Shown here in pieces: positions 1-64,000 of a stretch of DNA of 64,000 bases; the first letter of the stretch is position 1, and each line of letters starts with the position of its first letter. The stretch covers positions 1 to 64,000 of the forward strand of contig NZ_JAPSKV010000005.1 of assembly GCF_031181385.1 (NCBI RefSeq), in the 5' to 3' direction. Origin of the DNA: Fredinandcohnia onubensis. GTDB lineage: Bacteria; Bacillota; Bacilli; Bacillales; Bacillaceae_L. The notes under the pieces are model-generated. The model ran no database searches. It had not been told where the DNA came from and worked only from the letters and a program-made list of their open reading frames with translations. The translations under genes and the position numbers were made by a program.

Positions 1-1
1 T

Positions 2-68
2 CCCTCCTTGTTACATAAATTTGGTTGGCGAACCAAAATTTATTTTAACACCAGGAGGGGCTTTTTTT
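2..68 (+). terminator. Terminator-like hairpin at window edge
   Basis: CCCTCCT near position 2 can pair with AGGAGGG at 53-59. Inside lies a second inverted repeat (about 15-45, AAATTTGGTT against AACCAAAATTT, one bulge). A run of T follows at 62-68. This is probably the intrinsic terminator of a plus-strand gene lying left of the window. Confidence 0.5.
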
Positions 69-92
69 AATACATCGCTGTAAGCTATCCGG

Positions 93-122
93 AACCCTAC
101 GCCTAGCGTAGGGTTTTCTTTT
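93..122 (+). terminator. Intrinsic terminator
   Basis: A perfect 10-bp stem (AACCCTACGC / GCGTAGGGTT) with a 3-nt loop is followed by TTTTCTTTTT. Orientation fits an upstream plus-strand gene outside the window. Confidence 0.65.
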
Positions 123-133
123 TACAATAACGA

Positions 134-160
134 AAGAGGATGACCCTAGGCCATCCTCTT
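134..160 (-). terminator. Terminator of the GGDEF-EAL gene
   Basis: AAGAGGATG at 134-142 pairs with CATCCTCTT at 152-160. It overlaps the stop codon of the minus-strand gene. The T tract is weak. Confidence 0.45.
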
Positions 161-1889
161 ACTTATTTGTTAAATAATGCTCAATCAATTCGTCTTCTGG
201 TATTGGTTTACTAAAGAAATAACCCTGTACTTTATGACACCCCATAATCTTGAAAAACTCAACCTGTTGTTCCTCTTCAACCCCTTCAGCAATTACAGAA
301 AGCCCTAAACTTTGAGCTAAGTGAATGATTGTAGTTGTAATTGCAGCATCCTTTTCATCACGGAGAACATCTTTTACAAAGGATTTATCGATTTTTAATG
401 TATCGATAGGAAGTTTTTTTATATAACTTAAGGAAGAATAACCTGTGCCAAAATCATCCACGGCAATTCGAACTCCGATTTCCTTTAATTTCGCTAATGT
501 GAGCATCGTTTTCTTTGGGTCTAACATCGCTCCTTCGGTAAGCTCAATTTCAAGACTACCTGGATAGATTTGATTCACCTCAATATTTCGTTGAATCATA
601 TTTACTAATTCAGGTTGTTGGAATTGTTTTGGTGATAAATTGATACCAATGGATACAGTCCCATAGCCACTCTCTTTCCAACGCTTTAATTTCTGACAAA
701 CTGTGCGAATTAGCCATTCTCCAATTGATAAAATGAGCCCGGTATCTTCGGCTATCGGTATGAACTCAGCAGGTGATACAAACCCAAGTGTCTGATGATT
801 CCATCTTAACAAAGCCTCAAAGCTAGTCACCTTGCCTGAACTAAGATCCAACTGTGGTTGATAGTAGATTTCAAGTTCATTTTTATCAATAGCCCTTCTA
901 AGACTTGTTTCAAGGTGCATCAAATGGGAAGACCGCTTCTGTAAATCAGTGCTATAAAATTGATAGAGCGCCCTGCCTAATTCCTTTGCACGATACAAGG
1001 CTGTATCAGCATTTTTTACTAATGTATCAACATCATTGCCATCGATTGGAAAGAGACTAATTCCAATACTTGCTGAAATAAAGAATTCTTTTTTTTCTAA
1101 AATGAAAGGCTTTTCAAATACTCGGATCACGTTCTGCGCAAATTCTTCGGAATGCTCTCTTGATGAATTTGGAACAATGAGGATAAATTCATCCCCGCCT
1201 TGACGGAAAACCTTATAGCCTTTTTGACTAATTGAGGATAACCGTCTGCCAACTTCTTTTAATAATTGATCCCCCGCTACATGTCCCATTGAATCATTGA
1301 AAAATTTAAAACGATCAAGATCTATGAACATTAATGCAAATTCTTGATCAAGCTCTATTGCTTCTTCAACTGCGTTATCTAAGTCCTTCTTTAATGAACT
1401 GCGATTTGGTAGACCTGTAAGTTGATCATGGTAGGCCATATAGGTAATCATTTCTTTATCGGCAACCCTTGCAGAGATGTCACGAGTGACACTTACGATG
1501 AATAGAATATTTCCTTTATCATCAAAGACTGGGGTTAAAAGTGACTCACCGTGTACAACTTTTTTATCTGGTAGAATCACAACATCCTGAAACGAAACGG
1601 CCTCTCTTTTCTCCAAAACAGATTTATATTGTGCATGCAAATGGTCAGCCGTTTCTTTAGGTAACACCTCGTAAAGTGTTTTACCAAGGCTTGAGTTCGT
1701 TAATTTTGCATGCCCCTTCGCTTCTTCATTTAAAAAGACATAGGTGAAAATATCGTCTTCTTCTACTTTCATGACATATATTAAATCCTTGATATGTTTA
1801 AGGATAATTTCAAAGATGATTGCCTCAATTTTCTCACCAAAGTGGCTAAATTGCTTATCCTTCAAGATTACATGATTAATGTTATTCAT
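159..1889 (-). CDS. PAS-GGDEF-EAL cyclic-di-GMP turnover protein
   Basis: Predicted cytosolic enzyme that makes and/or breaks c-di-GMP. An N-terminal region leads into a PAS domain (ending near the ISARVADKE linker), then a GGDEF domain with an intact active site (RQGGDEF) and an EAL domain with EALLRW, the DDFGTGYSSL loop, DTLKIDKSF and AEGVE, so both catalytic centres look intact. No RxxD inhibitory site is seen just before GGDEF. There are no membrane segments, so the PAS domain is the likely sensor. The start at 1889 is chosen because AGGGA lies 8 nt upstream. The frame is open to a TTG at 2024 with no clear ribosome binding site, which would add 45 residues. It is divergent from ykyB. 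I do not recognise a B. subtilis ortholog at this place. Confidence 0.88.
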   Translation of the reverse strand: MNNINHVILKDKQFSHFGEKIEAIIFEIILKHIKDLIYVMKVEEDDIFTYVFLNEEAKGHAKLTNSSLGKTLYEVLPKETADHLHAQYKSVLEKREAVSFQDVVILPDKKVVHGESLLTPVFDDKGNILFIVSVTRDISARVADKEMITYMAYHDQLTGLPNRSSLKKDLDNAVEEAIELDQEFALMFIDLDRFKFFNDSMGHVAGDQLLKEVGRRLSSISQKGYKVFRQGGDEFILIVPNSSREHSEEFAQNVIRVFEKPFILEKKEFFISASIGISLFPIDGNDVDTLVKNADTALYRAKELGRALYQFYSTDLQKRSSHLMHLETSLRRAIDKNELEIYYQPQLDLSSGKVTSFEALLRWNHQTLGFVSPAEFIPIAEDTGLILSIGEWLIRTVCQKLKRWKESGYGTVSIGINLSPKQFQQPELVNMIQRNIEVNQIYPGSLEIELTEGAMLDPKKTMLTLAKLKEIGVRIAVDDFGTGYSSLSYIKKLPIDTLKIDKSFVKDVLRDEKDAAITTTIIHLAQSLGLSVIAEGVEEEQQVEFFKIMGCHKVQGYFFSKPIPEDELIEHYLTNK

Positions 1890-2069
1890 GAGACCATTCC
1901 CTACTACAGATTCATATTTATCTCTTCGGCATACATCGACAAAAACCTTTAATTTTTCAATAATTATTTTTATATAATCGTTTGAAAGATTTAATGAATA
2001 CAGTACGCTAGATGAATTTGTCAAAATACACTACTACCAGTATAATAAAAGATAGAAAGGAGAGAAAGT

Positions 2070-2537
2070 ATGAAAAAACAGGTAAATCAAGCCCCGCTTG
2101 AACCAAATGTGGACAACCTTGCACGTGCCATATTTGTTGTAAACCGACATGCTAAAACGGCTACAAACCCTAAATTCTTATACTTACTAAAACGAAAAGC
2201 ACTAGAAAAGCTTATATCCGAAGGGAAAGCCAAAAAGGAAGGACTACATTTTTCCAGAAATCCGAAAAATAGTCAACAACAATCCGATGTCTTAATTTCA
2301 GCCGGAGACTATTATTTTCACATGCCTCCTACAAAAGAAGACTTCTCTCGCCTACCACACCTTGGACAGTTGAATCAGACATATCGCAATCCAAAAACCT
2401 ATCTATCACTTTCTCTAGCAAAAAGCCTGCTTCAGCAATACGTTGGAATTGAAGAAAAGACCGAGAATAATCACCGGCCAAACAAACGGACATACCAAAA
2501 ACCCGTATTCAAAAAACTAGGAGAAAGCTATCGGTAA
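2070..2537 (+). CDS. ykyB: YkyB-like conserved protein
   Basis: A 155-residue protein resembling B. subtilis YkyB (about 154 aa) along its length, including the NLARAIFVVNRHAKTA segment near the N terminus. Function is unknown. It is soluble and strongly basic at the C terminus. The start has a good ribosome binding site (GAAAGGAGAG). In B. subtilis ykyB lies just beyond kinA, cheV and patA, so its position here is part of the conserved block, with cheV and patA absent. Confidence 0.8.
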   Translation: MKKQVNQAPLEPNVDNLARAIFVVNRHAKTATNPKFLYLLKRKALEKLISEGKAKKEGLHFSRNPKNSQQQSDVLISAGDYYFHMPPTKEDFSRLPHLGQLNQTYRNPKTYLSLSLAKSLLQQYVGIEEKTENNHRPNKRTYQKPVFKKLGESYR

Positions 2538-2545
2538 TTTCCATT

Positions 2546-2577
2546 AAAAAAACCAGGACGATGTACCTGGTTTTTTT
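2546..2577. terminator. Bidirectional terminator between convergent genes
   Basis: AAAAAACCAGG and CCTGGTTTTTT form a stem with A- and T-runs on either side, so it can serve ykyB and the DUF1906 gene. Confidence 0.8.
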
Positions 2578-3226
2578 AATATAGGTAATTTAAAGCCCGC
2601 TGGTCAGCTAAATTTGTATCAATCGGACAGTCTTCCGAATCTTTTCCATATTGCCAAACCCATACATTTGCCTTGCATTTTGGTGATATTGGTTTAAATG
2701 TAGGTGCATTTCGTTCCTTTGTCACGCCAGGCTCAGGTTCGGCACTCCATAGGATCGTTTGGACAGCTACCTGTTTATTTTTTCGGACAGACTCACAATA
2801 AGCTACAGAAAAATCACCTTTGACGGGATCGTTATATAACCCTGGACGAAATCCACTTGGGTAAATCGATTCCACCCACCCCCGAATCCAAGCCTCGTCT
2901 ACAGCAAAAAAACGTTCCACGCTTGCAAACAATGCTACATTGTTTGGAATGCCAAGACGTCTTGCATTAAATACTGCATTTCTTGCAGCAATCTGCCCTT
3001 TTTCATATCCTATTGCATCAGAAAAAACATTATAGATGGGCAAAACCTTAATTCCTCGGTTCCGCAAGAATGAAATTTCTGCTCTTGTTAATCCTGCTGA
3101 AACATCGGGGACTTCACTTAAATATCGGCCCCAGAATTTCGGGTTCCCAAATTTAGATTTTACAAATGTATATAGCTCTTCATCAGCAGTTGCCGCTGAA
3201 TCCACTCCCCACACATATCTAGGCAT
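2576..3226 (-). CDS. DUF1906 glycoside-hydrolase-like TIM barrel protein
   Basis: A 216-residue protein matching the DUF1906 (Rv2525c-like glycoside hydrolase-like) family: WGVDSAATADEE at the start, FWGRYL, the KVLPIYNVF strand, GFRPGLYNDP and VWVWQYG near the end. B. subtilis YkuG carries the same domain with peptidoglycan-binding modules. Here the domain stands alone, with no signal peptide. Substrate is unknown; a cell-wall or spore-coat glycan is only an inference. ATG 3226 is preferred over GTG 3232 because AGGGG sits 8 nt upstream. It lies 25 bp downstream of the propeller gene on the same strand, so the two are probably co-transcribed. Confidence 0.75.
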   Translation of the reverse strand: MPRYVWGVDSAATADEELYTFVKSKFGNPKFWGRYLSEVPDVSAGLTRAEISFLRNRGIKVLPIYNVFSDAIGYEKGQIAARNAVFNARRLGIPNNVALFASVERFFAVDEAWIRGWVESIYPSGFRPGLYNDPVKGDFSVAYCESVRKNKQVAVQTILWSAEPEPGVTKERNAPTFKPISPKCKANVWVWQYGKDSEDCPIDTNLADQRALNYLY

Positions 3227-3251
3227 TTCCACAACCCCTGTTCAATTGAAA

Positions 3252-4520
3252 TTATGATTTCCATTTATGGATAAGTTGGTTGTTTTCTCCTCTAGCGAAA
3301 ACATCAATTCGGTTTCGATTCCATGAGGCTGAGGATGGTTCGGAAGTTAATGTACCACCAAGGTCCTCCCATTCATTCCAACGGCTTCCATCCCAATTTT
3401 TGAGATATAAATGTTCGTCTGTACCCTTTACAAAAACATCAAGATTATTAGGCTCTCTCGAAGATGCAGCTGGACTTGAGGTTAATTCCCCACCAAGATC
3501 CTCCCAATTACTCCAGCTTGAGCCGTCCCAATACTTATGAAAAAGAGCTCTATTTTCGCCTCGCGCAAAAACGTCGATACGATTTGGCCCCCACGACACC
3601 GCTCCAGGTGCAGACGTTAGAACACCGCCTAAATCCTCCCACTCACTCCAACTATCCCCATCCCAATATTTATGATAAAGATGGCGATCTGTGCCTCTTC
3701 CGAATACATCTAGGCGATTTTCAGCCCAAGATGAGACAGCAGGTGATGATGTTAAGACTCCACCCAAATCTTCCCACTCACTCCAAGTGGACCCGTTCCA
3801 ATATTTATGAATCAAGTGGTTATTCTCACCACGAGAAAACACATCTACCCTGCCAGGTCCCCATGAGACAGCTGCTGGTGAAGATGTAAGAGTACCTCCG
3901 AGGCTTTCCCAATCTGTCCAACTCGTTCCATTCCACATCCGCCGATACAACACACGGTTTCTTCCACGGACATAGACATCTAACTGATTTCTTCCTGGTA
4001 CAGTAACAGAAGGTCCAGATGTTAAGTAGCCTCCAAGGTCTTCCCATTCACTCCAATTCTTTTCAGGTGAAAAGCCAATAGTTTCATAAGTAAGTCGAAT
4101 AATCGCTTTAAATATTCTTTCAAGCTCTCGATCAGGAATTCGGTAAGGCGATAACACACCAAAAACCCAGTTGGCTTGACGACGAAATGCCTGATAGGTT
4201 TGATTCACTTTTTGATCTAAAGAACCTGAGAATTGATTTTGAGTCATCAATGTGTACATGACAAGTTGCATGGCTATATACTGCGATAATCTCCGGTTTA
4301 CATTAAATTCAGCTAAATGATCATAGTGAGGTTTTAAATTTTTTCGTACCTCTTTCCATACATTCTGAAATTCTTCTGTTTGTCTTTGCTGCTGTTCTGT
4401 AGTGGGTGTATTTATATAATGAGCCTGTTGATAGCCATTTGCGGGATAATAAGGATAATAATAGTTTGGAATCACGCGAGTATAAGGATTCATTGGATAT
4501 CCACCATATGGTTGATTCAT
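3252..4520 (-). CDS. Six-repeat PLL/DUF346-type beta-propeller lectin
   Basis: A 422-residue protein. Residues about 1-40 are rich in Tyr, Pro, Asn and Gln. Residues about 45-150 look helical and match nothing I know. From about 155 to the end come six ~45-residue repeats with the pattern W-x-x-W-E-D-L-G-G, LTSxP, then (R)xDVFxRG and L(I/Y)HKxW, as in DUF346 / PLL fucose-binding-lectin propellers. There is no signal peptide, so the protein is either cytosolic or assembled on the spore surface by the mother cell; that is inference. A good ribosome binding site (GGAGGT) precedes the ATG. The repeats create long spurious antisense frames. Partner: the DUF1906 gene just downstream. Confidence 0.75.
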   Translation of the reverse strand: MNQPYGGYPMNPYTRVIPNYYYPYYPANGYQQAHYINTPTTEQQQRQTEEFQNVWKEVRKNLKPHYDHLAEFNVNRRLSQYIAMQLVMYTLMTQNQFSGSLDQKVNQTYQAFRRQANWVFGVLSPYRIPDRELERIFKAIIRLTYETIGFSPEKNWSEWEDLGGYLTSGPSVTVPGRNQLDVYVRGRNRVLYRRMWNGTSWTDWESLGGTLTSSPAAVSWGPGRVDVFSRGENNHLIHKYWNGSTWSEWEDLGGVLTSSPAVSSWAENRLDVFGRGTDRHLYHKYWDGDSWSEWEDLGGVLTSAPGAVSWGPNRIDVFARGENRALFHKYWDGSSWSNWEDLGGELTSSPAASSREPNNLDVFVKGTDEHLYLKNWDGSRWNEWEDLGGTLTSEPSSASWNRNRIDVFARGENNQLIHKWKS

Positions 4521-4541
4521 GACAGGTACCTCCTTTTATTC

Positions 4542-4578
4542 TTTTAACTTTATTCAGCAAAACTGAATAAAGTTAAAA
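4542..4578. repeat. Perfect hairpin in the propeller gene leader
   Basis: TTTTAACTTTATTCAG and its exact reverse complement are separated by CAAAA, giving a 16-bp stem. On the minus strand it lies just upstream of the ribosome binding site of the propeller gene. The same TTAACTTTATTCAG arm recurs as an inverted pair at about 5169-5256. Confidence 0.75.
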
Positions 4579-4840
4579 AGTTGTTCATTTCATACTATGA
4601 ATTTTTTTAAGAAAGTAGCCCATTTTTTCGTATTCTCCGATCCTTATATCCTAGTTTGCCAATTCATCTAAATTCTGACATATCCAAATTTTCTAAAAAA
4701 ACACTTTACTTTTCGCCTAATTGCCTTCATAATAGAAAGACAACTAGAAATTATTAAATGAAATGATTCTAGTTATACGTATAAGGTGAAGGGGTTTTTG
4801 ATTTATAAAGAAGTGAAAAAATCAAAGGAGTGATTAAGTA
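4579..4840 (+). promoter_or_regulatory. Intergenic region with an 8-bp inverted repeat
   Basis: With the hairpin before it, this makes a gene-free stretch of about 320 bp. AACTAGAA (4742-4749) and TTCTAGTT (4767-4774) form an exact inverted repeat upstream of the IDEAL gene, which could be an operator or a leader hairpin. No other structure is evident. Confidence 0.35.
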
Positions 4841-5077
4841 ATGAACCATTTTAACAAAGAGCAAAAAAATGAGGTAGTCGTAATTTCTCAAACGCCTGAT
4901 GAAGAAATGTATGAAAAGGTAGCCGAAATGGTTCTCATCCAATCACAGGCCTCCTTTAGAAAAGAACAATTACTTAAACAAATCGACCAATCACTTATTA
5001 ACAAAGATGAACCATTATTTATGGAACTTACAAAACAATATAATATGTTACTGTCTCAACATAGCTTTTTACAATAG
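4841..5077 (+). CDS. IDEAL-domain small protein
   Basis: A 78-residue protein. The C-terminal half (about 40-75: LLKQIDQSL, DEPLFMELTKQYN) fits the IDEAL domain, a short acidic/hydrophobic helix known from the C terminus of B. subtilis ComK and from YpiB. The family probably mediates protein-protein contacts, for example delivery to Clp adaptors, but no function can be assigned here. The ribosome binding site AAAGGAG lies 9 nt before the ATG. The gene is bracketed by copies of the TTAACTTTATTCAG inverted repeat. Confidence 0.65.
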   Translation: MNHFNKEQKNEVVVISQTPDEEMYEKVAEMVLIQSQASFRKEQLLKQIDQSLINKDEPLFMELTKQYNMLLSQHSFLQ

Positions 5078-5256
5078 ATCAAATGCGCCTTGGCGTATTT
5101 GCGAGCCCGATTTTTTTCGAGCTTGCTCGAAAACTTACCTTTGAAAAATCGTGGCATCCGCCGGAGGCTTAACTTTATTCAGTCGGTATTTGAAACGACT
5201 TCTCTTTTTACAATTATTTCTAATACTATGATGTTCAACTGAATAAAAGTTAATTG
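5078..5256. repeat. Dispersed hairpin-rich repeat, copy A, plus inverted pair
   Basis: 5078-5104 and about 5138-5170 match the two ends of copy B at 18141-18292 (ATCAAATGCGCCTTGGCGTA and GAAAAATCGTGGCATCCGCC). The middle differs: TTTCGAGCTTGCTCGAAAA forms its own hairpin. After the element come TTAACTTTATTCAG (from about 5169) and CTGAATAAAAGTTAA (to about 5256), a spaced inverted pair. Confidence 0.65.
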
Positions 5257-5295
5257 GCTGGTGCAAAATGCACTAGCCTTTTATTTTTCCTATTA

Positions 5296-5328
5296 AAAAC
5301 GGTGTAACTTCTAAAAGTTACACCGTTT
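5296..5328 (-). terminator. kinA terminator
   Basis: AAAACGGTGTAACT pairs with AGTTACACCGTTT, overlapping the kinA stop. The minus strand ends in a T-run. Confidence 0.7.
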
Positions 5329-7174
5329 CATTTACGCGTGGAAGCTTTATCTCAAAGGTTGTTCCTTCATTTTCTTTGCTATCCACCTTAATTTCACCGT
5401 TATGATTTTCAATAATATTATAACTAACCATAAGACCAAGGCCAGTTCCTTTTTCCTTTGTTGTGTAAAAAGGCTCCCCGATTCGGTCAAGAATCGATTT
5501 TGGTATACCACACCCCTCATCTATAAACAATATATAAATGGAGTCGTCCGTAACCATTGTACGAATAAAAATATTACCGCCCTTTTCCATTGCATCGATG
5601 GAATTCTTAATAAGATTGATAAAGACCTGCTTTATCTGATTTTCATCGCATGTAATAATGGACTCTTTATTCATAAAGTCGATATTGATTTGGATATCTT
5701 GCAGGATGGCTTGCGTCTCGAGCAATGTTACTACATCTCGCAAAATGATTCGAATATCTTTATTTTTGAATTTAATTTCTGATGGCTTTGCCAATAACAA
5801 TAGCTCACTTAAAATCAATTCAATTCGATTTAGCTCTGAAAAAATGATATCGAAATAGTTTTGTTTCCCTTGAAAATCATTATGAAACAATTGTAAAAAT
5901 CCTTTTATAGCGGTTAATGGATTTCTAATTTCATGTGCAATACCAGCAGCAAGTTGTCCAGCGATGGACAGTTTTTCAGATTTAATCATTAATTCCTCTG
6001 CTTTGATTCGATCAGATATGTCACGAATGATTACTTGAACAGCAGCTTCTCCAAAATATGTAGTCGGAATACCGATTAATTCTGTATAAACCTGCTTTCC
6101 CTGGATGGTATACCAGGATTGCTTGCTAAAATTAACTTCCTTTTTTTCAGCATTTACAATTTTGATAAAATCTCTAACCTGATCGTGATTTTCTGGATGT
6201 AGAAAGGTATATATATTTTTCCCAAGCATTTCTGTGTAGCTGTTCGCGCCAAACATTTTTACACCTGAGTCATTAATAAAGACCCAATTGTTTTGATAAA
6301 TAACCGCGATTGTATCAATAGAATTCTGGACAATCCGTTGATATCGTTCACGACTTCTATGGATAATATCATGAAATGACTTTCTTGATGAAATATCATG
6401 TAGGACAAGATATTCATAGATTTCATCATTAATATAAATCGGTACTTCTTTTACTTCAACAAAGATTTCGTCACTATTTTGTTTCTTCCACTTTTGTTCA
6501 ATAATACCCAATCGATACCCGCTTTGTAGCTGTTGAATTCGTTTTTCTACTACTTCATGGAATTCTTGATCGATAAATGAATAAATCGATTTTCCCAATA
6601 CGTCAATAGGATTCTGAATTTCGAGTATGGTCGTAACTTCATTATTCATGTACAATATCCTACCAAATTTAGAAATAATAATTGGAAATGGAGCCTCATC
6701 GATTAGAATGGATGCATCTTTTAAACGATTTTGATGAAGAACAATTTCCGAATTAACAGATGATAATAGGGTATTATTCAGGATTTCATCATCTGTCCGA
6801 CTATTTTCAGGCTCGACTAGCACTCTCATTTTTAAAAGGATTTCGTCATATTCGAAGGAATCGGAGTAATAAACAGGTTCAACGGTTGTTTCGAACCAGA
6901 TAAATTCATCGTCTGTCTTCACAACCCTTAGTGCACAAACTGAAGTTTCATGCTTATTGAAAAAATAGCTTTCAAGCATGAATCTGTCATCCTTATGGAT
7001 AATGTTTTTAATGGAAGATCCAATTAATGTTTCATTTGTGTAACCTAAAATATCTTTACAGTTACTTGATATATATAGAATTTTTCCGTTTACCGTAACT
7101 GTTAACACAAGATTAACAGAGCATTGTGTCTGTGGTAATTGCTGTTGAGCACTAGTTTGATTGCCAAACTCCAT
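5318..7174 (-). CDS. kinA: Sporulation sensor histidine kinase KinA
   Basis: A soluble 618-residue kinase expected to autophosphorylate and feed the Spo0F-Spo0B-Spo0A phosphorelay. Three PAS domains lie at about 20-120, 160-265 and 277-390. The dimerisation helix carries the phospho-accepting His414 in GIAHEIRNPLTAIKG, then the N box (INLIKNSIDAM), the G1 box (DEGCGIP) and the G2 box (KGTGLGL). Long stretches match my memory of B. subtilis KinA closely (NSIDTIAVI, PTTYFGEAAVQVI, ELMIKSEKLSIAGQ). It sits between ykyB and ykwC, the expected KinA position. A strong ribosome binding site (AGGGAGGGGG) precedes the ATG. No membrane segments are seen. The usual SigmaH promoter was not recognised with confidence. 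Confidence 0.92.
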   Translation of the reverse strand: MEFGNQTSAQQQLPQTQCSVNLVLTVTVNGKILYISSNCKDILGYTNETLIGSSIKNIIHKDDRFMLESYFFNKHETSVCALRVVKTDDEFIWFETTVEPVYYSDSFEYDEILLKMRVLVEPENSRTDDEILNNTLLSSVNSEIVLHQNRLKDASILIDEAPFPIIISKFGRILYMNNEVTTILEIQNPIDVLGKSIYSFIDQEFHEVVEKRIQQLQSGYRLGIIEQKWKKQNSDEIFVEVKEVPIYINDEIYEYLVLHDISSRKSFHDIIHRSRERYQRIVQNSIDTIAVIYQNNWVFINDSGVKMFGANSYTEMLGKNIYTFLHPENHDQVRDFIKIVNAEKKEVNFSKQSWYTIQGKQVYTELIGIPTTYFGEAAVQVIIRDISDRIKAEELMIKSEKLSIAGQLAAGIAHEIRNPLTAIKGFLQLFHNDFQGKQNYFDIIFSELNRIELILSELLLLAKPSEIKFKNKDIRIILRDVVTLLETQAILQDIQINIDFMNKESIITCDENQIKQVFINLIKNSIDAMEKGGNIFIRTMVTDDSIYILFIDEGCGIPKSILDRIGEPFYTTKEKGTGLGLMVSYNIIENHNGEIKVDSKENEGTTFEIKLPRVNETV

Positions 7175-7360
7175 GTGTTGAACCCCCTCCCTTTCGCTTT
7201 AGACGTATCATTAAGATCTAAAATATGAAATTTAAAATTTTGTTATGGTAACCAATTTTTTACTATACTATTACATTAATTTAGGGTTTAGTTCATATCC
7301 ATAGGTAGAAAGACCTGTTTTAAGCTCTAAAAGCAATTCATCACCTATCCGAAGATAAAA

Positions 7361-7390
7361 AAACTCGACAAGCACCTGCTTGTCGAGTTT
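7361..7390 (-). terminator. Intrinsic terminator
   Basis: AAACTCGACAAGCA / TGCTTGTCGAGTTT is a perfect 14-bp stem with a 2-nt loop and a T-run on the minus strand. It ends the small basic gene at 7398-7580. Confidence 0.85.
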
Positions 7391-7397
7391 GTAAGTA

Positions 7398-7580
7398 TTA
7401 AAGTCCGCCTTCATATTTACCGTCATTCTTAGAGGCTTTTTCTTTTTTCGCTTTTTTCTTATGTGCTTTGTTCGCTGTTGCGCTACCAAATTCTTTGCCG
7501 AACTCAGTATCCGTTACAGCTGAGTCAAAGCCTTTTTTGTTTTTCTGTTCAGGATCATTCTTTTTATTACGCTTTGCCAT
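7398..7580 (-). CDS. Small basic protein, possibly gamma-type SASP-like
   Basis: A 60-residue Lys-rich protein. The central TEFGKEFGSATANKAHKKK resembles the FGTEFASETNAQ repeat of gamma-type small acid-soluble spore proteins such as SspE, which store amino acids in the spore. That resemblance is short and my assignment is tentative. ATG 7580 is chosen over 7613 because GGGGG lies 11 nt upstream. It has its own strong terminator, so it is monocistronic. The peptide at 14603-14728 shares the EFGxE core. Confidence 0.55.
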   Translation of the reverse strand: MAKRNKKNDPEQKNKKGFDSAVTDTEFGKEFGSATANKAHKKKAKKEKASKNDGKYEGGL

Positions 7581-7731
7581 ATTTGAGTGCACCCCCTTAG
7601 AGATAATTATCATTATTTTCTTCTCCTAGAGGGTTTCCTATGCAACAATAGGCAAGTGCGCTTGAGCTTGTTGGTGAAAAAATTTCGTTATGGCTTTAAT
7701 CAAGGTTTTGGACAAAGGACCCTTTGACTCA

Positions 7732-8619
7732 TTAATCCCACATTTTGTAGATGGCTTGAGTTCCGCTGTTTTCTTCTCCCTTTTCAGCTAGTTCTTCATA
7801 CATTTGTATTGCAAGTTCTAAGCCAGGTGTATGCATTCCCATTGCTTTTGCTTCTTCGAGTGCAATTCCCATATCTTTAATGAAATGTTTGATATAAAAA
7901 CCTGGTTCAAAATTGCCTGCTATCATTCTTGGGGCAAGATTGCTTAATGACCAACTTCCAGCAGCTCCGGTTGAAATACTTTTTAAAACAGTTTCAGGGT
8001 CGAGTCCAGATTTTTTAGCATAAACCATTGCTTCAGCGACACCAATCATATTGGAGGCAATTGCAATTTGGTTACACATTTTTGTATGTTGGCCAGAACC
8101 CGCTGGACCTTGATACACAATATTCTCTCCCAAGATCTCAAATAGCGGCTTGCAAGCTTCAAAAACCTCTTCGTCTCCACCAACCATAATAGCTAACCTT
8201 GCTTCTTTTGCACCAACATCTCCGCCAGAAACAGGCGCGTCTAAGGAATACAAGCCCTTTTGTTTTGCTTCCTCGTAGATTTTAGTTGCTAAAGACGGAG
8301 TTGAGGTTGTCATATCAATAAAATAAGATCCTTCTTTTGCATGTGCCATAAGACCATTTTCACCAAGGTAGACCTCTTCCACATCGTAGGGATAGCCAAC
8401 CATTGTAATGACGATATTCGCTTGAGATGCGATATCCGCTACAGACTGTTTCCAAACGGCTCCTTGTTTCACAAGTTCTTCAGCTTTTTCTTGCGTGCGT
8501 GTATAGACTAGAACCTTATATCCTTTTGAAAGGATATGGCCTGCCATACTTTTCCCCATGACACCTATTCCAACAAATCCCACAACTGTGTTTTGATTTA
8601 AGACATTTGTATGTAACAT
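7732..8619 (-). CDS. ykwC: Beta-hydroxyacid dehydrogenase YkwC
   Basis: A 295-residue NAD(P)-dependent oxidoreductase of the 3-hydroxyisobutyrate / tartronate semialdehyde reductase family. The Rossmann motif is GFVGIGVMGKSMAGH; the substrate loop is DAPVSGGDVGAKEARL and the catalytic Lys lies in GSGQHTKMCNQ. The true substrate is unknown. Its place between ykwB and kinA matches B. subtilis ykwC. ATG 8619 has AAAGGAG 8 nt upstream; an adjacent in-frame GTG at 8622 is less well spaced. Confidence 0.88.
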   Translation of the reverse strand: MLHTNVLNQNTVVGFVGIGVMGKSMAGHILSKGYKVLVYTRTQEKAEELVKQGAVWKQSVADIASQANIVITMVGYPYDVEEVYLGENGLMAHAKEGSYFIDMTTSTPSLATKIYEEAKQKGLYSLDAPVSGGDVGAKEARLAIMVGGDEEVFEACKPLFEILGENIVYQGPAGSGQHTKMCNQIAIASNMIGVAEAMVYAKKSGLDPETVLKSISTGAAGSWSLSNLAPRMIAGNFEPGFYIKHFIKDMGIALEEAKAMGMHTPGLELAIQMYEELAEKGEENSGTQAIYKMWD

Positions 8620-8754
8620 CACGCAAACTCCTTTGGTTTTTTATTTTCATCATATCATATTTTTCAAAAAAATTTGGGAAAATTGGGGATTTGTACCTTA
8701 CGAAAACGGCACATGTTCCATAGGATATAACAAATAGATATGGAGGTGTTCTAA

Positions 8755-8856
8755 ATGAGTGGAGAAAGACACGGAGGATATGGAGCAGGCTTTGCTTTGA
8801 TTGTTGTATTATTCATTCTATTGATCATTGTTGGAGCTGCTTATGTAGGTTACTAA
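8755..8856 (+). CDS. YjcZ-family sporulation miniprotein
   Basis: A 33-residue protein: a short Gly-rich head (GERHGGYGAG) followed by one hydrophobic helix ([18 protein letters not shown]). This is the YjcZ family, tiny membrane proteins expressed during sporulation in Bacillus; their role is unknown. The ribosome binding site TGGAGGTG is well placed. A paralog follows 51 bp downstream. Confidence 0.85.
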   Translation: MSGERHGGYGAGFALIVVLFILLIIVGAAYVGY

Positions 8857-8907
8857 TTCTTTAAGAAAATTAAAGGTTAATGATAAAATAGAAAGGGAGA
8901 TGTATAA

Positions 8908-9027
8908 ATGCACTGTGGATACGGATACGGTGGATATGGTTATGGCGGCTATGGTTTTCGCGGAAGCTTTGCGTTGATTGTTGTATTGTTCATTCTTCTA
9001 ATCATCGTCGGAGCTGCTTGGTTCTAA
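8908..9027 (+). CDS. YjcZ-family miniprotein, second copy
   Basis: A 39-residue protein: a Tyr/Gly-rich head made of [10 protein letters not shown]-like units, then the same hydrophobic helix as the upstream copy ([18 protein letters not shown]). The near-identical helix indicates tandem duplication of a YjcZ gene with divergence of the head. The ribosome binding site is GAAAGGGAGATG. Confidence 0.85.
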
Positions 9028-9056
9028 GATAACCAATTAACATTAACTCAAAGGAA

Positions 9057-9088
9057 GCCAGCAACTTAAAACAGTTGCTGGCTTTTTA
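9057..9088. terminator. Terminator after the YjcZ pair
   Basis: AGCCAGCAACT / AGTTGCTGGCT is an 11-bp stem with a TTTTT tail, placed between convergent genes. Confidence 0.85.
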
Positions 9089-9090
9089 CT

Positions 9091-9303
9091 TTACTCTCCT
9101 TCAAAGATATCCTGGAACTTCTTCATTTCTTTATCCACTTTAGGCTTCATATGATAAGGATTTTTCGGCTGAACCATATTTTCTGCATTCACATCAGATC
9201 TAATCCCTATTTTATTTCCTGCAGTATCATCATTGATAATACCTTCATAGCGTCCATCAAAATGAGGGTCCCGTTCATGATAATCGCGATCATTGTCTGG
9301 CAT
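9091..9303 (-). CDS. Hypothetical small hydrophilic protein
   Basis: A 70-residue charged protein (MPDNDRDYHERDPHFDGRYE..., ending KKFQDIFEGE). It has no membrane segment and no Cys. I do not recognise the family. The start at 9303 is set by AGGAGGT 7 nt upstream; the open frame continues upstream but without a ribosome binding site. It is convergent with the YjcZ pair. Confidence 0.65.
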   Translation of the reverse strand: MPDNDRDYHERDPHFDGRYEGIINDDTAGNKIGIRSDVNAENMVQPKNPYHMKPKVDKEMKKFQDIFEGE

Positions 9304-9414
9304 TTTTCTATACCTCCTCACCATTAACGTGGCGTGTTTTATCAAAAATATGTACTTTTTACACAATAATAAGGAACAATAAGAACAAGATTAATGAAAT
9401 GAGGAGAGATTGTA

Positions 9415-9606
9415 ATGGGTGCAATTGATCGCGAAGGCTATCGGTTTGAAACGGAATATAGTGTCATTAGTCAAAAAGGGGCAATTCATGTCTATCGGGA
9501 TGGTGAATTTATTAAGGAATTGTCTTTCGCTTTTAGAGGAGAGCAACCAGATCCGGCTTTAATAGAAAATGTAGTTGATGGTTTTTTTGAAACACACCCA
9601 GAATGA
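9415..9606 (+). CDS. YbxH-like (DUF5370) small protein
   Basis: A 63-residue protein resembling B. subtilis YbxH: an IDREGYRFETEYSV opening, GAIHVYRDGEFIKEL and a terminal VVDGFFETHP. Function is unknown; there are no membrane segments. The ribosome binding site is GAGGAGAG. ykwB follows 60 bp downstream and may be co-transcribed. Confidence 0.6.
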   Translation: MGAIDREGYRFETEYSVISQKGAIHVYRDGEFIKELSFAFRGEQPDPALIENVVDGFFETHPE

Positions 9607-9666
9607 GTATAGTTTTACTTCTCATCCATTTCAATGTAACGTACAATGTGGATGTGAGGTGATAAC

Positions 9667-10332
9667 ATGTATCGAAAAGAAATATTTGTGTTTGATGGAA
9701 ATACACCTAAAAAATGCGTAATTCGCAATTATCAAGAAAATGATTTTGACGACCTGATTCGTGTTCAACAAGAAAGTTTCCCTCCACCTTTTCCTTCTGA
9801 ATTATGGTGGAATAAGGAACAATTACATAACCATGTTTCACTTTTCCCTGAGGGTGCCCTATGTGTTGAAATTGACGGAAGAATTTGTGGTTCGATGACT
9901 GGATTAATTGTTCAATTTGACCCTAGTCATCCACAACATACGTGGGAGGAAATCACAGATAACGGATACATACGAAATCATACTGCAGATGGAAACACAT
10001 TATACATTGTTGATATTTGTGTGAGCCCGTCCTATCGAAAATTTGGCCTGGGGAAGTGGTTGATGCAATCGATGTATGAGGTTGTTGTACATTTAAAATT
10101 AGACCGATTATTAGGTGGCGGGCGAATTTCTGGATACTCTAAGTACTCTACAGATTTAAGTGCGGAAGAATATATTGAAAAAGTAATGTCAGGTGAACTA
10201 AAGGATCCCGTAATTACCTTTCTTCTTCGTTGTGGACGCAGTCCTGTCCAGCTTATTAAAAACTACCTCGAGGACGAGGAGTCCTGTAATTATGGATTGT
10301 TAATGGAATGGAAAAATCCCTTACAAATATGA
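9667..10332 (+). CDS. ykwB: GNAT acetyltransferase YkwB
   Basis: A 221-residue GCN5-type N-acetyltransferase. The acetyl-CoA loop is VDICVSPSYRKFGLGKWLM (Q/RxxGxG/A-like), preceded by the beta strand carrying ALCVEIDGRICGSMTG. The length and the GGGRISGYSKYS segment match B. subtilis YkwB. The substrate is unknown. It is convergent with ptsI, the same arrangement as in the conserved block except that spl and mcpC are absent. The ribosome binding site is TGAGGTGAT. Confidence 0.75.
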   Translation: MYRKEIFVFDGNTPKKCVIRNYQENDFDDLIRVQQESFPPPFPSELWWNKEQLHNHVSLFPEGALCVEIDGRICGSMTGLIVQFDPSHPQHTWEEITDNGYIRNHTADGNTLYIVDICVSPSYRKFGLGKWLMQSMYEVVVHLKLDRLLGGGRISGYSKYSTDLSAEEYIEKVMSGELKDPVITFLLRCGRSPVQLIKNYLEDEESCNYGLLMEWKNPLQI

Positions 10333-10370
10333 AAAAAACGAGTCTACATTAAAGTTAGACTCGTTTTTTT
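10333..10370. terminator. Bidirectional terminator of ykwB and ptsI
   Basis: AAAACGAGTCTA and TAGACTCGTTTT form a stem flanked by A- and T-runs. Confidence 0.85.
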
Positions 10371-10372
10371 CT

Positions 10373-12091
10373 CTAGTTCATATAGTTTGCTTTTACAAAT
10401 TCAACTACTTCTTCCGTTGTGCTCATAGAAAGAATCTTTTCTTTGAAGCTTGCGATTTCAACTTTAGAAAGCTTCTTGATCTGAGTTCTTGCAGGTAAGA
10501 TGGATGTTGCGCTCATACTGAATTCGTCTAGTCCTAATCCTAACAGAATTGGAATTGCAATTGTATCCCCGGCCATTTCTCCACACATGCCTGCCCACTT
10601 GCCTTCCTTATGAGCCGCTTCAATCACCATTGAAATGAGTCGTAAGATTGATGGAGAATATGGCTGATAAAGATATGAGACGCGCTCGTTCATACGGTCA
10701 GCAGCCATTGTATATTGAATTAAATCATTTGTGCCAATACTAAAGAAATCTACTTCTTTTGCAAATTGGTCAGCTAATACAGCAGTGGACGGAATCTCAA
10801 CCATTATTCCGATTTCAATTGTATCAGATACAGAAGTTCCACTCGCTACAAGCTTTTCTTTTTCATCAAGTAAAATTGCTTTAGCTTGTCTAAACTCATC
10901 AAGAGTTGCAATCATAGGGAACATAATTTTTAAGTTTCCATAAGTACTTGCACGAAGTAACGCACGTAATTGTGTACGGAAAATATCCTGTTCCTCTAAG
11001 CAAAGACGAATCGCTCTAAATCCTAAGAATGGATTTAATTCTTTCGGAAGATTTAAGTATGGAAGCTCTTTATCCCCACCTATATCAAGTGTACGAACGA
11101 CAACAGGCTTGCCTTCCATTTTTTCAAGAACTGTTTTATAGGATTCGAATTGCTCTTCCTCTGTAGGAAGTTGGTCACGGCCCATATAAAGGAACTCTGT
11201 ACGATACAGTCCAATTGCTTCTCCGCCATTTTCGAGAACTCCCTTTACATCTTCTGGAGTTCCGATATTTGCGGCAAGTTCTACATGCTCTCCGTCACTT
11301 GTAACCGTTTTTTCATTTTTAAGTTTAGCCCATTCAGCTTTCTGTGCTTCATATTGCTCTTTCTTTTGACGGTACTGAGCTAAAACATCCTCAGATGGAT
11401 TAACAATGACAGCACCATCAAGTCCATCAACAATAACCATTACCCCATTTTCAATATCAGAAGTAACCGTTTTTGTTCCAACTACTGCTGGAATCTCCAT
11501 GGAACGAGCCATAATCGCAGAGTGTGAAGTACGGCCTCCAATATCAGTGGTAAAGCCTTTTACATAATTTCTATTTAATTGAGCTGTGTCTGAAGGAGTC
11601 AAATCTTCCGCAATAATGATGACTTCTTCTGAAATCATACTTGGATTAGAGATGGTCACACCTAGTAGATGAGCCAAAACACGTTTTGTTACATCACGAA
11701 TATCAGAAGCTCGTTCTGCCATATATTCATTGTCCATTCCTTCGAACATGGTAATGAACATATTCGCTACTTCCTGTAACGCAAATTCTGCATTCACATT
11801 TTCAGAGTTTATTTTATCTTTAATAGGATTAAGGAGTTCCGGATCACTTAAAACAAGAAGATGGGCCGAAAAGATTGCCGCTTTGTCTTCCCCTAGTTCA
11901 ACATTTGCTCGATTCTTAATCGCTTCTAATTCTTCTTTTGATTGATTAACTGCTTCTTCAAAACGCTTAATTTCGGCATCCTTGTCGCTAATAGTTTGTT
12001 TTTCAACGGTTAAATCTGGATGCTCTAAACGAAAGCTTTTCGCGATTGCGATACCTGCTGAAGCAGCAATTCCTTTAATCATTTCAGACAT
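10373..12091 (-). CDS. ptsI: PTS enzyme I
   Basis: A 572-residue PEP-protein phosphotransferase. It takes phosphate from PEP onto its active-site His (about His190, in [12 protein letters not shown]) and passes it to HPr. Further signatures are the PEP-binding GLYRTEFLY, the RTLDIGGDK loop, [10 protein letters not shown] and the active-site Cys in [10 protein letters not shown]. The start overlaps the ptsH stop (TAATG), so the two genes are translationally coupled. The terminator is at 10333-10370. Confidence 0.97.
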
Positions 12092-12357
12092 TATTCACCA
12101 AGTCCTTCATTTGCCATAATTTCTGTCAAGTTAGCGATTACTTCTTCTTCGTCCGAACCTTCTGCAACAATCTTTACCTCTGCACCTTGTCCAATTCCAA
12201 GAGACATAACACCCATAATTGACTTAAGATTTACGGACTTTCCGTTATATTCTAATTGAATATCTGAGTTATATTTACTAGCAGCCTGTACCAAAACTGT
12301 TGCTGGACGTGCATGAATTCCTGATTCACTTGTGATTTTAAATGTTTTTTCTGCCAT
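12091..12357 (-). CDS. ptsH: HPr phosphocarrier protein
   Basis: An 88-residue HPr. His15 in SGIHARPAT accepts phosphate from enzyme I. Ser46 in [11 protein letters not shown] is the HPr kinase site used with CcpA in carbon catabolite repression. It is first in the ptsHI operon and is preceded by a GlcT-type antiterminator/terminator leader, which is unusual because in B. subtilis ptsHI follows ptsG directly and shares its leader. Confidence 0.97.
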
Positions 12358-12460
12358 GTTTATTTCCCCTTTTCACTTATTTTAAAAATAATTACTTGTA
12401 GTATTTGTTCGTTTCCGGTAGATATGTAAAGAAAGAGTATTATTGTGTTCACTAAATGCA

Positions 12461-12568
12461 ATAAATAAAGGCATGAGAAAGACGATAAAACCTATGCAAA
12501 AAATGTGATTCTTTGCCTATAGCTTTTACCACTACTTTACTCATGCCTGATCGAATCAGTAACACGTA
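12461..12568 (-). promoter_or_regulatory. GlcT RAT antiterminator and terminator upstream of ptsHI
   Basis: On the minus strand 12566-12539 reads GTGTTACTGATTCGATCAGG followed by CATGAGT, the GlcT/LicT-type ribonucleic antiterminator. Its 3' part (GGCATGAG) is also the 5' arm of a terminator whose 3' arm (CTCATGCC then TTTATTTAT) lies at 12482-12461. Binding by GlcT would block the terminator and allow ptsHI transcription when glucose is present. The 28-bp RAT is identical to the one before ptsG. Confidence 0.85.
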
Positions 12569-12860
12569 ATACATTACAAATATGTAAATTTTAGATTTTG
12601 ATTTGGTTAAATGCTCTTACCTTTTATACCTAACCTTTTACACGAAAAAGTATAGCATAGGAATAGAACTTATTTCAACAGAAAGGCAAATAATCGTTTT
12701 AAAACGAAAATTGAGAAAGTTTTTCATTTACAATAACTTATTATTCGAAGCTACTATTCTTTACAAACAGCGCATTTAAAGATTACAATCCTTAAAGGTA
12801 GTCATGTATAATAAGCAAATATTGTATTTTATCTACATAATAAAGTTGGAGGTGCTTAAA
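12569..12860. other. Gene-free stretch upstream of the ptsHI leader
   Basis: AT-rich DNA between the divergent ptsH leader and the HAD gene, expected to hold both promoters. I could not place -35/-10 boxes with confidence. No ORF with a ribosome binding site is seen. Confidence 0.4.
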
Positions 12861-13658
12861 TTGATCAAACTAATCGTTAGTGATTTAGATGGAACACTAC
12901 TGCGGGAAGACAATTCTGTAAATCCTGAAGATACTAAAGCATTAACCAAGGCCACACAAGATGGACTTCAAATTAGCATCGCCACGGGTCGGATGGATAC
13001 TGAGATAAAAGAAGTATTAAAATCGATTGGGCAAAACTTCCATCGAATTAGCCAAAATGGGGCATTTGCATCAACCTTAGATGATCGGTCCATTTTTTCT
13101 CGTACCTTCACAACCGAAATAGCAGAAACAATCTATAATAAAGTATTGAACCCGAAATTCGTAACGATTGTCTGTAGCTATGACACGAATTACACCCATG
13201 AAAATAATGAGTATGTTGAGGGTGTTCAAAAAAGAATGTTCCATCCTATCATCATTGATCCAGAAATAAGTACGAAGTTTAGAGAAATTAAACCATCAAA
13301 GATTACTCTGATTGGTTTCGAAAACGATATTGTAGAGACGTACAAAACACTTTCTAATGGTTATTCAGATGAAATTGATTTGTTCATTTCCGAGAAACAT
13401 GTTTTAGATATTATGCCAAAGCAAATTAGCAAAGGGAATGCAATAATAAAACTTCTCGAGGATCTTTCTTTAAAACCAGAGGAAATCGCATGTATTGGGG
13501 ATTCATTTAATGATATTCCGATGTTCCGCTTAACTCCTTACAGTTTTGTGATGGAGACTGCACATGACGAAGTGAAAAAAGAAGCAAAATTCGTTGTTCA
13601 ATCTGTTGCCGAAGCAGTTGAAATGATTTTAAAAGAAAATAGTAAACAAAGTGTTTAA
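12861..13658 (+). CDS. Cof-type HAD phosphatase
   Basis: A 265-residue haloacid-dehalogenase hydrolase. Motif I is SDLDGTLL with both catalytic Asp, motif II is the Thr/Ser in ISIATGR, the Lys is in ISKGNAI and motif IV is CIGDSFNDIPMF. The C2-type cap marks the Cof/YkrA group, which usually dephosphorylates sugar phosphates or cofactors. The substrate cannot be fixed. The start is a TTG at 12861 with TTGGAGGTG 8 nt upstream. It is first of the genes interposed between ptsHI and ptsG. Confidence 0.85.
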   Translation: MIKLIVSDLDGTLLREDNSVNPEDTKALTKATQDGLQISIATGRMDTEIKEVLKSIGQNFHRISQNGAFASTLDDRSIFSRTFTTEIAETIYNKVLNPKFVTIVCSYDTNYTHENNEYVEGVQKRMFHPIIIDPEISTKFREIKPSKITLIGFENDIVETYKTLSNGYSDEIDLFISEKHVLDIMPKQISKGNAIIKLLEDLSLKPEEIACIGDSFNDIPMFRLTPYSFVMETAHDEVKKEAKFVVQSVAEAVEMILKENSKQSV

Positions 13659-13660
13659 GT

Positions 13661-13688
13661 AGACTCGAAGAAATTCGAGTCTTTTTTG
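13661..13688 (+). terminator. Intrinsic terminator
   Basis: AGACTCGAA / TTCGAGTCT with a GAAA loop and TTTTT tail, after the HAD gene. Confidence 0.85.
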
Positions 13689-13759
13689 TGTAATAAAAGA
13701 ATGCATCTAACCAAAAACTAAACAAAATCAATTGCACTGATTTGTTGGAGGAAGAAGAG

Positions 13760-14527
13760 ATGCCTTATATAAGATGTACGAACCAGACCCAAATCTATTA
13801 TGAAAGCCATGGTAAGGGAAAACCAATTGTTTTCATTCACCCTCCTGGCATGGGACATGTAACCTTCAAATTGCAACAACCCCTTTCAAAAAAGTTTCAA
13901 ATCATTACATTTGATCTACGTGGAAATGGGAATAGTGATCCAGGAAATGAGGATATCACCATTTCACTATTAGCAAATGATATTCTGCAACTGATAGATC
14001 AACTAGCATTCGAAAAAGTTGTCGTATGTGGTTATTCAAATGGCGGATCCATTGCATTAGAATTTGCCCTTTCCAATCCCGAACGTGTTGAAGGGATTAT
14101 ATTAATTGGTGGTTTTTCGGAAGTGAACACATTTTTATTACGGTCAGAATTTAAGCTTGGAATTTCCACCGTTAGAATGAATGGATTATCTGTTTTAGCA
14201 AAGGTATTAGGGAAGGCACATGGTACAACAAAAGAATATAAAAAGGAAATTGAACAATATGTAAAAAAAGCAAATGTAGATGTTCTCTATCAAATGTACG
14301 TAAGAGGACTCGAATATAATTGTTCACATCGATTAAAAGATATAAAAGTCCCTGTTCTATTAGTTGATGGTTCCTTCGATTTCTACATGCACTCCTATCA
14401 ACGTTTTTTAGAGAGGGAAATTCCAACTGCAGAGAGAGTCTTTGTTAATAAAGCTAGACATCAAGTACCGACGAGACATGCACATACATTCAATCAATTA
14501 ATTGAAACATTCATGGAAAAACTATAA
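13760..14527 (+). CDS. Alpha/beta hydrolase
   Basis: A 255-residue alpha/beta-hydrolase fold protein. The oxyanion segment is FIHPPGMG, the nucleophile elbow GYSNGG carries the Ser, the acid is probably Asp in VLLVDGSFDF and the His lies in NKARHQVPTRH. The substrate is unknown (esterase or peroxidase-like). ATG 13760 has TTGGAGGAAG upstream, preferred over the ATG-less extension. It is followed at 75 bp by a Lys-rich miniprotein on the same strand. Confidence 0.82.
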   Translation: MPYIRCTNQTQIYYESHGKGKPIVFIHPPGMGHVTFKLQQPLSKKFQIITFDLRGNGNSDPGNEDITISLLANDILQLIDQLAFEKVVVCGYSNGGSIALEFALSNPERVEGIILIGGFSEVNTFLLRSEFKLGISTVRMNGLSVLAKVLGKAHGTTKEYKKEIEQYVKKANVDVLYQMYVRGLEYNCSHRLKDIKVPVLLVDGSFDFYMHSYQRFLEREIPTAERVFVNKARHQVPTRHAHTFNQLIETFMEKL

Positions 14528-14602
14528 AAGTTCGTTCATTTTATACCGTAAGATAACACATAATAATAATCGAACAAAAATTTCAATAAGGGGGTCAACA
14601 TA

Positions 14603-14728
14603 ATGGCTAAAAAAGGAAGACAAAATAAGGTAAGCCAAGAAGTGGCAAACCCAACTGTTTCTCATAACGAAGAGTTTGGCGAAGAAATTGGCGGAACACC
14701 CAAAAAACAGAAAAAGAAGAAAAAATAA
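14603..14728 (+). CDS. Lys-rich miniprotein, possibly SASP-like
   Basis: A 41-residue protein (MAKKGRQNKVSQEV..., then HNEEFGEEIGG and a poly-Lys tail). The ribosome binding site AAGGGGG is 9 nt before ATG and a terminator follows. The EEFGEE core resembles the small protein at 7398-7580 and, weakly, gamma-type SASP. Both are probably spore-expressed basic peptides. It is too short for a firm call. Confidence 0.5.
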   Translation: MAKKGRQNKVSQEVANPTVSHNEEFGEEIGGTPKKQKKKKK

Positions 14729-14740
14729 GCAACATGAAAA

Positions 14741-14770
14741 AAGAACCTGGACAGCCAGGTTCTTCTTCTT
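14741..14770. terminator. Bidirectional terminator
   Basis: AAGAACCTGG / CCAGGTTCTT with a 4-nt loop lies between the miniprotein gene and the convergent DUF4129 gene. Confidence 0.8.
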
Positions 14771-14773
14771 TCA

Positions 14774-15988
14774 TTACAACTTCTTTAACGATATAATTTT
14801 CTCTTTTACGTTCTGGACGATCACCTCACAAGCCTTGTTTTCCTCATCGGTTAATACTTCATCCCCATAACGTACCCTTTCATAGTGTTCAACAAGTCGA
14901 GAGTCAAGGAAATGGTTTCTTCCTAACCATTCTGATACACTTTCATGATGGTATCGTCCAAATCCATGCTTTGCTGAGAGCAACTCAAGTTCAAGGATAA
15001 GCTTTCGTACTTTTACTTGTGGTGTCTGTCGTTTTGGACGACTCCATTTTGCAGTCGGGCTTGTAACCCCCTCTGTAATCGTTGCATATTGGTATACGTC
15101 ACCAACCACAGCAACTTCTTTTACAAATCTCTTTTTTGCTAATAAGAAAAGAATCACTGCTAATAGGAGTAGACCAAGAAAAGATAAATAAAACCAAATA
15201 TCAAAGTTGCCGATCAACTCATAGATTGGATTTTTCTTTTCTGTTTCTTCCCAGTTCAGAGTTCCCACACTTTCACCCTGAGAACCTCTATAGGAATCGA
15301 TATTTTCGACTGCATTAAAAAGTGGCTTTGAAACCCAATAAAATCCAGTTCCAATAATGGATGTAATCAAAGACAACCCCTTAACAAGAACAATTGGAAA
15401 AATAATCGCGACACCAATAGCACCCACAAACAAGCCACTAAACAGCCCGACAATGGACCAGGAGTTCTGTTTTGTAGCGATTGTTTTCTTCACGAGTGAA
15501 CTTGTACTTACACTGTTTAGTATTTTTCCAATCATAAAGAAAAGCAATTGAGTCACAAGTAAATATAAGATAAGTTCACTGTGGATATACCCTTGGACCT
15601 TTGCAGCAAAATAAGTTAACCCACCAAATAGTAAACTACCATTTAAAATCATAGCTTCCGTCAGCTTAGGATTCTTGTGGTAATGGATAATGATTCGATA
15701 ACAAACAACAGCTGCAATCACAATGCTTTGACCAAACGATAGCCCTATTTCACTGCTAACCAGAGCAAGCAATGGAACGATTAACATAATGAAAAAATAC
15801 GGGGTATTTGATTTCATCAGTGATAACAGGAATGCAATGGTGACTGCTCCGACGCCTGTAAGAAACAGAAATGGTATAATGGGTGGCAAATAGTCTGTGT
15901 GAATATAGAACAACATTAGTAAAATATAGAGAAGGATCATCTCCATTACGTATTGATACGACTGCAATAAAGACTGACTAAATCGCAT
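14774..15988 (-). CDS. DUF4129-type membrane protein of MoxR operon
   Basis: A 404-residue membrane protein: about six helices in residues 15-215, another near 270-290, then a cytosolic C-terminal domain (about 325-400: VRKLILELELLSAKHGFGR..., YERVRYGDEVLTDEE) of the DUF4129 type. In B. subtilis YebA and many relatives a transglutaminase-like domain sits between helix bundle and DUF4129. Here no Cys-His-Asp transglutaminase core is visible, so it would be a non-catalytic version. It overlaps the upstream DUF58 gene by 11 bp. Confidence 0.75.
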   Translation of the reverse strand: MRFSQSLLQSYQYVMEMILLYILLMLFYIHTDYLPPIIPFLFLTGVGAVTIAFLLSLMKSNTPYFFIMLIVPLLALVSSEIGLSFGQSIVIAAVVCYRIIIHYHKNPKLTEAMILNGSLLFGGLTYFAAKVQGYIHSELILYLLVTQLLFFMIGKILNSVSTSSLVKKTIATKQNSWSIVGLFSGLFVGAIGVAIIFPIVLVKGLSLITSIIGTGFYWVSKPLFNAVENIDSYRGSQGESVGTLNWEETEKKNPIYELIGNFDIWFYLSFLGLLLLAVILFLLAKKRFVKEVAVVGDVYQYATITEGVTSPTAKWSRPKRQTPQVKVRKLILELELLSAKHGFGRYHHESVSEWLGRNHFLDSRLVEHYERVRYGDEVLTDEENKACEVIVQNVKEKIISLKKL

Positions 15989-17168
15989 GGGAATTCCCCC
16001 TCCTCATTGCCAAGGATGCCTTCTGTAAAAAGATGGAGTCATTATTCTCAATTAGTTTAAAACAATCGACACCTTTTCTTGCAAACTTACTGAGGATCAG
16101 TTCCTCATTCTCTTCTATCTCACCTAACACAATGACGTAAGGTGAAAGTTGTTGCTGTCTTTCGATAGCGTGAATCATAAAATGAAATGGTATTGTTACA
16201 CTATGCTTACTGAGGCGAGCAATTAATTCCAGCGCTTTCGCTAAATGTTCCTTTCCATTTCCTACTGGTAGGTGGATAAAAGGGGTTCTCCCTGCCCTTC
16301 TGACATTTACATACACTTCAAATGGAATGTTTTTTAACGTTGCTGCTTCAAGCATATACGTTAACCCGCTTAAATACTCTTCTAGTTTTCGTTCGCGCAC
16401 ATTAATGATAATAGTCCAAGAGAATTGAGCAGTTTTATCATAAATCTTCGTTTGTAATTGATTCGTACGAGCACTCGCTTTCCAATGCACCCGGTTAAAT
16501 GGATCTGTTGGCACATAACCTCTCGTTCCGATTATTTGTGTCTTGTCTTCCAAAAATGAACTCCGAATTGGGTACTCTCCTTGATTTTTCGGAACAATTT
16601 TTTCAATTCCTCCAACCGTTTCCGGGGAAGAATAAATAATCGTTTCAAAGGCAACCGGTTTTGTATATTGAAGATATGCCTCACCAAAGCCAAATAAATG
16701 AGGAATTCTTAGCTCGAGCGTACGGATTTTCGCAACTCCCCTTTGCTTCCCTTCAAAAGGCAGCATTGTGGTTTGAGCCTGTCTTCCTATTAGATTAAGT
16801 GGTAGTGATAGTTCGATTTGTTCAGTCTCTAGTATTTTTCTTTCATTCTGAAATCCTATAACGTGATCCACAGTTAGCCGAATTTGGCCATTTATGATTG
16901 GTAAACGACCTTCTTGCTTTAATGTTAGTGAAAAATCACCATCTTCCCCTTTAAAGAGCTTTACGGTTTCTTTATCGATCGAAACGTTGATTTTATTTCC
17001 TACATGCTTTAAATAATATTTATTCACAAATACATATAAAAGAAACAATACCCCCACAAAAAGAAGCAAAAACACCTGTGAAAGAATCCCTACAAGTATA
17101 AAAACAGAAGAAAGAAAAGACATATACGACAATTCATTTCCAATGGATATTTGCCGTTTCCAGTCCAT
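15978..17168 (-). CDS. DUF58 domain protein
   Basis: A 396-residue protein with two N-terminal membrane helices (about 15-50) and a C-terminal DUF58 domain. The domain signature DPFNRVHWKASARTNQLQ is clear at about 222-240, followed by a von Willebrand A-like fold. DUF58 proteins are constant partners of MoxR ATPases and resemble B. subtilis YeaD. Function is unknown. Its start codon overlaps the moxR stop, and the downstream gene overlaps its own end, so the three are one operon. Confidence 0.85.
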   Translation of the reverse strand: MDWKRQISIGNELSYMSFLSSVFILVGILSQVFLLLFVGVLFLLYVFVNKYYLKHVGNKINVSIDKETVKLFKGEDGDFSLTLKQEGRLPIINGQIRLTVDHVIGFQNERKILETEQIELSLPLNLIGRQAQTTMLPFEGKQRGVAKIRTLELRIPHLFGFGEAYLQYTKPVAFETIIYSSPETVGGIEKIVPKNQGEYPIRSSFLEDKTQIIGTRGYVPTDPFNRVHWKASARTNQLQTKIYDKTAQFSWTIIINVRERKLEEYLSGLTYMLEAATLKNIPFEVYVNVRRAGRTPFIHLPVGNGKEHLAKALELIARLSKHSVTIPFHFMIHAIERQQQLSPYVIVLGEIEENEELILSKFARKGVDCFKLIENNDSIFLQKASLAMRRGNSHAI

Positions 17169-18118
17169 TACTTCACTGCTCCAGCTTCCACCGGGACAGA
17201 AACCGTTGATAGCAGTTCATGTATAACCTGGCGATTCATTTTCTTAAGTGACCCCTCCATCGTAAGCACTAAGCGATGAGAAATAACATAAGGAGCCATA
17301 TATTTAATATCCTCTGGGGTTACAAACATACGCCCATCCAAATATGCTTTTCCTTGAGCAGCCTTCATAAGTGCTAGAGTCCCCCTTGGACTGACTCCAA
17401 CTTCAACATCAGTATGCTTTCTTGTTGCGTGTACGATTCTAAGTAAATAGTCTTCTACTTCATCGGAAAGCTTCACATGCTCGACCTCAGCTTGCATCGA
17501 CATAATCTCTTCTCTTGTAAGGACCTCCAAAATTTCCTCAATTGGGTTATTTTGACGATAGGTTCTCATAATTTGCTTTTCCTCTTCAAAGCTCGGATAG
17601 CCTAGATCAATTTGGACAAAGAAACGGTCCATTTGCGCCTCTGGCAATGGAAAAGTTCCCTGTTGTGACTCAATTGGGTTTTGAGTTGCGATTACTACAA
17701 ACGGTGTTGGAAGTTTTAAAGTTTCTCCATCGATCGTTACCTGACGCTCCTCCATGACTTCAAGCAAACTTGATTGAGTCCTAGGAGTTGCACGGTTAAT
17801 TTCATCGGCTAATAGAATATTAGTCATTACCGGACCTGGGCGCAGCTGAAATTCCTGCTCTTTCGGATTAAAAAATTGGATCCCAGATATATCACTAGGT
17901 AACACGTCCGGTGTAAATTGAATGCGCTTAAAATTACCACTAATAGACTTTGCAAAACTCTTCGCAAGCATCGTTTTTCCCGTACCAGGTACACTTTCTA
18001 GTAAAATATGACCTTTATTAATCAGGGAATTTAGAACAAGTTCAATCACCTCGTCTTTTCCGATGATAACTTTTCCAATATTCTCTTTGATTTTTAGAAC
18101 ATTCTCTTTTGCAGACAT
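17168..18118 (-). CDS. MoxR-family AAA ATPase
   Basis: A 316-residue AAA+ ATPase. Walker A is VPGTGKTMLAK (about 43-53), Walker B is ILLADEINR, sensor 1 lies in VIATQNPIE and sensor 2 in VSPRGTLALMKAA. MoxR proteins act as chaperone-like ATPases activating VWA-domain partners, here the DUF58 protein. Closest named relative is B. subtilis YeaC. The ribosome binding site is AGGGGGC. It is first in the operon MoxR-DUF58-DUF4129. Confidence 0.92.
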   Translation of the reverse strand: MSAKENVLKIKENIGKVIIGKDEVIELVLNSLINKGHILLESVPGTGKTMLAKSFAKSISGNFKRIQFTPDVLPSDISGIQFFNPKEQEFQLRPGPVMTNILLADEINRATPRTQSSLLEVMEERQVTIDGETLKLPTPFVVIATQNPIESQQGTFPLPEAQMDRFFVQIDLGYPSFEEEKQIMRTYRQNNPIEEILEVLTREEIMSMQAEVEHVKLSDEVEDYLLRIVHATRKHTDVEVGVSPRGTLALMKAAQGKAYLDGRMFVTPEDIKYMAPYVISHRLVLTMEGSLKKMNRQVIHELLSTVSVPVEAGAVK

Positions 18119-18401
18119 AATTGCCCCCTATATTTATTTTATCAAATGCGCCTTGGCGTATTTGCGCCCGATTTTTAGGCCCACAGGAAGTGGGTCATAA
18201 AGACGTTGCCACAGGATGTGGCATTCTTAGTCTTTGATCTTACTGCTCGAAAAATTTCCTTTGAAAAATCGTGGCATCCGCCGGAGACTTAAACTAAAAT
18301 CGGCAGAACTTCTGCCGAATTTAGTTTATTAGTAATTCTATGACAATTTAAATTTATCAAAAATTTAGGTATTTTCCAACATAATTATTTTGCACCGTAA
18401 A
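18119..18401. repeat. Dispersed hairpin-rich repeat, copy B
   Basis: 18141-18292 is the fullest copy. It opens with CGCCTTGGCG, contains CCACAGGAAGTGGG and GCCACAGGATGTGGC hairpins and closes with GTGGCATCCGCCGGAG. The ends recur at 5078-5170 and the middle at 31187-31249. It is followed at about 18294-18330 by an inverted repeat around CGGCAGAACTTCTGCCG. No ORF is seen in this stretch. Confidence 0.65.
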
Positions 18402-18445
18402 TAAAAACAGACAGACCGCTAGAATTAACTATGGTCTGCCTGTTA
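18402..18445 (-). terminator. ptsG terminator
   Basis: ACAGACAGACC and GGTCTGCCTGT pair (one wobble) with a T-run on the minus strand, just after the ptsG stop. Confidence 0.8.
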
Positions 18446-18451
18446 TATTGA

Positions 18452-20479
18452 TTATCCTTTTGAAATCTCGATGATATTTTCTTCAGTAAGATTAATGTTT
18501 CCTTGCTTTTTAAGAACGATTTCTTCTCCCTCTGCAAGGTTTGTAAAGACAATCGGCGTAATAATGGACGTTGCATTTTTCTTAATAAAGTCTAAATCAA
18601 CTTTTAAAAGTTGTTGTCCTTTTTCGACCTTATCATTTTCACTCACAAACGTTTCAAACCCTTGTCCTTTAAGATTAACTGTATCAATCCCAACATGAAT
18701 AAGAATCTCACGGCCTGAATCGGATAGAATACCAATCGCATGTTTTGTAGGGAACAAGTTAATTACCTTTCCATTAACAGGTGAAACAATAACACCTTCA
18801 GATGGTACAATTGCAAAACCATCACCCATCATTTTACCAGAAAACACTGCATCAGGAACTTCAGTAATTGGCTTTATTTCACCTTTAATAGGTGAATAAA
18901 AACGATCAACACTTTGTTGTTCACTACTTACTGGATTTGATTTTTCAATTTGATTCGTTTCTACTTCACGTGGTTTTTTCCCGCTCATAACGTCTTGCAT
19001 TTGGCTTTTAATGGTTTCAGAACGTGGTCCAAAGATGGCTTGAATATTATTTCCAACCTCTAGCACACCAGCTGCACCCAGTTTTTTCAATTCATCTTTA
19101 TCAACATTTTTAATATCGTTCACAGAGACACGTAGTCGGGTAATACATGCATCAAGATGGGCAATATTCTCTTGTCCGCCCATTGCATTCAGGATGTTAT
19201 AAGCAAGATCTCCAGCCTGCCCTTTCTTTTCCTCTTCACCTTTTACTTCGCGTCCAGGTGTCATGAGATTAAACTTCTTTATTGCAAAACGGAAAATAAA
19301 ATAATAAATAACTGCAAAAACGAGACCTAATAAAATAGCGATCCACCAAGGCTCTCTACCTGGCAATATTCCGAATAAGAAAAAGTCAATTCCTCCACCA
19401 GAGAAAGTGTAGCCTATATTAACACTCAACGCTGTCATTAAAACAAATGATAATCCATCCAGCACTGCATGGATTAAGAAAAGAATAGGTGACACAAACA
19501 TAAATGAAAATTCAAGTGGCTCTGTGATACCCGTTAAGAACGATGTTAGGGCACCTGAACCTAATAAACCAGCTACAAGTTTTTTATTTTCCGGACGTGC
19601 AGCATGATACATAGCAAGCGCAGCAGCCGGTAAACCAAACATCATAATTGGAAATTCACCAGCCATAAAGTTACCAGCGGTAATTTCCACTCCATCTTTC
19701 AATTGTGAAAAGAAGATCGTCATATCTCCCCGGACGACTTGGCCAGATGCCGTTGTATAAGAACCGAATTCATACCAGAATGGCGCATGGAAAATATGAT
19801 GTAAACCAAACGGAATTAATAATCTCTTTATAAATCCAAAGAAAAACACAGCAAAATACGTACCTTCTTCTATCAGCCAAAGTGATGCACTATTCATTGC
19901 CTCTTGTACTGGTGGCCATACGACCAATAATAAAAGACCGGCTATAAAAGAAAATGCGGCAGTTGCAATCGGAACAAATCGTTTCCCTGCAAAAAATCCA
20001 AGAAATGAAGGCATTTCAATATCATGAAAGCGGTTATAAGCAAAAGCAGCTATAAGACCAACTATAATTCCGCCAAATACACCTGTTTGTAATGTAGGAA
20101 TTCCTAATACAGATGCAAAAGCAGGATTATCAGTAAGCATTTCAGGAGTAACTTCCTGCCATGAGCTCATTACCTGATTTAGAACTAAATATCCGACTAA
20201 AGCAGCAAGTGCTGCTGCACCGTCTCCGACTAAACCAATCGCTACCCCAACTGCAAAGAGAAGAGCGAGATTACTAAATATGATTCCACCTGCATCCTCC
20301 ATTACCGATGCAATAAGTTGAATCCAATCAGCATCTAGGAACGGAAGATATTGAAGCATTGTTTCTTGCTGCATCGCATTTCCTATCCCTAGTAAAAGAC
20401 CTGCTGCTGGTAAAAGGGCTACAGGTAGCATGAGTGCTTTACCAATCTTTTGCAGGACACCAAAAACTTTTTTAAACAC
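18452..20479 (-). CDS. ptsG: Glucose-specific PTS permease EIICBA
   Basis: A 675-residue three-domain membrane permease that imports and phosphorylates glucose. The IIC domain (1-400) has about ten membrane segments and the substrate-site segment [12 protein letters not shown] (about 420-500) has its phosphorylated Cys445 in [12 protein letters not shown] (about 525-670) has His580 and the phospho-acceptor His595 in ILIHVGIDT. Similar length to B. subtilis PtsG (about 699). It lies downstream of glcT with a RAT/terminator leader in between, so it is induced by glucose through GlcT. Confidence 0.95.
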
Positions 20480-20532
20480 GGTTTAAAACCCCCTACTAAT
20501 TTTTCATTCTCACGAGGTAATCGCATAAACAT

Positions 20533-20664
20533 AAAAAAGGCATGAGAAAGAGGATAATCGAAAGAAGCTACTTGAATACTATTCCCCTAATAAAGGGCAA
20601 TATATCCTGTTAAACTTACTTCAATCATTCTCTTTACTCATGCCTGATCGAATCAGTAACACGT
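20533..20664 (-). promoter_or_regulatory. GlcT RAT antiterminator and terminator upstream of ptsG
   Basis: On the minus strand 20663-20636 carries the same 28-nt RAT as at the ptsH leader. The GGCATGAG arm can instead pair with CTCATGCC at 20547-20540, followed by a T-run, forming a terminator. GlcT binding is expected to permit read-through. The intervening loop here (about 85 nt) differs in sequence from the ptsH copy. A -10-like TATACA lies just upstream in the 20670s. Confidence 0.9.
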
Positions 20665-20679
20665 TAAAAACAATGTATA

Positions 20680-21522
20680 CTATTTAATTTTTTTCTGAAG
20701 CCTTTGCAGATGCATCGTTATATAGACTGCTTCTGCGTCAAAAACTGGTTTCTTCAGCGCTTGCTGTATTACCTTAATGAGTTTCCACGAGAGATTATAA
20801 CATAATGGATATTCTTCTTTCAAGAGAGCAGTGATTTTTTCTGGCTCTTCTACTTTCTCTCCCACTTTTACACGTTCAATGACGAATCTCAAATGTCGTA
20901 CAAGTCTCATATAATCAATGCTCTGTTTGTCGATCACCATTTTTAACTGATCCTCTACCAACTGAACTAATTTGGTCATTAGTTGAGAATGCTGATTTAT
21001 TTCAGATAATTCTTTGTTGGTTATTGCACTGTGGATATGAAGGGCGATAAAACCAGCTTCTCCCTCGGGCAAATGTATATTACATTCTTCTCTAAATAAT
21101 TCCATTACTTCTTTGGCAATATCGTATTCCCTAGGATACATGGTTTTCGTTTCTATTAAAAAAGGATTTCGGATTTCCAACCCCTGTGAAACCCTGGTAA
21201 CAGTAGTCATCAAGTGATCGGTCAAGGCTACATGGATATGTTCATTCAGCGAAGCATCTGTCCTGCTTTTGATTAACTCAATAGCAGAAATAATCACTCT
21301 CTGTAAGTCATCCTCTAAATATGGTAGGAGCTTAATATAGTTCGTTTGTATTTTTCCATTTTTCAAGACGAACAGCTTTTCTACGCTAGCCGCTTCGAGC
21401 ACCTCATGCTGCTTTCGATTAAAGCCGATGCCCTTTCCTATTAAAACGACCTCCCCATAGTCGGAGTGATCTGCAATGACGACATTATTATTCAAAACTT
21501 TAGATATAGTAATGACAGACAT
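20680..21522 (-). CDS. glcT: PtsGHI operon antiterminator GlcT
   Basis: A 280-residue BglG/SacY-type antiterminator. The N-terminal RNA-binding CAT domain (about 1-60: KVLNNNVVIADH, VVLIGKGIGFNRK) binds the RAT, and two PRD domains follow with conserved His in NEHIHVALTDH and IALHIHSA, controlled by EIIGlc phosphorylation. The start at 21522 gives the usual N terminus; the frame is open further upstream. It lies directly upstream of the ptsG leader, and a second identical RAT before ptsHI makes that operon a target too. Confidence 0.92.
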   Translation of the reverse strand: MSVITISKVLNNNVVIADHSDYGEVVLIGKGIGFNRKQHEVLEAASVEKLFVLKNGKIQTNYIKLLPYLEDDLQRVIISAIELIKSRTDASLNEHIHVALTDHLMTTVTRVSQGLEIRNPFLIETKTMYPREYDIAKEVMELFREECNIHLPEGEAGFIALHIHSAITNKELSEINQHSQLMTKLVQLVEDQLKMVIDKQSIDYMRLVRHLRFVIERVKVGEKVEEPEKITALLKEEYPLCYNLSWKLIKVIQQALKKPVFDAEAVYITMHLQRLQKKIK

Positions 21523-21667
21523 CTTAATTCCCCACTTTTTTAGCTTAGACATACAATTCATATCGTATATGAGCAAGAAAAAGAAATCAATCATTTTACC
21601 TTCTAATGAATTGTGTTAATCATGTGAATGACAAAGTGAAATAACAAAAAGAAGGAGTTTATTTCAA

Positions 21668-22945
21668 CTATCCTTTTCGTAATGTCTGTCTGACAGGTAA
21701 AGTAATGATAACTTTTGTTCCGAACCCAACCTTACTTTTAATTTTAAATATTCCTTTATGGTCTTGGATAATTTTGTTACTCATCGTGAGCCCGAGTCCC
21801 ATTCCTTTTTCTTTTAATGTGAAAAATGGTTCCCCAATTTTTTCAAGCCGCTCTTTAGGGATTCCCACTCCTGTATCAATCACTTCAATTTGAACATGAT
21901 CTCCCACTACTTTAGTACGAATTTTCGTTCTTCCTCCATCTGGCATTGCATCAATTGAATTTTTAATGACATTGACAAACACTTGAATTAGTTCATTCAT
22001 ATCTCCATACAGAACAGCATGTTCAGCTTCATTTTCCACGATAACTTTGACATTATGTAGGGTAGCTTCGTGAGATGTGAGCGTGATGACATAATCGACC
22101 AATTCTTTTAATTCAAATTCTTTTAAGATTTTGCTTTGCGGCTTGGAAAATACGAGTAATTCACTCACAATCTGATTAATCCGTTCAAGTTCGGAAAGGA
22201 TAATGTCGGAAATATGAGATGTTGATTCATTCTTTTCCTTCTGCAATTGGACAAAGCCTTTAATTGTCGTAAGTGGATTTCTTATTTCATGGGCTATTCC
22301 CGCAGCCAATTCACCTACTACTGAGAGTTTCTCCCTTCTTAGCGCAAGCTCTTCAGCGGCTTTTACATTTGAAATATCGCGACCAATTGTTACCAGACCT
22401 TTTCTTCTGCCATCATCGTAGAATAAAGGAACCTTGATTACATCAAATGTCTTTAATTCTCCACTTGGAACAGGAAATGATTCTTCCACACGAGTAGTCA
22501 TTCCTTGTTTCCAAGCTTCCTCATCCGAGTCAACACAACCTAAGAATGGCTCTTTAAAGAACGGAAACATTTCTGCTAGTTCTTTATCTGTTTTGTTTTT
22601 AAAAGGTTTACCATGCAGTTGGTAGAGGTCTTTTCCATATTCATTTACACGGATCCACCTACCCTCTCCATCCTTAAAACAGACAAAATCAGGCATCGCA
22701 TTAATAAGTGTCGACAACTCATTTTGTTCTTCTATTGCCTTAATATAGGCATCATTTTTCTTAATAATAAGATGAATAAGAACGGTTGTGAAAACGATAA
22801 AGATCAAACCTTTGCCGATTTGATAATAACTATCATAAACGGAAGGAAATAGATCTATCACATATTCAGAGAAAGTTATCCATATTAGGCTTGCCAAGAA
22901 ATAGATGATTAGCAATCTTTTCTTGAAAAGTGTTTTTACAGACAT
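21668..22945 (-). CDS. Membrane PAS sensor histidine kinase
   Basis: A 425-residue kinase. Two N-terminal membrane helices (about 12-33 and 43-65) are followed by a PAS domain (about 80-195), an H box with GELAAGIAHEIRNPLTTIKG, the N box VNVIKNSIDAM, G1 DTGVGIP and G2 KGMGLGL. It groups with sporulation kinase-like sensors (KinB/KinE type) rather than with a kinase paired to a local response regulator, since none is adjacent. ATG 22945 has GGGG 8 nt upstream and is preferred over the longer frame. Confidence 0.85.
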   Translation of the reverse strand: MSVKTLFKKRLLIIYFLASLIWITFSEYVIDLFPSVYDSYYQIGKGLIFIVFTTVLIHLIIKKNDAYIKAIEEQNELSTLINAMPDFVCFKDGEGRWIRVNEYGKDLYQLHGKPFKNKTDKELAEMFPFFKEPFLGCVDSDEEAWKQGMTTRVEESFPVPSGELKTFDVIKVPLFYDDGRRKGLVTIGRDISNVKAAEELALRREKLSVVGELAAGIAHEIRNPLTTIKGFVQLQKEKNESTSHISDIILSELERINQIVSELLVFSKPQSKILKEFELKELVDYVITLTSHEATLHNVKVIVENEAEHAVLYGDMNELIQVFVNVIKNSIDAMPDGGRTKIRTKVVGDHVQIEVIDTGVGIPKERLEKIGEPFFTLKEKGMGLGLTMSNKIIQDHKGIFKIKSKVGFGTKVIITLPVRQTLRKG

Positions 22946-23226
22946 GTCAAGCACCCCATTACCATTTGACAACAAGAAATTTTTTCTGTATAATAAAAAT
23001 TTGTTCCCTATTAACTTTAACATAATTATTATATATAGATATAGATAAATTTAATTTTTCGTTTTATCTTTTACATTTGGGAAAGACTTATTCACACTGG
23101 ACCGGCTTCGGAGCCGAAAGGACGAAAGAGAGGTAGGGCTTTCGTTGTTTAAGATTTTCAAATCTACCGCGGCATGTATGTATCATCAATTATGTAATTA
23201 AAGTTTTATTTCGCCCAAAAAAGTAA
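22946..23226. other. Intergenic region with two adjacent hairpins
   Basis: CGGCT-TCGG-AGCCG (23103-23116) and ACGAAAG...CTTTCGT (23122-23145) form two neighbouring GC-rich hairpins in an otherwise AT-rich gap of about 280 bp. No T-run follows on either strand, so they are not ordinary terminators. On the minus strand they would lie in the leader of the histidine kinase. I do not recognise a known RNA family. Confidence 0.4.
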
Positions 23227-23260
23227 GAACCAACCGTGTATATGCGGTTGGTTCTTTTTA
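23227..23260 (-). terminator. VOC gene terminator
   Basis: AAGAACCAACCG / CGGTTGGTTCTT stem; a T-rich tract follows on the minus strand. Confidence 0.8.
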
Positions 23261-23263
23261 ATT

Positions 23264-24022
23264 TTACAATAAATACTTAGCTCCGTGAAGACTAATCTCC
23301 CTTTTTGGTTCGGGTTCTATTCCAACCAGAAAAGGGCGTTCCCCTCTTGGATCGTCCTTTAGGCTGAGAAAGTAGACATTGATTGTGTCAAAATGAACCT
23401 TTATTGCTTTTTGTTCAGTGCCCGGTAGCGTTGAGTTGTGGACTGTGCCATTGAATACTTTCGCCCAAATATCTGCAAGATTTTCCGGGTGTTCCACAAC
23501 GTATGCAATAAATGAAATGGATCTTGAGTTTGGAACATAGACCTCTTTTTCAATAAGCTCTTGTTCACGCACTCTATCGTCATCCCCCCACTCAATAAAA
23601 AATGGCATTGGGTGGGTATGATGATTCATAAAGAGCATTGACCATTGGAGAATGGAGCCATCTGGTCGCTTTCTGGAGCCTGGGAAAGGTCCAATTGTTT
23701 TGATCCCTTTTTGTAAAAGTTCTTGGTTGGTTTTTTCTATCGAGTTGGTCCGAAAGGCAATTTGTGAAAGTCCTTCTCCTCGTTTAAAATCTTCATACAA
23801 ATGACGGCTAAATGGGTGGCTACCTTTCTTTGTAACCTCTAGATTGTTAATCCCAATCCATTCAATGTAAGCAAGGTTTTTAAAATAACATAATGAATTA
23901 TAGGTCCCCCAAATCTCATGATTACCACCTTTTGCTGTGTGGAATCCAAGAAGTTGAAATGCTGTCATTGCCTCATGTGGATCTTTAACATAATGGACAA
24001 CATGGTCAAAATGAATATCCAA
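23264..24022 (-). CDS. VOC-superfamily (glyoxalase-like) protein
   Basis: A 252-residue protein opening IHFDHVVHYVKDPHEAM, matching the Glyoxalase_3-like domain of the vicinal oxygen chelate fold. Putative metal ligands are His in the first strand and Glu in later beta strands. Many bacterial homologs are uncharacterised, so no reaction is claimed. The start is a TTG with GGGGGGAAG upstream. It is monocistronic, with terminators on both sides. Confidence 0.75.
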   Translation of the reverse strand: MDIHFDHVVHYVKDPHEAMTAFQLLGFHTAKGGNHEIWGTYNSLCYFKNLAYIEWIGINNLEVTKKGSHPFSRHLYEDFKRGEGLSQIAFRTNSIEKTNQELLQKGIKTIGPFPGSRKRPDGSILQWSMLFMNHHTHPMPFFIEWGDDDRVREQELIEKEVYVPNSRSISFIAYVVEHPENLADIWAKVFNGTVHNSTLPGTEQKAIKVHFDTINVYFLSLKDDPRGERPFLVGIEPEPKREISLHGAKYLL

Positions 24023-24066
24023 TCAATCTTCCCCCCTAGCCTAATTTTAATTACATTTTACCATTA

Positions 24067-24104
24067 AAAAAATAAGACCCTTACAATCGGGGTCTTATTT
24101 TTCG
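24067..24104. terminator. Terminator of tcyP
   Basis: AAAAATAAGACCC and GGGTCTTATTTTT form a strong stem just downstream of tcyP. Confidence 0.85.
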
Positions 24105-24112
24105 CTTTTCTT

Positions 24113-25495
24113 TTATGCACCTAGTTGTTGAGAAGGGTTTGTATATGTTTCAGTGTCAAGTTCTTTCGTTACTTTACTTGTAAGAACACCTGCTGTCATA
24201 CTACCGCTAACGTTAAGTGCTGTACGTCCCATGTCAATTAAAGGCTCAACAGATATCAATAAACCTGCTAATGCTACCGGAAGGTCAAGTGCTGATAATA
24301 CAAGGATGGCAGCAAAAGTTGCTCCTCCACCAACTCCAGCAACACCGAAGGAACTAATCGCTACAATCACCACGACTGTTAAGATAAAGGTTGGATCCAA
24401 TGGATTAATACCAACTGTTGGTGCAATCATTACCGCAAGCATCGCTGGGTACACACCAGCACATCCGTTTTGTCCAATGGAAAGTCCAAATGAACCTGCA
24501 AAGTTTGCAATTCCTTCTGGAACACCTAGGTCATTCGTTTGCGCTTTAATATTAAGTGGTAATGTACCTGCACTACTACGTGACGTAAACGCGAAAGTTA
24601 ATACAGGGAAAGCTTTCTTAATATACGTAATTGGATTTAACCCAGCTAAAGTAATCAACAATAAGTGAATCGCAAACACAATCAATAACGCAACATAAGA
24701 AGCAACCACAAATTTACCAAGCTTATAAATCGCACCGTAATCACTTGTAGCCGTCACACGTGTCATAATCGCCAGAACTCCATAAGGAGTTAAACGTAAA
24801 ATTAACGTTACAACGCGCATGATAACCGAATAAAGGGCATCGATAATTTTCGCAAACAATTCTGCATTCTCAGGGTCTTTACGACGAACTCCAAGGAATG
24901 CAATTCCTATGAACGCTGCAAAGATAACAACAGCAATCGTTGATGTCGAACGAGCTCCAGTAAAGTCTAAAAATGGGTTTGCAGGCAATAAGTCAACAAT
25001 TTGTTCTGGGAATGTTTTATCTTGAATACCCGCATAGCGTTCTTCTATCGAGGCACCCCTTGCTTGTTCAGCCTCGCCAGCTTCGATTTGAATAGCCTCT
25101 AAGTCAAATGCAACCGTTGTTCCAATTCCAACAAGTGCTGAGATTGCAGTTGTACCTATTAGAATTCCAAGGATCAGGACACTAATTTTCCCAATATTAT
25201 TTGCCAATTTCATTTTCGTGAAAGCTGAAACGATAGAAATGAACACAAGTGGCATTACAATCATTTGTAAAAACTTCACATAACCATTACCGACGATATT
25301 AAACCAACTAATTGATTCGGAAATGATTTCTGAATTTACACCATAAATGAGTTGTAGGACAAGACCAAAGACAATCCCTAGTCCTAGCGCTGCAAATACA
25401 CGTTTTGAAAACGAGACATGTTTTTTCTGCATATAAAACAATAATAGTAGTAATAAGACCATAAAAACGATATTTACAATACCAAGTAAACTCAT
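24113..25495 (-). CDS. tcyP: L-cystine symporter TcyP
   Basis: A 460-residue member of the dicarboxylate/amino acid:cation symporter family, with eight or more helices and re-entrant loops. The N-terminal MQKKHVSFSKRVFAALGLGI and the LGIVFGLVLQLIYG segment match B. subtilis TcyP closely; the TSRSSAGTLPLN substrate-site loop is typical. It imports L-cystine driven by cations. In B. subtilis tcyP is controlled by CymR; I did not identify the operator here. The ribosome binding site is AAGGGGG. Confidence 0.88.
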   Translation of the reverse strand: MSLLGIVNIVFMVLLLLLLFYMQKKHVSFSKRVFAALGLGIVFGLVLQLIYGVNSEIISESISWFNIVGNGYVKFLQMIVMPLVFISIVSAFTKMKLANNIGKISVLILGILIGTTAISALVGIGTTVAFDLEAIQIEAGEAEQARGASIEERYAGIQDKTFPEQIVDLLPANPFLDFTGARSTSTIAVVIFAAFIGIAFLGVRRKDPENAELFAKIIDALYSVIMRVVTLILRLTPYGVLAIMTRVTATSDYGAIYKLGKFVVASYVALLIVFAIHLLLITLAGLNPITYIKKAFPVLTFAFTSRSSAGTLPLNIKAQTNDLGVPEGIANFAGSFGLSIGQNGCAGVYPAMLAVMIAPTVGINPLDPTFILTVVVIVAISSFGVAGVGGGATFAAILVLSALDLPVALAGLLISVEPLIDMGRTALNVSGSMTAGVLTSKVTKELDTETYTNPSQQLGA

Positions 25496-25607
25496 ATGTA
25501 TTACCCCCTTTTTTATTTACTAATGTATTAAAATATAATCCGATAATGTTAATACGTCAAGTAGGAATTAGCCTAATTATAAATAAATAATGTGATTTCA
25601 AACTAAT

Positions 25608-25637
25608 ACGCCTAGAACCAAATGATTCTAGACGCGT
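25608..25637 (-). terminator. Terminator-like hairpin
   Basis: ACGCCTAGAA and TTCTAGACGCGT form a stem with one bulge just after the DUF2201-like gene. The T tract is poor. Confidence 0.45.
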
Positions 25638-25647
25638 CATCCAATCT

Positions 25648-26055
25648 TTATGCAACTTTTATAGCCTTGCCAAACGGGACTTTTGGTACATAATCATCTG
25701 GTACAAGCCAAAACACTTCAGCTTTTACATCTAATTCATCGTAAAAATAACCGGTAACATCGGTTATATAAAAAACAGTATCGATTTTCTCTTCGTCCGC
25801 CCATTCCAGCACCTCAGTATAGGAGGATTTGCCATGCGTATAATATTTAATGGTAGGGTTTTGTATCGGTGTGATGGTTCTTATTTTAAAATCGGCTTGG
25901 ACAAGCTGTGTTTCTGGGATCATTTCACCAAAAAATTTTATGATATTGTTTATCAAAACTGACCGTACCTGATTGGTTGATGTATCGATTGCTAATGCTA
26001 TTTTTTTGCCTTTACGGTCCTTAAGTAAACCCATTAGTGACCTTTGCCATTTCAC
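25648..26055 (-). CDS. Solo VWA-like (DUF2201 C-terminal type) domain
   Basis: A 135-residue protein whose strand-loop pattern (IALAIDTSTNQV, then the ALTVIQ-like ETQLVQADFKI, and TVFYITDVTG) fits the VWA-like domain normally found at the C terminus of DUF2201 metallopeptidase-like proteins partnered with MoxR. The MIDAS motif is DTSTN instead of DxSxS and the glycine-rich GGTDF step reads GKSSY, so metal binding may be lost. It begins with GTG after GAGGAG. It stands alone, about 7.5 kb from the MoxR operon. Confidence 0.55.
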   Translation of the reverse strand: MKWQRSLMGLLKDRKGKKIALAIDTSTNQVRSVLINNIIKFFGEMIPETQLVQADFKIRTITPIQNPTIKYYTHGKSSYTEVLEWADEEKIDTVFYITDVTGYFYDELDVKAEVFWLVPDDYVPKVPFGKAIKVA

Positions 26056-26214
26056 GCATCCTCAACTCCTCATGCATAATACCAAAGGATGATTACCTTG
26101 GCTCCACTATTTTGTCACGTTTTTCGACCAAATATGAACGGTTTAAATAACAATACTTGGATAGGTTATAGGCGTGCGCAAAGGTAAAACTATCAATAAT
26201 TGGGGGAATGAAAA

Positions 26215-26493
26215 ATGAAAATTTCGAAACAAGAATTAGTTCAAAAACTAGAATCAAATAACGGATATGGATTTGTTGAATTAAATGGGGTACTACATGA
26301 AATTAGACTCCTTGCTGGAAATCAAATCGCTTTTTCAGGTGCATGTTGGAGATGGGAACAAACTGAGATGCCATCAGCCAACGGGGACTATAACGTGGTA
26401 ACAGATGTGCTTATAGAAGGGGAACCAGTTATTCCACGTTTTCCTACTCAGGATTCCTATGAATTTTACGAAACGGTTACAGACTACTCATAA
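26215..26493 (+). CDS. Hypothetical protein
   Basis: A 92-residue soluble acidic protein (MKISKQELVQKLESNNGYGF...). I do not recognise the family. Trp residues in CWRWEQ and a Pro-rich PVIPRFPTQD segment are the only notable features; there are no membrane helices. The ribosome binding site is GGGGGAATG. It precedes the thioredoxin-like gene by 75 bp on the same strand. Confidence 0.65.
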   Translation: MKISKQELVQKLESNNGYGFVELNGVLHEIRLLAGNQIAFSGACWRWEQTEMPSANGDYNVVTDVLIEGEPVIPRFPTQDSYEFYETVTDYS

Positions 26494-26568
26494 GCATCTT
26501 TGTGGTTAGATTTTCCTTTTTCATTTATAGTATATGCAAACAAGTAAAAATTGAAGGAGGAATACATA

Positions 26569-27129
26569 ATGGCAAACTTAAAACCATGGTTTGAAAAAGG
26601 CATGAACCAATACGATTACATTAACAGCATGCAAGTTCACAAGGAGAACCTATTAAAAGTATATAACGGGTTTCAATTAGATGAAGCTGACAAAGAATTA
26701 CTTCATGCGCTTCAGGAAAAAGAGTTAAAAGCAATCATTTTAGCAGCTGATTGGTGTGGAGATGCAATGGTCAACCTCCCTATTTTAATGAGAATTGCAG
26801 ATGAGGCCTTACTAGAAACTCGCTATTTAATCCGTGATGAGAATATAGAGTTGATGGATCAATACCTTACTAATGGGAAAGCCCGTTCGATTCCAATCAT
26901 CATTTTCGTTAATAAAGAGTTTGAAGAAGTTGGTAAGTGGGGACCAAGATCTCCAGAGGCACAAGCGGTTGCTGATGAATTAAAGGCAAATGTACCTGAT
27001 AAAGAGTCTCCTGAATACGATGCGGCATTCAAAGCATTTATTAAATCATTCACAGAACGGATCACTACCGATGAAGTGCTTTGGAGAGACATTAAAAATA
27101 GCATAATGGCTACATTAAAAAACGCATAA
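26569..27129 (+). CDS. Thioredoxin-fold protein with CGDA motif
   Basis: A 186-residue protein of the thioredoxin-like family found in bacilli (thioredoxin_9-like). The usual CxxC site reads AADWCGDAMVN, keeping only the first Cys, so a dithiol exchange is not possible there; a monothiol or binding role is more likely. The cis-Pro loop is SIPIIIFVN. The ribosome binding site GAAGGAGG sets ATG 26569; the frame extends six codons further. A complex terminator follows. Confidence 0.75.
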   Translation: MANLKPWFEKGMNQYDYINSMQVHKENLLKVYNGFQLDEADKELLHALQEKELKAIILAADWCGDAMVNLPILMRIADEALLETRYLIRDENIELMDQYLTNGKARSIPIIIFVNKEFEEVGKWGPRSPEAQAVADELKANVPDKESPEYDAAFKAFIKSFTERITTDEVLWRDIKNSIMATLKNA

Positions 27130-27159
27130 TTATTGAACACTAAAACATATACTATATTT

Positions 27160-27234
27160 GAGACCGTCCACCACTTCCAACTTCGCAACGTGTGCGGGAC
27201 TAACCAGAACGGAATTGCGGGCGGTCTCTTTTTG
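27160..27234 (+). terminator. Long-loop terminator
   Basis: GAGACCG at 27160 and CGGTCTC at 27228 close a long irregular hairpin followed by TTTTTG. Confidence 0.65.
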
Positions 27235-27237
27235 TGT

Positions 27238-27738
27238 TTATATGGGTAAAAATAAATGCAACAAAAAGAGAAAAGTTAAAAGAAAAGCAGATGTGTAATG
27301 GAACTTCCGGCGAACCCCGGAGGATTTTTTATGACGTAGATATCCTGCAAAAAGAGTAATTGCTAGTAACAGAATGGCTAATATACCACTTATCATCTTT
27401 GGATTTGTATACCCTATTAACTCCCCTAGCTTGACGAGCATGATTCCCCCATGAAACACAATTAATATCGTTCCGATGATTGCAAGCTTGATATGAGATT
27501 TCATCATTTTTCGTGACATTTTCGCAAGTGCTATTTTGAGTTTCCGTTCCTTCGTCCTGCGGATGACCAGAAAGATAAAATACATATTCACATCTACAAT
27601 AAATAAAATGATAGAGATTTGAGCGAAAACCTGCCCAAGTGTGACGATTTGCGAATCATGTGACCTAAAAATCCATATGTATATAAAAGTACTGATCACG
27701 AGTAGTGCATTTAAAAAAATCCAACTATAATAGGCCAT
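27238..27738 (-). CDS. Predicted di-heme four-helix membrane protein
   Basis: A 166-residue protein with about five hydrophobic segments. Two helices each carry a His pair with 13 residues between: SHIKLAIIGTILIVFHGG and FHYTSAFLLTFLFLLHLF. That spacing and pairing is the signature of two stacked b hemes as in cytochrome b561 and ferric-reductase-like membrane domains, so it may carry electrons across the membrane. There is no flavin or NAD domain and no redox partner next door. I do not know an exact family. The ribosome binding site is GGGGAGGTAAGAG. Confidence 0.6.
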   Translation of the reverse strand: MAYYSWIFLNALLVISTFIYIWIFRSHDSQIVTLGQVFAQISIILFIVDVNMYFIFLVIRRTKERKLKIALAKMSRKMMKSHIKLAIIGTILIVFHGGIMLVKLGELIGYTNPKMISGILAILLLAITLFAGYLRHKKSSGVRRKFHYTSAFLLTFLFLLHLFLPI

Positions 27739-27882
27739 CTCTTACCTCCCCTTCTATCTTGTTCCCATTTTATCAGATGGTTATGAAACTTGTTGTGTGG
27801 GATGTCACTAGGTGTACAGTAGTAAAGGACTGCTTTCTCCTGCATCTGTGGGGATGATAGATTTGATTTACTGGACTGCATT

Positions 27883-28215
27883 CTCCTAATTTCATTCAAA
27901 TGCAAGGGTGTTTACTTGGTTTGCTGGTTCACTCTCTCCTAATTTCATCCAAATTCAAGGATGTTTACTTGGTTTGCTGGTTCGCTCTCTCCTAATTTCA
28001 TCCAAATTCAAGGATGTTTACTTGGTTTGCTGGTTCGCTCTCTCCTAATTTCATCCAAATTCAAGGATGTTTACTTGGTTTGCTAGTTCGCTCTCTCCTA
28101 ATTTCATCCAAATTCAAGGATGTTTTCTAGGTTTTCCGGTTCACTTTCTCCTAACTTTATCCAAGTGCGAGGTAGGTAATTTAGTCCTCAGGTTCGCTTT
28201 TTACTAATTTCAACC
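27883..28215. repeat. 53-bp tandem repeat array, seven units
   Basis: Units begin with CTCCTAATTTCATCCAAATT at 27883, 27936, 27989, 28042, 28095, 28148 and, degenerate, 28201, exactly 53 bp apart. The central three or four are nearly identical and both ends are decayed. The period is not a multiple of three and no ORF spans it, so it is not a protein repeat. There are no spacers, so it is not CRISPR. It lies in a 617-bp gap between divergent genes. Confidence 0.9.
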
Positions 28216-28355
28216 AAACACAATCAAGCTAACACTGTTTTCCAACAAACATTCTTCCCATAAGCTTCTCATTTACTGCATATTAGTTTCCATCCTCCTA
28301 AACTAATTACAGACGTGCTAAAATTGAAATACAAAAGGAAAATGGAGGGAATTTG

Positions 28356-28583
28356 ATGTCTACTTGTAATATCGATCATTCGAAAGCCGATGTGGTTAAA
28401 AAGCTCCAGAGCCAGGAAAGCTTTTTGCCCAAAGAACTCTATAAAAAGGCGGCTCTGTTTTTAGAGCAAGAGCACACGCAACTAACATTAAATGAATTGT
28501 TTCACCTTTTAAAAAAATATGATTTAGTGACTGAAGAACAACAAAAGCGTAATCTTGCGATGGAGGAACTGTTTCAATCATAA
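28356..28583 (+). CDS. Hypothetical small protein
   Basis: A 75-residue protein, mostly helical and rich in Leu, Lys and Gln (MSTCNIDHSKADVVKKL...). I do not recognise the family. ATG 28356 has TGGAGGGA 5 nt upstream. A terminator hairpin (AAAGGCACC / GGTGCCTTTT) follows at 28596-28625. Confidence 0.65.
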   Translation: MSTCNIDHSKADVVKKLQSQESFLPKELYKKAALFLEQEHTQLTLNELFHLLKKYDLVTEEQQKRNLAMEELFQS

Positions 28584-28595
28584 TTTTTCAAATTT

Positions 28596-28625
28596 AAAAG
28601 GCACCGAATTGAGGTGCCTTTTTAT
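28596..28625. terminator. Bidirectional terminator
   Basis: AAAAGGCACC and GGTGCCTTTTT form a stem between convergent genes. Confidence 0.85.
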
Positions 28626-28636
28626 CTTTGCCTCCC

Positions 28637-29137
28637 TTACATAGAAAGGGCCTTATTAGCTAAAGTAACATCATTCCTAAGTAATTTTTCTAAATCGTAA
28701 GACGGGTAATAGCCGTTTTTAAGCATATAATTATATACATTTGCATGACATTGGATGGCTTTTTGAAGATGCTTTGAAAAAACATTTCGTAATTGTGGTG
28801 TAGCTGTTTCAGTTATCGCAATTGCATAATTACGCACAGCTGTCTTTGCAAAAGCTAATAAATCACCTGAATAAAATGCAGGATCCAGGCGTCTATCATC
28901 TACTTCTCCACGCGGCGTCATTTTGTAAAACCGTAGTAAATCGCTTAGATTTGCTTCTAAGTCCCTGATTGTTTGTTGATAAAGTTGCTTTAATTCACGG
29001 TCTTGAACTTTCCCAATCGCATCCTTAAGCTTTATAAGTCCAATTGACTGATATACTACTAGCTCATGAAGTTCAAGTGTTTCATGCCACGCAAGTGTTT
29101 TTTGTCTTTCGTCATTTGAGTTGCTATTATATGTCAT
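28637..29137 (-). CDS. CotF-family spore coat protein
   Basis: A 166-residue protein of the coat F family, with [18 protein letters not shown] near the N terminus and a second helix pair ending [16 protein letters not shown]. The helical bundle resembles ferritin-like folds. In B. subtilis the nearest relatives are CotF and YhcQ. It is expected in the mother cell during sporulation. The ribosome binding site is GGGAGAG. Confidence 0.75.
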
Positions 29138-29228
29138 ACTTTTCTCTCCCTACAAAATAGTCCTTAACAGTAATATTCAATAGGTGCTATGATAGTTAAT
29201 TGTCCTAGGTAAAATGGGCTACGACCCA

Positions 29229-31016
29229 TTAATTTGTGAGAGCACTTTTCTCCTCGACGTACTTGCGAATAACAGAAAGGAAGTCCTCCCCGTAACGCTC
29301 TAGTTTTGTCTTAGCAACTCCTTTAATTTCAAGCAACTCTTTTTCTTCCGTCGGCGCCATTTCACTCATTTCGCGTAACGTACTATCCGAAAAGACAATA
29401 TATGGTGGTACTTGATCTCGAGTCGAGATTTCTTTTCTGACCTCACGAAGTATTTCAAAGAGTGTATTATCAGTAACAATCTGTTTTTTCATCACCTGTT
29501 CCTTCTTATAAATTTTTACTTCCCCTTTAAGAACAGGCAGAGCTTTTGCATCAAGAATAAGCACTGGATACTGAGAGTTTGTCAGTTTGACATATCCTTC
29601 GGCAGCTAAATAGTCGATTAAACCGACAATTTGTTTTTCGGAATATTTCTTCAGCAACCCATAAGTGGATAAGGATGTAAACCCTAATTCAAGGATTTTT
29701 TTGTTCCTTGATCCTTTCAACACCTGGGCAACCAGCGTCTTCCCAAATCGTTCTTTCATTCGTTTGATACAAGAAAACACCATTAGCGCCTCTGTGGTTA
29801 CATCTATTTTTTCACGGTCATCCGTACAGTTAAAACAACGTCCACATTCGGGACTTTCGTTCTCTCCGAAATATTCTAGAATATAGGTTTGTAGGCATTT
29901 TTCTGTATGACAATAATCAATCATTTGCTGCAGCTTATGATATTCTTGCTCTTTTTTGCCTTCATCCATTGTTGATTGCTCAATCAGGAACTTCTGAAGC
30001 TGGATATCCTGTGAAGCGAATAATAAGTAACAATCACTTTTTTCGCCATCACGCCCTGCCCGTCCCGCTTCTTGGTAATATGCTTCAATATTTTTCGGGA
30101 GATTGTAGTGAATGACAAATCTTACATTACTTTTGTCAATCCCCATTCCAAACGCATTTGTCGCAATCATGACATTGACCGTATCAAATAAGAAATCCTC
30201 CTGAGCCCTTTTTCGCTCCTCATCTGAAAGTCCGGCATGGTATTTTCCTACTAAATGTCCCTCTTTTTCTAAAAACGCATGAAGTTCATTGACTTCACGG
30301 CGTGTTGCAGCATACACAATTCCGGATTGATTCTTGTTTTCTTTTAAAAAGCTTTTGACAAAATCTCGCTTGTTTTCACCTTTTAGGATATTAAATGTTA
30401 GATTTTCTCTAGCAAACCCGGTAATAAAAACAGCAGATGGGGTAATTTGCAATTGGCTGCAAATATCATCCTTTACTTCAACAGTTGCGGTTGCAGTCAA
30501 TGCAGCAACAACGGGCTTTTCCGGTAGTTCCGCAATCATATATTGGATGTTTCGATAGCTAGGCCTGAAATCATGTCCCCACTGTGAAATACAGTGTGCT
30601 TCATCAACAGCAATCATTGAAATTGGGATAGAAGATAATAGGGATCGAAATTGAGAGGATTCGAGTCGTTCAGGAGCAATATAAATGATTTTATAACGGC
30701 CAAGCCTTGCGTCCTGCAGTCTTTCCTGAATTTCCTGCAAGGAAATACTACTATTAATATAAGTAGCCGCAATTCCAACTCCGAGCAAAGTGTCTACCTG
30801 GTCCTTCATCAATGAGATCAAAGGAGAAATGACGATTGTTATTCCTTCAAAAATCAAAGCCGGAATTTGATAGCATAAAGACTTCCCGCCCCCAGTTGGC
30901 ATAATTGCGAGCGTATCGTTTCCTTCTAAAATGTTCTCAATAATGGATTCCTGCCCAGGTCTGAAGGAAGGATATCCAAAATACGACTGTAATACCTGTT
31001 TCGCTTGTTCAATCAT
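29229..31016 (-). CDS. recQ: ATP-dependent DNA helicase RecQ
   Basis: A 595-residue RecQ helicase that unwinds DNA 3'-5' in recombination and fork repair. N-terminal motifs are FRPGQ (Q motif), [12 protein letters not shown] (Walker A), [16 protein letters not shown] (DEAH and aromatic loop) and [10 protein letters not shown] (motif VI). A zinc-binding RQC region has Cys at [15 protein letters not shown], and an HRDC domain ends the protein. ATG 31016 has AAAGGTG 6 nt upstream; an in-frame GTG lies at 31025. Confidence 0.93.
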
Positions 31017-31156
31017 AAAAAACACCTTTTTAAATTTATTTTACTGATTTTGGCAAAAATGTGTGTTTGACGTAGTGTACTACCCCACATGTCCGCACGC
31101 CTTTGTGCATACTATACAGTGTGGTGTTAGCTCCTTATTCTTTATCTGTTCGTGTT

Positions 31157-31186
31157 AGGAAGTGAAAAATTCACTTCCTCTTTTTT
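31157..31186 (+). terminator. Orphan plus-strand terminator
   Basis: AGGAAGTGAA / TTCACTTCCT with an AAA loop and CTTTTTT tail: a textbook intrinsic terminator. No plus-strand gene precedes it, since recQ is on the minus strand. It could end a small RNA or act as an attenuator for the YeiH gene. Confidence 0.7.
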
Positions 31187-31249
31187 AGTCCCAGACCATG
31201 TGAGTCATGAAGTCGATGCCACAGGACGTGGCATTCTTAGTCTTTGTTC
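31187..31249. repeat. Dispersed repeat, copy C (middle portion)
   Basis: Matches the middle of copy B: GCCACAGGACGTGGCATTCT then TAGTCTTTG, preceded by a diverged CCAGACCATGTGAGTCATGA. The ends of copies A and B are missing. The 31017-31346 gap holds no recognisable gene. Confidence 0.6.
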
Positions 31250-31346
31250 AATAGATAAGATAATTATAAAGGAAGAACTTAAAGGTGTGAAGGGTGTCTA
31301 CGATATGGTAAGATAAAACTTATTAAATATATGAGGGATGAAACAC

Positions 31347-32399
31347 GTGAGTAATGCAAATCTACAAGTATCACAACCTTACGAAAAAAAATCTTTCCTG
31401 TTAGAGCATACACAGTCACTTCGAAATAAACTTCCTGGTGTGGCTCTCGTTTTTATTATAGGCGTTTTGGCGAACTCGCTAGGTAAGGATTTTCCGTTGA
31501 TCGGCGGGGCTGTAATTGCAATCATCATCGGAATCATGGTCCGAAACTTTTTGGGCATACCAACTGTTTTTTCGGAAGGTATTTCCTATACGTTGAAAAC
31601 GTTGCTTAAGACATCAATTGTTCTTCTTGGTTTTGGTCTTAGTTATGCGAGTATCTTTCAGCTAGGATATGAAGCCATACTATTAGTTGTTGTAGCGGTT
31701 TTAGCGGGAATACTTTTTACGTTTTTGTTGGCCAAGCTCTTTAAGCTGAGTGGGAATATTCCCATTCTTGTTTCTCTAGGAACAGCAATTTGTGGAGCAA
31801 CAGCCATTGTGACATCAAGCCCAATTGTTCGTGCAAAAGAGGAAGAAACAGCATATGCGATTAATACAATCTTTGCTTTCAACGTCTTGGCGGTGTTATT
31901 CTACCCACTAATTGGACAACTTTTTTCCATGCCAGACCATATTTTTGGAATATGGGCAGGTGTCGCGATACATGACACTTCATCCGTAGTAGCCGCTGGA
32001 TATAGTTATAGCAGTACTGCAGGCGATACTTCTGTCATCATCAAGTTGATCCGAACACTTATGCTCGTGCCTGTTACTCTCATTCTATCTATCTTTATTT
32101 CTATGAAATCAAATGGAGTCGCGGGCAGCAAAGTCAAAATAAGTAAGGTATTTCCTATTTTCATCTTATTTTTTGCTGGAGCGGTGGCGGTAAATACCAT
32201 CTTCTCGCTTCCAACATCGGTTACGAGTGTTACAGATGGGGTTGCCAAATTTCTAATCCTTATGGTCATGGCAAGTGTGGGGCTAGGTACTGATTTCAAA
32301 AAGATCAAATCAGTCGGCCTACGTCCATTATTCTTAGGGTTACTATCATCTGTCATGATGGGGCTGTTGACTCTTACTATTATTAATATACTTTATTAA
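31347..32399 (+). CDS. YeiH/UPF0324 family membrane transporter
   Basis: A 350-residue polytopic membrane protein with about ten helices, matching the YeiH (putative sulfate exporter) family: GGAVIAIIIGIMVRNFLG, TLLKTSIVLLGFGLSY, SLGTAICGATAIVTSSPIV and AIHDTSSVVAAGYSYS. Transport substrate is not established in bacteria. GTG 31347 is chosen since GAGGG lies 9 nt upstream; ATG 31338 is in frame but directly abuts that GAGGG. Confidence 0.82.
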   Translation: MSNANLQVSQPYEKKSFLLEHTQSLRNKLPGVALVFIIGVLANSLGKDFPLIGGAVIAIIIGIMVRNFLGIPTVFSEGISYTLKTLLKTSIVLLGFGLSYASIFQLGYEAILLVVVAVLAGILFTFLLAKLFKLSGNIPILVSLGTAICGATAIVTSSPIVRAKEEETAYAINTIFAFNVLAVLFYPLIGQLFSMPDHIFGIWAGVAIHDTSSVVAAGYSYSSTAGDTSVIIKLIRTLMLVPVTLILSIFISMKSNGVAGSKVKISKVFPIFILFFAGAVAVNTIFSLPTSVTSVTDGVAKFLILMVMASVGLGTDFKKIKSVGLRPLFLGLLSSVMMGLLTLTIINILY

Positions 32400-32405
32400 T
32401 AACTA

Positions 32406-32438
32406 GGAAGTTGGGAAATCATTTCCCAACTTCTTTTC
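32406..32438. terminator. Bidirectional terminator
   Basis: GGAAGTTGGGAAA and TTTCCCAACTTC form a 12-bp stem with a 3-nt loop and TTTTC, overlapping the stop of the convergent gene. Confidence 0.8.
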
Positions 32439-32850
32439 GTTCCTCTAAGATGTCACAAATTATTTGGATGTGAAAGGATGCCCATGCTTTTTCACGAAAA
32501 TGAAGAATCACACTAAAGAAAAGCAAGGCAAAATAAAGGATACTGAAAAGGATCAAATACAAATAGCCCTTTCCAAAAAGGAACTTTTGCAATTGGCTTG
32601 CAAAAAGAAACAAAAACCATGGGACTGCTGTAATTAAAACGGGAATGATGCCAGAGCCATTTTGCTCTTTTAACATGCGGTAATAAATGATTTGTAACGT
32701 TTGTGAATCAATTTTTTCATAGAAAGCCTTAATATCTCGGACTTCCTCCATATCTTTAACATGTTGGAAGGTGTAATCATGATCTATATTCTTTTTTAGC
32801 CTAAGATAAATTTTATGAGCATCTCCACGAAACGAAATCAACGGTAACAT
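32419..32850 (-). CDS. Hypothetical two-helix membrane protein
   Basis: A 143-residue protein: a charged N-terminal 60 residues, then two hydrophobic helices (about 65-85 and 93-112) and a helical tail. I do not recognise the family. The ATG at 32850 abuts GAAGGG, so translation may instead begin at the in-frame TTG at 32841 with better spacing. It is convergent with the YeiH gene. Confidence 0.6.
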   Translation of the reverse strand: MLPLISFRGDAHKIYLRLKKNIDHDYTFQHVKDMEEVRDIKAFYEKIDSQTLQIIYYRMLKEQNGSGIIPVLITAVPWFLFLFASQLQKFLFGKGYLYLILFSILYFALLFFSVILHFREKAWASFHIQIICDILEERKEVGK

Positions 32851-32907
32851 CCCTTCATCAAATCAGAGTATATTGTTAGCCATTCCCGGTTTTGTACATG
32901 AAAATGC

Positions 32908-32934
32908 CCCCAATTTTGGCTTGGGGGCAACTGT
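32908..32934 (-). terminator. Terminator of the molybdopterin oxidoreductase gene
   Basis: TGCCCCCAA and TTGGGGGCA form a 9-bp GC-rich stem; the minus strand continues TTTTC. Confidence 0.75.
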
Positions 32935-32935
32935 T

Positions 32936-35299
32936 TTAGGCTGGAGGATCAATATTTAAATCATCTGCAATTTCTTTTTCTTGATATTGTGTATCTTTTC
33001 GTGCATTGAAGCGCTCTGCTTTTTCAACATACACCGCAATATTGTAATCAGGAATACCAGCATATTTTTCATAGCGTCCTCTTGGTAATAAAAAGTTACC
33101 TTCTGGGAAGTGAACGCCTAGATTTTTTCTGGCGATATCAGCTAATTTAGCTTTTCCTTGGAATACTCCAAAGCCATTGTGGACAACGATCGCTTCACCG
33201 TCTGCAACCCGAAGCTCCTTCGCATCCATTGGATTGATTAACACATCATAACGGCCAGCTCCATTGAATGGATCAACCTCTTTATAAATCATCGAATTAA
33301 ATTGCTTTCCACGGCGAGTTGTTAATACGAATTGTTCTTCTTTTTTACCGAAATCAGGGATATCAACAGGGATTAGACTTCCCTTTCCATCCGGAGTCGG
33401 ACACACTCCACCTTCACAAAGCCATGCTCCTCCCCATTGGAACACATCCCCTTTTTTCTTGAGGTGTTGTATGCCGTTGTAGTTCGGATTGGCAATGGCA
33501 ATTTCATCGCGAATTTCCTGTCCGCTCTTAAAATCAATTAAATGTGCTTTTTCAGGTTTTACCCGCTTGGCGAGGTCAACATAAATTTTCCACTCTGCAC
33601 GTGCTTCAGCAATTTCATTTTTATTGCCTTCAATTTCAGGTGAAAAATAAACCATTCGCTCTGTTGATGTTGAAGTTCCTCCACCCTCTTGTTCATATCT
33701 TGTTTTCGCCGGTAAAACAATGACGGCTTCTTTTGCATCCACAAGTGTTGAAGTGTTTAAAATAATATCTTGATGCACACGAATATCTAGTTCAGACAAT
33801 GCTTTTTCGACAAACTTAGGGTCTGGCATTGTTTCAAGGAAATTGCCTCCAGACATATAATAAAGTTTTACCTTTCGCTCATGATCCTCTGGGAGTACGA
33901 TATTCTCGAGAGTAACCCCCACAATATCCCCTTGCCATTTTTGAATCTCAAAGCCCCAAATCTCTTCAAGGCGCTTCCTGTTTTTTTCATCAAATTCGCC
34001 ACCTGGCAGGACAAATGGATCGGCTCCCATTTCACCAGAACCTTGTACAGAAGAGTGCCCACGGAACGGCATAAGACCATTATACTTGCGGCCTAAGTGG
34101 CCACGCAGCAAGGCAAGATTTGCCACCTGCGAGATATTATCAGTTGCAAATGAATGCATCGTTAAGCCCATTGCCCATGTGTACACGGCATTTTTACTCT
34201 TGGCTAAAAGTTCTGCAAGTTCTCCGATTCTCTCTTTTGATACACCGGATGACTTTTCAATCTCATCCCAACTTTGCGCTTTTGCGTGCTCTTTTAATTC
34301 TTCATACCCATTTACATGTTCCTTCACGAACTTATGATTAATCGCAGATCCATGCTGCTTTTCTTCCATTTCAAACCAATGCTTCATAATTCCAAACATG
34401 AAGGCAATGTCTCCGCCAATGCTAACTTGGTAAAAATCATCTGCAAGCTTTGTTCCAAATAGGGCAGATTCCATATTAGATGGGATCCAGTATTTATCCA
34501 TTGCAGGTTCTCTGTGTGGGTTAATTACAATAATTTTTGTACCACGCTTTTTAGCTTCCAGCATGTATTTCGTTGAAACAGGTGAACTGTTTGATGCAAC
34601 ACTTCCCCAGAATACCAATACGTCTGTACCAATCCAGTCCTGATAATTGGAAGTCGATGCCCCAACACCGATAGAACGCTTCATCGCTGTTTTACTTGGC
34701 GAATGACAAATACGGGAAGCGTTATCAATATGGTTCGTTCCTAAGAAACGTGATACCTTAGCAGCCACATAATAAGATTCATTCGTAATCCCTCGGGAAG
34801 TCAGGTAAAATGCATACTGCTTCGGGTTCAACTTCTTCATTTTATTTGCAATCATGTCCATTGCTTCATCCCAGGAGATTCTAGAAAACTTTCTTTGTCC
34901 TTTACGACGAATCATCGGGTACGGTATTCTACCGAGCTTTCTTAGTTCAGTACTATTAAGCTTACGAAGCTCATCGATATCAGTATGAAGAATATCCGAT
35001 TGAATCGCCGGCATTGTACTTAAACGCAGTACATTTAAACGTGTCGTGCACATATGCGGACCTGTCAATGTTTGATCATAAAGTCCGGAAACACCAAGTG
35101 CACATCCGTCACAAACACCTTGCGTTAAAATACGAGTCGCATACCCTAGATTGTCCTTGTTTTCCCACGCAACTTTCATTGTATCTCGAATATGTTTCGG
35201 CTTCACTTTTCCTAAACCAAATGGGATTGGACTGACCCAATGCTTTGGTTGTGGCATTTTTGTTGATTTTATAGGTCCCTGATGCTTTGTTTCTCCCAC
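32936..35299 (-). CDS. FdhF/YdeP-type molybdopterin oxidoreductase
   Basis: A 787-residue cytosolic bis-MGD oxidoreductase of the FdhF/YdeP family. An N-terminal Cys cluster (Cys63, Cys66 in VCDGCALG and Cys84) suits one Fe-S centre. The Mo ligand is probably Cys198 in ASRICHSPS. DVLVFWGSVASNSSP and the MPFRGHSSVQGSGEMG segment are typical. The substrate is not proven: formate is implied by the neighbours fdhD, DUF2294 and an OFA transporter. The start is GTG with AAGGAGG upstream. The preceding leader has a terminator and the conserved hairpin described below. Confidence 0.88.
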   Translation of the reverse strand: MGETKHQGPIKSTKMPQPKHWVSPIPFGLGKVKPKHIRDTMKVAWENKDNLGYATRILTQGVCDGCALGVSGLYDQTLTGPHMCTTRLNVLRLSTMPAIQSDILHTDIDELRKLNSTELRKLGRIPYPMIRRKGQRKFSRISWDEAMDMIANKMKKLNPKQYAFYLTSRGITNESYYVAAKVSRFLGTNHIDNASRICHSPSKTAMKRSIGVGASTSNYQDWIGTDVLVFWGSVASNSSPVSTKYMLEAKKRGTKIIVINPHREPAMDKYWIPSNMESALFGTKLADDFYQVSIGGDIAFMFGIMKHWFEMEEKQHGSAINHKFVKEHVNGYEELKEHAKAQSWDEIEKSSGVSKERIGELAELLAKSKNAVYTWAMGLTMHSFATDNISQVANLALLRGHLGRKYNGLMPFRGHSSVQGSGEMGADPFVLPGGEFDEKNRKRLEEIWGFEIQKWQGDIVGVTLENIVLPEDHERKVKLYYMSGGNFLETMPDPKFVEKALSELDIRVHQDIILNTSTLVDAKEAVIVLPAKTRYEQEGGGTSTSTERMVYFSPEIEGNKNEIAEARAEWKIYVDLAKRVKPEKAHLIDFKSGQEIRDEIAIANPNYNGIQHLKKKGDVFQWGGAWLCEGGVCPTPDGKGSLIPVDIPDFGKKEEQFVLTTRRGKQFNSMIYKEVDPFNGAGRYDVLINPMDAKELRVADGEAIVVHNGFGVFQGKAKLADIARKNLGVHFPEGNFLLPRGRYEKYAGIPDYNIAVYVEKAERFNARKDTQYQEKEIADDLNIDPPA

Positions 35300-35420
35300 T
35301 TTTTACTCCTCCTTCTCCTTTTTCCTTTATTACTATGTCTATGGTCAAAGTCAACTTATATTAACTATGCTTTCGGCATTAAACTACTTAATCCTTCTAA
35401 AACCCTAAAATTATAGAAAA

Positions 35421-35505
35421 AACCACCGAAACATGATTCTCTACGAACATAGAGAAATGAAACGGTGGTTAGTCTTTAGCAGGGTCGCTACCAAGTGCCA
35501 ACACA
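35421..35505 (-). promoter_or_regulatory. Candidate RNA switch: single hairpin and terminator
   Basis: On the minus strand, 35502-35468 folds as closing stem GUUGG/CUAAC, then CUU/AAG, then a hairpin UGGUAG-CGACC-CUGCUA. Next comes a terminator (AACCACCG at 35470-35463 with CGGTGGTT at 35428-35421, then TTTTTT). The closing stem's 3' arm overlaps the terminator's 5' arm, so the two folds exclude each other. Same motif and design as the leader of the OFA gene. It lies between the DUF2294 and oxidoreductase genes. Confidence 0.6.
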
Positions 35506-35508
35506 ATA

Positions 35509-35871
35509 TTATTTTGTTTTAAATTTCTTCTCTAGATCTTGATCAAATACAAAAACTGACATTCCGAAATCTCGATCAATATCAATATCAACAAATAAAT
35601 CTACTAGGTTTGAACCTAAAAACTCTTCCATTTCAACTGGTCTGTTTTTTCGGTACATTTCTTTTACCATTTCGGTTCTTGCCGCACGAAGCATTTGTTT
35701 TCCTTCATCCGCACCGGCAATAAATTTTTCAACTGGAGATAGGTTTCCTTCCATCTCACATATGGCCCAATTTTTACAAAAGGTTGTGGTGATTTTACTA
35801 GGTCCTTTCCCCATGTGCTTTTTGCGGAACGACCTCACTAGATTGCTAAACTCAGCTTCGTATTTATTCAT
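35509..35871 (-). CDS. DUF2294 protein
   Basis: A 120-residue soluble protein of DUF2294, like B. subtilis YrhF, whose gene is also next to a formate dehydrogenase-like gene. Motifs are LVRSFRKKHMGKGPSKITT and a VDLFVDIDIDRDF segment near the C terminus. Function is unknown. The ribosome binding site is GAGGTAG. It lies 61 bp after the OFA gene, in the same presumed operon. Confidence 0.78.
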   Translation of the reverse strand: MNKYEAEFSNLVRSFRKKHMGKGPSKITTTFCKNWAICEMEGNLSPVEKFIAGADEGKQMLRAARTEMVKEMYRKNRPVEMEEFLGSNLVDLFVDIDIDRDFGMSVFVFDQDLEKKFKTK

Positions 35872-35932
35872 TTTTTGTCTACCTCTTACTAGTTACTCAT
35901 TAACCTTAAGTTAATCAAGATTACAAAGAATG

Positions 35933-37198
35933 TCAACCAGCAAGCTCAGCAGCATTCGTAGATTGTTTCTTTTGTAACTTTTTTATATCTAATCGGATTA
36001 GAAGTGAAATCGCCAAAGCAACAGCAAAGAGTGCAGTAAATACTGTTAAGCTTTGTGTGTAGCTTCCAGTTGTGTCCCGAATCCAAGATGCGAACATTGG
36101 ACCAGCAAGACCTGCCGCTGCCCATGCAGTTAAAATGTAGCCGTGGATTGCACCAAGCTGTTTTGTTCCAAACAAGTCCCCAATGTAAGCCGGGATTGCA
36201 GCGAACCCACCACCGTAACATGTATAGATAAGTGCCAGTAATACCTGAAATAACACTGGATTCGACACATGTGGCAGTAACGGAAACGCAACTACTTGGA
36301 TAAGAAAAAATACTGTATATGTATTGGGTCTCCCTAAGTAATCAGACACTGACGCCCAACCAATACGACCAAGCCCGTTAAATGCGCCTAAAACTCCCAC
36401 TAACGCTGCAGCTGCAACTGGAGTTAAACCTACACTTTCTTGTGCAAGTGGAGAAGCAGCAGAAATGATTGCTATACCGCACGTAACATTGATAAAGAGC
36501 ATGAGCCATAAATAATAGAAACGTTTTGTCTTTATCGCTTGGTTAGCAGTTAATTGTGATAAATCCTGTTTTACCTTCTTAGCTCCACTTGAAACCTTCT
36601 CTTTAAAGCCAGCCGGTAACCATCCTTCTTTCGGTGGTGCAAGGTAAAGTGACGCCAAGATCATAATGATAAAATAAGAGATTCCAAGGACATAAAACGT
36701 ATTTGCAATTCCTACTGATACAATCAGTTTTTGCATGATGGGACTGCTGATTAGTGACGCAAATCCAAACCCCATAATCGCAAGGCCCGTTGCCATGCCA
36801 CGTCTGTCAGGGAACCATTTTACAAGTGTTGATACTGGAGCAATGTATCCAACGCCTAGACCAATTCCACCTAACGCACCATAGAATAAATACAATAATG
36901 GCAATGATTCTAGGTTAATCGCAAGACCAGAGCCCGTGATACCGACGCCAAAGAATATAGCAGCTAGAATGCCAGATGCGCGAGGGCCATATTTTTCAAC
37001 AAAATGCCCTAGGAAAGCCGCTGATAATCCTAAGAAAAGGATCGCGATACTAAAGGTCATGCTGATGTCGGTTAAATCCCATCCGAATTCTGATTGTAGA
37101 GGTTTTGTAAATACACTCCAGGCGTAAACAGAACCGATAGATAAGTGAATTCCAACGGCCGAGGCTGCAATCAGCCAACGATTTTTTGACTTTTCCAT
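35933..37198 (-). CDS. OFA-family MFS transporter
   Basis: A 421-residue twelve-helix major facilitator of the oxalate/formate antiporter (OFA) family. It opens RWLIAASAVGIHLSIGSVYAWSVF, typical of the family, and has RRGMATGLAIMGFGF in helix 4-5 and GxxxDxxGRP-like DYLGRPNTY between helices. Likely substrate is an organic anion such as oxalate or formate, based on family and neighbours. The ribosome binding site is AAGGAGAG. Its leader carries a tandem of the conserved hairpin and a terminator. Confidence 0.85.
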   Translation of the reverse strand: MEKSKNRWLIAASAVGIHLSIGSVYAWSVFTKPLQSEFGWDLTDISMTFSIAILFLGLSAAFLGHFVEKYGPRASGILAAIFFGVGITGSGLAINLESLPLLYLFYGALGGIGLGVGYIAPVSTLVKWFPDRRGMATGLAIMGFGFASLISSPIMQKLIVSVGIANTFYVLGISYFIIMILASLYLAPPKEGWLPAGFKEKVSSGAKKVKQDLSQLTANQAIKTKRFYYLWLMLFINVTCGIAIISAASPLAQESVGLTPVAAAALVGVLGAFNGLGRIGWASVSDYLGRPNTYTVFFLIQVVAFPLLPHVSNPVLFQVLLALIYTCYGGGFAAIPAYIGDLFGTKQLGAIHGYILTAWAAAGLAGPMFASWIRDTTGSYTQSLTVFTALFAVALAISLLIRLDIKKLQKKQSTNAAELAG

Positions 37199-37250
37199 TT
37201 CTTCTCTCCTTTGTTTTGAATAAATAGGTTACATTTTGCAGTAGTATAAA

Positions 37251-37421
37251 AAACAAAAAAACCGCCAGCAGCCTTATGCTTAAAAAAGCATAAAAAGGAT
37301 GATGACGGTTAATTTTCCTAGCAGGTTCGCTACTACAAAATTAACAGTAATCGCTTCCAATATCGCACCTTTTGCAGCAGAGACAGGTTCGCTATCCTGT
37401 GACAAAAGTGTGTCAATATTG
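37251..37421 (-). promoter_or_regulatory. Candidate RNA switch: tandem hairpins and terminator
   Basis: Minus strand, 5' to 3'. Unit A (37421-37358): interrupted stem CAAUAU/AUAUUG, CAC/GUG, CUUUUG/CAAAAG enclosing GGAUAG-CGAAC-CUGUCU. Unit B (37345-37308): GUUAAUUUU/AAAAUUAAC enclosing UAGUAG-CGAAC-CUGCUA. Terminator (37310-37251): AACCG/CGGTT closing an inner UAUGCUU/AAGCAUA hairpin, then a T-run. Unit B's 3' arm overlaps the terminator 5' arm. A possible promoter (ttgcaa at 37451, AT-rich -10 near 37430) puts the transcript start at the beginning of unit A. I cannot name the class. Confidence 0.65.
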
Positions 37422-37590
37422 TGAACTATATAATAAAATATTACCAAAGCTTGCAAAATAAAACAATAGATTTTATTTAACTATTTCGAGTAGTGAAAAT
37501 TTTTATTGTTGTCCTTCCAATAAAAATATGATTATATATTTAGTAACTAGTTACGTTATTCAAACTCTGAAAGGAAAGTGAGGTGTATAG

Positions 37591-38400
37591 ATGATGGATA
37601 CCATTTCTGTTAGAAAAGGGATTATCAAATTTGAAGATGGTCAGCTTTTTGATGAGGAAGATGAAATTGTGACTGAATTTCCTTTGACTATTATCTTGAA
37701 CCAACAAGAATTTGCAACGATGGTTTGTACCCCTTCAGAACTTGATGAACTGGTAATTGGCTTTTTAGCTTCAGAAGGAGTCATCCGTTTTAGAGACGAA
37801 ATTAAAAATCTCCATATCGATGAAGGTCAAGGTTATGCCTATGTTGATACGACTAAAGAAGTAACAACAAGTCAGGAATATTATTCAAAGCGTTTTATCG
37901 GTTCCTGTTGTGGAAAAGGAAGACAATTCTATTTTGTCAATGACTCTAAAACAGCCAAAACATCAACATCAACCATTACCCTCACACCTGAAGAATGCAT
38001 TACCTTAATGAACGAAATGCAACAAAATAGTGTTGTCTTTAAAGATACAGGCGGTGTGCACAATGCAGCACTTTGCACGCCAAATGAAATGATTGTGAAC
38101 CGAACCGATATTGGCAGACATAATGCTCTTGATAAAATTTATGGATATTGTCTAAATCATAAAATTCCTGTTCGTGATAAAGTGATTGTGTTTAGTGGTA
38201 GAATTTCTTCTGAGGTATTATTAAAGGCCGCAAAAATTGGGGTTGGGATTGTTTTATCCAAGTCAGCACCAACTGATCTGGCTATTAAAATGGCTGAAGA
38301 ACTGAACATAACTGCTGTTGGTTTTATCCGCGGAGGAAAGTTAAATGTCTATTCACATCCAGAACGAATTGTACAGAATTTGGTTGAGACTACGAGATAA
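37591..38400 (+). CDS. fdhD: Formate dehydrogenase accessory sulfurtransferase FdhD
   Basis: A 269-residue FdhD protein, which transfers sulfur to the bis-MGD cofactor of formate dehydrogenases. The Cys-rich loop GSCCGKGR carries the sulfur-accepting Cys; FKDTGGVHNAALC and RTDIGRHNALDK are family signatures, and the C terminus GFIRGGKLNVYSHPERI is complete. It is divergent from the OFA-DUF2294-oxidoreductase operon and probably serves its enzyme. The ribosome binding site is GTGAGGTG. Terminator at 38405-38442. Confidence 0.93.
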   Translation: MMDTISVRKGIIKFEDGQLFDEEDEIVTEFPLTIILNQQEFATMVCTPSELDELVIGFLASEGVIRFRDEIKNLHIDEGQGYAYVDTTKEVTTSQEYYSKRFIGSCCGKGRQFYFVNDSKTAKTSTSTITLTPEECITLMNEMQQNSVVFKDTGGVHNAALCTPNEMIVNRTDIGRHNALDKIYGYCLNHKIPVRDKVIVFSGRISSEVLLKAAKIGVGIVLSKSAPTDLAIKMAEELNITAVGFIRGGKLNVYSHPERIVQNLVETTR

Positions 38401-38404
38401 TAGG

Positions 38405-38445
38405 AAAAGAGATTAGTAGGCTTCCCTCTACTAATCTCTTTTTTC
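38405..38445. terminator. fdhD terminator
   Basis: AAAAGAGATTAGTAG / CTACTAATCTCTTTT with an 8-nt loop and a T-run. Confidence 0.9.
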
Positions 38446-38460
38446 GATACTTTTTTCCTA

Positions 38461-38540
38461 TTGGCTATATTTTTGGGGTATCGGCCATATTTTTTCGGTA
38501 TCAGCCATATTTTCTATTTATTGGCCATACCTCTCATTTA
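38461..38540. repeat. 20-bp period array, four units
   Basis: TTGGCTATAT, TCGGCCATAT, TCAGCCATAT and TTGGCCATAC start at 38461, 38481, 38501 and 38521, exactly 20 bp apart, with T-rich variable halves between. It sits between convergent genes, directly after the fdhD terminator. Confidence 0.8.
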
Positions 38541-38987
38541 CGTGTGTTGAAACAGCTCTTGTACGTTTTTCATGAACTCTTCTGACTGTTTATTGCTTGA
38601 CCCTTTCATCAAAAGCTCCCCAATTGATGCTAATTTACCGGTCATTTCAAAATCCATTTCATATTCAACAAGTGTTTGATTCGGTTCGATTGTTTTTAAG
38701 TTTGCAGTAAGGGTATTTGTAAAGGAACCCGCAAGTGAAACGGGTTTTCCTTTCATTTCGACGACAATCTTTTCGTTTTCAATTGACTCTTTTAACTCCC
38801 CTACTCCCTGAATTTTAATTGGGACAAACTGTACCTTGACCTCTACCAACGTTTCATATTTAGTTGGACTTATTTGTTTAACTTTTTTACAGCCGGGAAA
38901 ACAGGGGCCTAATTTCATTGGGTCCATAAAAACAGAATAGACACTTTCTCGGTCTGCATGTACGATAAATTTATCAGCTTTTTTCAA
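38538..38987 (-). CDS. SRPBCC/CoxG-type protein
   Basis: A 149-residue protein with the START-like SRPBCC fold of the CoxG (carbon monoxide dehydrogenase subunit G) family: FIVHADRESVYSVFMDP, GCKKVKQISPTKYET and a C-terminal amphipathic helix. No CO dehydrogenase genes are nearby, so the role is open, perhaps binding a hydrophobic ligand. The start is TTG with AAGGAG 10 nt upstream. Confidence 0.75.
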   Translation of the reverse strand: MKKADKFIVHADRESVYSVFMDPMKLGPCFPGCKKVKQISPTKYETLVEVKVQFVPIKIQGVGELKESIENEKIVVEMKGKPVSLAGSFTNTLTANLKTIEPNQTLVEYEMDFEMTGKLASIGELLMKGSSNKQSEEFMKNVQELFQHT

Positions 38988-39160
38988 GATCCCACTCCTT
39001 ACGATTTTTTCTAAGATGATGTTACAATTTTATTAGCGAAATTTTGTTATAGAACTAAAATGATAAATCGTAAGACAACTGTCATAGTCTATAATTTCAA
39101 TTGCTTTTTGATATAATGGGTAAAATAATGATAGATGTTTGTATAGAGGAGAGACTTTTT

Positions 39161-39460
39161 ATGGCTTTTGGAATTAGACGCAAGGAGCTTCTTGAGTGGA
39201 AAAGGAAGGTTTCACAAGGGGAAATTGCGTTTTTGACGCATTATTGGATTGACGACCGCTTTCCTGGGATGACGACCGTGACAAAAGTCGGCTGTGCTGA
39301 CCTTGAAAAACTTAAAAGTTGGGGCGAACAATATAGCATTCCTTCAAAATATATTCATAACCGGACTGGATTCCCTCACTTTGATTTATTAGGAGAAAGA
39401 CAAATTGAAATCTTAAAAAGTGAAAACATGCTCCACCAATTAGAAAGATTTAAGGGATAA
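39161..39460 (+). CDS. YneQ-like conserved small protein
   Basis: A 99-residue protein opening MAFGIRRKELLEWK, with FLTHYWIDDRFPG, TVTKVGCADLEKL and TGFPHFDLLGERQ. It resembles a B. subtilis protein I recall as YneQ; function is unknown. The start at 39161 has GAGGAGAG 7 nt upstream, and the upstream extension of the frame lacks a ribosome binding site. mscL follows 70 bp later. Confidence 0.7.
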   Translation: MAFGIRRKELLEWKRKVSQGEIAFLTHYWIDDRFPGMTTVTKVGCADLEKLKSWGEQYSIPSKYIHNRTGFPHFDLLGERQIEILKSENMLHQLERFKG

Positions 39461-39530
39461 GCCTTATGTACTATTTTCTTTTCCAAGGATTTATGTAAAA
39501 TAAGAAATGGTTTGAAAGGAGAATTTACGC

Positions 39531-39908
39531 ATGATTAATGAATTTAAAAAGTTTGCCCTCAAAGGTAATGTGATTGATCTTGCTGTTGGGGTTATCATTG
39601 GTGGAGCATTTGGAAAAATCGTTACATCACTCGTGAATGATATTATTATGCCTCTAGTTGGTTTCTTACTTGGTGGGGTCGATATATCTAAAGCTTCTAT
39701 CCCCTTTAATGGTGAAGAAATCATGTACGGTGCTTTTCTACAAACAGTCGTGGACTTTTTAATTATTTCCTTTTCTATTTTTCTCTTTATTCGCTTTTTC
39801 CAACGGTTTAAGAAAAAAGAAGAAGAAAAGCCTGCCGCACCAACACCATCAAAAGAGGAACAATTACTTACTGAGATTCGTGATTTATTAAAAGAACAAC
39901 GCAACTAA
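39531..39908 (+). CDS. mscL: Large-conductance mechanosensitive channel MscL
   Basis: A 125-residue channel that opens at high membrane tension to release solutes on osmotic downshock. The N terminus [21 protein letters not shown] is the MscL signature; two membrane helices (about 15-45 and 68-92) flank a loop, and a charged coiled C-terminal helix closes the pentamer. The ribosome binding site is AAAGGAG. Terminator at 39912-39954. Confidence 0.95.
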
Positions 39909-39911
39909 TTG

Positions 39912-39954
39912 AAAAAGGTTGTCCGAGTCGTATTGACTATGGACAACCTTTTTT
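39912..39954. terminator. mscL terminator
   Basis: AAAAAGGTTGTCC / GGACAACCTTTTT stem and T-run; it also faces the convergent thioesterase gene. Confidence 0.88.
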
Positions 39955-40471
39955 ATACTTCCCACGGTAATGCAATGCTAAATTTAGACGCCATTTTTTC
40001 GTTTTCTTTTTTACGTCTTTTCCGGTTTTCTGCGCGGTCTTTTGCTGATTCATGAAGCATCTTCTCTTCCTCAGACTTCGGAATGACCTTTGGAACGGGT
40101 TTTGGTTTCCCATGCTCATCTAAGGCAACAAAGGTTAAAAACGACAATGCGCAAATATGACGTTCTCCCGTATAAAGATCCTCTGCAATCACCTTTACAA
40201 AAACCTCCATAGATGATCGACCCGTGTAGGTAACGAAAGCCTCTAAACAAACAGAGCTTCCTTCGTTAATCGGATGAAGAAAATCCACAGAATCTGTTGA
40301 TGCTGTAACAACCGGTGAACGTGAATGACGGACAGCTGAAATAGACGCCACATCATCAATATAAGCCATCAATTTACCACCAAACATGGTTCCATGGTAA
40401 TTTGTATCAGGCGGAAAAACGTTACTTGTCTTCACAACAAAGGATTCTTTGCAGTACTTTGCCTCTTCCAT
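39953..40471 (-). CDS. ykhA: Acyl-CoA thioesterase YkhA
   Basis: A 172-residue hotdog-fold thioesterase. The HGTMFGGKLMAYIDDVA stretch holds the catalytic Asp, followed by VTASTDSVDFLHPI and the FVTYTGRSSMEV strand. It is similar in length and motifs to B. subtilis YkhA. It hydrolyses acyl-CoA; chain preference is unknown. The C terminus is a Lys/Glu-rich helix. The ribosome binding site is AAGGAGG. Confidence 0.87.
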   Translation of the reverse strand: MEEAKYCKESFVVKTSNVFPPDTNYHGTMFGGKLMAYIDDVASISAVRHSRSPVVTASTDSVDFLHPINEGSSVCLEAFVTYTGRSSMEVFVKVIAEDLYTGERHICALSFLTFVALDEHGKPKPVPKVIPKSEEEKMLHESAKDRAENRKRRKKENEKMASKFSIALPWEV

Positions 40472-40512
40472 ATGTATATCCTCCTTCGTAATTTTTTTAT
40501 ATTCTTCACGTA

Positions 40513-40953
40513 TTAGATCAATTTCAAACTAACGAGTTTTTCTCCCCAAGGTGCTACCCCATTCAGTTGAAAGCCCGCTCGTAAATATGTTCTTTCTGCT
40601 TCGATATTATCTGGGTTATACCCGATGATGATTTCTTTGGCATCTGGTTTAACTTTGATATTTTCAATTACTTGTAAAAGGGCTTTAGTGCCGTAGCCAT
40701 TCCCCTGGTATTTTTCATCAATCATAATACGGTAAATCCAATAATTATGATCATCCTCATCTAAACCGTACATTGTAAAACCCACCATTTTATCATCTGC
40801 ATAAATAGCCAGCCCCTCAAAGTTTGGCAAAAACTGTACTTCTGCTAGTGAATAAAGATTTGATGCGATAAAACCTTGTTGGTCCATACTTACTTTTAAA
40901 TCAATACATTCTTCCCAATTATCACATGTGATTTTTTGTAAGGTCACTTTCAA
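40513..40953 (-). CDS. GNAT acetyltransferase (BltD/spermidine type)
   Basis: A 146-residue GNAT enzyme. The acetyl-CoA loop is RIMIDEKYQGNGYGTKALL; SNLYSLAEVQFLPN and VGFTMYGLDED are shared with the BltD/PaiA-like diamine or spermidine acetyltransferases. The start is taken as TTG 40953 with GGGGG 9 nt upstream, giving the family N terminus; the frame is open 28 codons further to an ATG without a ribosome binding site. Confidence 0.78.
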   Translation of the reverse strand: MKVTLQKITCDNWEECIDLKVSMDQQGFIASNLYSLAEVQFLPNFEGLAIYADDKMVGFTMYGLDEDDHNYWIYRIMIDEKYQGNGYGTKALLQVIENIKVKPDAKEIIIGYNPDNIEAERTYLRAGFQLNGVAPWGEKLVSLKLI

Positions 40954-41080
40954 GTGAGTATCCCCCGATACATTAGTATAAGGAGGTTTGATGGCCTCCC
41001 AACATATAATCGTATGCGTTCGGGCTAAATATTTCAATCTTTTTTAAAGAAAAAACGGTAGCCAAATGACTAACGTTTGG

Positions 41081-42046
41081 TTATGCGGTAAACTTTTGTT
41101 CAACACGTTCAAATGAATATACGCGATCAATGAAGAATGCATAGATTGAAGCTAGTATTTGCTGGAAAAGCATTCCTACAACGACAGGAACCGCAACCTC
41201 GGCTGGGAAGAAGGCAATGGCAATGACGGCACCTGCGCTAATATTCCGCATTCCCCCTGTAAAAATAAGGGCAATGATGACATCCGATTCTAGCTTCAGC
41301 AGGCGGCCGATTCCCCATGAAATCATATAACCACAAAATGCAATGAAAAATACAACCGCGCCTGTCATGATTAGTTTCAAGTCCACATTTTTCAAATAAG
41401 GTGCAATCGTTGCGCTATTAATCATCACCACGACACCAAGACCAATCTTTGAAAAAGGAGCCAAAGTTGGACTGAGTGTTTTTGTACATTTGCCTTTTGT
41501 AAAATGATTGACAAGCATACCTAGGATAGAGGGTAGCACAACCATAAAAAGGAGCCCTTGCATGATGCTAAGAATATCCATTTCAACATTACTGCCGACA
41601 AACAAAGTTAAACTATATGGCACAACAAACGGGGAGATTAATGTATCAATTAAGATAATAGAAAGCGTCAATGCAATATTTCCATGCTTCATTGCCACCC
41701 AGATAAAGCTCGATATCCCCGTAGGTATCACAACTGCTAAAATCATTCCGGTGATCGTAAAACTATCACCAGGAAAGGTTAAATGACCGACAACCCAAGC
41801 CCAGGCAGGCATAATTAAATGTAGAGTAATAAGAGCAATCAAGATTGGAAATGGATGAGTGAGAGCTCTCTTTAACGAACTAAAACTTGAACTTAACGCT
41901 CCTGAAAAAGTGATAAATGCAAAAATCCACGGTACTAAATATGAAAACGGAGCTAAATATGCAGTTAATAAAACACCAAGCACTACACTTGTAGGTGTAA
42001 TGAGTGGCATAAGTTTTTCTAGTTTTTTATTGAGTTTCTGTAACAT
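41081..42046 (-). CDS. Bile acid:Na+ symporter (BASS) family protein
   Basis: A 321-residue membrane protein with nine to ten helices of the BASS family, similar to B. subtilis YocS. Typical segments are FSGALSSSFSSLKRAL, ILAVVIPTGISSFIW and ALIFTGGMRNISAGAVIA. Substrates of bacterial members vary (organic anions, pantoate), so none is assigned. ATG 42046 has AGGAG 7 nt upstream and is preferred over the ATG two codons earlier. Confidence 0.82.
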   Translation of the reverse strand: MLQKLNKKLEKLMPLITPTSVVLGVLLTAYLAPFSYLVPWIFAFITFSGALSSSFSSLKRALTHPFPILIALITLHLIMPAWAWVVGHLTFPGDSFTITGMILAVVIPTGISSFIWVAMKHGNIALTLSIILIDTLISPFVVPYSLTLFVGSNVEMDILSIMQGLLFMVVLPSILGMLVNHFTKGKCTKTLSPTLAPFSKIGLGVVVMINSATIAPYLKNVDLKLIMTGAVVFFIAFCGYMISWGIGRLLKLESDVIIALIFTGGMRNISAGAVIAIAFFPAEVAVPVVVGMLFQQILASIYAFFIDRVYSFERVEQKFTA

Positions 42047-42184
42047 TATCATTCTCCTAGGCTGAGTATCATTTCTGTAAGACCGTTATTTTAGTATACT
42101 ACAATTTTAGCACGACAGTAGTTGTCCAACATAAATTTGGGTAAAATTAACATAAAAAAAGAAACACCTTAAACGAGTGCTTCC

Positions 42185-42913
42185 TTAAAGTTTTGCTAGC
42201 CGATCATAAACATCCCTTAATGTACGGCATCCTAACTCTTGGATTTTTTCTAGATAAAGTGACCAAAGCTTAGCTGTTAAAACAGCATCTCCTAACGCAT
42301 GATGCCGATTCGTTACTGTGATTTGGTGATATTCACATAAGTCTTCTAATCTAGTTAATCGTAAATCTGGTTCTACTAACCTGTATAAAAAGGAGGTATC
42401 AATAATCCGATGTTTAAATGGGGTGCGAAATTGCTTCCAACTTGCTGTATGCATGAAAGTCTTCTCATGATTCGCATGGTGTGCAACGAGGGGATTCCCT
42501 TTCGCAAATTCAAAGAATTGAATGAGAACCTCCGAAAGTGGCGGGGCATTTTTTATCGTTTCAGATGTTATTCCCGTTAATTCTTGAACCTCCTTAGGGA
42601 CCTCTTTTTTAGAACATACAAGCGAATAAAATAGTTCATTTTCGCGAATTGCTCCGCCCTCCACTTTAATTGCACCAAGTGAAATAATTTCATCCCCTTG
42701 GTCTGGGTAGAAGCCCGTTGTTTCGATATCAAACACGACAACAGATAGCTCATCTAACGGAACTGTCAATTTATCCTCTTGCTGAAGATCTCTATGAATT
42801 TGACGTAGAAAAGCAACCTGCTGAAAGCTAAGGCCCTGATTCCCACCCATTCCACTTGTATTTATTTTTCCATGAAGGCCCCGTACAAATTGAACAAATG
42901 GTTCAAATGCCAT
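42185..42913 (-). CDS. DnaQ-type 3'-5' exonuclease
   Basis: A 242-residue DEDDh exonuclease. Exo I is VVFDIETTGF, Exo II lies in PLVAHHANHEKTFM and Exo III is HHALGDAVLTAKL; all four acidic residues and the His are visible. It resembles the proofreading epsilon/PolC exonuclease module. It starts 16 bp after the DUF294 gene, so the two form an operon. A substrate (DNA, RNA or oligonucleotide) is not evident. Confidence 0.85.
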   Translation of the reverse strand: MAFEPFVQFVRGLHGKINTSGMGGNQGLSFQQVAFLRQIHRDLQQEDKLTVPLDELSVVVFDIETTGFYPDQGDEIISLGAIKVEGGAIRENELFYSLVCSKKEVPKEVQELTGITSETIKNAPPLSEVLIQFFEFAKGNPLVAHHANHEKTFMHTASWKQFRTPFKHRIIDTSFLYRLVEPDLRLTRLEDLCEYHQITVTNRHHALGDAVLTAKLWSLYLEKIQELGCRTLRDVYDRLAKL

Positions 42914-42928
42914 ACTTCAACCACTCCT

Positions 42929-43900
42929 CTAGACGATAATTGAACGAACATACTGATGCAGTTTGTAACCACTCTTCAAAATGTCGCGGAGTTCTTTTTT
43001 TCGTCTTTTATCTAAACTCTTAATTGGTATATAATGACTTGCATCGTAAGACTGAGTATGATTGTAGAGATTATTCCTAAGTGCGAGTAAAAGCTTGAAA
43101 TGTTCAAGATAATTCTTAAAATCAGGGGGATACCCTCTCTTTAGTAAAGCCTCAATACGATCAATCGTGGATGTTTCTAGCAAGCTTTCCTTTATCGCAA
43201 GTACTCGAATCGCGTTTACATAAGGTAGGAAAGCGGTCTGTTTTAAATCAATAGATCCTTCGAATTCTCCTTTTTCTTCTCCGACTAGTTGACCAAGTGG
43301 GCCAATCGCTTTTTTGACAAACATAATGTTCTCCATATGCCTTGTTAACAGGTTCGTATTTACCTCCTGATTGGCAAGCATATGGAACTTAAGCTCACGC
43401 AATAATTGATTACTTCCTACAAGAACTCGTGAATCATAAAAAATTTGCAAATAACGTATGGCCTCCCAGCTTTCCTCTTCCATCCATAATGATATCTGAT
43501 GTTGCCACCCCTCTACCGAGTTACACCATAAAGGATTGGATGGCATGATTTTACCCTCACAATATGGATATCCAACTTTGTATAAACCATAAGAAAGCTC
43601 TTTTCCTAATTCACTAAAAAAATGAGAAGCTTCTTTAGTATGTTCAGCGTAGATAATCCCATGATCTTGGTCACTTACATACCCTTGCTCTAATCTACCT
43701 CCACTACCAGTAATAAACCATACAAATTCACAGGGAGGAGTTTTAGTTTTTTGCACCTGCTGCTGTAGCGCCAAATGAAAAATATATTTCATCACCTTAT
43801 CATGAAAATGGTTTAGGGAATTCTCATCAATCTGATATTGGAAAATCAACTTCTCCCTTAAAGTTTTAATTGATTCGTATGTTTGCATGTTATTGCTCAT
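42929..43900 (-). CDS. DUF294-type nucleotidyltransferase
   Basis: A 323-residue protein. The GlnD-like nucleotidyltransferase site is FITGSGGRLEQGYVSDQDHG with both Asp metal ligands kept. The C-terminal half, about 190-320, is the DUF294 C-terminal helical domain. Full-length relatives add cyclic-nucleotide or CBS sensor domains, missing here. It lies 65 bp downstream of the ammonium transporter gene, on the same strand. A link to nitrogen control is inference. The ribosome binding site is GGGGGGTG. Confidence 0.82.
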   Translation of the reverse strand: MSNNMQTYESIKTLREKLIFQYQIDENSLNHFHDKVMKYIFHLALQQQVQKTKTPPCEFVWFITGSGGRLEQGYVSDQDHGIIYAEHTKEASHFFSELGKELSYGLYKVGYPYCEGKIMPSNPLWCNSVEGWQHQISLWMEEESWEAIRYLQIFYDSRVLVGSNQLLRELKFHMLANQEVNTNLLTRHMENIMFVKKAIGPLGQLVGEEKGEFEGSIDLKQTAFLPYVNAIRVLAIKESLLETSTIDRIEALLKRGYPPDFKNYLEHFKLLLALRNNLYNHTQSYDASHYIPIKSLDKRRKKELRDILKSGYKLHQYVRSIIV

Positions 43901-43928
43901 CGATACACCCCCCTAAACCATAATGATA

Positions 43929-43957
43929 GCAAGCTCCTCTATTACTAGAGGGCTTGC
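43929..43957 (-). terminator. Hairpin between amtB and DUF294 gene
   Basis: AGCAAGC...CCTCTA and TAGAGG...GCTTGC pair. The T tract is lacking, so it may only attenuate or protect the RNA. Confidence 0.35.
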
Positions 43958-43965
43958 ACTTTATA

Positions 43966-45228
43966 TTACGAACTTAACTTATCTTCCTTAGCCAAGAAAA
44001 CTTCAGGATAACCATAGCTGCCATGCTCACTAATATCTAACCCCATAATTTCCTCTTCTTCTGTTACGCGTAAACCACCCATAACCTTTTTCAGAACGGC
44101 AAGAATGATAAAGGAAACAACAAATGCATAGAGACCAGATGTCGCTACCCCTAAGAACTGTACGCCTAATTGTGTGAATCCACCACCATAAAACAATCCA
44201 GCCTGCCCAACCGTTGCAAGCTCTGGTGTTGCAAAGAATCCAGTCGATAATGTACCCCAAATCCCAGCTGCTCCATGAACTGATAAAGCGAAAATCGGGT
44301 CATCGATCTTTCTCTTTTCAAAGAATCGCGCACTATAGAAGACAAGAATACCGGCTACAAATCCAATCACCACAGCTGCCCAAGTATCAACAAATGCACA
44401 AGATGCTGTAATCGCAACTAACCCTGCTAATGCACCATTTAACATGGTCGGAATATCTGATTTACCTAATACAATCCATGAAATGAATAATGCCGCTACT
44501 ACTCCAGCCCCTGCTGCCAAATTCGTATTTAGTGCAACGAATCCAAAGAATCCAGCGTCTACAGATACCGTGCTACCTGCATTAAATCCAAACCAACCGA
44601 TCCAAAGAATTAATACCCCCAACGCTGTATACACTTGGTTATGTCCAAAAAGAGTATTCGATGAGCCGTCCTTATTGTATTTTCCAATACGCGGCTTCAA
44701 TAATATCGTGGCTGCAAAAGCGGCCATTGCGCCTGTTAAATGAACAACTGTCGATCCAGCAAAATCTTGCTTGCCATGCTCCGCTAACCAGCCGCCACCC
44801 CAAATCCAGTGAGCAACCACTGGATAAACAATTGCTGCGAAAAGAATGGTAAATACAAGGTATACTGATAGTTTCGCTCTTTCTGCAAAACCACCTGTTG
44901 CAATTGTAATCGCTATTCCTGCAAATGCTAATTGAAATAAAAAGAAAACAGATGAATTAAGACCTAAATCGAGTTCTTTTCCAGAATAAAAAAATTCAGA
45001 CAATCCTACAAAAAAGTTTGCGTTGCCACCGAAGATAAATCCAAATCCAACTGCCCAAAACACTAATGACGAAAGACCGAATGTAAAAATCGTTTTACCT
45101 GCGATATGCCCTGCATTTTTCATTCGAGTCGAACCAGCTTCAAGTAGTATGAATCCACCTAACATAAAAATAACTAAAATTGCTCCAACCATTACCCATA
45201 GACTGTTCATTAAATAAGAAACGTCCAT
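43966..45228 (-). CDS. amtB: Ammonium transporter
   Basis: A 420-residue Amt-family channel (NrgA in B. subtilis) with eleven helices: FMLGGFILLEAGSTRMKN, DFAGSTVVHLTGAMAAF (first conserved pore His), FGFNAGSTVS and SVHGAAGIWGTL (second pore His). The C-terminal tail MGLDISEHGSYGYP is standard. ATG 45228 is 9 nt after GGGGG; an in-frame TTG lies at 45234. No glnK follows, unlike many bacteria. Two GlnR/TnrA-like boxes lie upstream. Confidence 0.93.
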   Translation of the reverse strand: MDVSYLMNSLWVMVGAILVIFMLGGFILLEAGSTRMKNAGHIAGKTIFTFGLSSLVFWAVGFGFIFGGNANFFVGLSEFFYSGKELDLGLNSSVFFLFQLAFAGIAITIATGGFAERAKLSVYLVFTILFAAIVYPVVAHWIWGGGWLAEHGKQDFAGSTVVHLTGAMAAFAATILLKPRIGKYNKDGSSNTLFGHNQVYTALGVLILWIGWFGFNAGSTVSVDAGFFGFVALNTNLAAGAGVVAALFISWIVLGKSDIPTMLNGALAGLVAITASCAFVDTWAAVVIGFVAGILVFYSARFFEKRKIDDPIFALSVHGAAGIWGTLSTGFFATPELATVGQAGLFYGGGFTQLGVQFLGVATSGLYAFVVSFIILAVLKKVMGGLRVTEEEEIMGLDISEHGSYGYPEVFLAKEDKLSS

Positions 45229-45275
45229 TTTCAACTTCCCCCTTTAAGCAAACTGTTATTTTACATTACATATGA

Positions 45276-45292
45276 TGTTAGGAAATATAACA
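45276..45292 (-). promoter_or_regulatory. GlnR/TnrA box 1 upstream of amtB
   Basis: TGTTAGGAAATATAACA fits the consensus TGTNANAWWWTNTNACA with one mismatch (G for A at position 7). It lies 48 bp upstream of the amtB start. Confidence 0.7.
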
Positions 45293-45368
45293 TCATGTAT
45301 ATGATTATTAATATTAATCTAAAATATAGATTGAAATCAACTATTTTTTAAAATTTTTAGATTAATTA

Positions 45369-45385
45369 TGTCATAAAACATAACA
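45369..45385 (-). promoter_or_regulatory. GlnR/TnrA box 2 upstream of amtB
   Basis: TGTCATAAAACATAACA fits the same consensus with one mismatch (C for T at position 11). It lies 93 bp from box 1. Two sites fit nitrogen-limitation control of ammonium uptake. Confidence 0.7.
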
Positions 45386-45398
45386 TCACATAAAAAAA

Positions 45399-45430
45399 AG
45401 AAGCATAATCACCATTGTGATATGCTTCTA
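45399..45430 (-). terminator. Terminator of the small gene at 45440
   Basis: GAAGCATAATCAC and GTGATATGCTTC form a stem with one bulge and a long T-run on the minus strand. Confidence 0.8.
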
Positions 45431-45439
45431 TCGACTTCT

Positions 45440-45592
45440 TTAACTTGGATCATTTTCGTCATAAGACAAGGTCGTAACCTGGGTGTAATCGCCTTTTTCT
45501 ATCTCTTCCATTGTTGCTTCCTCTTGCAAATCATTTTCTGTGTCCATTCCAACTGCGATGGTTGCATCGTCCTTCTTTTGGCGTTTCTTCAT
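45440..45592 (-). CDS. Hypothetical small protein
   Basis: A 50-residue acidic protein (MKKRQKKDDATIAVGMDTEN..., ending TLSYDENDPS). It has a strong ribosome binding site (AAAGGAGTGG) and its own terminator, so it is very likely real. I do not recognise the family. It lies upstream of the amtB regulatory region, separated from it by the terminator. Confidence 0.65.
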   Translation of the reverse strand: MKKRQKKDDATIAVGMDTENDLQEEATMEEIEKGDYTQVTTLSYDENDPS

Positions 45593-45802
45593 CAGTATCC
45601 ACTCCTTTCTTTTAGTATCCCATATTATGTTTTAGTTTGAGTTGGGAATGCTAAAAAAAATGCTGGTAGAAATAACCGTTTTCAGAATAGTATTTTTATA
45701 CGTTTGGAAGCATTTTTATTTAAAAATCCCTCGCATTTTTATGCAAATTGTTATAAAGTAATCATTGTGACTTTTTCTGAATAGTATTTGAGGTGAAACA
45801 AC

Positions 45803-47164
45803 ATGGCAATCCAAAAACAACAAGAAAAACCAGCAATAACTGAATATTTAAGATTTCTGATCCCTTCTTTAATCGGTATTATTTTATTTATTGTACCGTT
45901 CCAATACAAAGATGCTTTCACGATCCCTGTTGCGATTTTGGCGGACATTGTTCAAGATTTATTAGGCGGTTCAATACCTTATATTATGACAACATTGATT
46001 ACAATCACTGGGATTATTTCTATGTTGACAGTTGTCTTTAAACCATCATTCATTACAAAATCTCCCTTCTTATCTGGACTCTTCTATGTATCTCCAGTAT
46101 GGGTAATTGCACGAATTCTTGGAATGCTTTTCGCTATTATGACGTTATACAAGGTTGGCCCATCCGCAATTTGGTCGGATACAACTGGTGGAACTTTGTT
46201 ATTTGATTTGATTCCTGTCTTATTTTCCGTATTTTTATTTGCAGGACTCTTTTTACCATTGTTACTTGATTTTGGCTTATTAGAGCTATTTGGAGCATTG
46301 TTAACTAAGGTGATGCGTCCTCTTTTCAGATTACCTGGACGTTCATCTGTTGACGCCATCGCTTCATGGTTAGGTGATGGAACCGTTGGGGTCCTCCTTA
46401 CCAATAAACAATACGAAGAAGGCTATTATACAAAAAGGGAAGCAGCTATCATTGGAACGACATTCTCTGTTGTTTCAATCACATTTACAGTCGTTATTTT
46501 GGCCCAAATGCGTTTAGAGCATATGTTTGTACCATTTTATTTCACAATCTTACTTGCAGGCTTGGTTGCGGCAATCATCATGCCCAGAATCCCGCCACTA
46601 TCTAGAAAATCGGATACGTATTATGAAGGCACTACACAAAAAGCGGACGAAAACATTCCGGCGAATGTAGGTCGTTTTCAGTGGGGCATGGAGCAAGCAG
46701 TCATTCAAGCGAGAAAAAGTGGAGACTTTTCAAGGGTGTTAAAAGGCGGAGTTCAGAATGTATTAGATATGTGGCTGGGCGTCGTTCCAGTCGTAATGGC
46801 AATCGGAACAATCGCACTTATTATTGCGGAGTTCACGCCGTTCTTTACCTATTTAGGGGCTCCATTTGTACCGATTCTTTCACTACTACAAGTGCCAGAA
46901 GCAGCTGCAGCAGCCCAAACAATGGTCATTGGATTTGCAGACATGTTCTTACCGGCCATTATTGGCGCAGACATACCAAATGATTTGACACGTTTTGTGA
47001 TTGCAGGAGTATCCATCACTCAGTTAATCTACATGTCAGAGGTTGGTGGATTGCTACTTGGTTCAAAATTACCGGTTTCCTTCTTGGACTTAGTGTTGAT
47101 TTTCTTACTGCGTACGTTTATTACCTTACCAATTATTGTTGGAATGGCGTATTTGTTTTTTTAA
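45803..47164 (+). CDS. YjiH-family membrane protein
   Basis: A 453-residue polytopic membrane protein, with about ten helices, of the YjiH family. It holds two gate (nucleoside recognition) domains: WLGDGTVGVLLTNKQYEEGYYTKREAA and FADMFLPAIIGADIPNDLTRF mark each. The transport substrate is unknown. The ribosome binding site is TTTGAGGTG. Terminator at 47175-47206. Confidence 0.82.
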   Translation: MAIQKQQEKPAITEYLRFLIPSLIGIILFIVPFQYKDAFTIPVAILADIVQDLLGGSIPYIMTTLITITGIISMLTVVFKPSFITKSPFLSGLFYVSPVWVIARILGMLFAIMTLYKVGPSAIWSDTTGGTLLFDLIPVLFSVFLFAGLFLPLLLDFGLLELFGALLTKVMRPLFRLPGRSSVDAIASWLGDGTVGVLLTNKQYEEGYYTKREAAIIGTTFSVVSITFTVVILAQMRLEHMFVPFYFTILLAGLVAAIIMPRIPPLSRKSDTYYEGTTQKADENIPANVGRFQWGMEQAVIQARKSGDFSRVLKGGVQNVLDMWLGVVPVVMAIGTIALIIAEFTPFFTYLGAPFVPILSLLQVPEAAAAAQTMVIGFADMFLPAIIGADIPNDLTRFVIAGVSITQLIYMSEVGGLLLGSKLPVSFLDLVLIFLLRTFITLPIIVGMAYLFF

Positions 47165-47174
47165 GATAATAATT

Positions 47175-47206
47175 TAAGCCCCGAAGTTGATTCGGGGCTT
47201 TTTTGT
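47175..47206 (+). terminator. YjiH gene terminator
   Basis: AAGCCCCGAA / TTCGGGGCTT with a 5-nt loop and TTTTTT. Confidence 0.92.
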
Positions 47207-47220
47207 GCTTGTGAATGTTA

Positions 47221-47290
47221 GTGACAGTATTTTTTAGTTTGTGACAGTATTTCTGGGTATGTGACAGTATTACAAAATTAGTGACACTAT
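47221..47290. repeat. 20-bp period array, four units
   Basis: GTGACAGTAT starts at 47221, 47241 and 47261, and GTGACACTAT at 47281, exactly 20 bp apart with variable halves between. It sits between convergent genes right after a terminator, as does the array at 38461 with a different core. Confidence 0.85.
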
Positions 47291-47310
47291 TTAAGCGTCT
47301 CTCCCACCAT

Positions 47311-48318
47311 CTAGACTTTCACAGGAACTTCTTCCTTCGTGAATCCGTCTTGATAAATTCGGCTGATAATAGACTCAATTTCGGGCTCTTCCACTGTTAA
47401 ATCCGTGATATTATGGGTTTGCGTAATTTGCGAAATCACGTCCGAAGCGGAAAAGTCATCACGGTTGAAACGAATCCACTTACGGTTCCCTTCTTCTTTC
47501 ATGAGCTCCCCGTTTGAAACGTGTAAATCGACGCCATTTTCTTCTACATCAACAATCAAAGTCCGCATTTTTCCGAAGCGAGACTTAACTGCTGCTATAT
47601 CACCGTCATAGACCTTTTGGCCATGGTCTATTAGAATCATTCGTTTACAAAGCTTTTCAATATCCTCCATATCATGTGTCGTTAAGATCACCGTCACATC
47701 ACGAAGTTTATTAATTTCCTGTATAAATTCTCGCATTTTCTCTTTCGCAACAACATCCAATCCAATCGTTGGTTCATCTAAAAATAAAATTTCAGGGTCA
47801 TGTAAAAGTGACGCTGCGATATCCGCTCTCATGCGTTGACCTAACGATAGTTGCCGAACAGGCGTGTTCAAAAATTCGCCTAAGCCAAGTATATCCGAGA
47901 ATGTGTTCATGTTTTCTTTATAACGCGCATCAGGAACGCGGTATATTTCCTTTAATAATTCAAATGATTCAATTGTCGGGAGGTCCCACCAGAGCTGTGT
48001 CCGTTGACCAAACACGACACCAATGTTTTTCGCATTTTCCTTACGATTTTCATATGGTACAATCCCATTTACAATAATGGAGCCGTTTGATGGAACAAGA
48101 ATACCTGTAAGCATTTTGATCGTTGTTGATTTCCCTGCTCCATTTGGTCCAATATATCCAACCATTTCCCCTTTTTCGATGGAAAAGGAAATATCTTTTA
48201 CCGCTTCTTTCGTGACAAACTGGCGGTTTATGACACTTTTTAAGGCCCCTACAAAACCTGTTTCTCTTTTTGCAATTTTAAATTCTTTGTTTAAATGTTC
48301 TACTTCAATTATGGCCAA
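47311..48318 (-). CDS. ABC-2 exporter ATP-binding protein
   Basis: A 335-residue ABC ATPase of the DrrA-like type. Walker A is GYIGPNGAGKSTTIKML, the signature is LSLGQRMRADIAASL and Walker B is ILFLDEPTIGLD. It lies 19 bp after the second permease and probably energises a heterodimeric exporter of unknown substrate. The start is TTG with GGGGGG 10 nt upstream. The C-terminal 100 residues are an extra domain common in this subgroup. Confidence 0.9.
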   Translation of the reverse strand: MAIIEVEHLNKEFKIAKRETGFVGALKSVINRQFVTKEAVKDISFSIEKGEMVGYIGPNGAGKSTTIKMLTGILVPSNGSIIVNGIVPYENRKENAKNIGVVFGQRTQLWWDLPTIESFELLKEIYRVPDARYKENMNTFSDILGLGEFLNTPVRQLSLGQRMRADIAASLLHDPEILFLDEPTIGLDVVAKEKMREFIQEINKLRDVTVILTTHDMEDIEKLCKRMILIDHGQKVYDGDIAAVKSRFGKMRTLIVDVEENGVDLHVSNGELMKEEGNRKWIRFNRDDFSASDVISQITQTHNITDLTVEEPEIESIISRIYQDGFTKEEVPVKV

Positions 48319-48337
48319 GACACAATCCCCCCTTTAA

Positions 48338-49147
48338 TCACGATCCAGCACTCTTATATCTACTTAAGCCGAGCATCCAAACATAATATGCAATGACAAA
48401 AAACACGATACCCACAAGCGGTGTAAAATATCCGATATAGGAAGGAAAATACGGTGTGTCCTTATCTAATATAACCGCTGCTGGGAAGTAATTTACAAAC
48501 CCAAAAGGAACAACAAATGCCGTTACCCATTGAACAATCTTAGGATAGATTGCAAGTGGATAGTTCGTTAAATTTCTTGCTGGGTACATCACAACCCAGT
48601 AAAAGCGCTCTGACTTCGTTGTCCAGAAGGCAATGGCTGAAATGAATACTAGCAGACCACCTTGAACCAAGATCCCACCGATAATCGCCCCAAGTAAAAA
48701 GAGGATCTTTCCAAATTGCCAATGAATATCAAGGGCATTGCTTACCCATATAAATACAAGAATACTAAAAATAAATTGTCCGGCAGCTCCAATATCAAAT
48801 TTCATCGCCATAAAATGAAAAAATGGGTTGATTGGACGAACGAGAAAACGGTCAAAGGTCCCGTTCACAATATAAGTATCCAAACTTCTAAAATGGAAAA
48901 AGAGGATGATACAGAATCCCCATGATAGAACAGCTAACGCGAATAGAAATAACAGCTCATAGAAATTCCACTTTCCAAGTTCTTTAAATTGATAGAGCAT
49001 GATCCACATGGTTACCGCGGTTCCCGTGTAGGCAGCGACCATTCCAACAATTCGCATAATGAACGCAAAACGATACTGCATTTGGGCACGTACTCCCGCT
49101 CCGACTAGTCGGAAATACAATCGAACATATTCTATAATCTTTGTCAT
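48338..49147 (-). CDS. ABC-2 permease subunit
   Basis: A 269-residue protein with six membrane helices of the ABC2_membrane_6 (DUF990) family; FDRFLVRPINPFFHF in the cytosolic loop is typical. It is the second permease in the three-gene exporter. It starts 3 bp after the stop of the upstream permease gene. The ribosome binding site is GGGAGGAT. Confidence 0.85.
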   Translation of the reverse strand: MTKIIEYVRLYFRLVGAGVRAQMQYRFAFIMRIVGMVAAYTGTAVTMWIMLYQFKELGKWNFYELLFLFALAVLSWGFCIILFFHFRSLDTYIVNGTFDRFLVRPINPFFHFMAMKFDIGAAGQFIFSILVFIWVSNALDIHWQFGKILFLLGAIIGGILVQGGLLVFISAIAFWTTKSERFYWVVMYPARNLTNYPLAIYPKIVQWVTAFVVPFGFVNYFPAAVILDKDTPYFPSYIGYFTPLVGIVFFVIAYYVWMLGLSRYKSAGS

Positions 49148-49150
49148 CCT

Positions 49151-49954
49151 TTATCCTCCCTGCACAATCACTTTGTTTGATGCTTTTTGCCAAACAAAAC
49201 GGAGGATTGCATAGGACACAGCTACCCAAAACAACTGAATCCCAATTGAAACAAACACATCTTTGCCAGAAATTTCTTCAATAAAAATCGCATTTGGAAT
49301 AAAATAAATCCCTTGGAATGGTAAATACGTTGCAAACGTTTGCAACCAACCAGGGAAAAACCACAACGGAATGACCGAACCCGATAAAAGGGATACAGAA
49401 AAATAGAAGATATCCTCTATTCCTCCTGTTTCAATAAGCCAAAATGTAAATAATCCAAATGTCAGCTCAATACAGTATCGTATTAAAAACCCTAAAAACC
49501 CTGAAATAATATATAAAATCCACGTCATCCATGATGTCGGCAGGCTTAAATCAACAAAGAAAAACAAGAGAACATATAAAGGGACAAGTGCAGTCAGCAT
49601 GTAAAAAGCTACACTTCCAAAGTCAGCAAATAAATATCGTAACGGTACATCAAATGGCCTCATAAGTTCGAGTGCAATGTCTCCAGTTCGAACCTTTTCT
49701 TGCAGTTCCCACAGCGGCGTTCCAGCACCATTGACTGCCGTTAAAAACTGACTGACAACAACATATGTAAGCATTGCAGTTAAAGAAATTCCACTCGCCT
49801 CTTCTTTGCCAGCATAAAGTGCATACCAAATTGACATCCACATTAACAAAAAAATGATATTTGAAACCAGCCTTGTCCATACATCAAAACGATAGGCGGC
49901 TGATCTCATAAAGGCTTTCTTCGTAAAAGCCGTATACATTTTTACCGTATCCAT
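49151..49954 (-). CDS. ABC-2 permease subunit
   Basis: A 267-residue six-helix permease, first gene of the exporter operon. The loop motif GDIALELMRPFDVPLRYL matches the partner's RPINPF loop, indicating two paralogous half-permeases, each about 267 residues, using one ATPase. Substrate unknown. The ribosome binding site is AGAGGTGAA. Confidence 0.85.
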   Translation of the reverse strand: MDTVKMYTAFTKKAFMRSAAYRFDVWTRLVSNIIFLLMWMSIWYALYAGKEEASGISLTAMLTYVVVSQFLTAVNGAGTPLWELQEKVRTGDIALELMRPFDVPLRYLFADFGSVAFYMLTALVPLYVLLFFFVDLSLPTSWMTWILYIISGFLGFLIRYCIELTFGLFTFWLIETGGIEDIFYFSVSLLSGSVIPLWFFPGWLQTFATYLPFQGIYFIPNAIFIEEISGKDVFVSIGIQLFWVAVSYAILRFVWQKASNKVIVQGG

Positions 49955-50061
49955 TCATTCACCTCTAGTAAACTATGAAACATAAGTTAAAAGTAAGGTA
50001 TGCCAAACTCCCTTCTTTTAACAGATTTTTCTTTATAGTAGCATAATTCTACTACTTCCGA

Positions 50062-51372
50062 CTAGACTCTTTCTGTCTTTTTAGCACCAAGTCTTGAAAC
50101 GGTTTGTTCAATCAGGACGGCCACAACAGTTCCAAGGACGAGACCATTATTTAAAATTGAAGTTAAAATAGGTGGTACATCTGTAAATGCTTCTGAAGGT
50201 ACAAACATCGCCCCTACCCCAACGAATAACGAAAAAACGATGATCAGTCTGGATTGATATTTGTTTTCTAGGTTTTCAAACATCGCTAAAGACGGTAGCA
50301 TAAGGTTAGCGAAAATGATAAAAACCGTTGCATACCCTACTGGTGCTGGCAAGCCTGAAACGAAGTTCATCACTTTCGGAAGGAAACTAATACCGACCAA
50401 GATGAAACTTCCAACAATGAATGGGAGTCTAGTATTAATTTTCGTAGTAGCAATAAATCCCGCAGCCCCTGATATCGGAACAGGTGCAACCGCAGAGAAG
50501 AGTCCAGCCAACATTTGGTTAATTCCCGCCATAAAACCTGCTGGACGAAATCTTGTTTTTGCTAATGATACGTTTTGTGATTGAAGCACTTGTTCAACGA
50601 CCTTTACACTAGCTATAAGGTTGGTTAATAGCAATAGTGTCACGAGAATCGAAGTTGTAATCATCCCACTATCAAAAATTGGCTGTCCGAAAGGAAAGAT
50701 CTCAGGTACCTCTATCCATTTGTCCGACGTAACTTTGTTTGGTTCGATTAATCCAAGCACAGCGAAAATAATCCAACCAAGGGCCAAGCTGATTAGAACG
50801 GAGTATTGTCTTAGCGCACGAGGTCCTTTTTCGGCAAAAACAAAGGTAAATAGAATAATAAATAAACAAATACCTGCGATTTTTAAGTTAACCGTTTCTG
50901 AGCCACGGTAACCAACACCGAAAATGCCATTTAAAAAGGAACCGCTCAATTGTAGAGAAAGTAAAATTAAATAAGTGCCTGTTACAACTGGCGTAAATAA
51001 TTTCGACAGTCGATCAATAATACCAAAGATACTTAAGAGCATAAAAAGAACACCGCTCACCAAAATACCGGCTTCAATCGCCCGAAGTGTTTCTTCACCT
51101 GAACCATATAATGTCGGACCCAAACCTGCATAGATAATGAACACGCCCCACCATAAGCCAGCAGGTCCTTCATTGATAGGCAAACGGTGTCCAAAATAAA
51201 CTTGTATTAAACAGGATAATCCCAATACGAGGAAGGTCCTTTGGACAAAGCTCGCTGTCTCGACTGGGTTCATTCCGTATAGAGCTGCAATCGCGATCGG
51301 TGCGACGATGGAACTAGCAATGATAAAGGCTAGCCATTGTAATGAACTAAAAAAAACTTTCAAAATTCTCAT
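50062..51372 (-). CDS. NCS2-family uracil/purine permease
   Basis: A 436-residue membrane protein with about twelve helices of the NCS2 nucleobase family. It keeps the INEGPAGLWWG segment and the AVAPVPISGAAGFIATTKINTR region. It resembles B. subtilis YwdJ. Which nucleobase it carries cannot be read from the sequence. The ATG lies close behind AAGGATAGGG. Confidence 0.8.
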   Translation of the reverse strand: MRILKVFFSSLQWLAFIIASSIVAPIAIAALYGMNPVETASFVQRTFLVLGLSCLIQVYFGHRLPINEGPAGLWWGVFIIYAGLGPTLYGSGEETLRAIEAGILVSGVLFMLLSIFGIIDRLSKLFTPVVTGTYLILLSLQLSGSFLNGIFGVGYRGSETVNLKIAGICLFIILFTFVFAEKGPRALRQYSVLISLALGWIIFAVLGLIEPNKVTSDKWIEVPEIFPFGQPIFDSGMITTSILVTLLLLTNLIASVKVVEQVLQSQNVSLAKTRFRPAGFMAGINQMLAGLFSAVAPVPISGAAGFIATTKINTRLPFIVGSFILVGISFLPKVMNFVSGLPAPVGYATVFIIFANLMLPSLAMFENLENKYQSRLIIVFSLFVGVGAMFVPSEAFTDVPPILTSILNNGLVLGTVVAVLIEQTVSRLGAKKTERV

Positions 51373-51474
51373 CCCTATCCTTCGTATATGTGCTCTCCCA
51401 TTTTACCATTTTTTTATAAATTTGCATGTTTGATATAATGAATATATATGCTTTACTTTTGGAGGAAAAAATTT

Positions 51475-52458
51475 ATGATTCGTTTTGGAGTTATCGGAAC
51501 TAACTGGATTACAGATTCATTTTTAGAAGCAGCAAATGCAATTGAGGATTTTTCATTAACCGCAGTTTATTCACGAACGGATGAGCGCGCAAAGGAATTT
51601 GCTCATAAACACCATGCACCTAATACCTTTACTTCGATTGAGGAAATGGCGCAATCTGATGTAGTAGACGCTGTGTACATAGCAAGCCCTACATCCTTCC
51701 ACGCCTCTCATGCAATTAGTCTACTGAAACATAGAAAACATGTTCTTTGTGAAAAGCCAATTGCCTCAAATACGAGAGAGCTTATGGAAATGATTCAGGC
51801 AGCGAAAGAAAATAAAGTGCTGTTAATGGAGGCGCTCAAGTCGGGTTTTCTCCCTTCCTATTCAAGCATTCGGGAGCACTTACATAAAATCGGACCGGTT
51901 CGTCGTTATTTTGCAAGCTATTGCCAATATTCATCCCGCTATGATGCATATAAAGAAGGTACGGTATTGAATGCCTTTAAACCGGAATTTTCAAATGGTT
52001 CCTTAATGGATATTGGTGTGTATTGTATTTATCCAATGGTGCAATTATTCGGAAGGCCAGATTCAATCAAAGCAAGTGGTCTCATGCTGGGTTCTGGTGT
52101 CGATGGTGAAGGAGGCATTCTCGCCCATTACAAAAACATGGAAGGTACGGTGATGTTTTCAAAGATCACGAACTCCTATATCCCTTCTGAAATACAAGGT
52201 GAAAAAGGAAGTATTCTCATTGATAAAATTTCAGAACCCGAAAAAGTGGAAATTCGCTACCGGGACGGCCGAGTTGAAGATATCTCTAACCTGCCGGAGC
52301 ACCACACCATGTATTATGAAACCAAAGAATTTATTGAACTGATTAAAAATGGTTCCTTAGAATCAACCGTAAACACCTATGAAAATTCGATTACAGTTAT
52401 GGAAATACTAGACGAGGCCCGCAAGCAAATCGGGTTGGTGTTTCCTGCAGATAAATAA
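51475..52458 (+). CDS. Gfo/Idh/MocA-family oxidoreductase
   Basis: A 327-residue NAD(P)-dependent oxidoreductase. The N-terminal Rossmann motif is FGVIGTNWITDSF; the catalytic Lys lies in HVLCEKPIASN (EKP motif), and the C-terminal alpha/beta domain has GSLMDIGVYCIYP. It probably acts on a sugar or inositol-like polyol, unknown here. ATG 51475 has TTGGAGG upstream; the frame is open nine codons further. Confidence 0.87.
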   Translation: MIRFGVIGTNWITDSFLEAANAIEDFSLTAVYSRTDERAKEFAHKHHAPNTFTSIEEMAQSDVVDAVYIASPTSFHASHAISLLKHRKHVLCEKPIASNTRELMEMIQAAKENKVLLMEALKSGFLPSYSSIREHLHKIGPVRRYFASYCQYSSRYDAYKEGTVLNAFKPEFSNGSLMDIGVYCIYPMVQLFGRPDSIKASGLMLGSGVDGEGGILAHYKNMEGTVMFSKITNSYIPSEIQGEKGSILIDKISEPEKVEIRYRDGRVEDISNLPEHHTMYYETKEFIELIKNGSLESTVNTYENSITVMEILDEARKQIGLVFPADK

Positions 52459-52463
52459 AAAAC

Positions 52464-52498
52464 GAACGCTTGCGACCAATCAGTCGCAAGCGTTTCTT
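52464..52498. terminator. Bidirectional terminator
   Basis: GAACGCTTGCGAC / GTCGCAAGCGTTT stem between convergent genes, T-run after. Confidence 0.88.
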
Positions 52499-53152
52499 TT
52501 AATCACCTTTTACATTTTTCAATGCATCTACGATTGGGATTTCTCCACTTACAAGATCAAATGATTGATAATATGTATTTTCCTCAGATAAGGAAGCTAC
52601 AATCACTTTGGCTACATCCGCACGAGGAATTGTATTTCTTGTCAAGTTCTCCCCAATTGCCACCTTCCCAGTGCCTTCTTCATTCAACAAACCACCAGGT
52701 CGAACAATTGTATAGGTTAAATCACTTTGTTCAAGAATTCGATCGGCATAGTGTTTTGCTACATAGTATGGACGAATTGCCTCATTCCATGTTTCACGTT
52801 GATTCGCACCTAATGCACTTACCATCACAAAGCGCTTAACCCCTGTCTTTTCTGCCGCTTCAACAGTTTTCACTGCACCATCAAGGTCAATTAGCAACGT
52901 TTGATCAGGACCTGTATGTCCACCTGATCCTGCGGTAAACACAATCGCATCCAAGCCTGTAATGGCTTCTGCTATTTTATCAACATTATCTGCAATATTT
53001 GCTAAAACGGTTTCGGCACCTAAGTTCTCAAAATGGGCTACTTGCTCTTGTTTACGCACCATCGCAATGGGTGTATGCTCACTACTTTCCTTTAGAAGCT
53101 TCACCACCTGTTTTCCAATTTGACCATTAGCACCGACTACACAAACTTTCAT
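52499..53152 (-). CDS. yhfK: NAD(P)-binding SDR protein YhfK
   Basis: A 217-residue atypical short-chain dehydrogenase. The dinucleotide loop is CVVGANGQIGKQVVK; VFTAGSGGHTGPDQT, FVMVSALGANQ and TIVRPGGLLNE follow the YhfK family. A reaction is not known. ATG 53152 has GGGGC upstream (a TTG lies one codon earlier). Confidence 0.83.
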   Translation of the reverse strand: MKVCVVGANGQIGKQVVKLLKESSEHTPIAMVRKQEQVAHFENLGAETVLANIADNVDKIAEAITGLDAIVFTAGSGGHTGPDQTLLIDLDGAVKTVEAAEKTGVKRFVMVSALGANQRETWNEAIRPYYVAKHYADRILEQSDLTYTIVRPGGLLNEEGTGKVAIGENLTRNTIPRADVAKVIVASLSEENTYYQSFDLVSGEIPIVDALKNVKGD

Positions 53153-53251
53153 CAAATCTAGCCCCTTTCTTTTCCATTTCCTTTATTATTACAAGTTAGG
53201 AAATAGATAGCAAATGATAGGGCTTATGATTTCAATGGACAATTTCTCAGA

Positions 53252-54814
53252 TTACTTAGGTACCATTGGATTGCTATTATGTTCTCCAACAAGGTCGACA
53301 TCTTCCCGACGCTCCAAATACCATTTTTCAAATACTTGAGCAAATGGTAATGGAATATCATCAATAGTCTCAATATGTGTCGGGGTTGAACGATTCATCG
53401 TTGTAATAGAGGCAACTTGGAAAAGGCTTTGTAATCGCGATTGAGAGTAAGACATTTCAATTAAATGCCTCCGTTTCGTTATAAACATGCGACTGGTTAG
53501 TCCACCATGCCACCATTGTACCTGGGTCTCATTCACGGCATATCTCGTATGATGATAATCAAGATACCTCTGCAAGACAATGACGCATAGGAAGACAATA
53601 GACAAGATCCACCAGATTTGCCCGATCCCAAAAAGCTCAGGTTTAAAGTAAAATAAACCAATTGTTACTAATAGCCATAACCAGCTTGGTTTCAGCAATT
53701 TAACCCACAACGATTTGCGTGGTAGCCTTTCTACTTTACTTATTTTCACCTGATAGATTGGTAGCATTTCTTCAATTAATTCATATGCTTTTTGGAGAGG
53801 CAAAAATGGATAAAGTGAGTTCACATTGATGGATTCATCACCTTTATTTGGATTGGCAGAGCTGATTAATTTTACTTCCGCTAACCCAAATATTCGCTTC
53901 ATCAACGTTTGCTTTATTTCTAGACCCTGAATTTTCTTTTTTTCAATCGCAAAATAACTTTCATCAAGTACCCCTCGATTTATGTAGATATATCGTACAT
54001 CTGAAGAAATTTCATATCTTCCATAGCGGATAAATGTTCGAGCCACACCAAATGTAACAGCAATAATGATGGCAAAAATCAGGACAATTACAAACAGCCA
54101 TTTACTTGCAAGCAAGACCTGAAGTACTCCTTCTAGCTGATTGGTATCAGGTAAGAACGGTCTTAACGTATCTAGCCCGGCAAAAATAATTGGAATAATA
54201 GCGAGGAAGCTTAGGGATGTAAAACTAGCCTTCCACAAGTCCTTCTTTTCTGGCGTAAAATGAACATGGCGTCTTTTTTCCAGAACATCCTGCTTTTCAT
54301 TATCTATAGATCCCTGTACATTCTCATCATGTTTATTTTCTGACTCTACATTTTCAAGTTTTAGTGCACCCGCCTTTTGCTTACCAGGCTGAACGAGGTC
54401 AATTAAAAAATCGGCATGTTTTTTTGATATAACGTCGAAATGGATGGAATCGTCCTCCCCGTCCATTGCCGTTTCAAATGTAAGAGATGTTAAACCCACG
54501 ATTTTATGAAAGAGGGTGGTTTTTCGAGTTACGTTTTGGATTCTAGAAAACGGAATTGTGCTTGTACGCTTAACAAAAAGCCCTTTATGAATATGAATTG
54601 TACGGTCTTTCCACTCATATTTTTCCACAAACCAACTAGCCACTATGTACAGCAAGCGCAAGAATACAAAGACCAAAAATGCATACCTTCCATACACAAA
54701 GTACCAAGACTCTGAATCTCTTTGAATAACAAACAAAAGTACCATTAAGATGAAGTTATTTTTTATTAATTGATAGATCTTAAAACCAATACTGAGTGGA
54801 TGATATTTCATCAT
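53252..54814 (-). CDS. ydbT: PH-domain membrane protein YdbT
   Basis: A 520-residue membrane protein with three bacterial PH (bPH2/DUF304) domains following pairs of helices, for example FSRIQNVTRKTTLFHKI and KKKIQGLEIKQTLMKR. B. subtilis YdbT is the likely equivalent; its gene pairs with ydbS. The ATG overlaps the end of ydbS by 4 bp. In B. subtilis the ydbST pair affects resistance to some peptides; whether that holds here is inference. Confidence 0.83.
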   Translation of the reverse strand: MMKYHPLSIGFKIYQLIKNNFILMVLLFVIQRDSESWYFVYGRYAFLVFVFLRLLYIVASWFVEKYEWKDRTIHIHKGLFVKRTSTIPFSRIQNVTRKTTLFHKIVGLTSLTFETAMDGEDDSIHFDVISKKHADFLIDLVQPGKQKAGALKLENVESENKHDENVQGSIDNEKQDVLEKRRHVHFTPEKKDLWKASFTSLSFLAIIPIIFAGLDTLRPFLPDTNQLEGVLQVLLASKWLFVIVLIFAIIIAVTFGVARTFIRYGRYEISSDVRYIYINRGVLDESYFAIEKKKIQGLEIKQTLMKRIFGLAEVKLISSANPNKGDESINVNSLYPFLPLQKAYELIEEMLPIYQVKISKVERLPRKSLWVKLLKPSWLWLLVTIGLFYFKPELFGIGQIWWILSIVFLCVIVLQRYLDYHHTRYAVNETQVQWWHGGLTSRMFITKRRHLIEMSYSQSRLQSLFQVASITTMNRSTPTHIETIDDIPLPFAQVFEKWYLERREDVDLVGEHNSNPMVPK

Positions 54815-55299
54815 TCATCTACTTCCTTTAACTTTGCATAATCTGCTAATCTCTCTCTTAATTCAAGGGCAATACCCTCTTCCAAAGCAGGTATTGTATG
54901 AGATGATCCCATTGTTTCAATTTTAATGGAACGCGCATGATATTTTTTCAAAATGGGACCTTGGCTTGTCGATACCGACTGGATTTTCGTCATTGGCACA
55001 GTCACCCATTCTTTCGTTAGTACTCCATAACGCATTTGAAGGTATTCATCATCAAACTGATAGCTCCAGTTTCGATAAAGCAATTGGGGTTCAATAAATG
55101 ACCAAATCGTTCCGAGAATGGTAAACGCAAGCAGCGCGATTAAGATCCAAAACGCCCAAGTAGGCCAGGAAAAATAATGATTCAACCAAAACAATAATCC
55201 CAGCACCAAAAATCCGATCATATTCGTAATCGATTCAGATATTAGTCTTATTTTAGGAAAATCAGGGGATAATTGATTTTCTAATTTTACATCATTCAC
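54811..55299 (-). CDS. ydbS: PH-domain membrane protein YdbS
   Basis: A 162-residue protein: two membrane helices (about 25-65) then one bPH2 domain (VPMTKIQSVSTSQGPILKKY is its core). GTG 55299 is chosen because AAGGAG lies 9 nt upstream and the length then fits B. subtilis YdbS (about 159); an ATG at 55335 is in frame. It is translationally coupled to ydbT. Confidence 0.82.
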   Translation of the reverse strand: MNDVKLENQLSPDFPKIRLISESITNMIGFLVLGLLFWLNHYFSWPTWAFWILIALLAFTILGTIWSFIEPQLLYRNWSYQFDDEYLQMRYGVLTKEWVTVPMTKIQSVSTSQGPILKKYHARSIKIETMGSSHTIPALEEGIALELRERLADYAKLKEVDE

Positions 55300-55508
55300 A
55301 TCCAGCAACTCCTTATGATAAATCATATTAGACATATTTACGATAACTATAGCAATAAAGTTTCATTATTTTCTATTTTTATAGAAGTTTGATCAATTAA
55401 CAATAATAGCTCATCAATAGGTATCAGTATGATAATTGGGTTGAAATTTATAGAAAACCGACATCTTTTGAGGCAGTTTTCATACAATTTTTGTAGAGGT
55501 GATGGAAA

Positions 55509-55949
55509 ATGGCAAGAGTAAAACATACAGACAAGGACGTTGATTTAGTAGCAAGGATGATGAGGGCAGAAGCTGAAGGTGAAGGACGACAAGGCATGCT
55601 TATGGTTGGTAATGTCATTGTCAATCGAGCTGTAGCGGATTGTTTAGATTTTAGAGATGTCAGAACAATAAGGGACGTGATTTTTCAAGTACAAGGTGGA
55701 AATTATTCCTTTGAAGCGGTACAAAAGGGGAATCTGTTCTATAACCCAGCAAGAGAAGTTGAAAGAAAATTGGCTAGGCAAACCTTAACCTTTTGGCGCG
55801 AGCATCCTTCAAAGTATTCTCTTTGGTATTTTAATCCATATGGTACATGTCCACCTACCTGGTACAGTCAACCATTTAGCGGACAATTCAAACAACATTG
55901 TTATTACGAACCACAGGCAGGTTCATGTGAGAGTGTTTATCGTCCTTAA
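55509..55949 (+). CDS. cwlJ: Spore cortex-lytic hydrolase CwlJ
   Basis: A 146-residue protein of the hydrolase_2 family, matching CwlJ: DVDLVARMMRAEAEGEGRQG with the catalytic Glu, MVGNVIVNRAVADC, SLWYFNPYG and QHCYYEP near the end. CwlJ sits in the spore coat and cuts cortex during Ca-dipicolinate germination. Its partner gerQ is not adjacent. The ribosome binding site is AGAGGTGATGG. Confidence 0.9.
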   Translation: MARVKHTDKDVDLVARMMRAEAEGEGRQGMLMVGNVIVNRAVADCLDFRDVRTIRDVIFQVQGGNYSFEAVQKGNLFYNPAREVERKLARQTLTFWREHPSKYSLWYFNPYGTCPPTWYSQPFSGQFKQHCYYEPQAGSCESVYRP

Positions 55950-55973
55950 CCCCCATTTATGGTGGGGGTTTTT
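55948..55973 (+). terminator. cwlJ terminator
   Basis: AACCCCCAT / (G)GTGGGGGTT stem and TTTTT. Confidence 0.85.
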
Positions 55974-56037
55974 TAATTGTGTAACTTTTAAAAAATAAAT
56001 CGTATTATATTGAACATCATTCGGCCATCATAGAAAA

Positions 56038-56065
56038 ATCGACAAGTGCAAGCACTTGTCGATTA
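56038..56065 (-). terminator. panF terminator
   Basis: ATCGACAAGTGC / GCACTTGTCGAT is a perfect 12-bp stem with a 2-nt loop; a T-run follows on the minus strand. Confidence 0.88.
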
Positions 56066-57523
56066 ATAAAATTTCGCATCCATATTTCGTAAATGTTCGA
56101 GGTCCTTTTCCTTCACTAGTAAGCTTATTCCAATATACGCGACGAGTGAGAATAGCACTGGCAGGACAACTGAATGCATACCAAATGGTTCTGGTGAGAT
56201 TGTATGGATTAGAATATAACTTCCGACACCTACTAGAATTGAAGATATGGCTCCGTATTTATTTCCTCTTCTCCAATATAGTCCAAGCACGACCGGCCAA
56301 ATAAACGCAGCTTCAAGACCTCCAAACGCAAACAAATTCAACCAAATGAGTAAATCAGGAGGATTGATTGCTAACAAAAAGACAAGAATACCAATCAGCC
56401 CGGTGACCGACATACTTAGTCTTTTAACTGTTAAATCCGATGCATCTGGTTTTATGTAGTTCAGATAGATATCTTTCACAATCGAAGAACCAACGATTAA
56501 TAACAAGGAGTTAACAGTAGACATAATGGCTGCCATCGGTGCAGAAAGAACAACTCCAGCTAGCCAGGGCGGTAATACCTCCATTGCAAGCAATGGCATA
56601 ACTGTATCAGGAACTTCTACTCCCGGTATAATAGCTCTTGCGAATACCCCCGATAAATGCATCCCAAGCATAATAAATCCAACAACTATGGTTCCTATAA
56701 TCATCGCTTGGTGCATTGCCTTTGAATGCCTGTATGACATAGCTCGAACAGCAATTTGTGGCAATCCAACAACTCCAATCCCTACAAGAATCCAAAATGA
56801 TGATAAATATAAGGGGGACAGAGAGCCATCAGGCCCGAACGGTGATACGAAATTTGGATTTTCAGATATAAGCTCTTTCATTATCGCTGGTACACCACCA
56901 CCAGCGATAATTGTTCCAATTAGGATGATTAAGGTCCCAATAAACATGATGATCCCCTGTATAGTCTCTGTTAAAGCCACAGCTCGAAATCCACCAATTG
57001 TGACATAAATTAAAATGGAAAGAGCAAAAATGAACAATGAACTCGTATAGGACAAACCTGTTAACGATTCAATTAATCTTCCCCCACCTACCCATTGGGC
57101 AGACATTGACGCAAACAAAAAGATGATTATACTGCCTGCTGATAGCAATACTACCCACTTCGAATTGTAGCGCTCCTTTAAAAAATCGATGAGAGTAACA
57201 GCGTTTATTTTTCGTGCAACGATCGCAAATTTTTTCCCTAAAACCGCAAGAACAAAATAACCGGTAACTACTTGAATCATGGCTAAAAGTACCCATCCAA
57301 GCCCCATTGTGTATGCAGCACCTGGGCCACCAATAAAGCTACTTGCACTCCCGTAGGTAGCAACCATTGTCATTGCAAGAACAAATCCACCTAGCTCCCG
57401 GCTCCCCAGAAAATAATCTTGGAGAAATCCTGTGCTCTCCTTTAAGCGACCTGCAGCATAAATACCAACAATAAAAATAATCACTAATAAAGCTATGAAC
57501 GGAATCAATACTTCCCAATTCAT
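56063..57523 (-). CDS. panF: Sodium/pantothenate symporter PanF
   Basis: A 486-residue, thirteen-helix member of the SSS (solute:sodium symporter) family. It matches PanF: GSRELGGFVLAMTMVATYGSA, GGPGAAYTMGLGWVLLA and the SAPMAAIMSTVNSLLLI segment. It takes up pantothenate for CoA synthesis. The start overlaps the stop of the small upstream gene by 4 bp. Confidence 0.88.
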   Translation of the reverse strand: MNWEVLIPFIALLVIIFIVGIYAAGRLKESTGFLQDYFLGSRELGGFVLAMTMVATYGSASSFIGGPGAAYTMGLGWVLLAMIQVVTGYFVLAVLGKKFAIVARKINAVTLIDFLKERYNSKWVVLLSAGSIIIFLFASMSAQWVGGGRLIESLTGLSYTSSLFIFALSILIYVTIGGFRAVALTETIQGIIMFIGTLIILIGTIIAGGGVPAIMKELISENPNFVSPFGPDGSLSPLYLSSFWILVGIGVVGLPQIAVRAMSYRHSKAMHQAMIIGTIVVGFIMLGMHLSGVFARAIIPGVEVPDTVMPLLAMEVLPPWLAGVVLSAPMAAIMSTVNSLLLIVGSSIVKDIYLNYIKPDASDLTVKRLSMSVTGLIGILVFLLAINPPDLLIWLNLFAFGGLEAAFIWPVVLGLYWRRGNKYGAISSILVGVGSYILIHTISPEPFGMHSVVLPVLFSLVAYIGISLLVKEKDLEHLRNMDAKFY

Positions 57524-57807
57524 AAGGAGTCACCCCCCTCGTTATCATCAAACGGCACCTCTTTAAATACCTTTTTTACAAGAATGATGACTAACATAAC
57601 AACAACTAGAAACCCAACCACACAACTATAAAAAAACCAGCTAGGTAAACCCCAAATATATGTATATTCTTCTACTGGCTTTGACCCTAAGCCATATGCA
57701 AAGCCAAACCACCATAGGAAGTTAAGAACCGCTAGTCCTATCCCAAGAATAGCCTCTTTTTTGGCAACCTTGTATCTACGGTTACCTGAATGTTTACTCT
57801 TATTCAT
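57520..57807 (-). CDS. YhdT-type small membrane protein
   Basis: A 95-residue protein with two helices (about 25-45 and 52-75; LNFLWWFGFAYGLG and YIWGLPSWFFYSCVVG), the DUF997/YhdT family, whose genes regularly precede panF. It may be an accessory subunit of the symporter. ATG 57807 has AAGGAG 8 nt upstream; a GTG one codon earlier is possible. Confidence 0.83.
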   Translation of the reverse strand: MNKSKHSGNRRYKVAKKEAILGIGLAVLNFLWWFGFAYGLGSKPVEEYTYIWGLPSWFFYSCVVGFLVVVMLVIILVKKVFKEVPFDDNEGGDSL

Positions 57808-57890
57808 CACGACTTCTCCTTACAATTATCAAAACATTGACGTAGTCTCATATCCTCTATACTGCCCCAAATTCCACTCTTACCATCAAA

Positions 57891-57925
57891 AAAGCTACCT
57901 AAGAACGAACCTTAGGTAGCTTTTA
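57891..57925 (-). terminator. ltaS terminator
   Basis: AAAGCTACCTAAG / CTTAGGTAGCTTT stem with a T-run on the minus strand. Confidence 0.88.
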
Positions 57926-57929
57926 CTTA

Positions 57930-59885
57930 TTATTCAGCTGATTCCTCATCAATTAAATAATTGTAATCTGAACGATCAACCGGTTCAAATCCTGGTGGAG
58001 TATAGAAACGTAACAAGTCACCATTTACAACTTTGTCAGAAGTTGCTAATTTTTCTTCAACGATGTCTTGAAGTTTCTTAGCAGTATCTAATTGATCCTC
58101 TGCAATCTCAACTCCAGTCGTAGAATCATAAAACTTACCATCGACTGATGAAATAGTTGGACTTACAAAATCACCATTACGGAATGGTACAACTTGATCA
58201 TGTTGTTGTGATAATAAATCCGTTCCGAATTGAACATACTCTTTTGTATCAATTCCAAGCAAGTGTAGAAGTGTTGGAAGAAGGTCAATTTGACCTCCAT
58301 ATTGATGGTTTACCCCACCTTCCATTCCTGGTACACGGATAAACAATGGTACCCGTTGAAGGGAAGCATTATCAAATGCAGTAATTTCTTCTTTATCTAA
58401 GACTTGCTTCATGGCTTTATTATGGTTTTCAGAAATACCATAGTGGTCACCATACATAATGATGATCGAATTATCGTATAATCCTTTTTCTTTTAAATCA
58501 TTGAAGAATTGCTCTAAAGCTTCATCTGCATAACGTGCAGTTTGGAAATAACCATCAACAGAACGATCACCTGTAGTATGAGGTGCAATGGTTGCATCCT
58601 CTTCACTAATCTTGTATGGATAGTGATGTGTTACTGTAATAAATTTTGAATAAAATGGCTGCGGTAATGTATCTAGTAAATCCGCAGACTGCTCATAAAA
58701 TGGCTTATCCATAAGTCCATATTCAGCAAGATCTTCTGGATTCATTTGATAAAAGCTTGAATCAAAGAAGTGATCATAGCCAAATGACTTATAAATTTCA
58801 TTACGGTTCCAGAAGCTTCCTGAGTTACCGTGGAACACTGCTGACGTATAGCCTTGCTGACCAAGAATGGCTGGTGCCGCTTGATATGTGTTCATACCTT
58901 TAGTTGTAAAAGCTGAACCCTGTGGAAGACCATACAATGAGTTTTCCAGAATAAACTCCGCATCAGCAGTCTTACCTTGTGCTGTCTGATGGAAGAAATT
59001 ATCAAAATACATGGTATTTTCTTCTTTAGTTAATGAGTTAAGGAAAGGTGTTACTTCTTCCCCATGCAACTTGTAATCAATTAAGAAGGTTTGAATGGAT
59101 TCAAGATGAACATAGATAACATTCATCCCTTTACCTACTCCAAAATACTCCGGATTTGGTTCTGCATAATTTGCTTTTGTATAGTTAATCACTTCAATAC
59201 TGTCATTACTGTCTGCTAACGCTCTTTGCGTTGAAGCTTTTGTACTTTGAACAGCATCATAAATTGTATAGTTGTACATACCTAAATATTTCACGATATA
59301 GTGGCGGTCAAATCCACGTGTTAACAGCTGTGGACGATCAGCCTCTGCAAGAGAAAGGTTAATAGCTGATATTAAAATCGCAAACGCGAATAATGCAGCC
59401 ACCTTTATTCCTCTCAAGCTTGTTGTTGTTTCAACCTTGATGACTTTGAAGACCACAAGTGCTACTAATACAAAGAAGTCAATAAAGAACAAGAAATCAT
59501 ATGGTTTTAAAAGTGAAGTAATACTTCCACTTACATCACCAAAGTTTTGTGTTTGGAACAATGTTGGCAATGTAATAAAGTCACTAAAGAATCGGTAATA
59601 CATAATATTTGCGTATAAAAGGAATGACATTAGAAAATAGATAATAAGAAGTCTTCTATATCTCTTCTTCCCTTTGCCCAAAAATGACAAACCTAAGAAA
59701 AACAAAGCCGACCCAAGTGGATTTAATAGTAATAGAAACGTCTGTAATGAATTATCAATACTTAAATTAAATTCAGTTGATTGTGAAATATATGTTTTCA
59801 TCCATAGAAGTAACACTGCTAATAAATAAAAGCCAAAAAAGCTAGTGAAGATATTTTGACCACGTTTTAGAATGTTCTTTTTCAT
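57930..59885 (-). CDS. ltaS: Lipoteichoic acid synthase
   Basis: A 651-residue LtaS-family enzyme: five membrane helices in residues 12-180, then an extracellular sulfatase-like domain. Glu262 (VHLESIQ), Thr306 (AQGKTADAE) and YGDHYG fit the catalytic metal site. ALA at 222-224 matches the signal-peptidase site used to release the enzyme domain. It polymerises glycerol phosphate from phosphatidylglycerol. Which B. subtilis paralog (LtaS, YfnI, YqgS, YvgJ) it equals is not settled. ATG 59885 has GGTAGG upstream. Confidence 0.88.
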   Translation of the reverse strand: MKKNILKRGQNIFTSFFGFYLLAVLLLWMKTYISQSTEFNLSIDNSLQTFLLLLNPLGSALFFLGLSFLGKGKKRYRRLLIIYFLMSFLLYANIMYYRFFSDFITLPTLFQTQNFGDVSGSITSLLKPYDFLFFIDFFVLVALVVFKVIKVETTTSLRGIKVAALFAFAILISAINLSLAEADRPQLLTRGFDRHYIVKYLGMYNYTIYDAVQSTKASTQRALADSNDSIEVINYTKANYAEPNPEYFGVGKGMNVIYVHLESIQTFLIDYKLHGEEVTPFLNSLTKEENTMYFDNFFHQTAQGKTADAEFILENSLYGLPQGSAFTTKGMNTYQAAPAILGQQGYTSAVFHGNSGSFWNRNEIYKSFGYDHFFDSSFYQMNPEDLAEYGLMDKPFYEQSADLLDTLPQPFYSKFITVTHHYPYKISEEDATIAPHTTGDRSVDGYFQTARYADEALEQFFNDLKEKGLYDNSIIIMYGDHYGISENHNKAMKQVLDKEEITAFDNASLQRVPLFIRVPGMEGGVNHQYGGQIDLLPTLLHLLGIDTKEYVQFGTDLLSQQHDQVVPFRNGDFVSPTISSVDGKFYDSTTGVEIAEDQLDTAKKLQDIVEEKLATSDKVVNGDLLRFYTPPGFEPVDRSDYNYLIDEESAE

Positions 59886-60262
59886 GATTGCACCTACCTT
59901 CAATTTAAACAAAAAATTAATATTTCTTCTAGGAAAACTCAAAAACCATTTTATCAAGTAAATATGAACAAATTATTAACACACGTAATAAAATTTACAT
60001 TTGCGGTACATTCACTTACTTTACTACGTTTCTTTAAAAAGTCAAGAGTCCTAAAAAACCCCGAAATTTTCTTGCAACTTATGTATCCCCTTACACTCCA
60101 GCCTGTACACCATTTTTACAAACTTTTATAAAATACGTTACATCCTTCAAAATTATGACCACTTTTCCTTTACAAAAAAGAGCAAAATCAAAGACGCAAC
60201 AATATATTTCAATTATACTACTATAATAGGAATTACTTTATTTGGAAAGGGCTATTCGAACT
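59886..60262. other. Gene-free divergent promoter region
   Basis: 377 bp of AT-rich DNA between ltaS and the metallophosphoesterase gene. No repeat, hairpin with T-run, or ORF with a ribosome binding site was found. It should hold both promoters. Confidence 0.4.
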
Positions 60263-61339
60263 ATGTTTTATCTTGCAATTCTCCTTTTTCTCTTAGTTTA
60301 TTGTAGTATGTGCTTCTTTTTTGGGTATATGGGATGGAAATGGCTTGAACACTCATTTTCATTTCGACATAAAAAGACATACATATTGGTTTTACTCGTT
60401 TTATCATTAAGTATTTTTGTTGGGTTCGCAACTTCCTCTTCAATCTTACAAACAATTGGTTATTATTGGTTAACACTAACAGGATATAGTCTCTTCCTTT
60501 TGCCAATTGCAATTCTATTATTTTTTCTATTTAAAAAGAAAGGTATTCGTATTATTGGCTTTGGAGTTCTCTTTTTGTATGTCCTAATTTTGGGTTTCGG
60601 GACCTACTATGCTTGGAGTCCTGTTGAGCGGACCTATGAAGTCTCAATTAACAAAAATTCCGAACGGGACCATTTAAAAATTTTAATGGCTTCAGATTTT
60701 CACCTTGGGAACATAGTTGGTGAAAACCACCTTAAAAAATTTGTCCATTTAATAGAAGAAACTAGTCCTGATATCGTGTTAATCCCAGGTGATCTAATCG
60801 ACGATCATATCGAACCATTTTTAAAGGAAAATATGGGTAAAACCTTAAAGGGAATCAAGGCTCCACTTGGGGTTTACGCTACACTAGGAAATCATGATTA
60901 TTATGGAAATGACGATAAGAAAATTGTCGAAGAAATGGAAAGGCTCGGAATCGAGGTTTTAACAGATGAAGTTACCATGATTGAAAATGGTATCTATTTA
61001 ATAGGAAGAAATGATAATACAGATGAAAATCGAGCTGGAATTAACGAGCTTGTTGCGACCCTTGAAAAATCAAAACCGATGATTATGTTAGACCATCAAC
61101 CTAATGAACTTGATGCAGCCATGGAAAACGGAATCGACCTAATTCTGTCAGGCCATACCCATCGAGGACAAGTGTTTCCCGGAAACCTGATTACCAACAG
61201 GCTTTATGAAAATGACTACGGCTTGTTGAAAAAAGGAGATTTACACTCAATTGTGTCGTCAGGATTCGGCACATGGGGCCCTCCACTCCGACTTGGAACA
61301 AGATCAGAAGTTGTCATAATCAATGTGGAATTTAATTAA
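60263..61339 (+). CDS. Membrane-anchored metallophosphoesterase
   Basis: A 358-residue protein: four to five membrane helices (about 1-135) and a C-terminal calcineurin-like domain. Motifs are ASDFHLG (D-x-H), PGDLIDD (GDxxD), LGNHDYY (GNHD) and SGHTHRGQ (GHxH), so the two-metal site is complete. It resembles the YkuE/YkoQ group, which act on phospholipid or UDP-sugar type substrates. ATG 60263 is tentative; a TTG seven codons earlier is also possible. Confidence 0.82.
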   Translation: MFYLAILLFLLVYCSMCFFFGYMGWKWLEHSFSFRHKKTYILVLLVLSLSIFVGFATSSSILQTIGYYWLTLTGYSLFLLPIAILLFFLFKKKGIRIIGFGVLFLYVLILGFGTYYAWSPVERTYEVSINKNSERDHLKILMASDFHLGNIVGENHLKKFVHLIEETSPDIVLIPGDLIDDHIEPFLKENMGKTLKGIKAPLGVYATLGNHDYYGNDDKKIVEEMERLGIEVLTDEVTMIENGIYLIGRNDNTDENRAGINELVATLEKSKPMIMLDHQPNELDAAMENGIDLILSGHTHRGQVFPGNLITNRLYENDYGLLKKGDLHSIVSSGFGTWGPPLRLGTRSEVVIINVEFN

Positions 61340-61346
61340 AAAGCAA

Positions 61347-61700
61347 TTTGCGAATGACTTTATACTGCCAATCTATTTAAAAGCATACGCATTTCTTTTT
61401 TGCGTATGCTTTTCTCGTTCTTTTACTAATAAACGATACGCAAATGGATAATTATTACATATTCGAGTTCTTTTGATATTTTTTCTACCTTTTTTTGGAT
61501 TTTGCGAATGACTTTATACAGCCAATCTATATGAAAGCATACGCATTTCTTCTTTGCGTATGCTTTTCTCGTTCTTTTACTAATAAACGATACGCAAATG
61601 GATAATTATTACATATTCGAGCTCTTTTGATATCTTTTCTACCTTCTTTTGATTTCGCGTATGGCTTTTTCTGCAAATCTAAAAAAGCTACACAAGTCAA
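61347..61700. repeat. 154-bp tandem duplication containing a terminator
   Basis: 61347-61500 and 61501-61654 are near-identical (about 95 per cent by eye). A third, decayed unit follows from about 61653. Each unit holds AAGCATACGCA / TGCGTATGCTT, a terminator-like hairpin with TTTTCT. The first ends the metallophosphoesterase gene. Confidence 0.88.
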
Positions 61701-61702
61701 AA

Positions 61703-61736
61703 AGCTTGGGGGCGGAAAGTTCACCAAGCTTTTTAG
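61703..61736. terminator. Hairpin with T-run
   Basis: AAAAAGCTTGG and CCAAGCTTTTT form an 11-bp stem, a terminator on either strand. The rest of the 61340-61845 gap has no gene. Confidence 0.75.
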
Positions 61737-61845
61737 TGTGTTATCTACATTATAATTTATAGTACATTTTGTAAATTATTTAACCTGCGATTTGGATTTA
61801 CTCCAAGTTATCAACTATAGTCACAGGGAGGTAATGCTTTATTAC

Positions 61846-62271
61846 TCAGTTTACTGATGATGTAGTATTCTCTTTCCCTTTGCCAATAAGTTGGTCAAGA
61901 GCAAATGCCTTAGAACCAGTTATCGCAAGCATCACAGCCATCGCAAGAAACGCTAAGTCTAATTCATAACCTGCCATCTGACCGTTACCAAGAAACCCTA
62001 TTGCAAGTTTTACTTTCACAATGGCCCCAACCATTACTACCGCAAAAAGAATAGAAACAATTCGACTAAATAAGCCAAGAACTAACATAATTCCTCCAAC
62101 AAGTTCAACAACTGCTACACCATAAGCCACAACACCAGGAATTCCTATGCTTTCAAACCAGCCCGCAGTATTTTCAACTCCACCTTGAAACTTATCTAGC
62201 CCATGAATAAAAAACGTAATACCTAAAACAACTCTTATAATTAATTGACCTAATTCAAATTTATTTTCCAT
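61846..62271 (-). CDS. DoxX-family membrane protein
   Basis: A 141-residue four-helix membrane protein of the DoxX family: RVVLGITFFIHGLDKFQGG, GVVAYGVAVVELVGGIMLVLG. B. subtilis relatives MhqP and CatD help resist quinones and thiol-reactive stress. The start at 62271 has GGGGG 7 nt upstream and overlaps the end of the esterase gene by 11 bp. Confidence 0.85.
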   Translation of the reverse strand: MENKFELGQLIIRVVLGITFFIHGLDKFQGGVENTAGWFESIGIPGVVAYGVAVVELVGGIMLVLGLFSRIVSILFAVVMVGAIVKVKLAIGFLGNGQMAGYELDLAFLAMAVMLAITGSKAFALDQLIGKGKENTTSSVN

Positions 62272-62926
62272 TTGTATTTCCCCCAATTTTTAGATTGAAT
62301 GTGATCCATTCGATTAAATCACGATAATTTTGTAATGAAACGGTATGTCCTTCTGGATAAGAATGAAAACTTACATTTGCCCCTTGCTTTTCAAAAAACT
62401 CCTTGCTCTCTACTCCCCATTCAAATGGAAGCACAGGATCATGTTCCCCATGCGATATGAAGATTGAAAGGTTATCGACGGGCTGTATATTATAATCCTC
62501 TTTAACGAAGGCAGGAATATACCCACTTAATGCAACAATGCCCTTAATACGGTCTCCTAAAGCAAGCCCTAGAGTCATCGAAACTATCGCTCCTTGGCTA
62601 AATCCTAATAAATAGGTCCTTTCTTGATCAATTGGATAATTTTGCGAAGCATAATCAAGAAAATTTTTAAGTTGACCAATGCTTTGGTCGAACACCTCTC
62701 TGTGTGGTTTGCCATAACCCTCAATTGTAAAGAATGCATAACCTGGCGGCTGTGTTAATGGCCCACGAATACTAAATATATAAAAAGGATCCTCCAACCC
62801 TCTTACTAGCGAAAGAAGATCTTGTTCATTGCTCCCCATACCATGCATTAAAAATAAAGCAGGATATTTTTTATCAGGATCAATTGTTGAAGGATGGCGC
62901 AGTTCATAGGTAAATGGTGAATTCAA
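62261..62926 (-). CDS. Phospholipase/carboxylesterase-type hydrolase
   Basis: A 221-residue alpha/beta hydrolase. The nucleophile Ser lies in LLGFSQGAIVSM, the Asp in ISHGEHDPVLPF and the His in YPEGHTVS; LMHGMGSNEQDL forms the oxyanion loop. It is of the same class as B. subtilis MhqD, though not clearly its ortholog. Paired with a DoxX gene, as in quinone-response operons. The start is TTG with AGGAGGGGG upstream. Confidence 0.82.
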   Translation of the reverse strand: MNSPFTYELRHPSTIDPDKKYPALFLMHGMGSNEQDLLSLVRGLEDPFYIFSIRGPLTQPPGYAFFTIEGYGKPHREVFDQSIGQLKNFLDYASQNYPIDQERTYLLGFSQGAIVSMTLGLALGDRIKGIVALSGYIPAFVKEDYNIQPVDNLSIFISHGEHDPVLPFEWGVESKEFFEKQGANVSFHSYPEGHTVSLQNYRDLIEWITFNLKIGGNTNGK

Positions 62927-63168
62927 GTAATGTCCCCCTCCTTTTTGTTATTTACTTATTAAAAGTATTCTCACAGTGTTGTATTTACATAGAGATAAAA
63001 TATTCCTATTAGGAAACTATTGAACAAAAAAGAAAAACCATTATAGGTTTTGTTTTCTAATACGAATATTTATTGTTTATAAGATAACAAAATACCGAGT
63101 AGCTTGTCAACATTTTTTTTGCTACTATTAAAGAAAGTTTCATACTAGAAAACATGTGAGGTAAAATT

Positions 63169-63708
63169 ATGGATATTGGTACTAAAATTCGTGCGATCCG
63201 AAATCGAAAAAAGATCACAATCGCCCAAATGTGTGAAGGCACTGGTCTATCAAAAGGTTTTATTAGTAATGTTGAAAACAATAATACGTCTCCATCCATT
63301 AATACACTAAAAACAATCGCAGATTTTCTTGAGATTCCACTTCCCTACTTATTATTAGAAAAGAAAGAACATATGCGTGTTGTTCGTAAGGATGATAGAA
63401 CGACTACCTCCTTTAACAATTTAAAAGTGGAACACCTCACCTCTAAAGGCGGGCTACGTATGATGATTGTCGAATGTCCACCTGGTGCATCAATGGGAGA
63501 ACCGAATGCCCATGAAGGGGAAGAATGCCATTTAGTCTTACAAGGTAAGATTCTTGCCGAACAAGGGGAAGATTCTGTTATTGTTGAAGAAGGAGACTCT
63601 TTCAGCTGGAATGCAAGCGTCCCGCATTTCGTAAAAAACATTGGAGATACGAAGGCTGTAATCTTAATCTCCGTTTATTCTGATTCAGAATTGAATGATA
63701 TTTTATAG
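63169..63708 (+). CDS. XRE-cupin transcriptional regulator
   Basis: A 179-residue regulator: an XRE helix-turn-helix (about 5-60, MCEGTGLSKGFISNVENN is the recognition region) joined to a C-terminal cupin (about 95-175: GEPNAHEGEECHLVLQGK and DSFSWNASVPHFVKN hold the metal/ligand residues). Such proteins often sense a small molecule and repress neighbouring genes. It is divergent from the esterase/DoxX operon, which is a possible target. The ribosome binding site is GTGAGGTA. Confidence 0.87.
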   Translation: MDIGTKIRAIRNRKKITIAQMCEGTGLSKGFISNVENNNTSPSINTLKTIADFLEIPLPYLLLEKKEHMRVVRKDDRTTTSFNNLKVEHLTSKGGLRMMIVECPPGASMGEPNAHEGEECHLVLQGKILAEQGEDSVIVEEGDSFSWNASVPHFVKNIGDTKAVILISVYSDSELNDIL

Positions 63709-63711
63709 TAC

Positions 63712-63739
63712 AAGCTTGCGGACAACGCAGGCTTTTTTC
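63712..63739 (+). terminator. Terminator
   Basis: AAGCTTGCG and CGCAGGCTT pair with one mismatch, followed by TTTTTT. Confidence 0.75.
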
Positions 63740-63779
63740 ATGGTTATTCGTTAGTTCGTAGGATAATACTAAAAAAGCT

Positions 63780-63808
63780 TTGACAACGGTTTAAAAATCA
63801 TGTAAATT
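63780..63808 (+). promoter_or_regulatory. Probable guaC promoter
   Basis: TTGACA at 63780 and TAAATT at 63803 are 17 bp apart. Downstream, CGAACATT in a TAATGT-ACGA-ACATTA palindrome (63812-63827) and AATATTCGGTTTT (63846-63858) resemble PurR boxes (consensus AWWWCCGAACWWT); spacing of 19 bp is not the usual 16-17, so PurR control is tentative. Confidence 0.45.
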
Positions 63809-63873
63809 ATCTAATGTACGAACATTATTAAATAAATAAGAAAATAATATTCGGTTTTAGGAGTGTTTTTCGA

Positions 63874-64000
63874 ATGGAAAATGTATTTGATTATGAAGAT
63901 ATTCAGTTAATCCCTGCAAAATGTATTGTTAACAGTCGCTCAGAGTGTGACACAACAGTTGAATTCGGTGGCCACACATTTAAACTTCCGGTTGTCCCTG
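63874..64000 (+). CDS. guaC: GMP reductase GuaC (partial)
   Basis: The first 42 codons of a gene that runs off the window. The peptide opening [19 protein letters not shown] and then [11 protein letters not shown] is essentially that of B. subtilis GuaC, which reduces GMP to IMP in purine salvage. The ribosome binding site is TTAGGAGTG. The 3' end lies beyond 64000. Confidence 0.9.

Follow-up and report, generated by a model that had tools for sequence, protein, structure and literature searches.

What decides whether transcription proceeds into the gene of an OFA-family transporter in Fredinandcohnia onubensis? In the window, which is the whole stretch of 64,000 nucleotides that was analysed, the leader of this gene was described in a first-pass annotation as two tandem hairpins, the second of which shares bases with an intrinsic terminator. 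A ligand or a protein was supposed to stabilise the hairpins and allow read-through. The operon has the order unit A, unit B, terminator, OFA, mpsC, unit C, terminator, fdhA, with fdhD divergent from it. Its features are as follows.

37591 to 38400, plus strand: fdhD, formate dehydrogenase accessory sulfurtransferase, divergent
37430 to 37457, minus strand: promoter-like TTTGCA-16-TATTAT, 9 of 12 consensus positions; a start would fall near unit A
37358 to 37421, minus strand: unit A, long imperfect hairpin with core UAGCGAACCUG at 37394-37384, the conserved first unit of OFA leaders
37308 to 37345, minus strand: unit B, putative antiterminator hairpin with core UAGCGAACCUG at 37332-37322; its 3′ arm is common with the terminator
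37254 to 37310, minus strand: OFA-leader intrinsic terminator, AACCGUC...GGCGGUU plus U run, -21.6 kcal/mol
35933 to 37198, minus strand: OFA-family MFS transporter (NCBIfam L-lactate MFS transporter SfMCT, 472 bits, cut-off 320)
35509 to 35871, minus strand: mpsC, PF10057 MpsC/DUF2294 small protein, putative RNA-binding antiterminator (from profile match, co-occurrence and predicted fold)
35467 to 35502, minus strand: unit C, putative antiterminator hairpin with core UAGCGACCCUG at 35490-35480; its 3′ arm CUAACC is common with the terminator
35415 to 35470, minus strand: mpsC-fdhA intrinsic terminator, AACCACCG...CGGUGGUU plus U run, -21.9 kcal/mol
32936 to 35299, minus strand: fdhA, FdhF/YdeP-family molybdopterin oxidoreductase, formate-dehydrogenase-like (TIGR01701, 809 bits, cut-off 582)

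The FdhA-like protein scores above the cut-off of the FdhF/YdeP subfamily (TIGR01701) and below that of the Fdh-alpha equivalog.

The two tandem units proved real, and a third copy, which the annotation had counted, was found before the formate-dehydrogenase-like gene, where it also overlaps a terminator; unit C begins 7 nt past the final base of mpsC. Four matches to the core with at most one mismatch occur in the window, against a mean of 0.85 in 100 shuffled sequences, one of which reached four. The 171-nt stretch encompassing units A and B and the first terminator folds at -57.4 kcal/mol (z = -5.8), and none of 200 shuffles folded that low. A covariance model of this hairpin, hereafter class I (model R1), finds the three known copies in the genome of the window, and only these are solid. 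A fourth exact core is enclosed by a transporter ORF, and the one additional match of the model has an E value of 0.25; both were rejected.

The sharing of bases between unit B and the terminator was borne out, since the 3′ arm of B runs to 37308 and the 5′ arm of the terminator starts at 37310. For units B and C of the window, as in relatives, hairpin and terminator have bases in common and exclude each other. When each element was folded alone, the terminators were much the more stable (-21.6 versus -10.5 kcal/mol for hairpin B in the OFA leader, and -21.9 versus -8.9 kcal/mol for hairpin C in the fdhA leader). An unaided hairpin should therefore lose, and would need help to form. Neither terminator was listed by a simple terminator consensus scan of the window, because its rule admits only short loops and stems without interruption. 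A cre-like box, GGAAGCGATTA (window 37345-37360, minus strand), is located between units A and B, and many related loci have a cre-like box, GTAAGCGATTA, between the two hairpins. The label follows what we take to be the cre consensus, and CcpA control may thus be layered on the leader.

The annotation had found no fit among the known elements that it weighed. Rfam 15 gave four matches in the whole window at gathering score, none at the hairpins: two Bacillaceae-1 RNAs (18180-18246 and 31190-31256), BsrC (23072-23158) and, unexpectedly, STnc490 (3-115). Nothing relevant was returned for 37190-37600 at E values up to 5, and seven related loci yielded one match, located elsewhere in one of them (L184). 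In the literature covered, mostly non-subscription and at the level of abstracts, no paper was recognisable as describing the element.

The hairpin was expected to be conserved upstream of homologous genes in related genomes, and this is what we found. Eighty loci were fetched by FdhA protein similarity alone (the best 80 of 243), and loci were called motif-positive by the pentaloop pattern on the coding strand in the 2.8 kb upstream of fdhA. The element is present in 61 of the 80, which hold 151 hairpins (122 with a pentaloop and 29 with a hexaloop) when two more outer pairs are required; by the same test it is absent from the other 19, and the opposite strand of the 61 positive loci has none. 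The element occupies the OFA position in 57 loci, of which 54 have two or more units inside 150 nt and 3 a single unit. In an automatic test, overlap with a terminator was detected for 23 of 23 pentaloop B units, 55 of 60 C units and 11 of 59 A units, and the five C units that failed show a terminator on reading. The proposal that a stabilised hairpin leads to read-through fits this anatomy of the B and C units and is to that extent supported. Of the 57 loci, 41 have a promoter-like site with at least 9 of 12 consensus positions ahead of the first unit, versus 18 in shuffles. The site ends 38 to 43 nt before the core in 21 of those 41, a spacing at which the transcript would begin with unit A. 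In the leader region of the window such sites are not above shuffles (6 versus 6.5) and the candidate is weak; the mRNA there perhaps begins with unit A.

The consensus was built from 142 units collected with the pattern [CT]AGCG..CCTG held fixed, of which 63 were dropped at 90% identity or more. Two matches in L081 were left out of the alignment as they lie inside an OFA-like ORF (L081 is counted among the 19 negative loci). The 79 non-redundant units, of all three types (A, B and C), align without gaps. They comprise five loop-proximal pairs, a 1-nt bulge on the 3′ side, three pairs, a 2x1 internal loop and, outermost, a further stem; unit B of the window deviates from the consensus in this outer stem. 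The core consensus is YAG-CGNNC-CUG, with a loop of 5 or 6 nucleotides and a few loop variants. The fixed CGAAC loop of the annotation gave way to CGNNC, or CGNNNC in many B units.

The claim that the outer base pairs covary was upheld across the 79 units. Cells changed on both sides number 222 versus 94 in shuffles, 83.7% of cells are paired versus 66.0%, and the covariation score is 0.517 versus 0.235, none of 500 shuffles being as high in any of the three. Further pair types were also in excess (42 versus 35.5; 2 of 500 shuffles as high), whereas the number of pairs with a change on both sides was not exceptional (11 versus 9.9, with 114 of 500 shuffles as high). Sliding the partner by one to three columns left at most 47.3% of cells paired. 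The two innermost pairs never vary, but the invariance of these pairs and of the core columns is uninformative because the collecting pattern demanded them, and the covariation therefore rests on the remaining pairs. Conservation peaks in the apical core, fixed as it is by the pattern, and the internal loop is variable; B units read outside the pattern mostly keep the apical core.

Which genes does the element control? In the order, R1 matches 86 of 396 genomes at an E value of 0.05, 75 of them at 1e-3 or better (hereafter strong); the 11 genomes with a best E value of 0.004 to 0.04 were counted as weak. In the class, the tandem-core pattern occurs in 52 of 398 genomes, some of the matches being plainly repeats; the control, a reversed pattern, occurs in 16 genomes. 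Family f68 includes many genomes with two tandem pairs about 1.9 kb apart, and in the loci read (L148-L150) these pairs precede OFA and fdhA. Among the weak model matches, those in L124, L133, L134, L135, L137, L138 and L143 have their cores inside predicted ORFs and were taken as chance, those in L139 and L142 have no core that matches the pattern, the one in L140 is intergenic (E = 0.023), and the one in L141 proved to be an OFA leader.

The annotation had tied the element to the OFA leader, and it is present there without being confined to it. Units precede moaA followed by fdhA in L146, L147, L159 and L160, fdhD after OFA-mpsC in L151, and a stand-alone mpsC in L156. L174 and L175 have an operon of OFA, mpsC and a ForC-type formate dehydrogenase followed by a DUF1641-like gene, assignments that were confirmed for L174. 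In L145, tandem class I hairpins stand before a formate dehydrogenase split by an in-frame UGA (4216-4647 and 2557-4074), both pieces of which match the Fdh-alpha family TIGR01591 best. To judge from its sequence, this enzyme is probably a selenoprotein, and a GGUC-bearing stretch after the UGA is presumably SECIS-like. Two genomes from separate families have units before a chemoreceptor gene (MCP) whose sensor is an sCache_3_3 domain, two units in L121 (4261-4315) and one in L136 (4202). In L131, a receptor with sCache_3_3 is divergent from OFA. The sCache_3_3 chemoreceptors may respond to whatever compound the pathway senses. What the controlled genes share is formate as a theme: its uptake, its oxidation and the cofactor path.

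Of the ligand or protein that the annotation had left as alternatives, the protein is favoured by co-occurrence, which points to the PF10057/MpsC orthologue. By tblastn, mpsC is adjacent in 57 of the 61 motif-positive FdhA loci and in none of the 19 motif-negative ones, whereas OFA lies near fdhA in 57 of 61 and 7 of 19, respectively. The four positive loci without a linked mpsC (L025, L029, L030 and L057) have an orthologue elsewhere in the genome, with 81 to 88% identity. No orthologue was found in the 18 searchable motif-negative FdhA genomes, whose completeness is unstated; the best match had an E value of 1.8e-28 and 43% identity. In the order sample, orthologues (at least 71% identity and 190 bits) are set off by a clean gap from paralogues (at most 51% and 122 bits). 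Of its 396 genomes, 75 have both the strong motif and the orthologue, none the motif only, 3 the orthologue only and 318 neither. The three orthologue-only genomes (G025, G160 and G279) have tandem AGCGNNCCTG cores before OFA despite the lack of a model match, and the orthologue is absent from all 11 weak-motif genomes. Outside the order, all six motif-positive genomes tested have it.

Because gene and motif usually share one operon, much of this co-occurrence is gain or loss of the operon as a unit, and the numbers are plain counts of genomes. The association is near-perfect and includes genomes in which the gene is unlinked. In six genomes (G307, G327 and G756-G759) mpsC and the fdhA element are apart, and in two of these (G307 and G327) the gene is beside fdhD, away from the motif operon. 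These cases represent few lineages, as the leaders of G307 and L029 (G757) are 94% identical. In the genome of L035 no mpsC match was found; two units remain upstream of fdhA with the loops CGUUU and UAUAC, and a terminator stands beside them. The altered loops are as expected after loss of a binding protein.

The MpsC protein of the window matches the PF10057 profile with 116 bits (cut-off 23, E = 1e-33); three other members of the family were scanned as well. It has 120 residues and an overall pI of only 7.7, and its first quarter is basic, with 7 Lys or Arg versus 2 Asp or Glu in 30 residues. Among 41 MpsC orthologues 48 positions are invariant, 38 of them in the first 70 residues. The AlphaFold model is confident (pLDDT 91.5, pTM 0.84) and predicts a helix at residues 3-20, two strands, three helices, two strands and a helix. 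Foldseek gave no significant match of this model in the PDB (best E = 0.0095) and the sequence matched nothing among PDB sequences below an E value of 0.4; no known RNA-binding fold thus backs MpsC. The MpsC of the Staphylococcus mpsABC locus belongs to the same Pfam family by name, the comparison resting on the family name and not on the S. aureus protein itself. In the part of PMC6689103 covered here no RNA role is proposed for S. aureus mpsC, whereas the gene of the window sits in a formate operon; that part reports no growth phenotype for an mpsC deletion and describes the gene as dispensable for MpsAB function.

We fetched 31 contexts of MpsC paralogues (42 to 51% identity), and a ForC-like formate dehydrogenase gene lies near in 24 and fdhD in 22. 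The ForC leaders bear a hairpin of a second class, GGAUUGGU...UUAGYA-NGNNY-UGCUAA...AACUAUUCC, which overlaps a terminator. Class I has AG-CGNNC-CU, in OFA and FdhF-type operons, and class II YA-NGNNY-UG, in ForCE operons. The gene behind the class II hairpins encodes a ForC-type formate dehydrogenase and has a DUF1641 neighbour, a likeness to the Bacillus ForCE operons (yjgC-yjgD and yrhE-yrhD); the class I operon found in L174 has a ForC-type enzyme too. In the part of the ForCE paper that was covered (PMC8808070) there is no mention of the term DUF2294. A covariance model of class II (R2) matches 54 of 338 genomes. A paralogue of about 45% identity is present in 52 of the 54, the remaining 2 having none at that level, and the class I orthologue in none; 7 of 59 genomes with the paralogue lack a class II match, the sample here being approximated by the handles up to G337. 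The class II pairs are 96% formed over 12 distinct rows, and covariation is weak because the rows are too similar. Locus L184, in the neighbourhood of a paralogue, has a c-di-AMP riboswitch at 251-390 (Rfam RF00379).

Genes of a further, VGNGP type of PF10057 have a hairpin-like stretch adjoining a terminator in L162 (upstream of 1845) and in L204 (66-120), single examples which suggest that this subtype has a third hairpin class. More distant PF10057-like proteins (22 to 24% identity over the match), bearing the motif LGRGSVSVKTDI or a similar one, occur in other contexts in L164, L165, L169, L170 and L172.

We consider it probable that the element is an MpsC-dependent antiterminator, in which MpsC binds the hairpin, blocks the terminator and so brings about read-through; that MpsC touches the RNA, and that binding means read-through, is what we infer from the leader anatomy and the co-occurrence. 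The terminator-adjacent unit lends its 3′ arm to the 5′ arm of the terminator, so that only one of the two folds can form. Without help the terminator would win and transcription would stop. MpsC would bind the apical core, on units A and B in tandem before OFA and on the single unit C before fdhA, and the hairpin so held would prevent the terminator, letting the polymerase read on. The activity of MpsC would depend on some signal connected with formate or with formate oxidation; that formate itself is the signal is a guess, plausible from the regulon. In the part of PMC8808070 covered, B. subtilis forCE1 and forCE2 are seemingly not expressed under anaerobiosis, fermentation or formate induction. 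As mpsC follows the first leader in the operon, it would raise its own expression in a positive feedback. Against this reading count the usual sharing of one operon by gene and motif, the few lineages with unlinked mpsC, the unexceptional number of pairs changed on both sides, the absence of a significant PDB match, the modest pI, the S. aureus deletion without growth phenotype, and the incomplete pairing and weak covariation of class II.

The alternative that survives best, though we regard it as unlikely, is a riboswitch aptamer stabilised by formate, a molybdopterin product or another pathway metabolite, with MpsC merely a protein of the pathway. The leader position, the overlap with a terminator and the tandem arrangement are all riboswitch-like, and the controlled genes share one theme (OFA, three types of formate dehydrogenase, fdhD, moaA and chemoreceptors). 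However, an intact element is found in none of the 19 FdhA loci without mpsC, 7 of which have OFA, though the same metabolites would be expected there, and a paralogous MpsC is paired with a different loop. Conservation, moreover, is highest in the apical core and not in the internal loop, an argument tempered by the fixed pattern and sustained by the B units read outside it.

Less probable still is that MpsC acts in the opposite sense or at another step, for instance by favouring termination, or that the main role of the hairpins is to shield the mRNA at its 5′ end. The possible position of unit A at the transcript start and the scarcity of terminator overlap among A units would suit such a role, and the relic in L035, which keeps its terminator, does not tell the sign of the effect. 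Units B and C, on the other hand, share bases with the terminator stem, and stabilising them should disfavour termination.

Antiterminator hairpins that overlap terminators are known. RAT elements are hairpins with an asymmetric internal loop whose 3′ arm overlaps an intrinsic terminator and which are stabilised by a LicT/SacY/BglG protein. ANTAR sites (EutV, NasR, AmiR) lie in the leaders of metabolic operons and consist of two tandem hairpins, of which the second overlaps a terminator; their hexaloop has A at position 1 and G at position 4. The hairpins described here resemble RAT elements in their asymmetric internal loops and in a 3′ arm overlapping the terminator, protein stabilisation being the proposed part of the likeness, and single units such as that before fdhA come closest to them; in the OFA leaders the tandem arrangement resembles ANTAR sites. 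That a known family of either type recognises them is nonetheless very improbable: the loop is CGNNC or CGNNNC instead of the ANTAR hexaloop, and single units stand before fdhA; 64 of 396 genomes have an ANTAR match (PF03861), but 65 of the 75 strong-motif genomes have none, which leaves only 10; and CAT-RBD (PF03123) genes, present in 5 of the 6 strong-motif genomes searched, were not found in the sixth (G034, 97% complete), a thin test, while the protein associated here, PF10057, is of another Pfam family than CAT-RBD and the hairpins have no Rfam match. What is known is thus the terminator-overlapping antiterminator hairpin, and what differs here is the RNA core, the protein family and the predicted fold.

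The MpsC-dependent antiterminator leads to a broader reading, which we hold with somewhat less assurance but still think likelier than its denial: PF10057 would be a new family of RNA-binding antiterminators for formate metabolism, its subfamilies having co-evolved with at least two hairpin classes and perhaps a third, and it may sense formate or an oxidation product. The two paralogous RNA-protein pairs, with their different loops, make specificity directly testable. If this reading is true, a Pfam family whose present transporter-related name misleads would gain a function, and transcription antitermination an apparently new RNA-binding fold. The same reading would also explain the control of formate transport and formate dehydrogenases in many Bacilli, control that in some genomes would extend to FdhD, cofactor genes and chemoreceptors.
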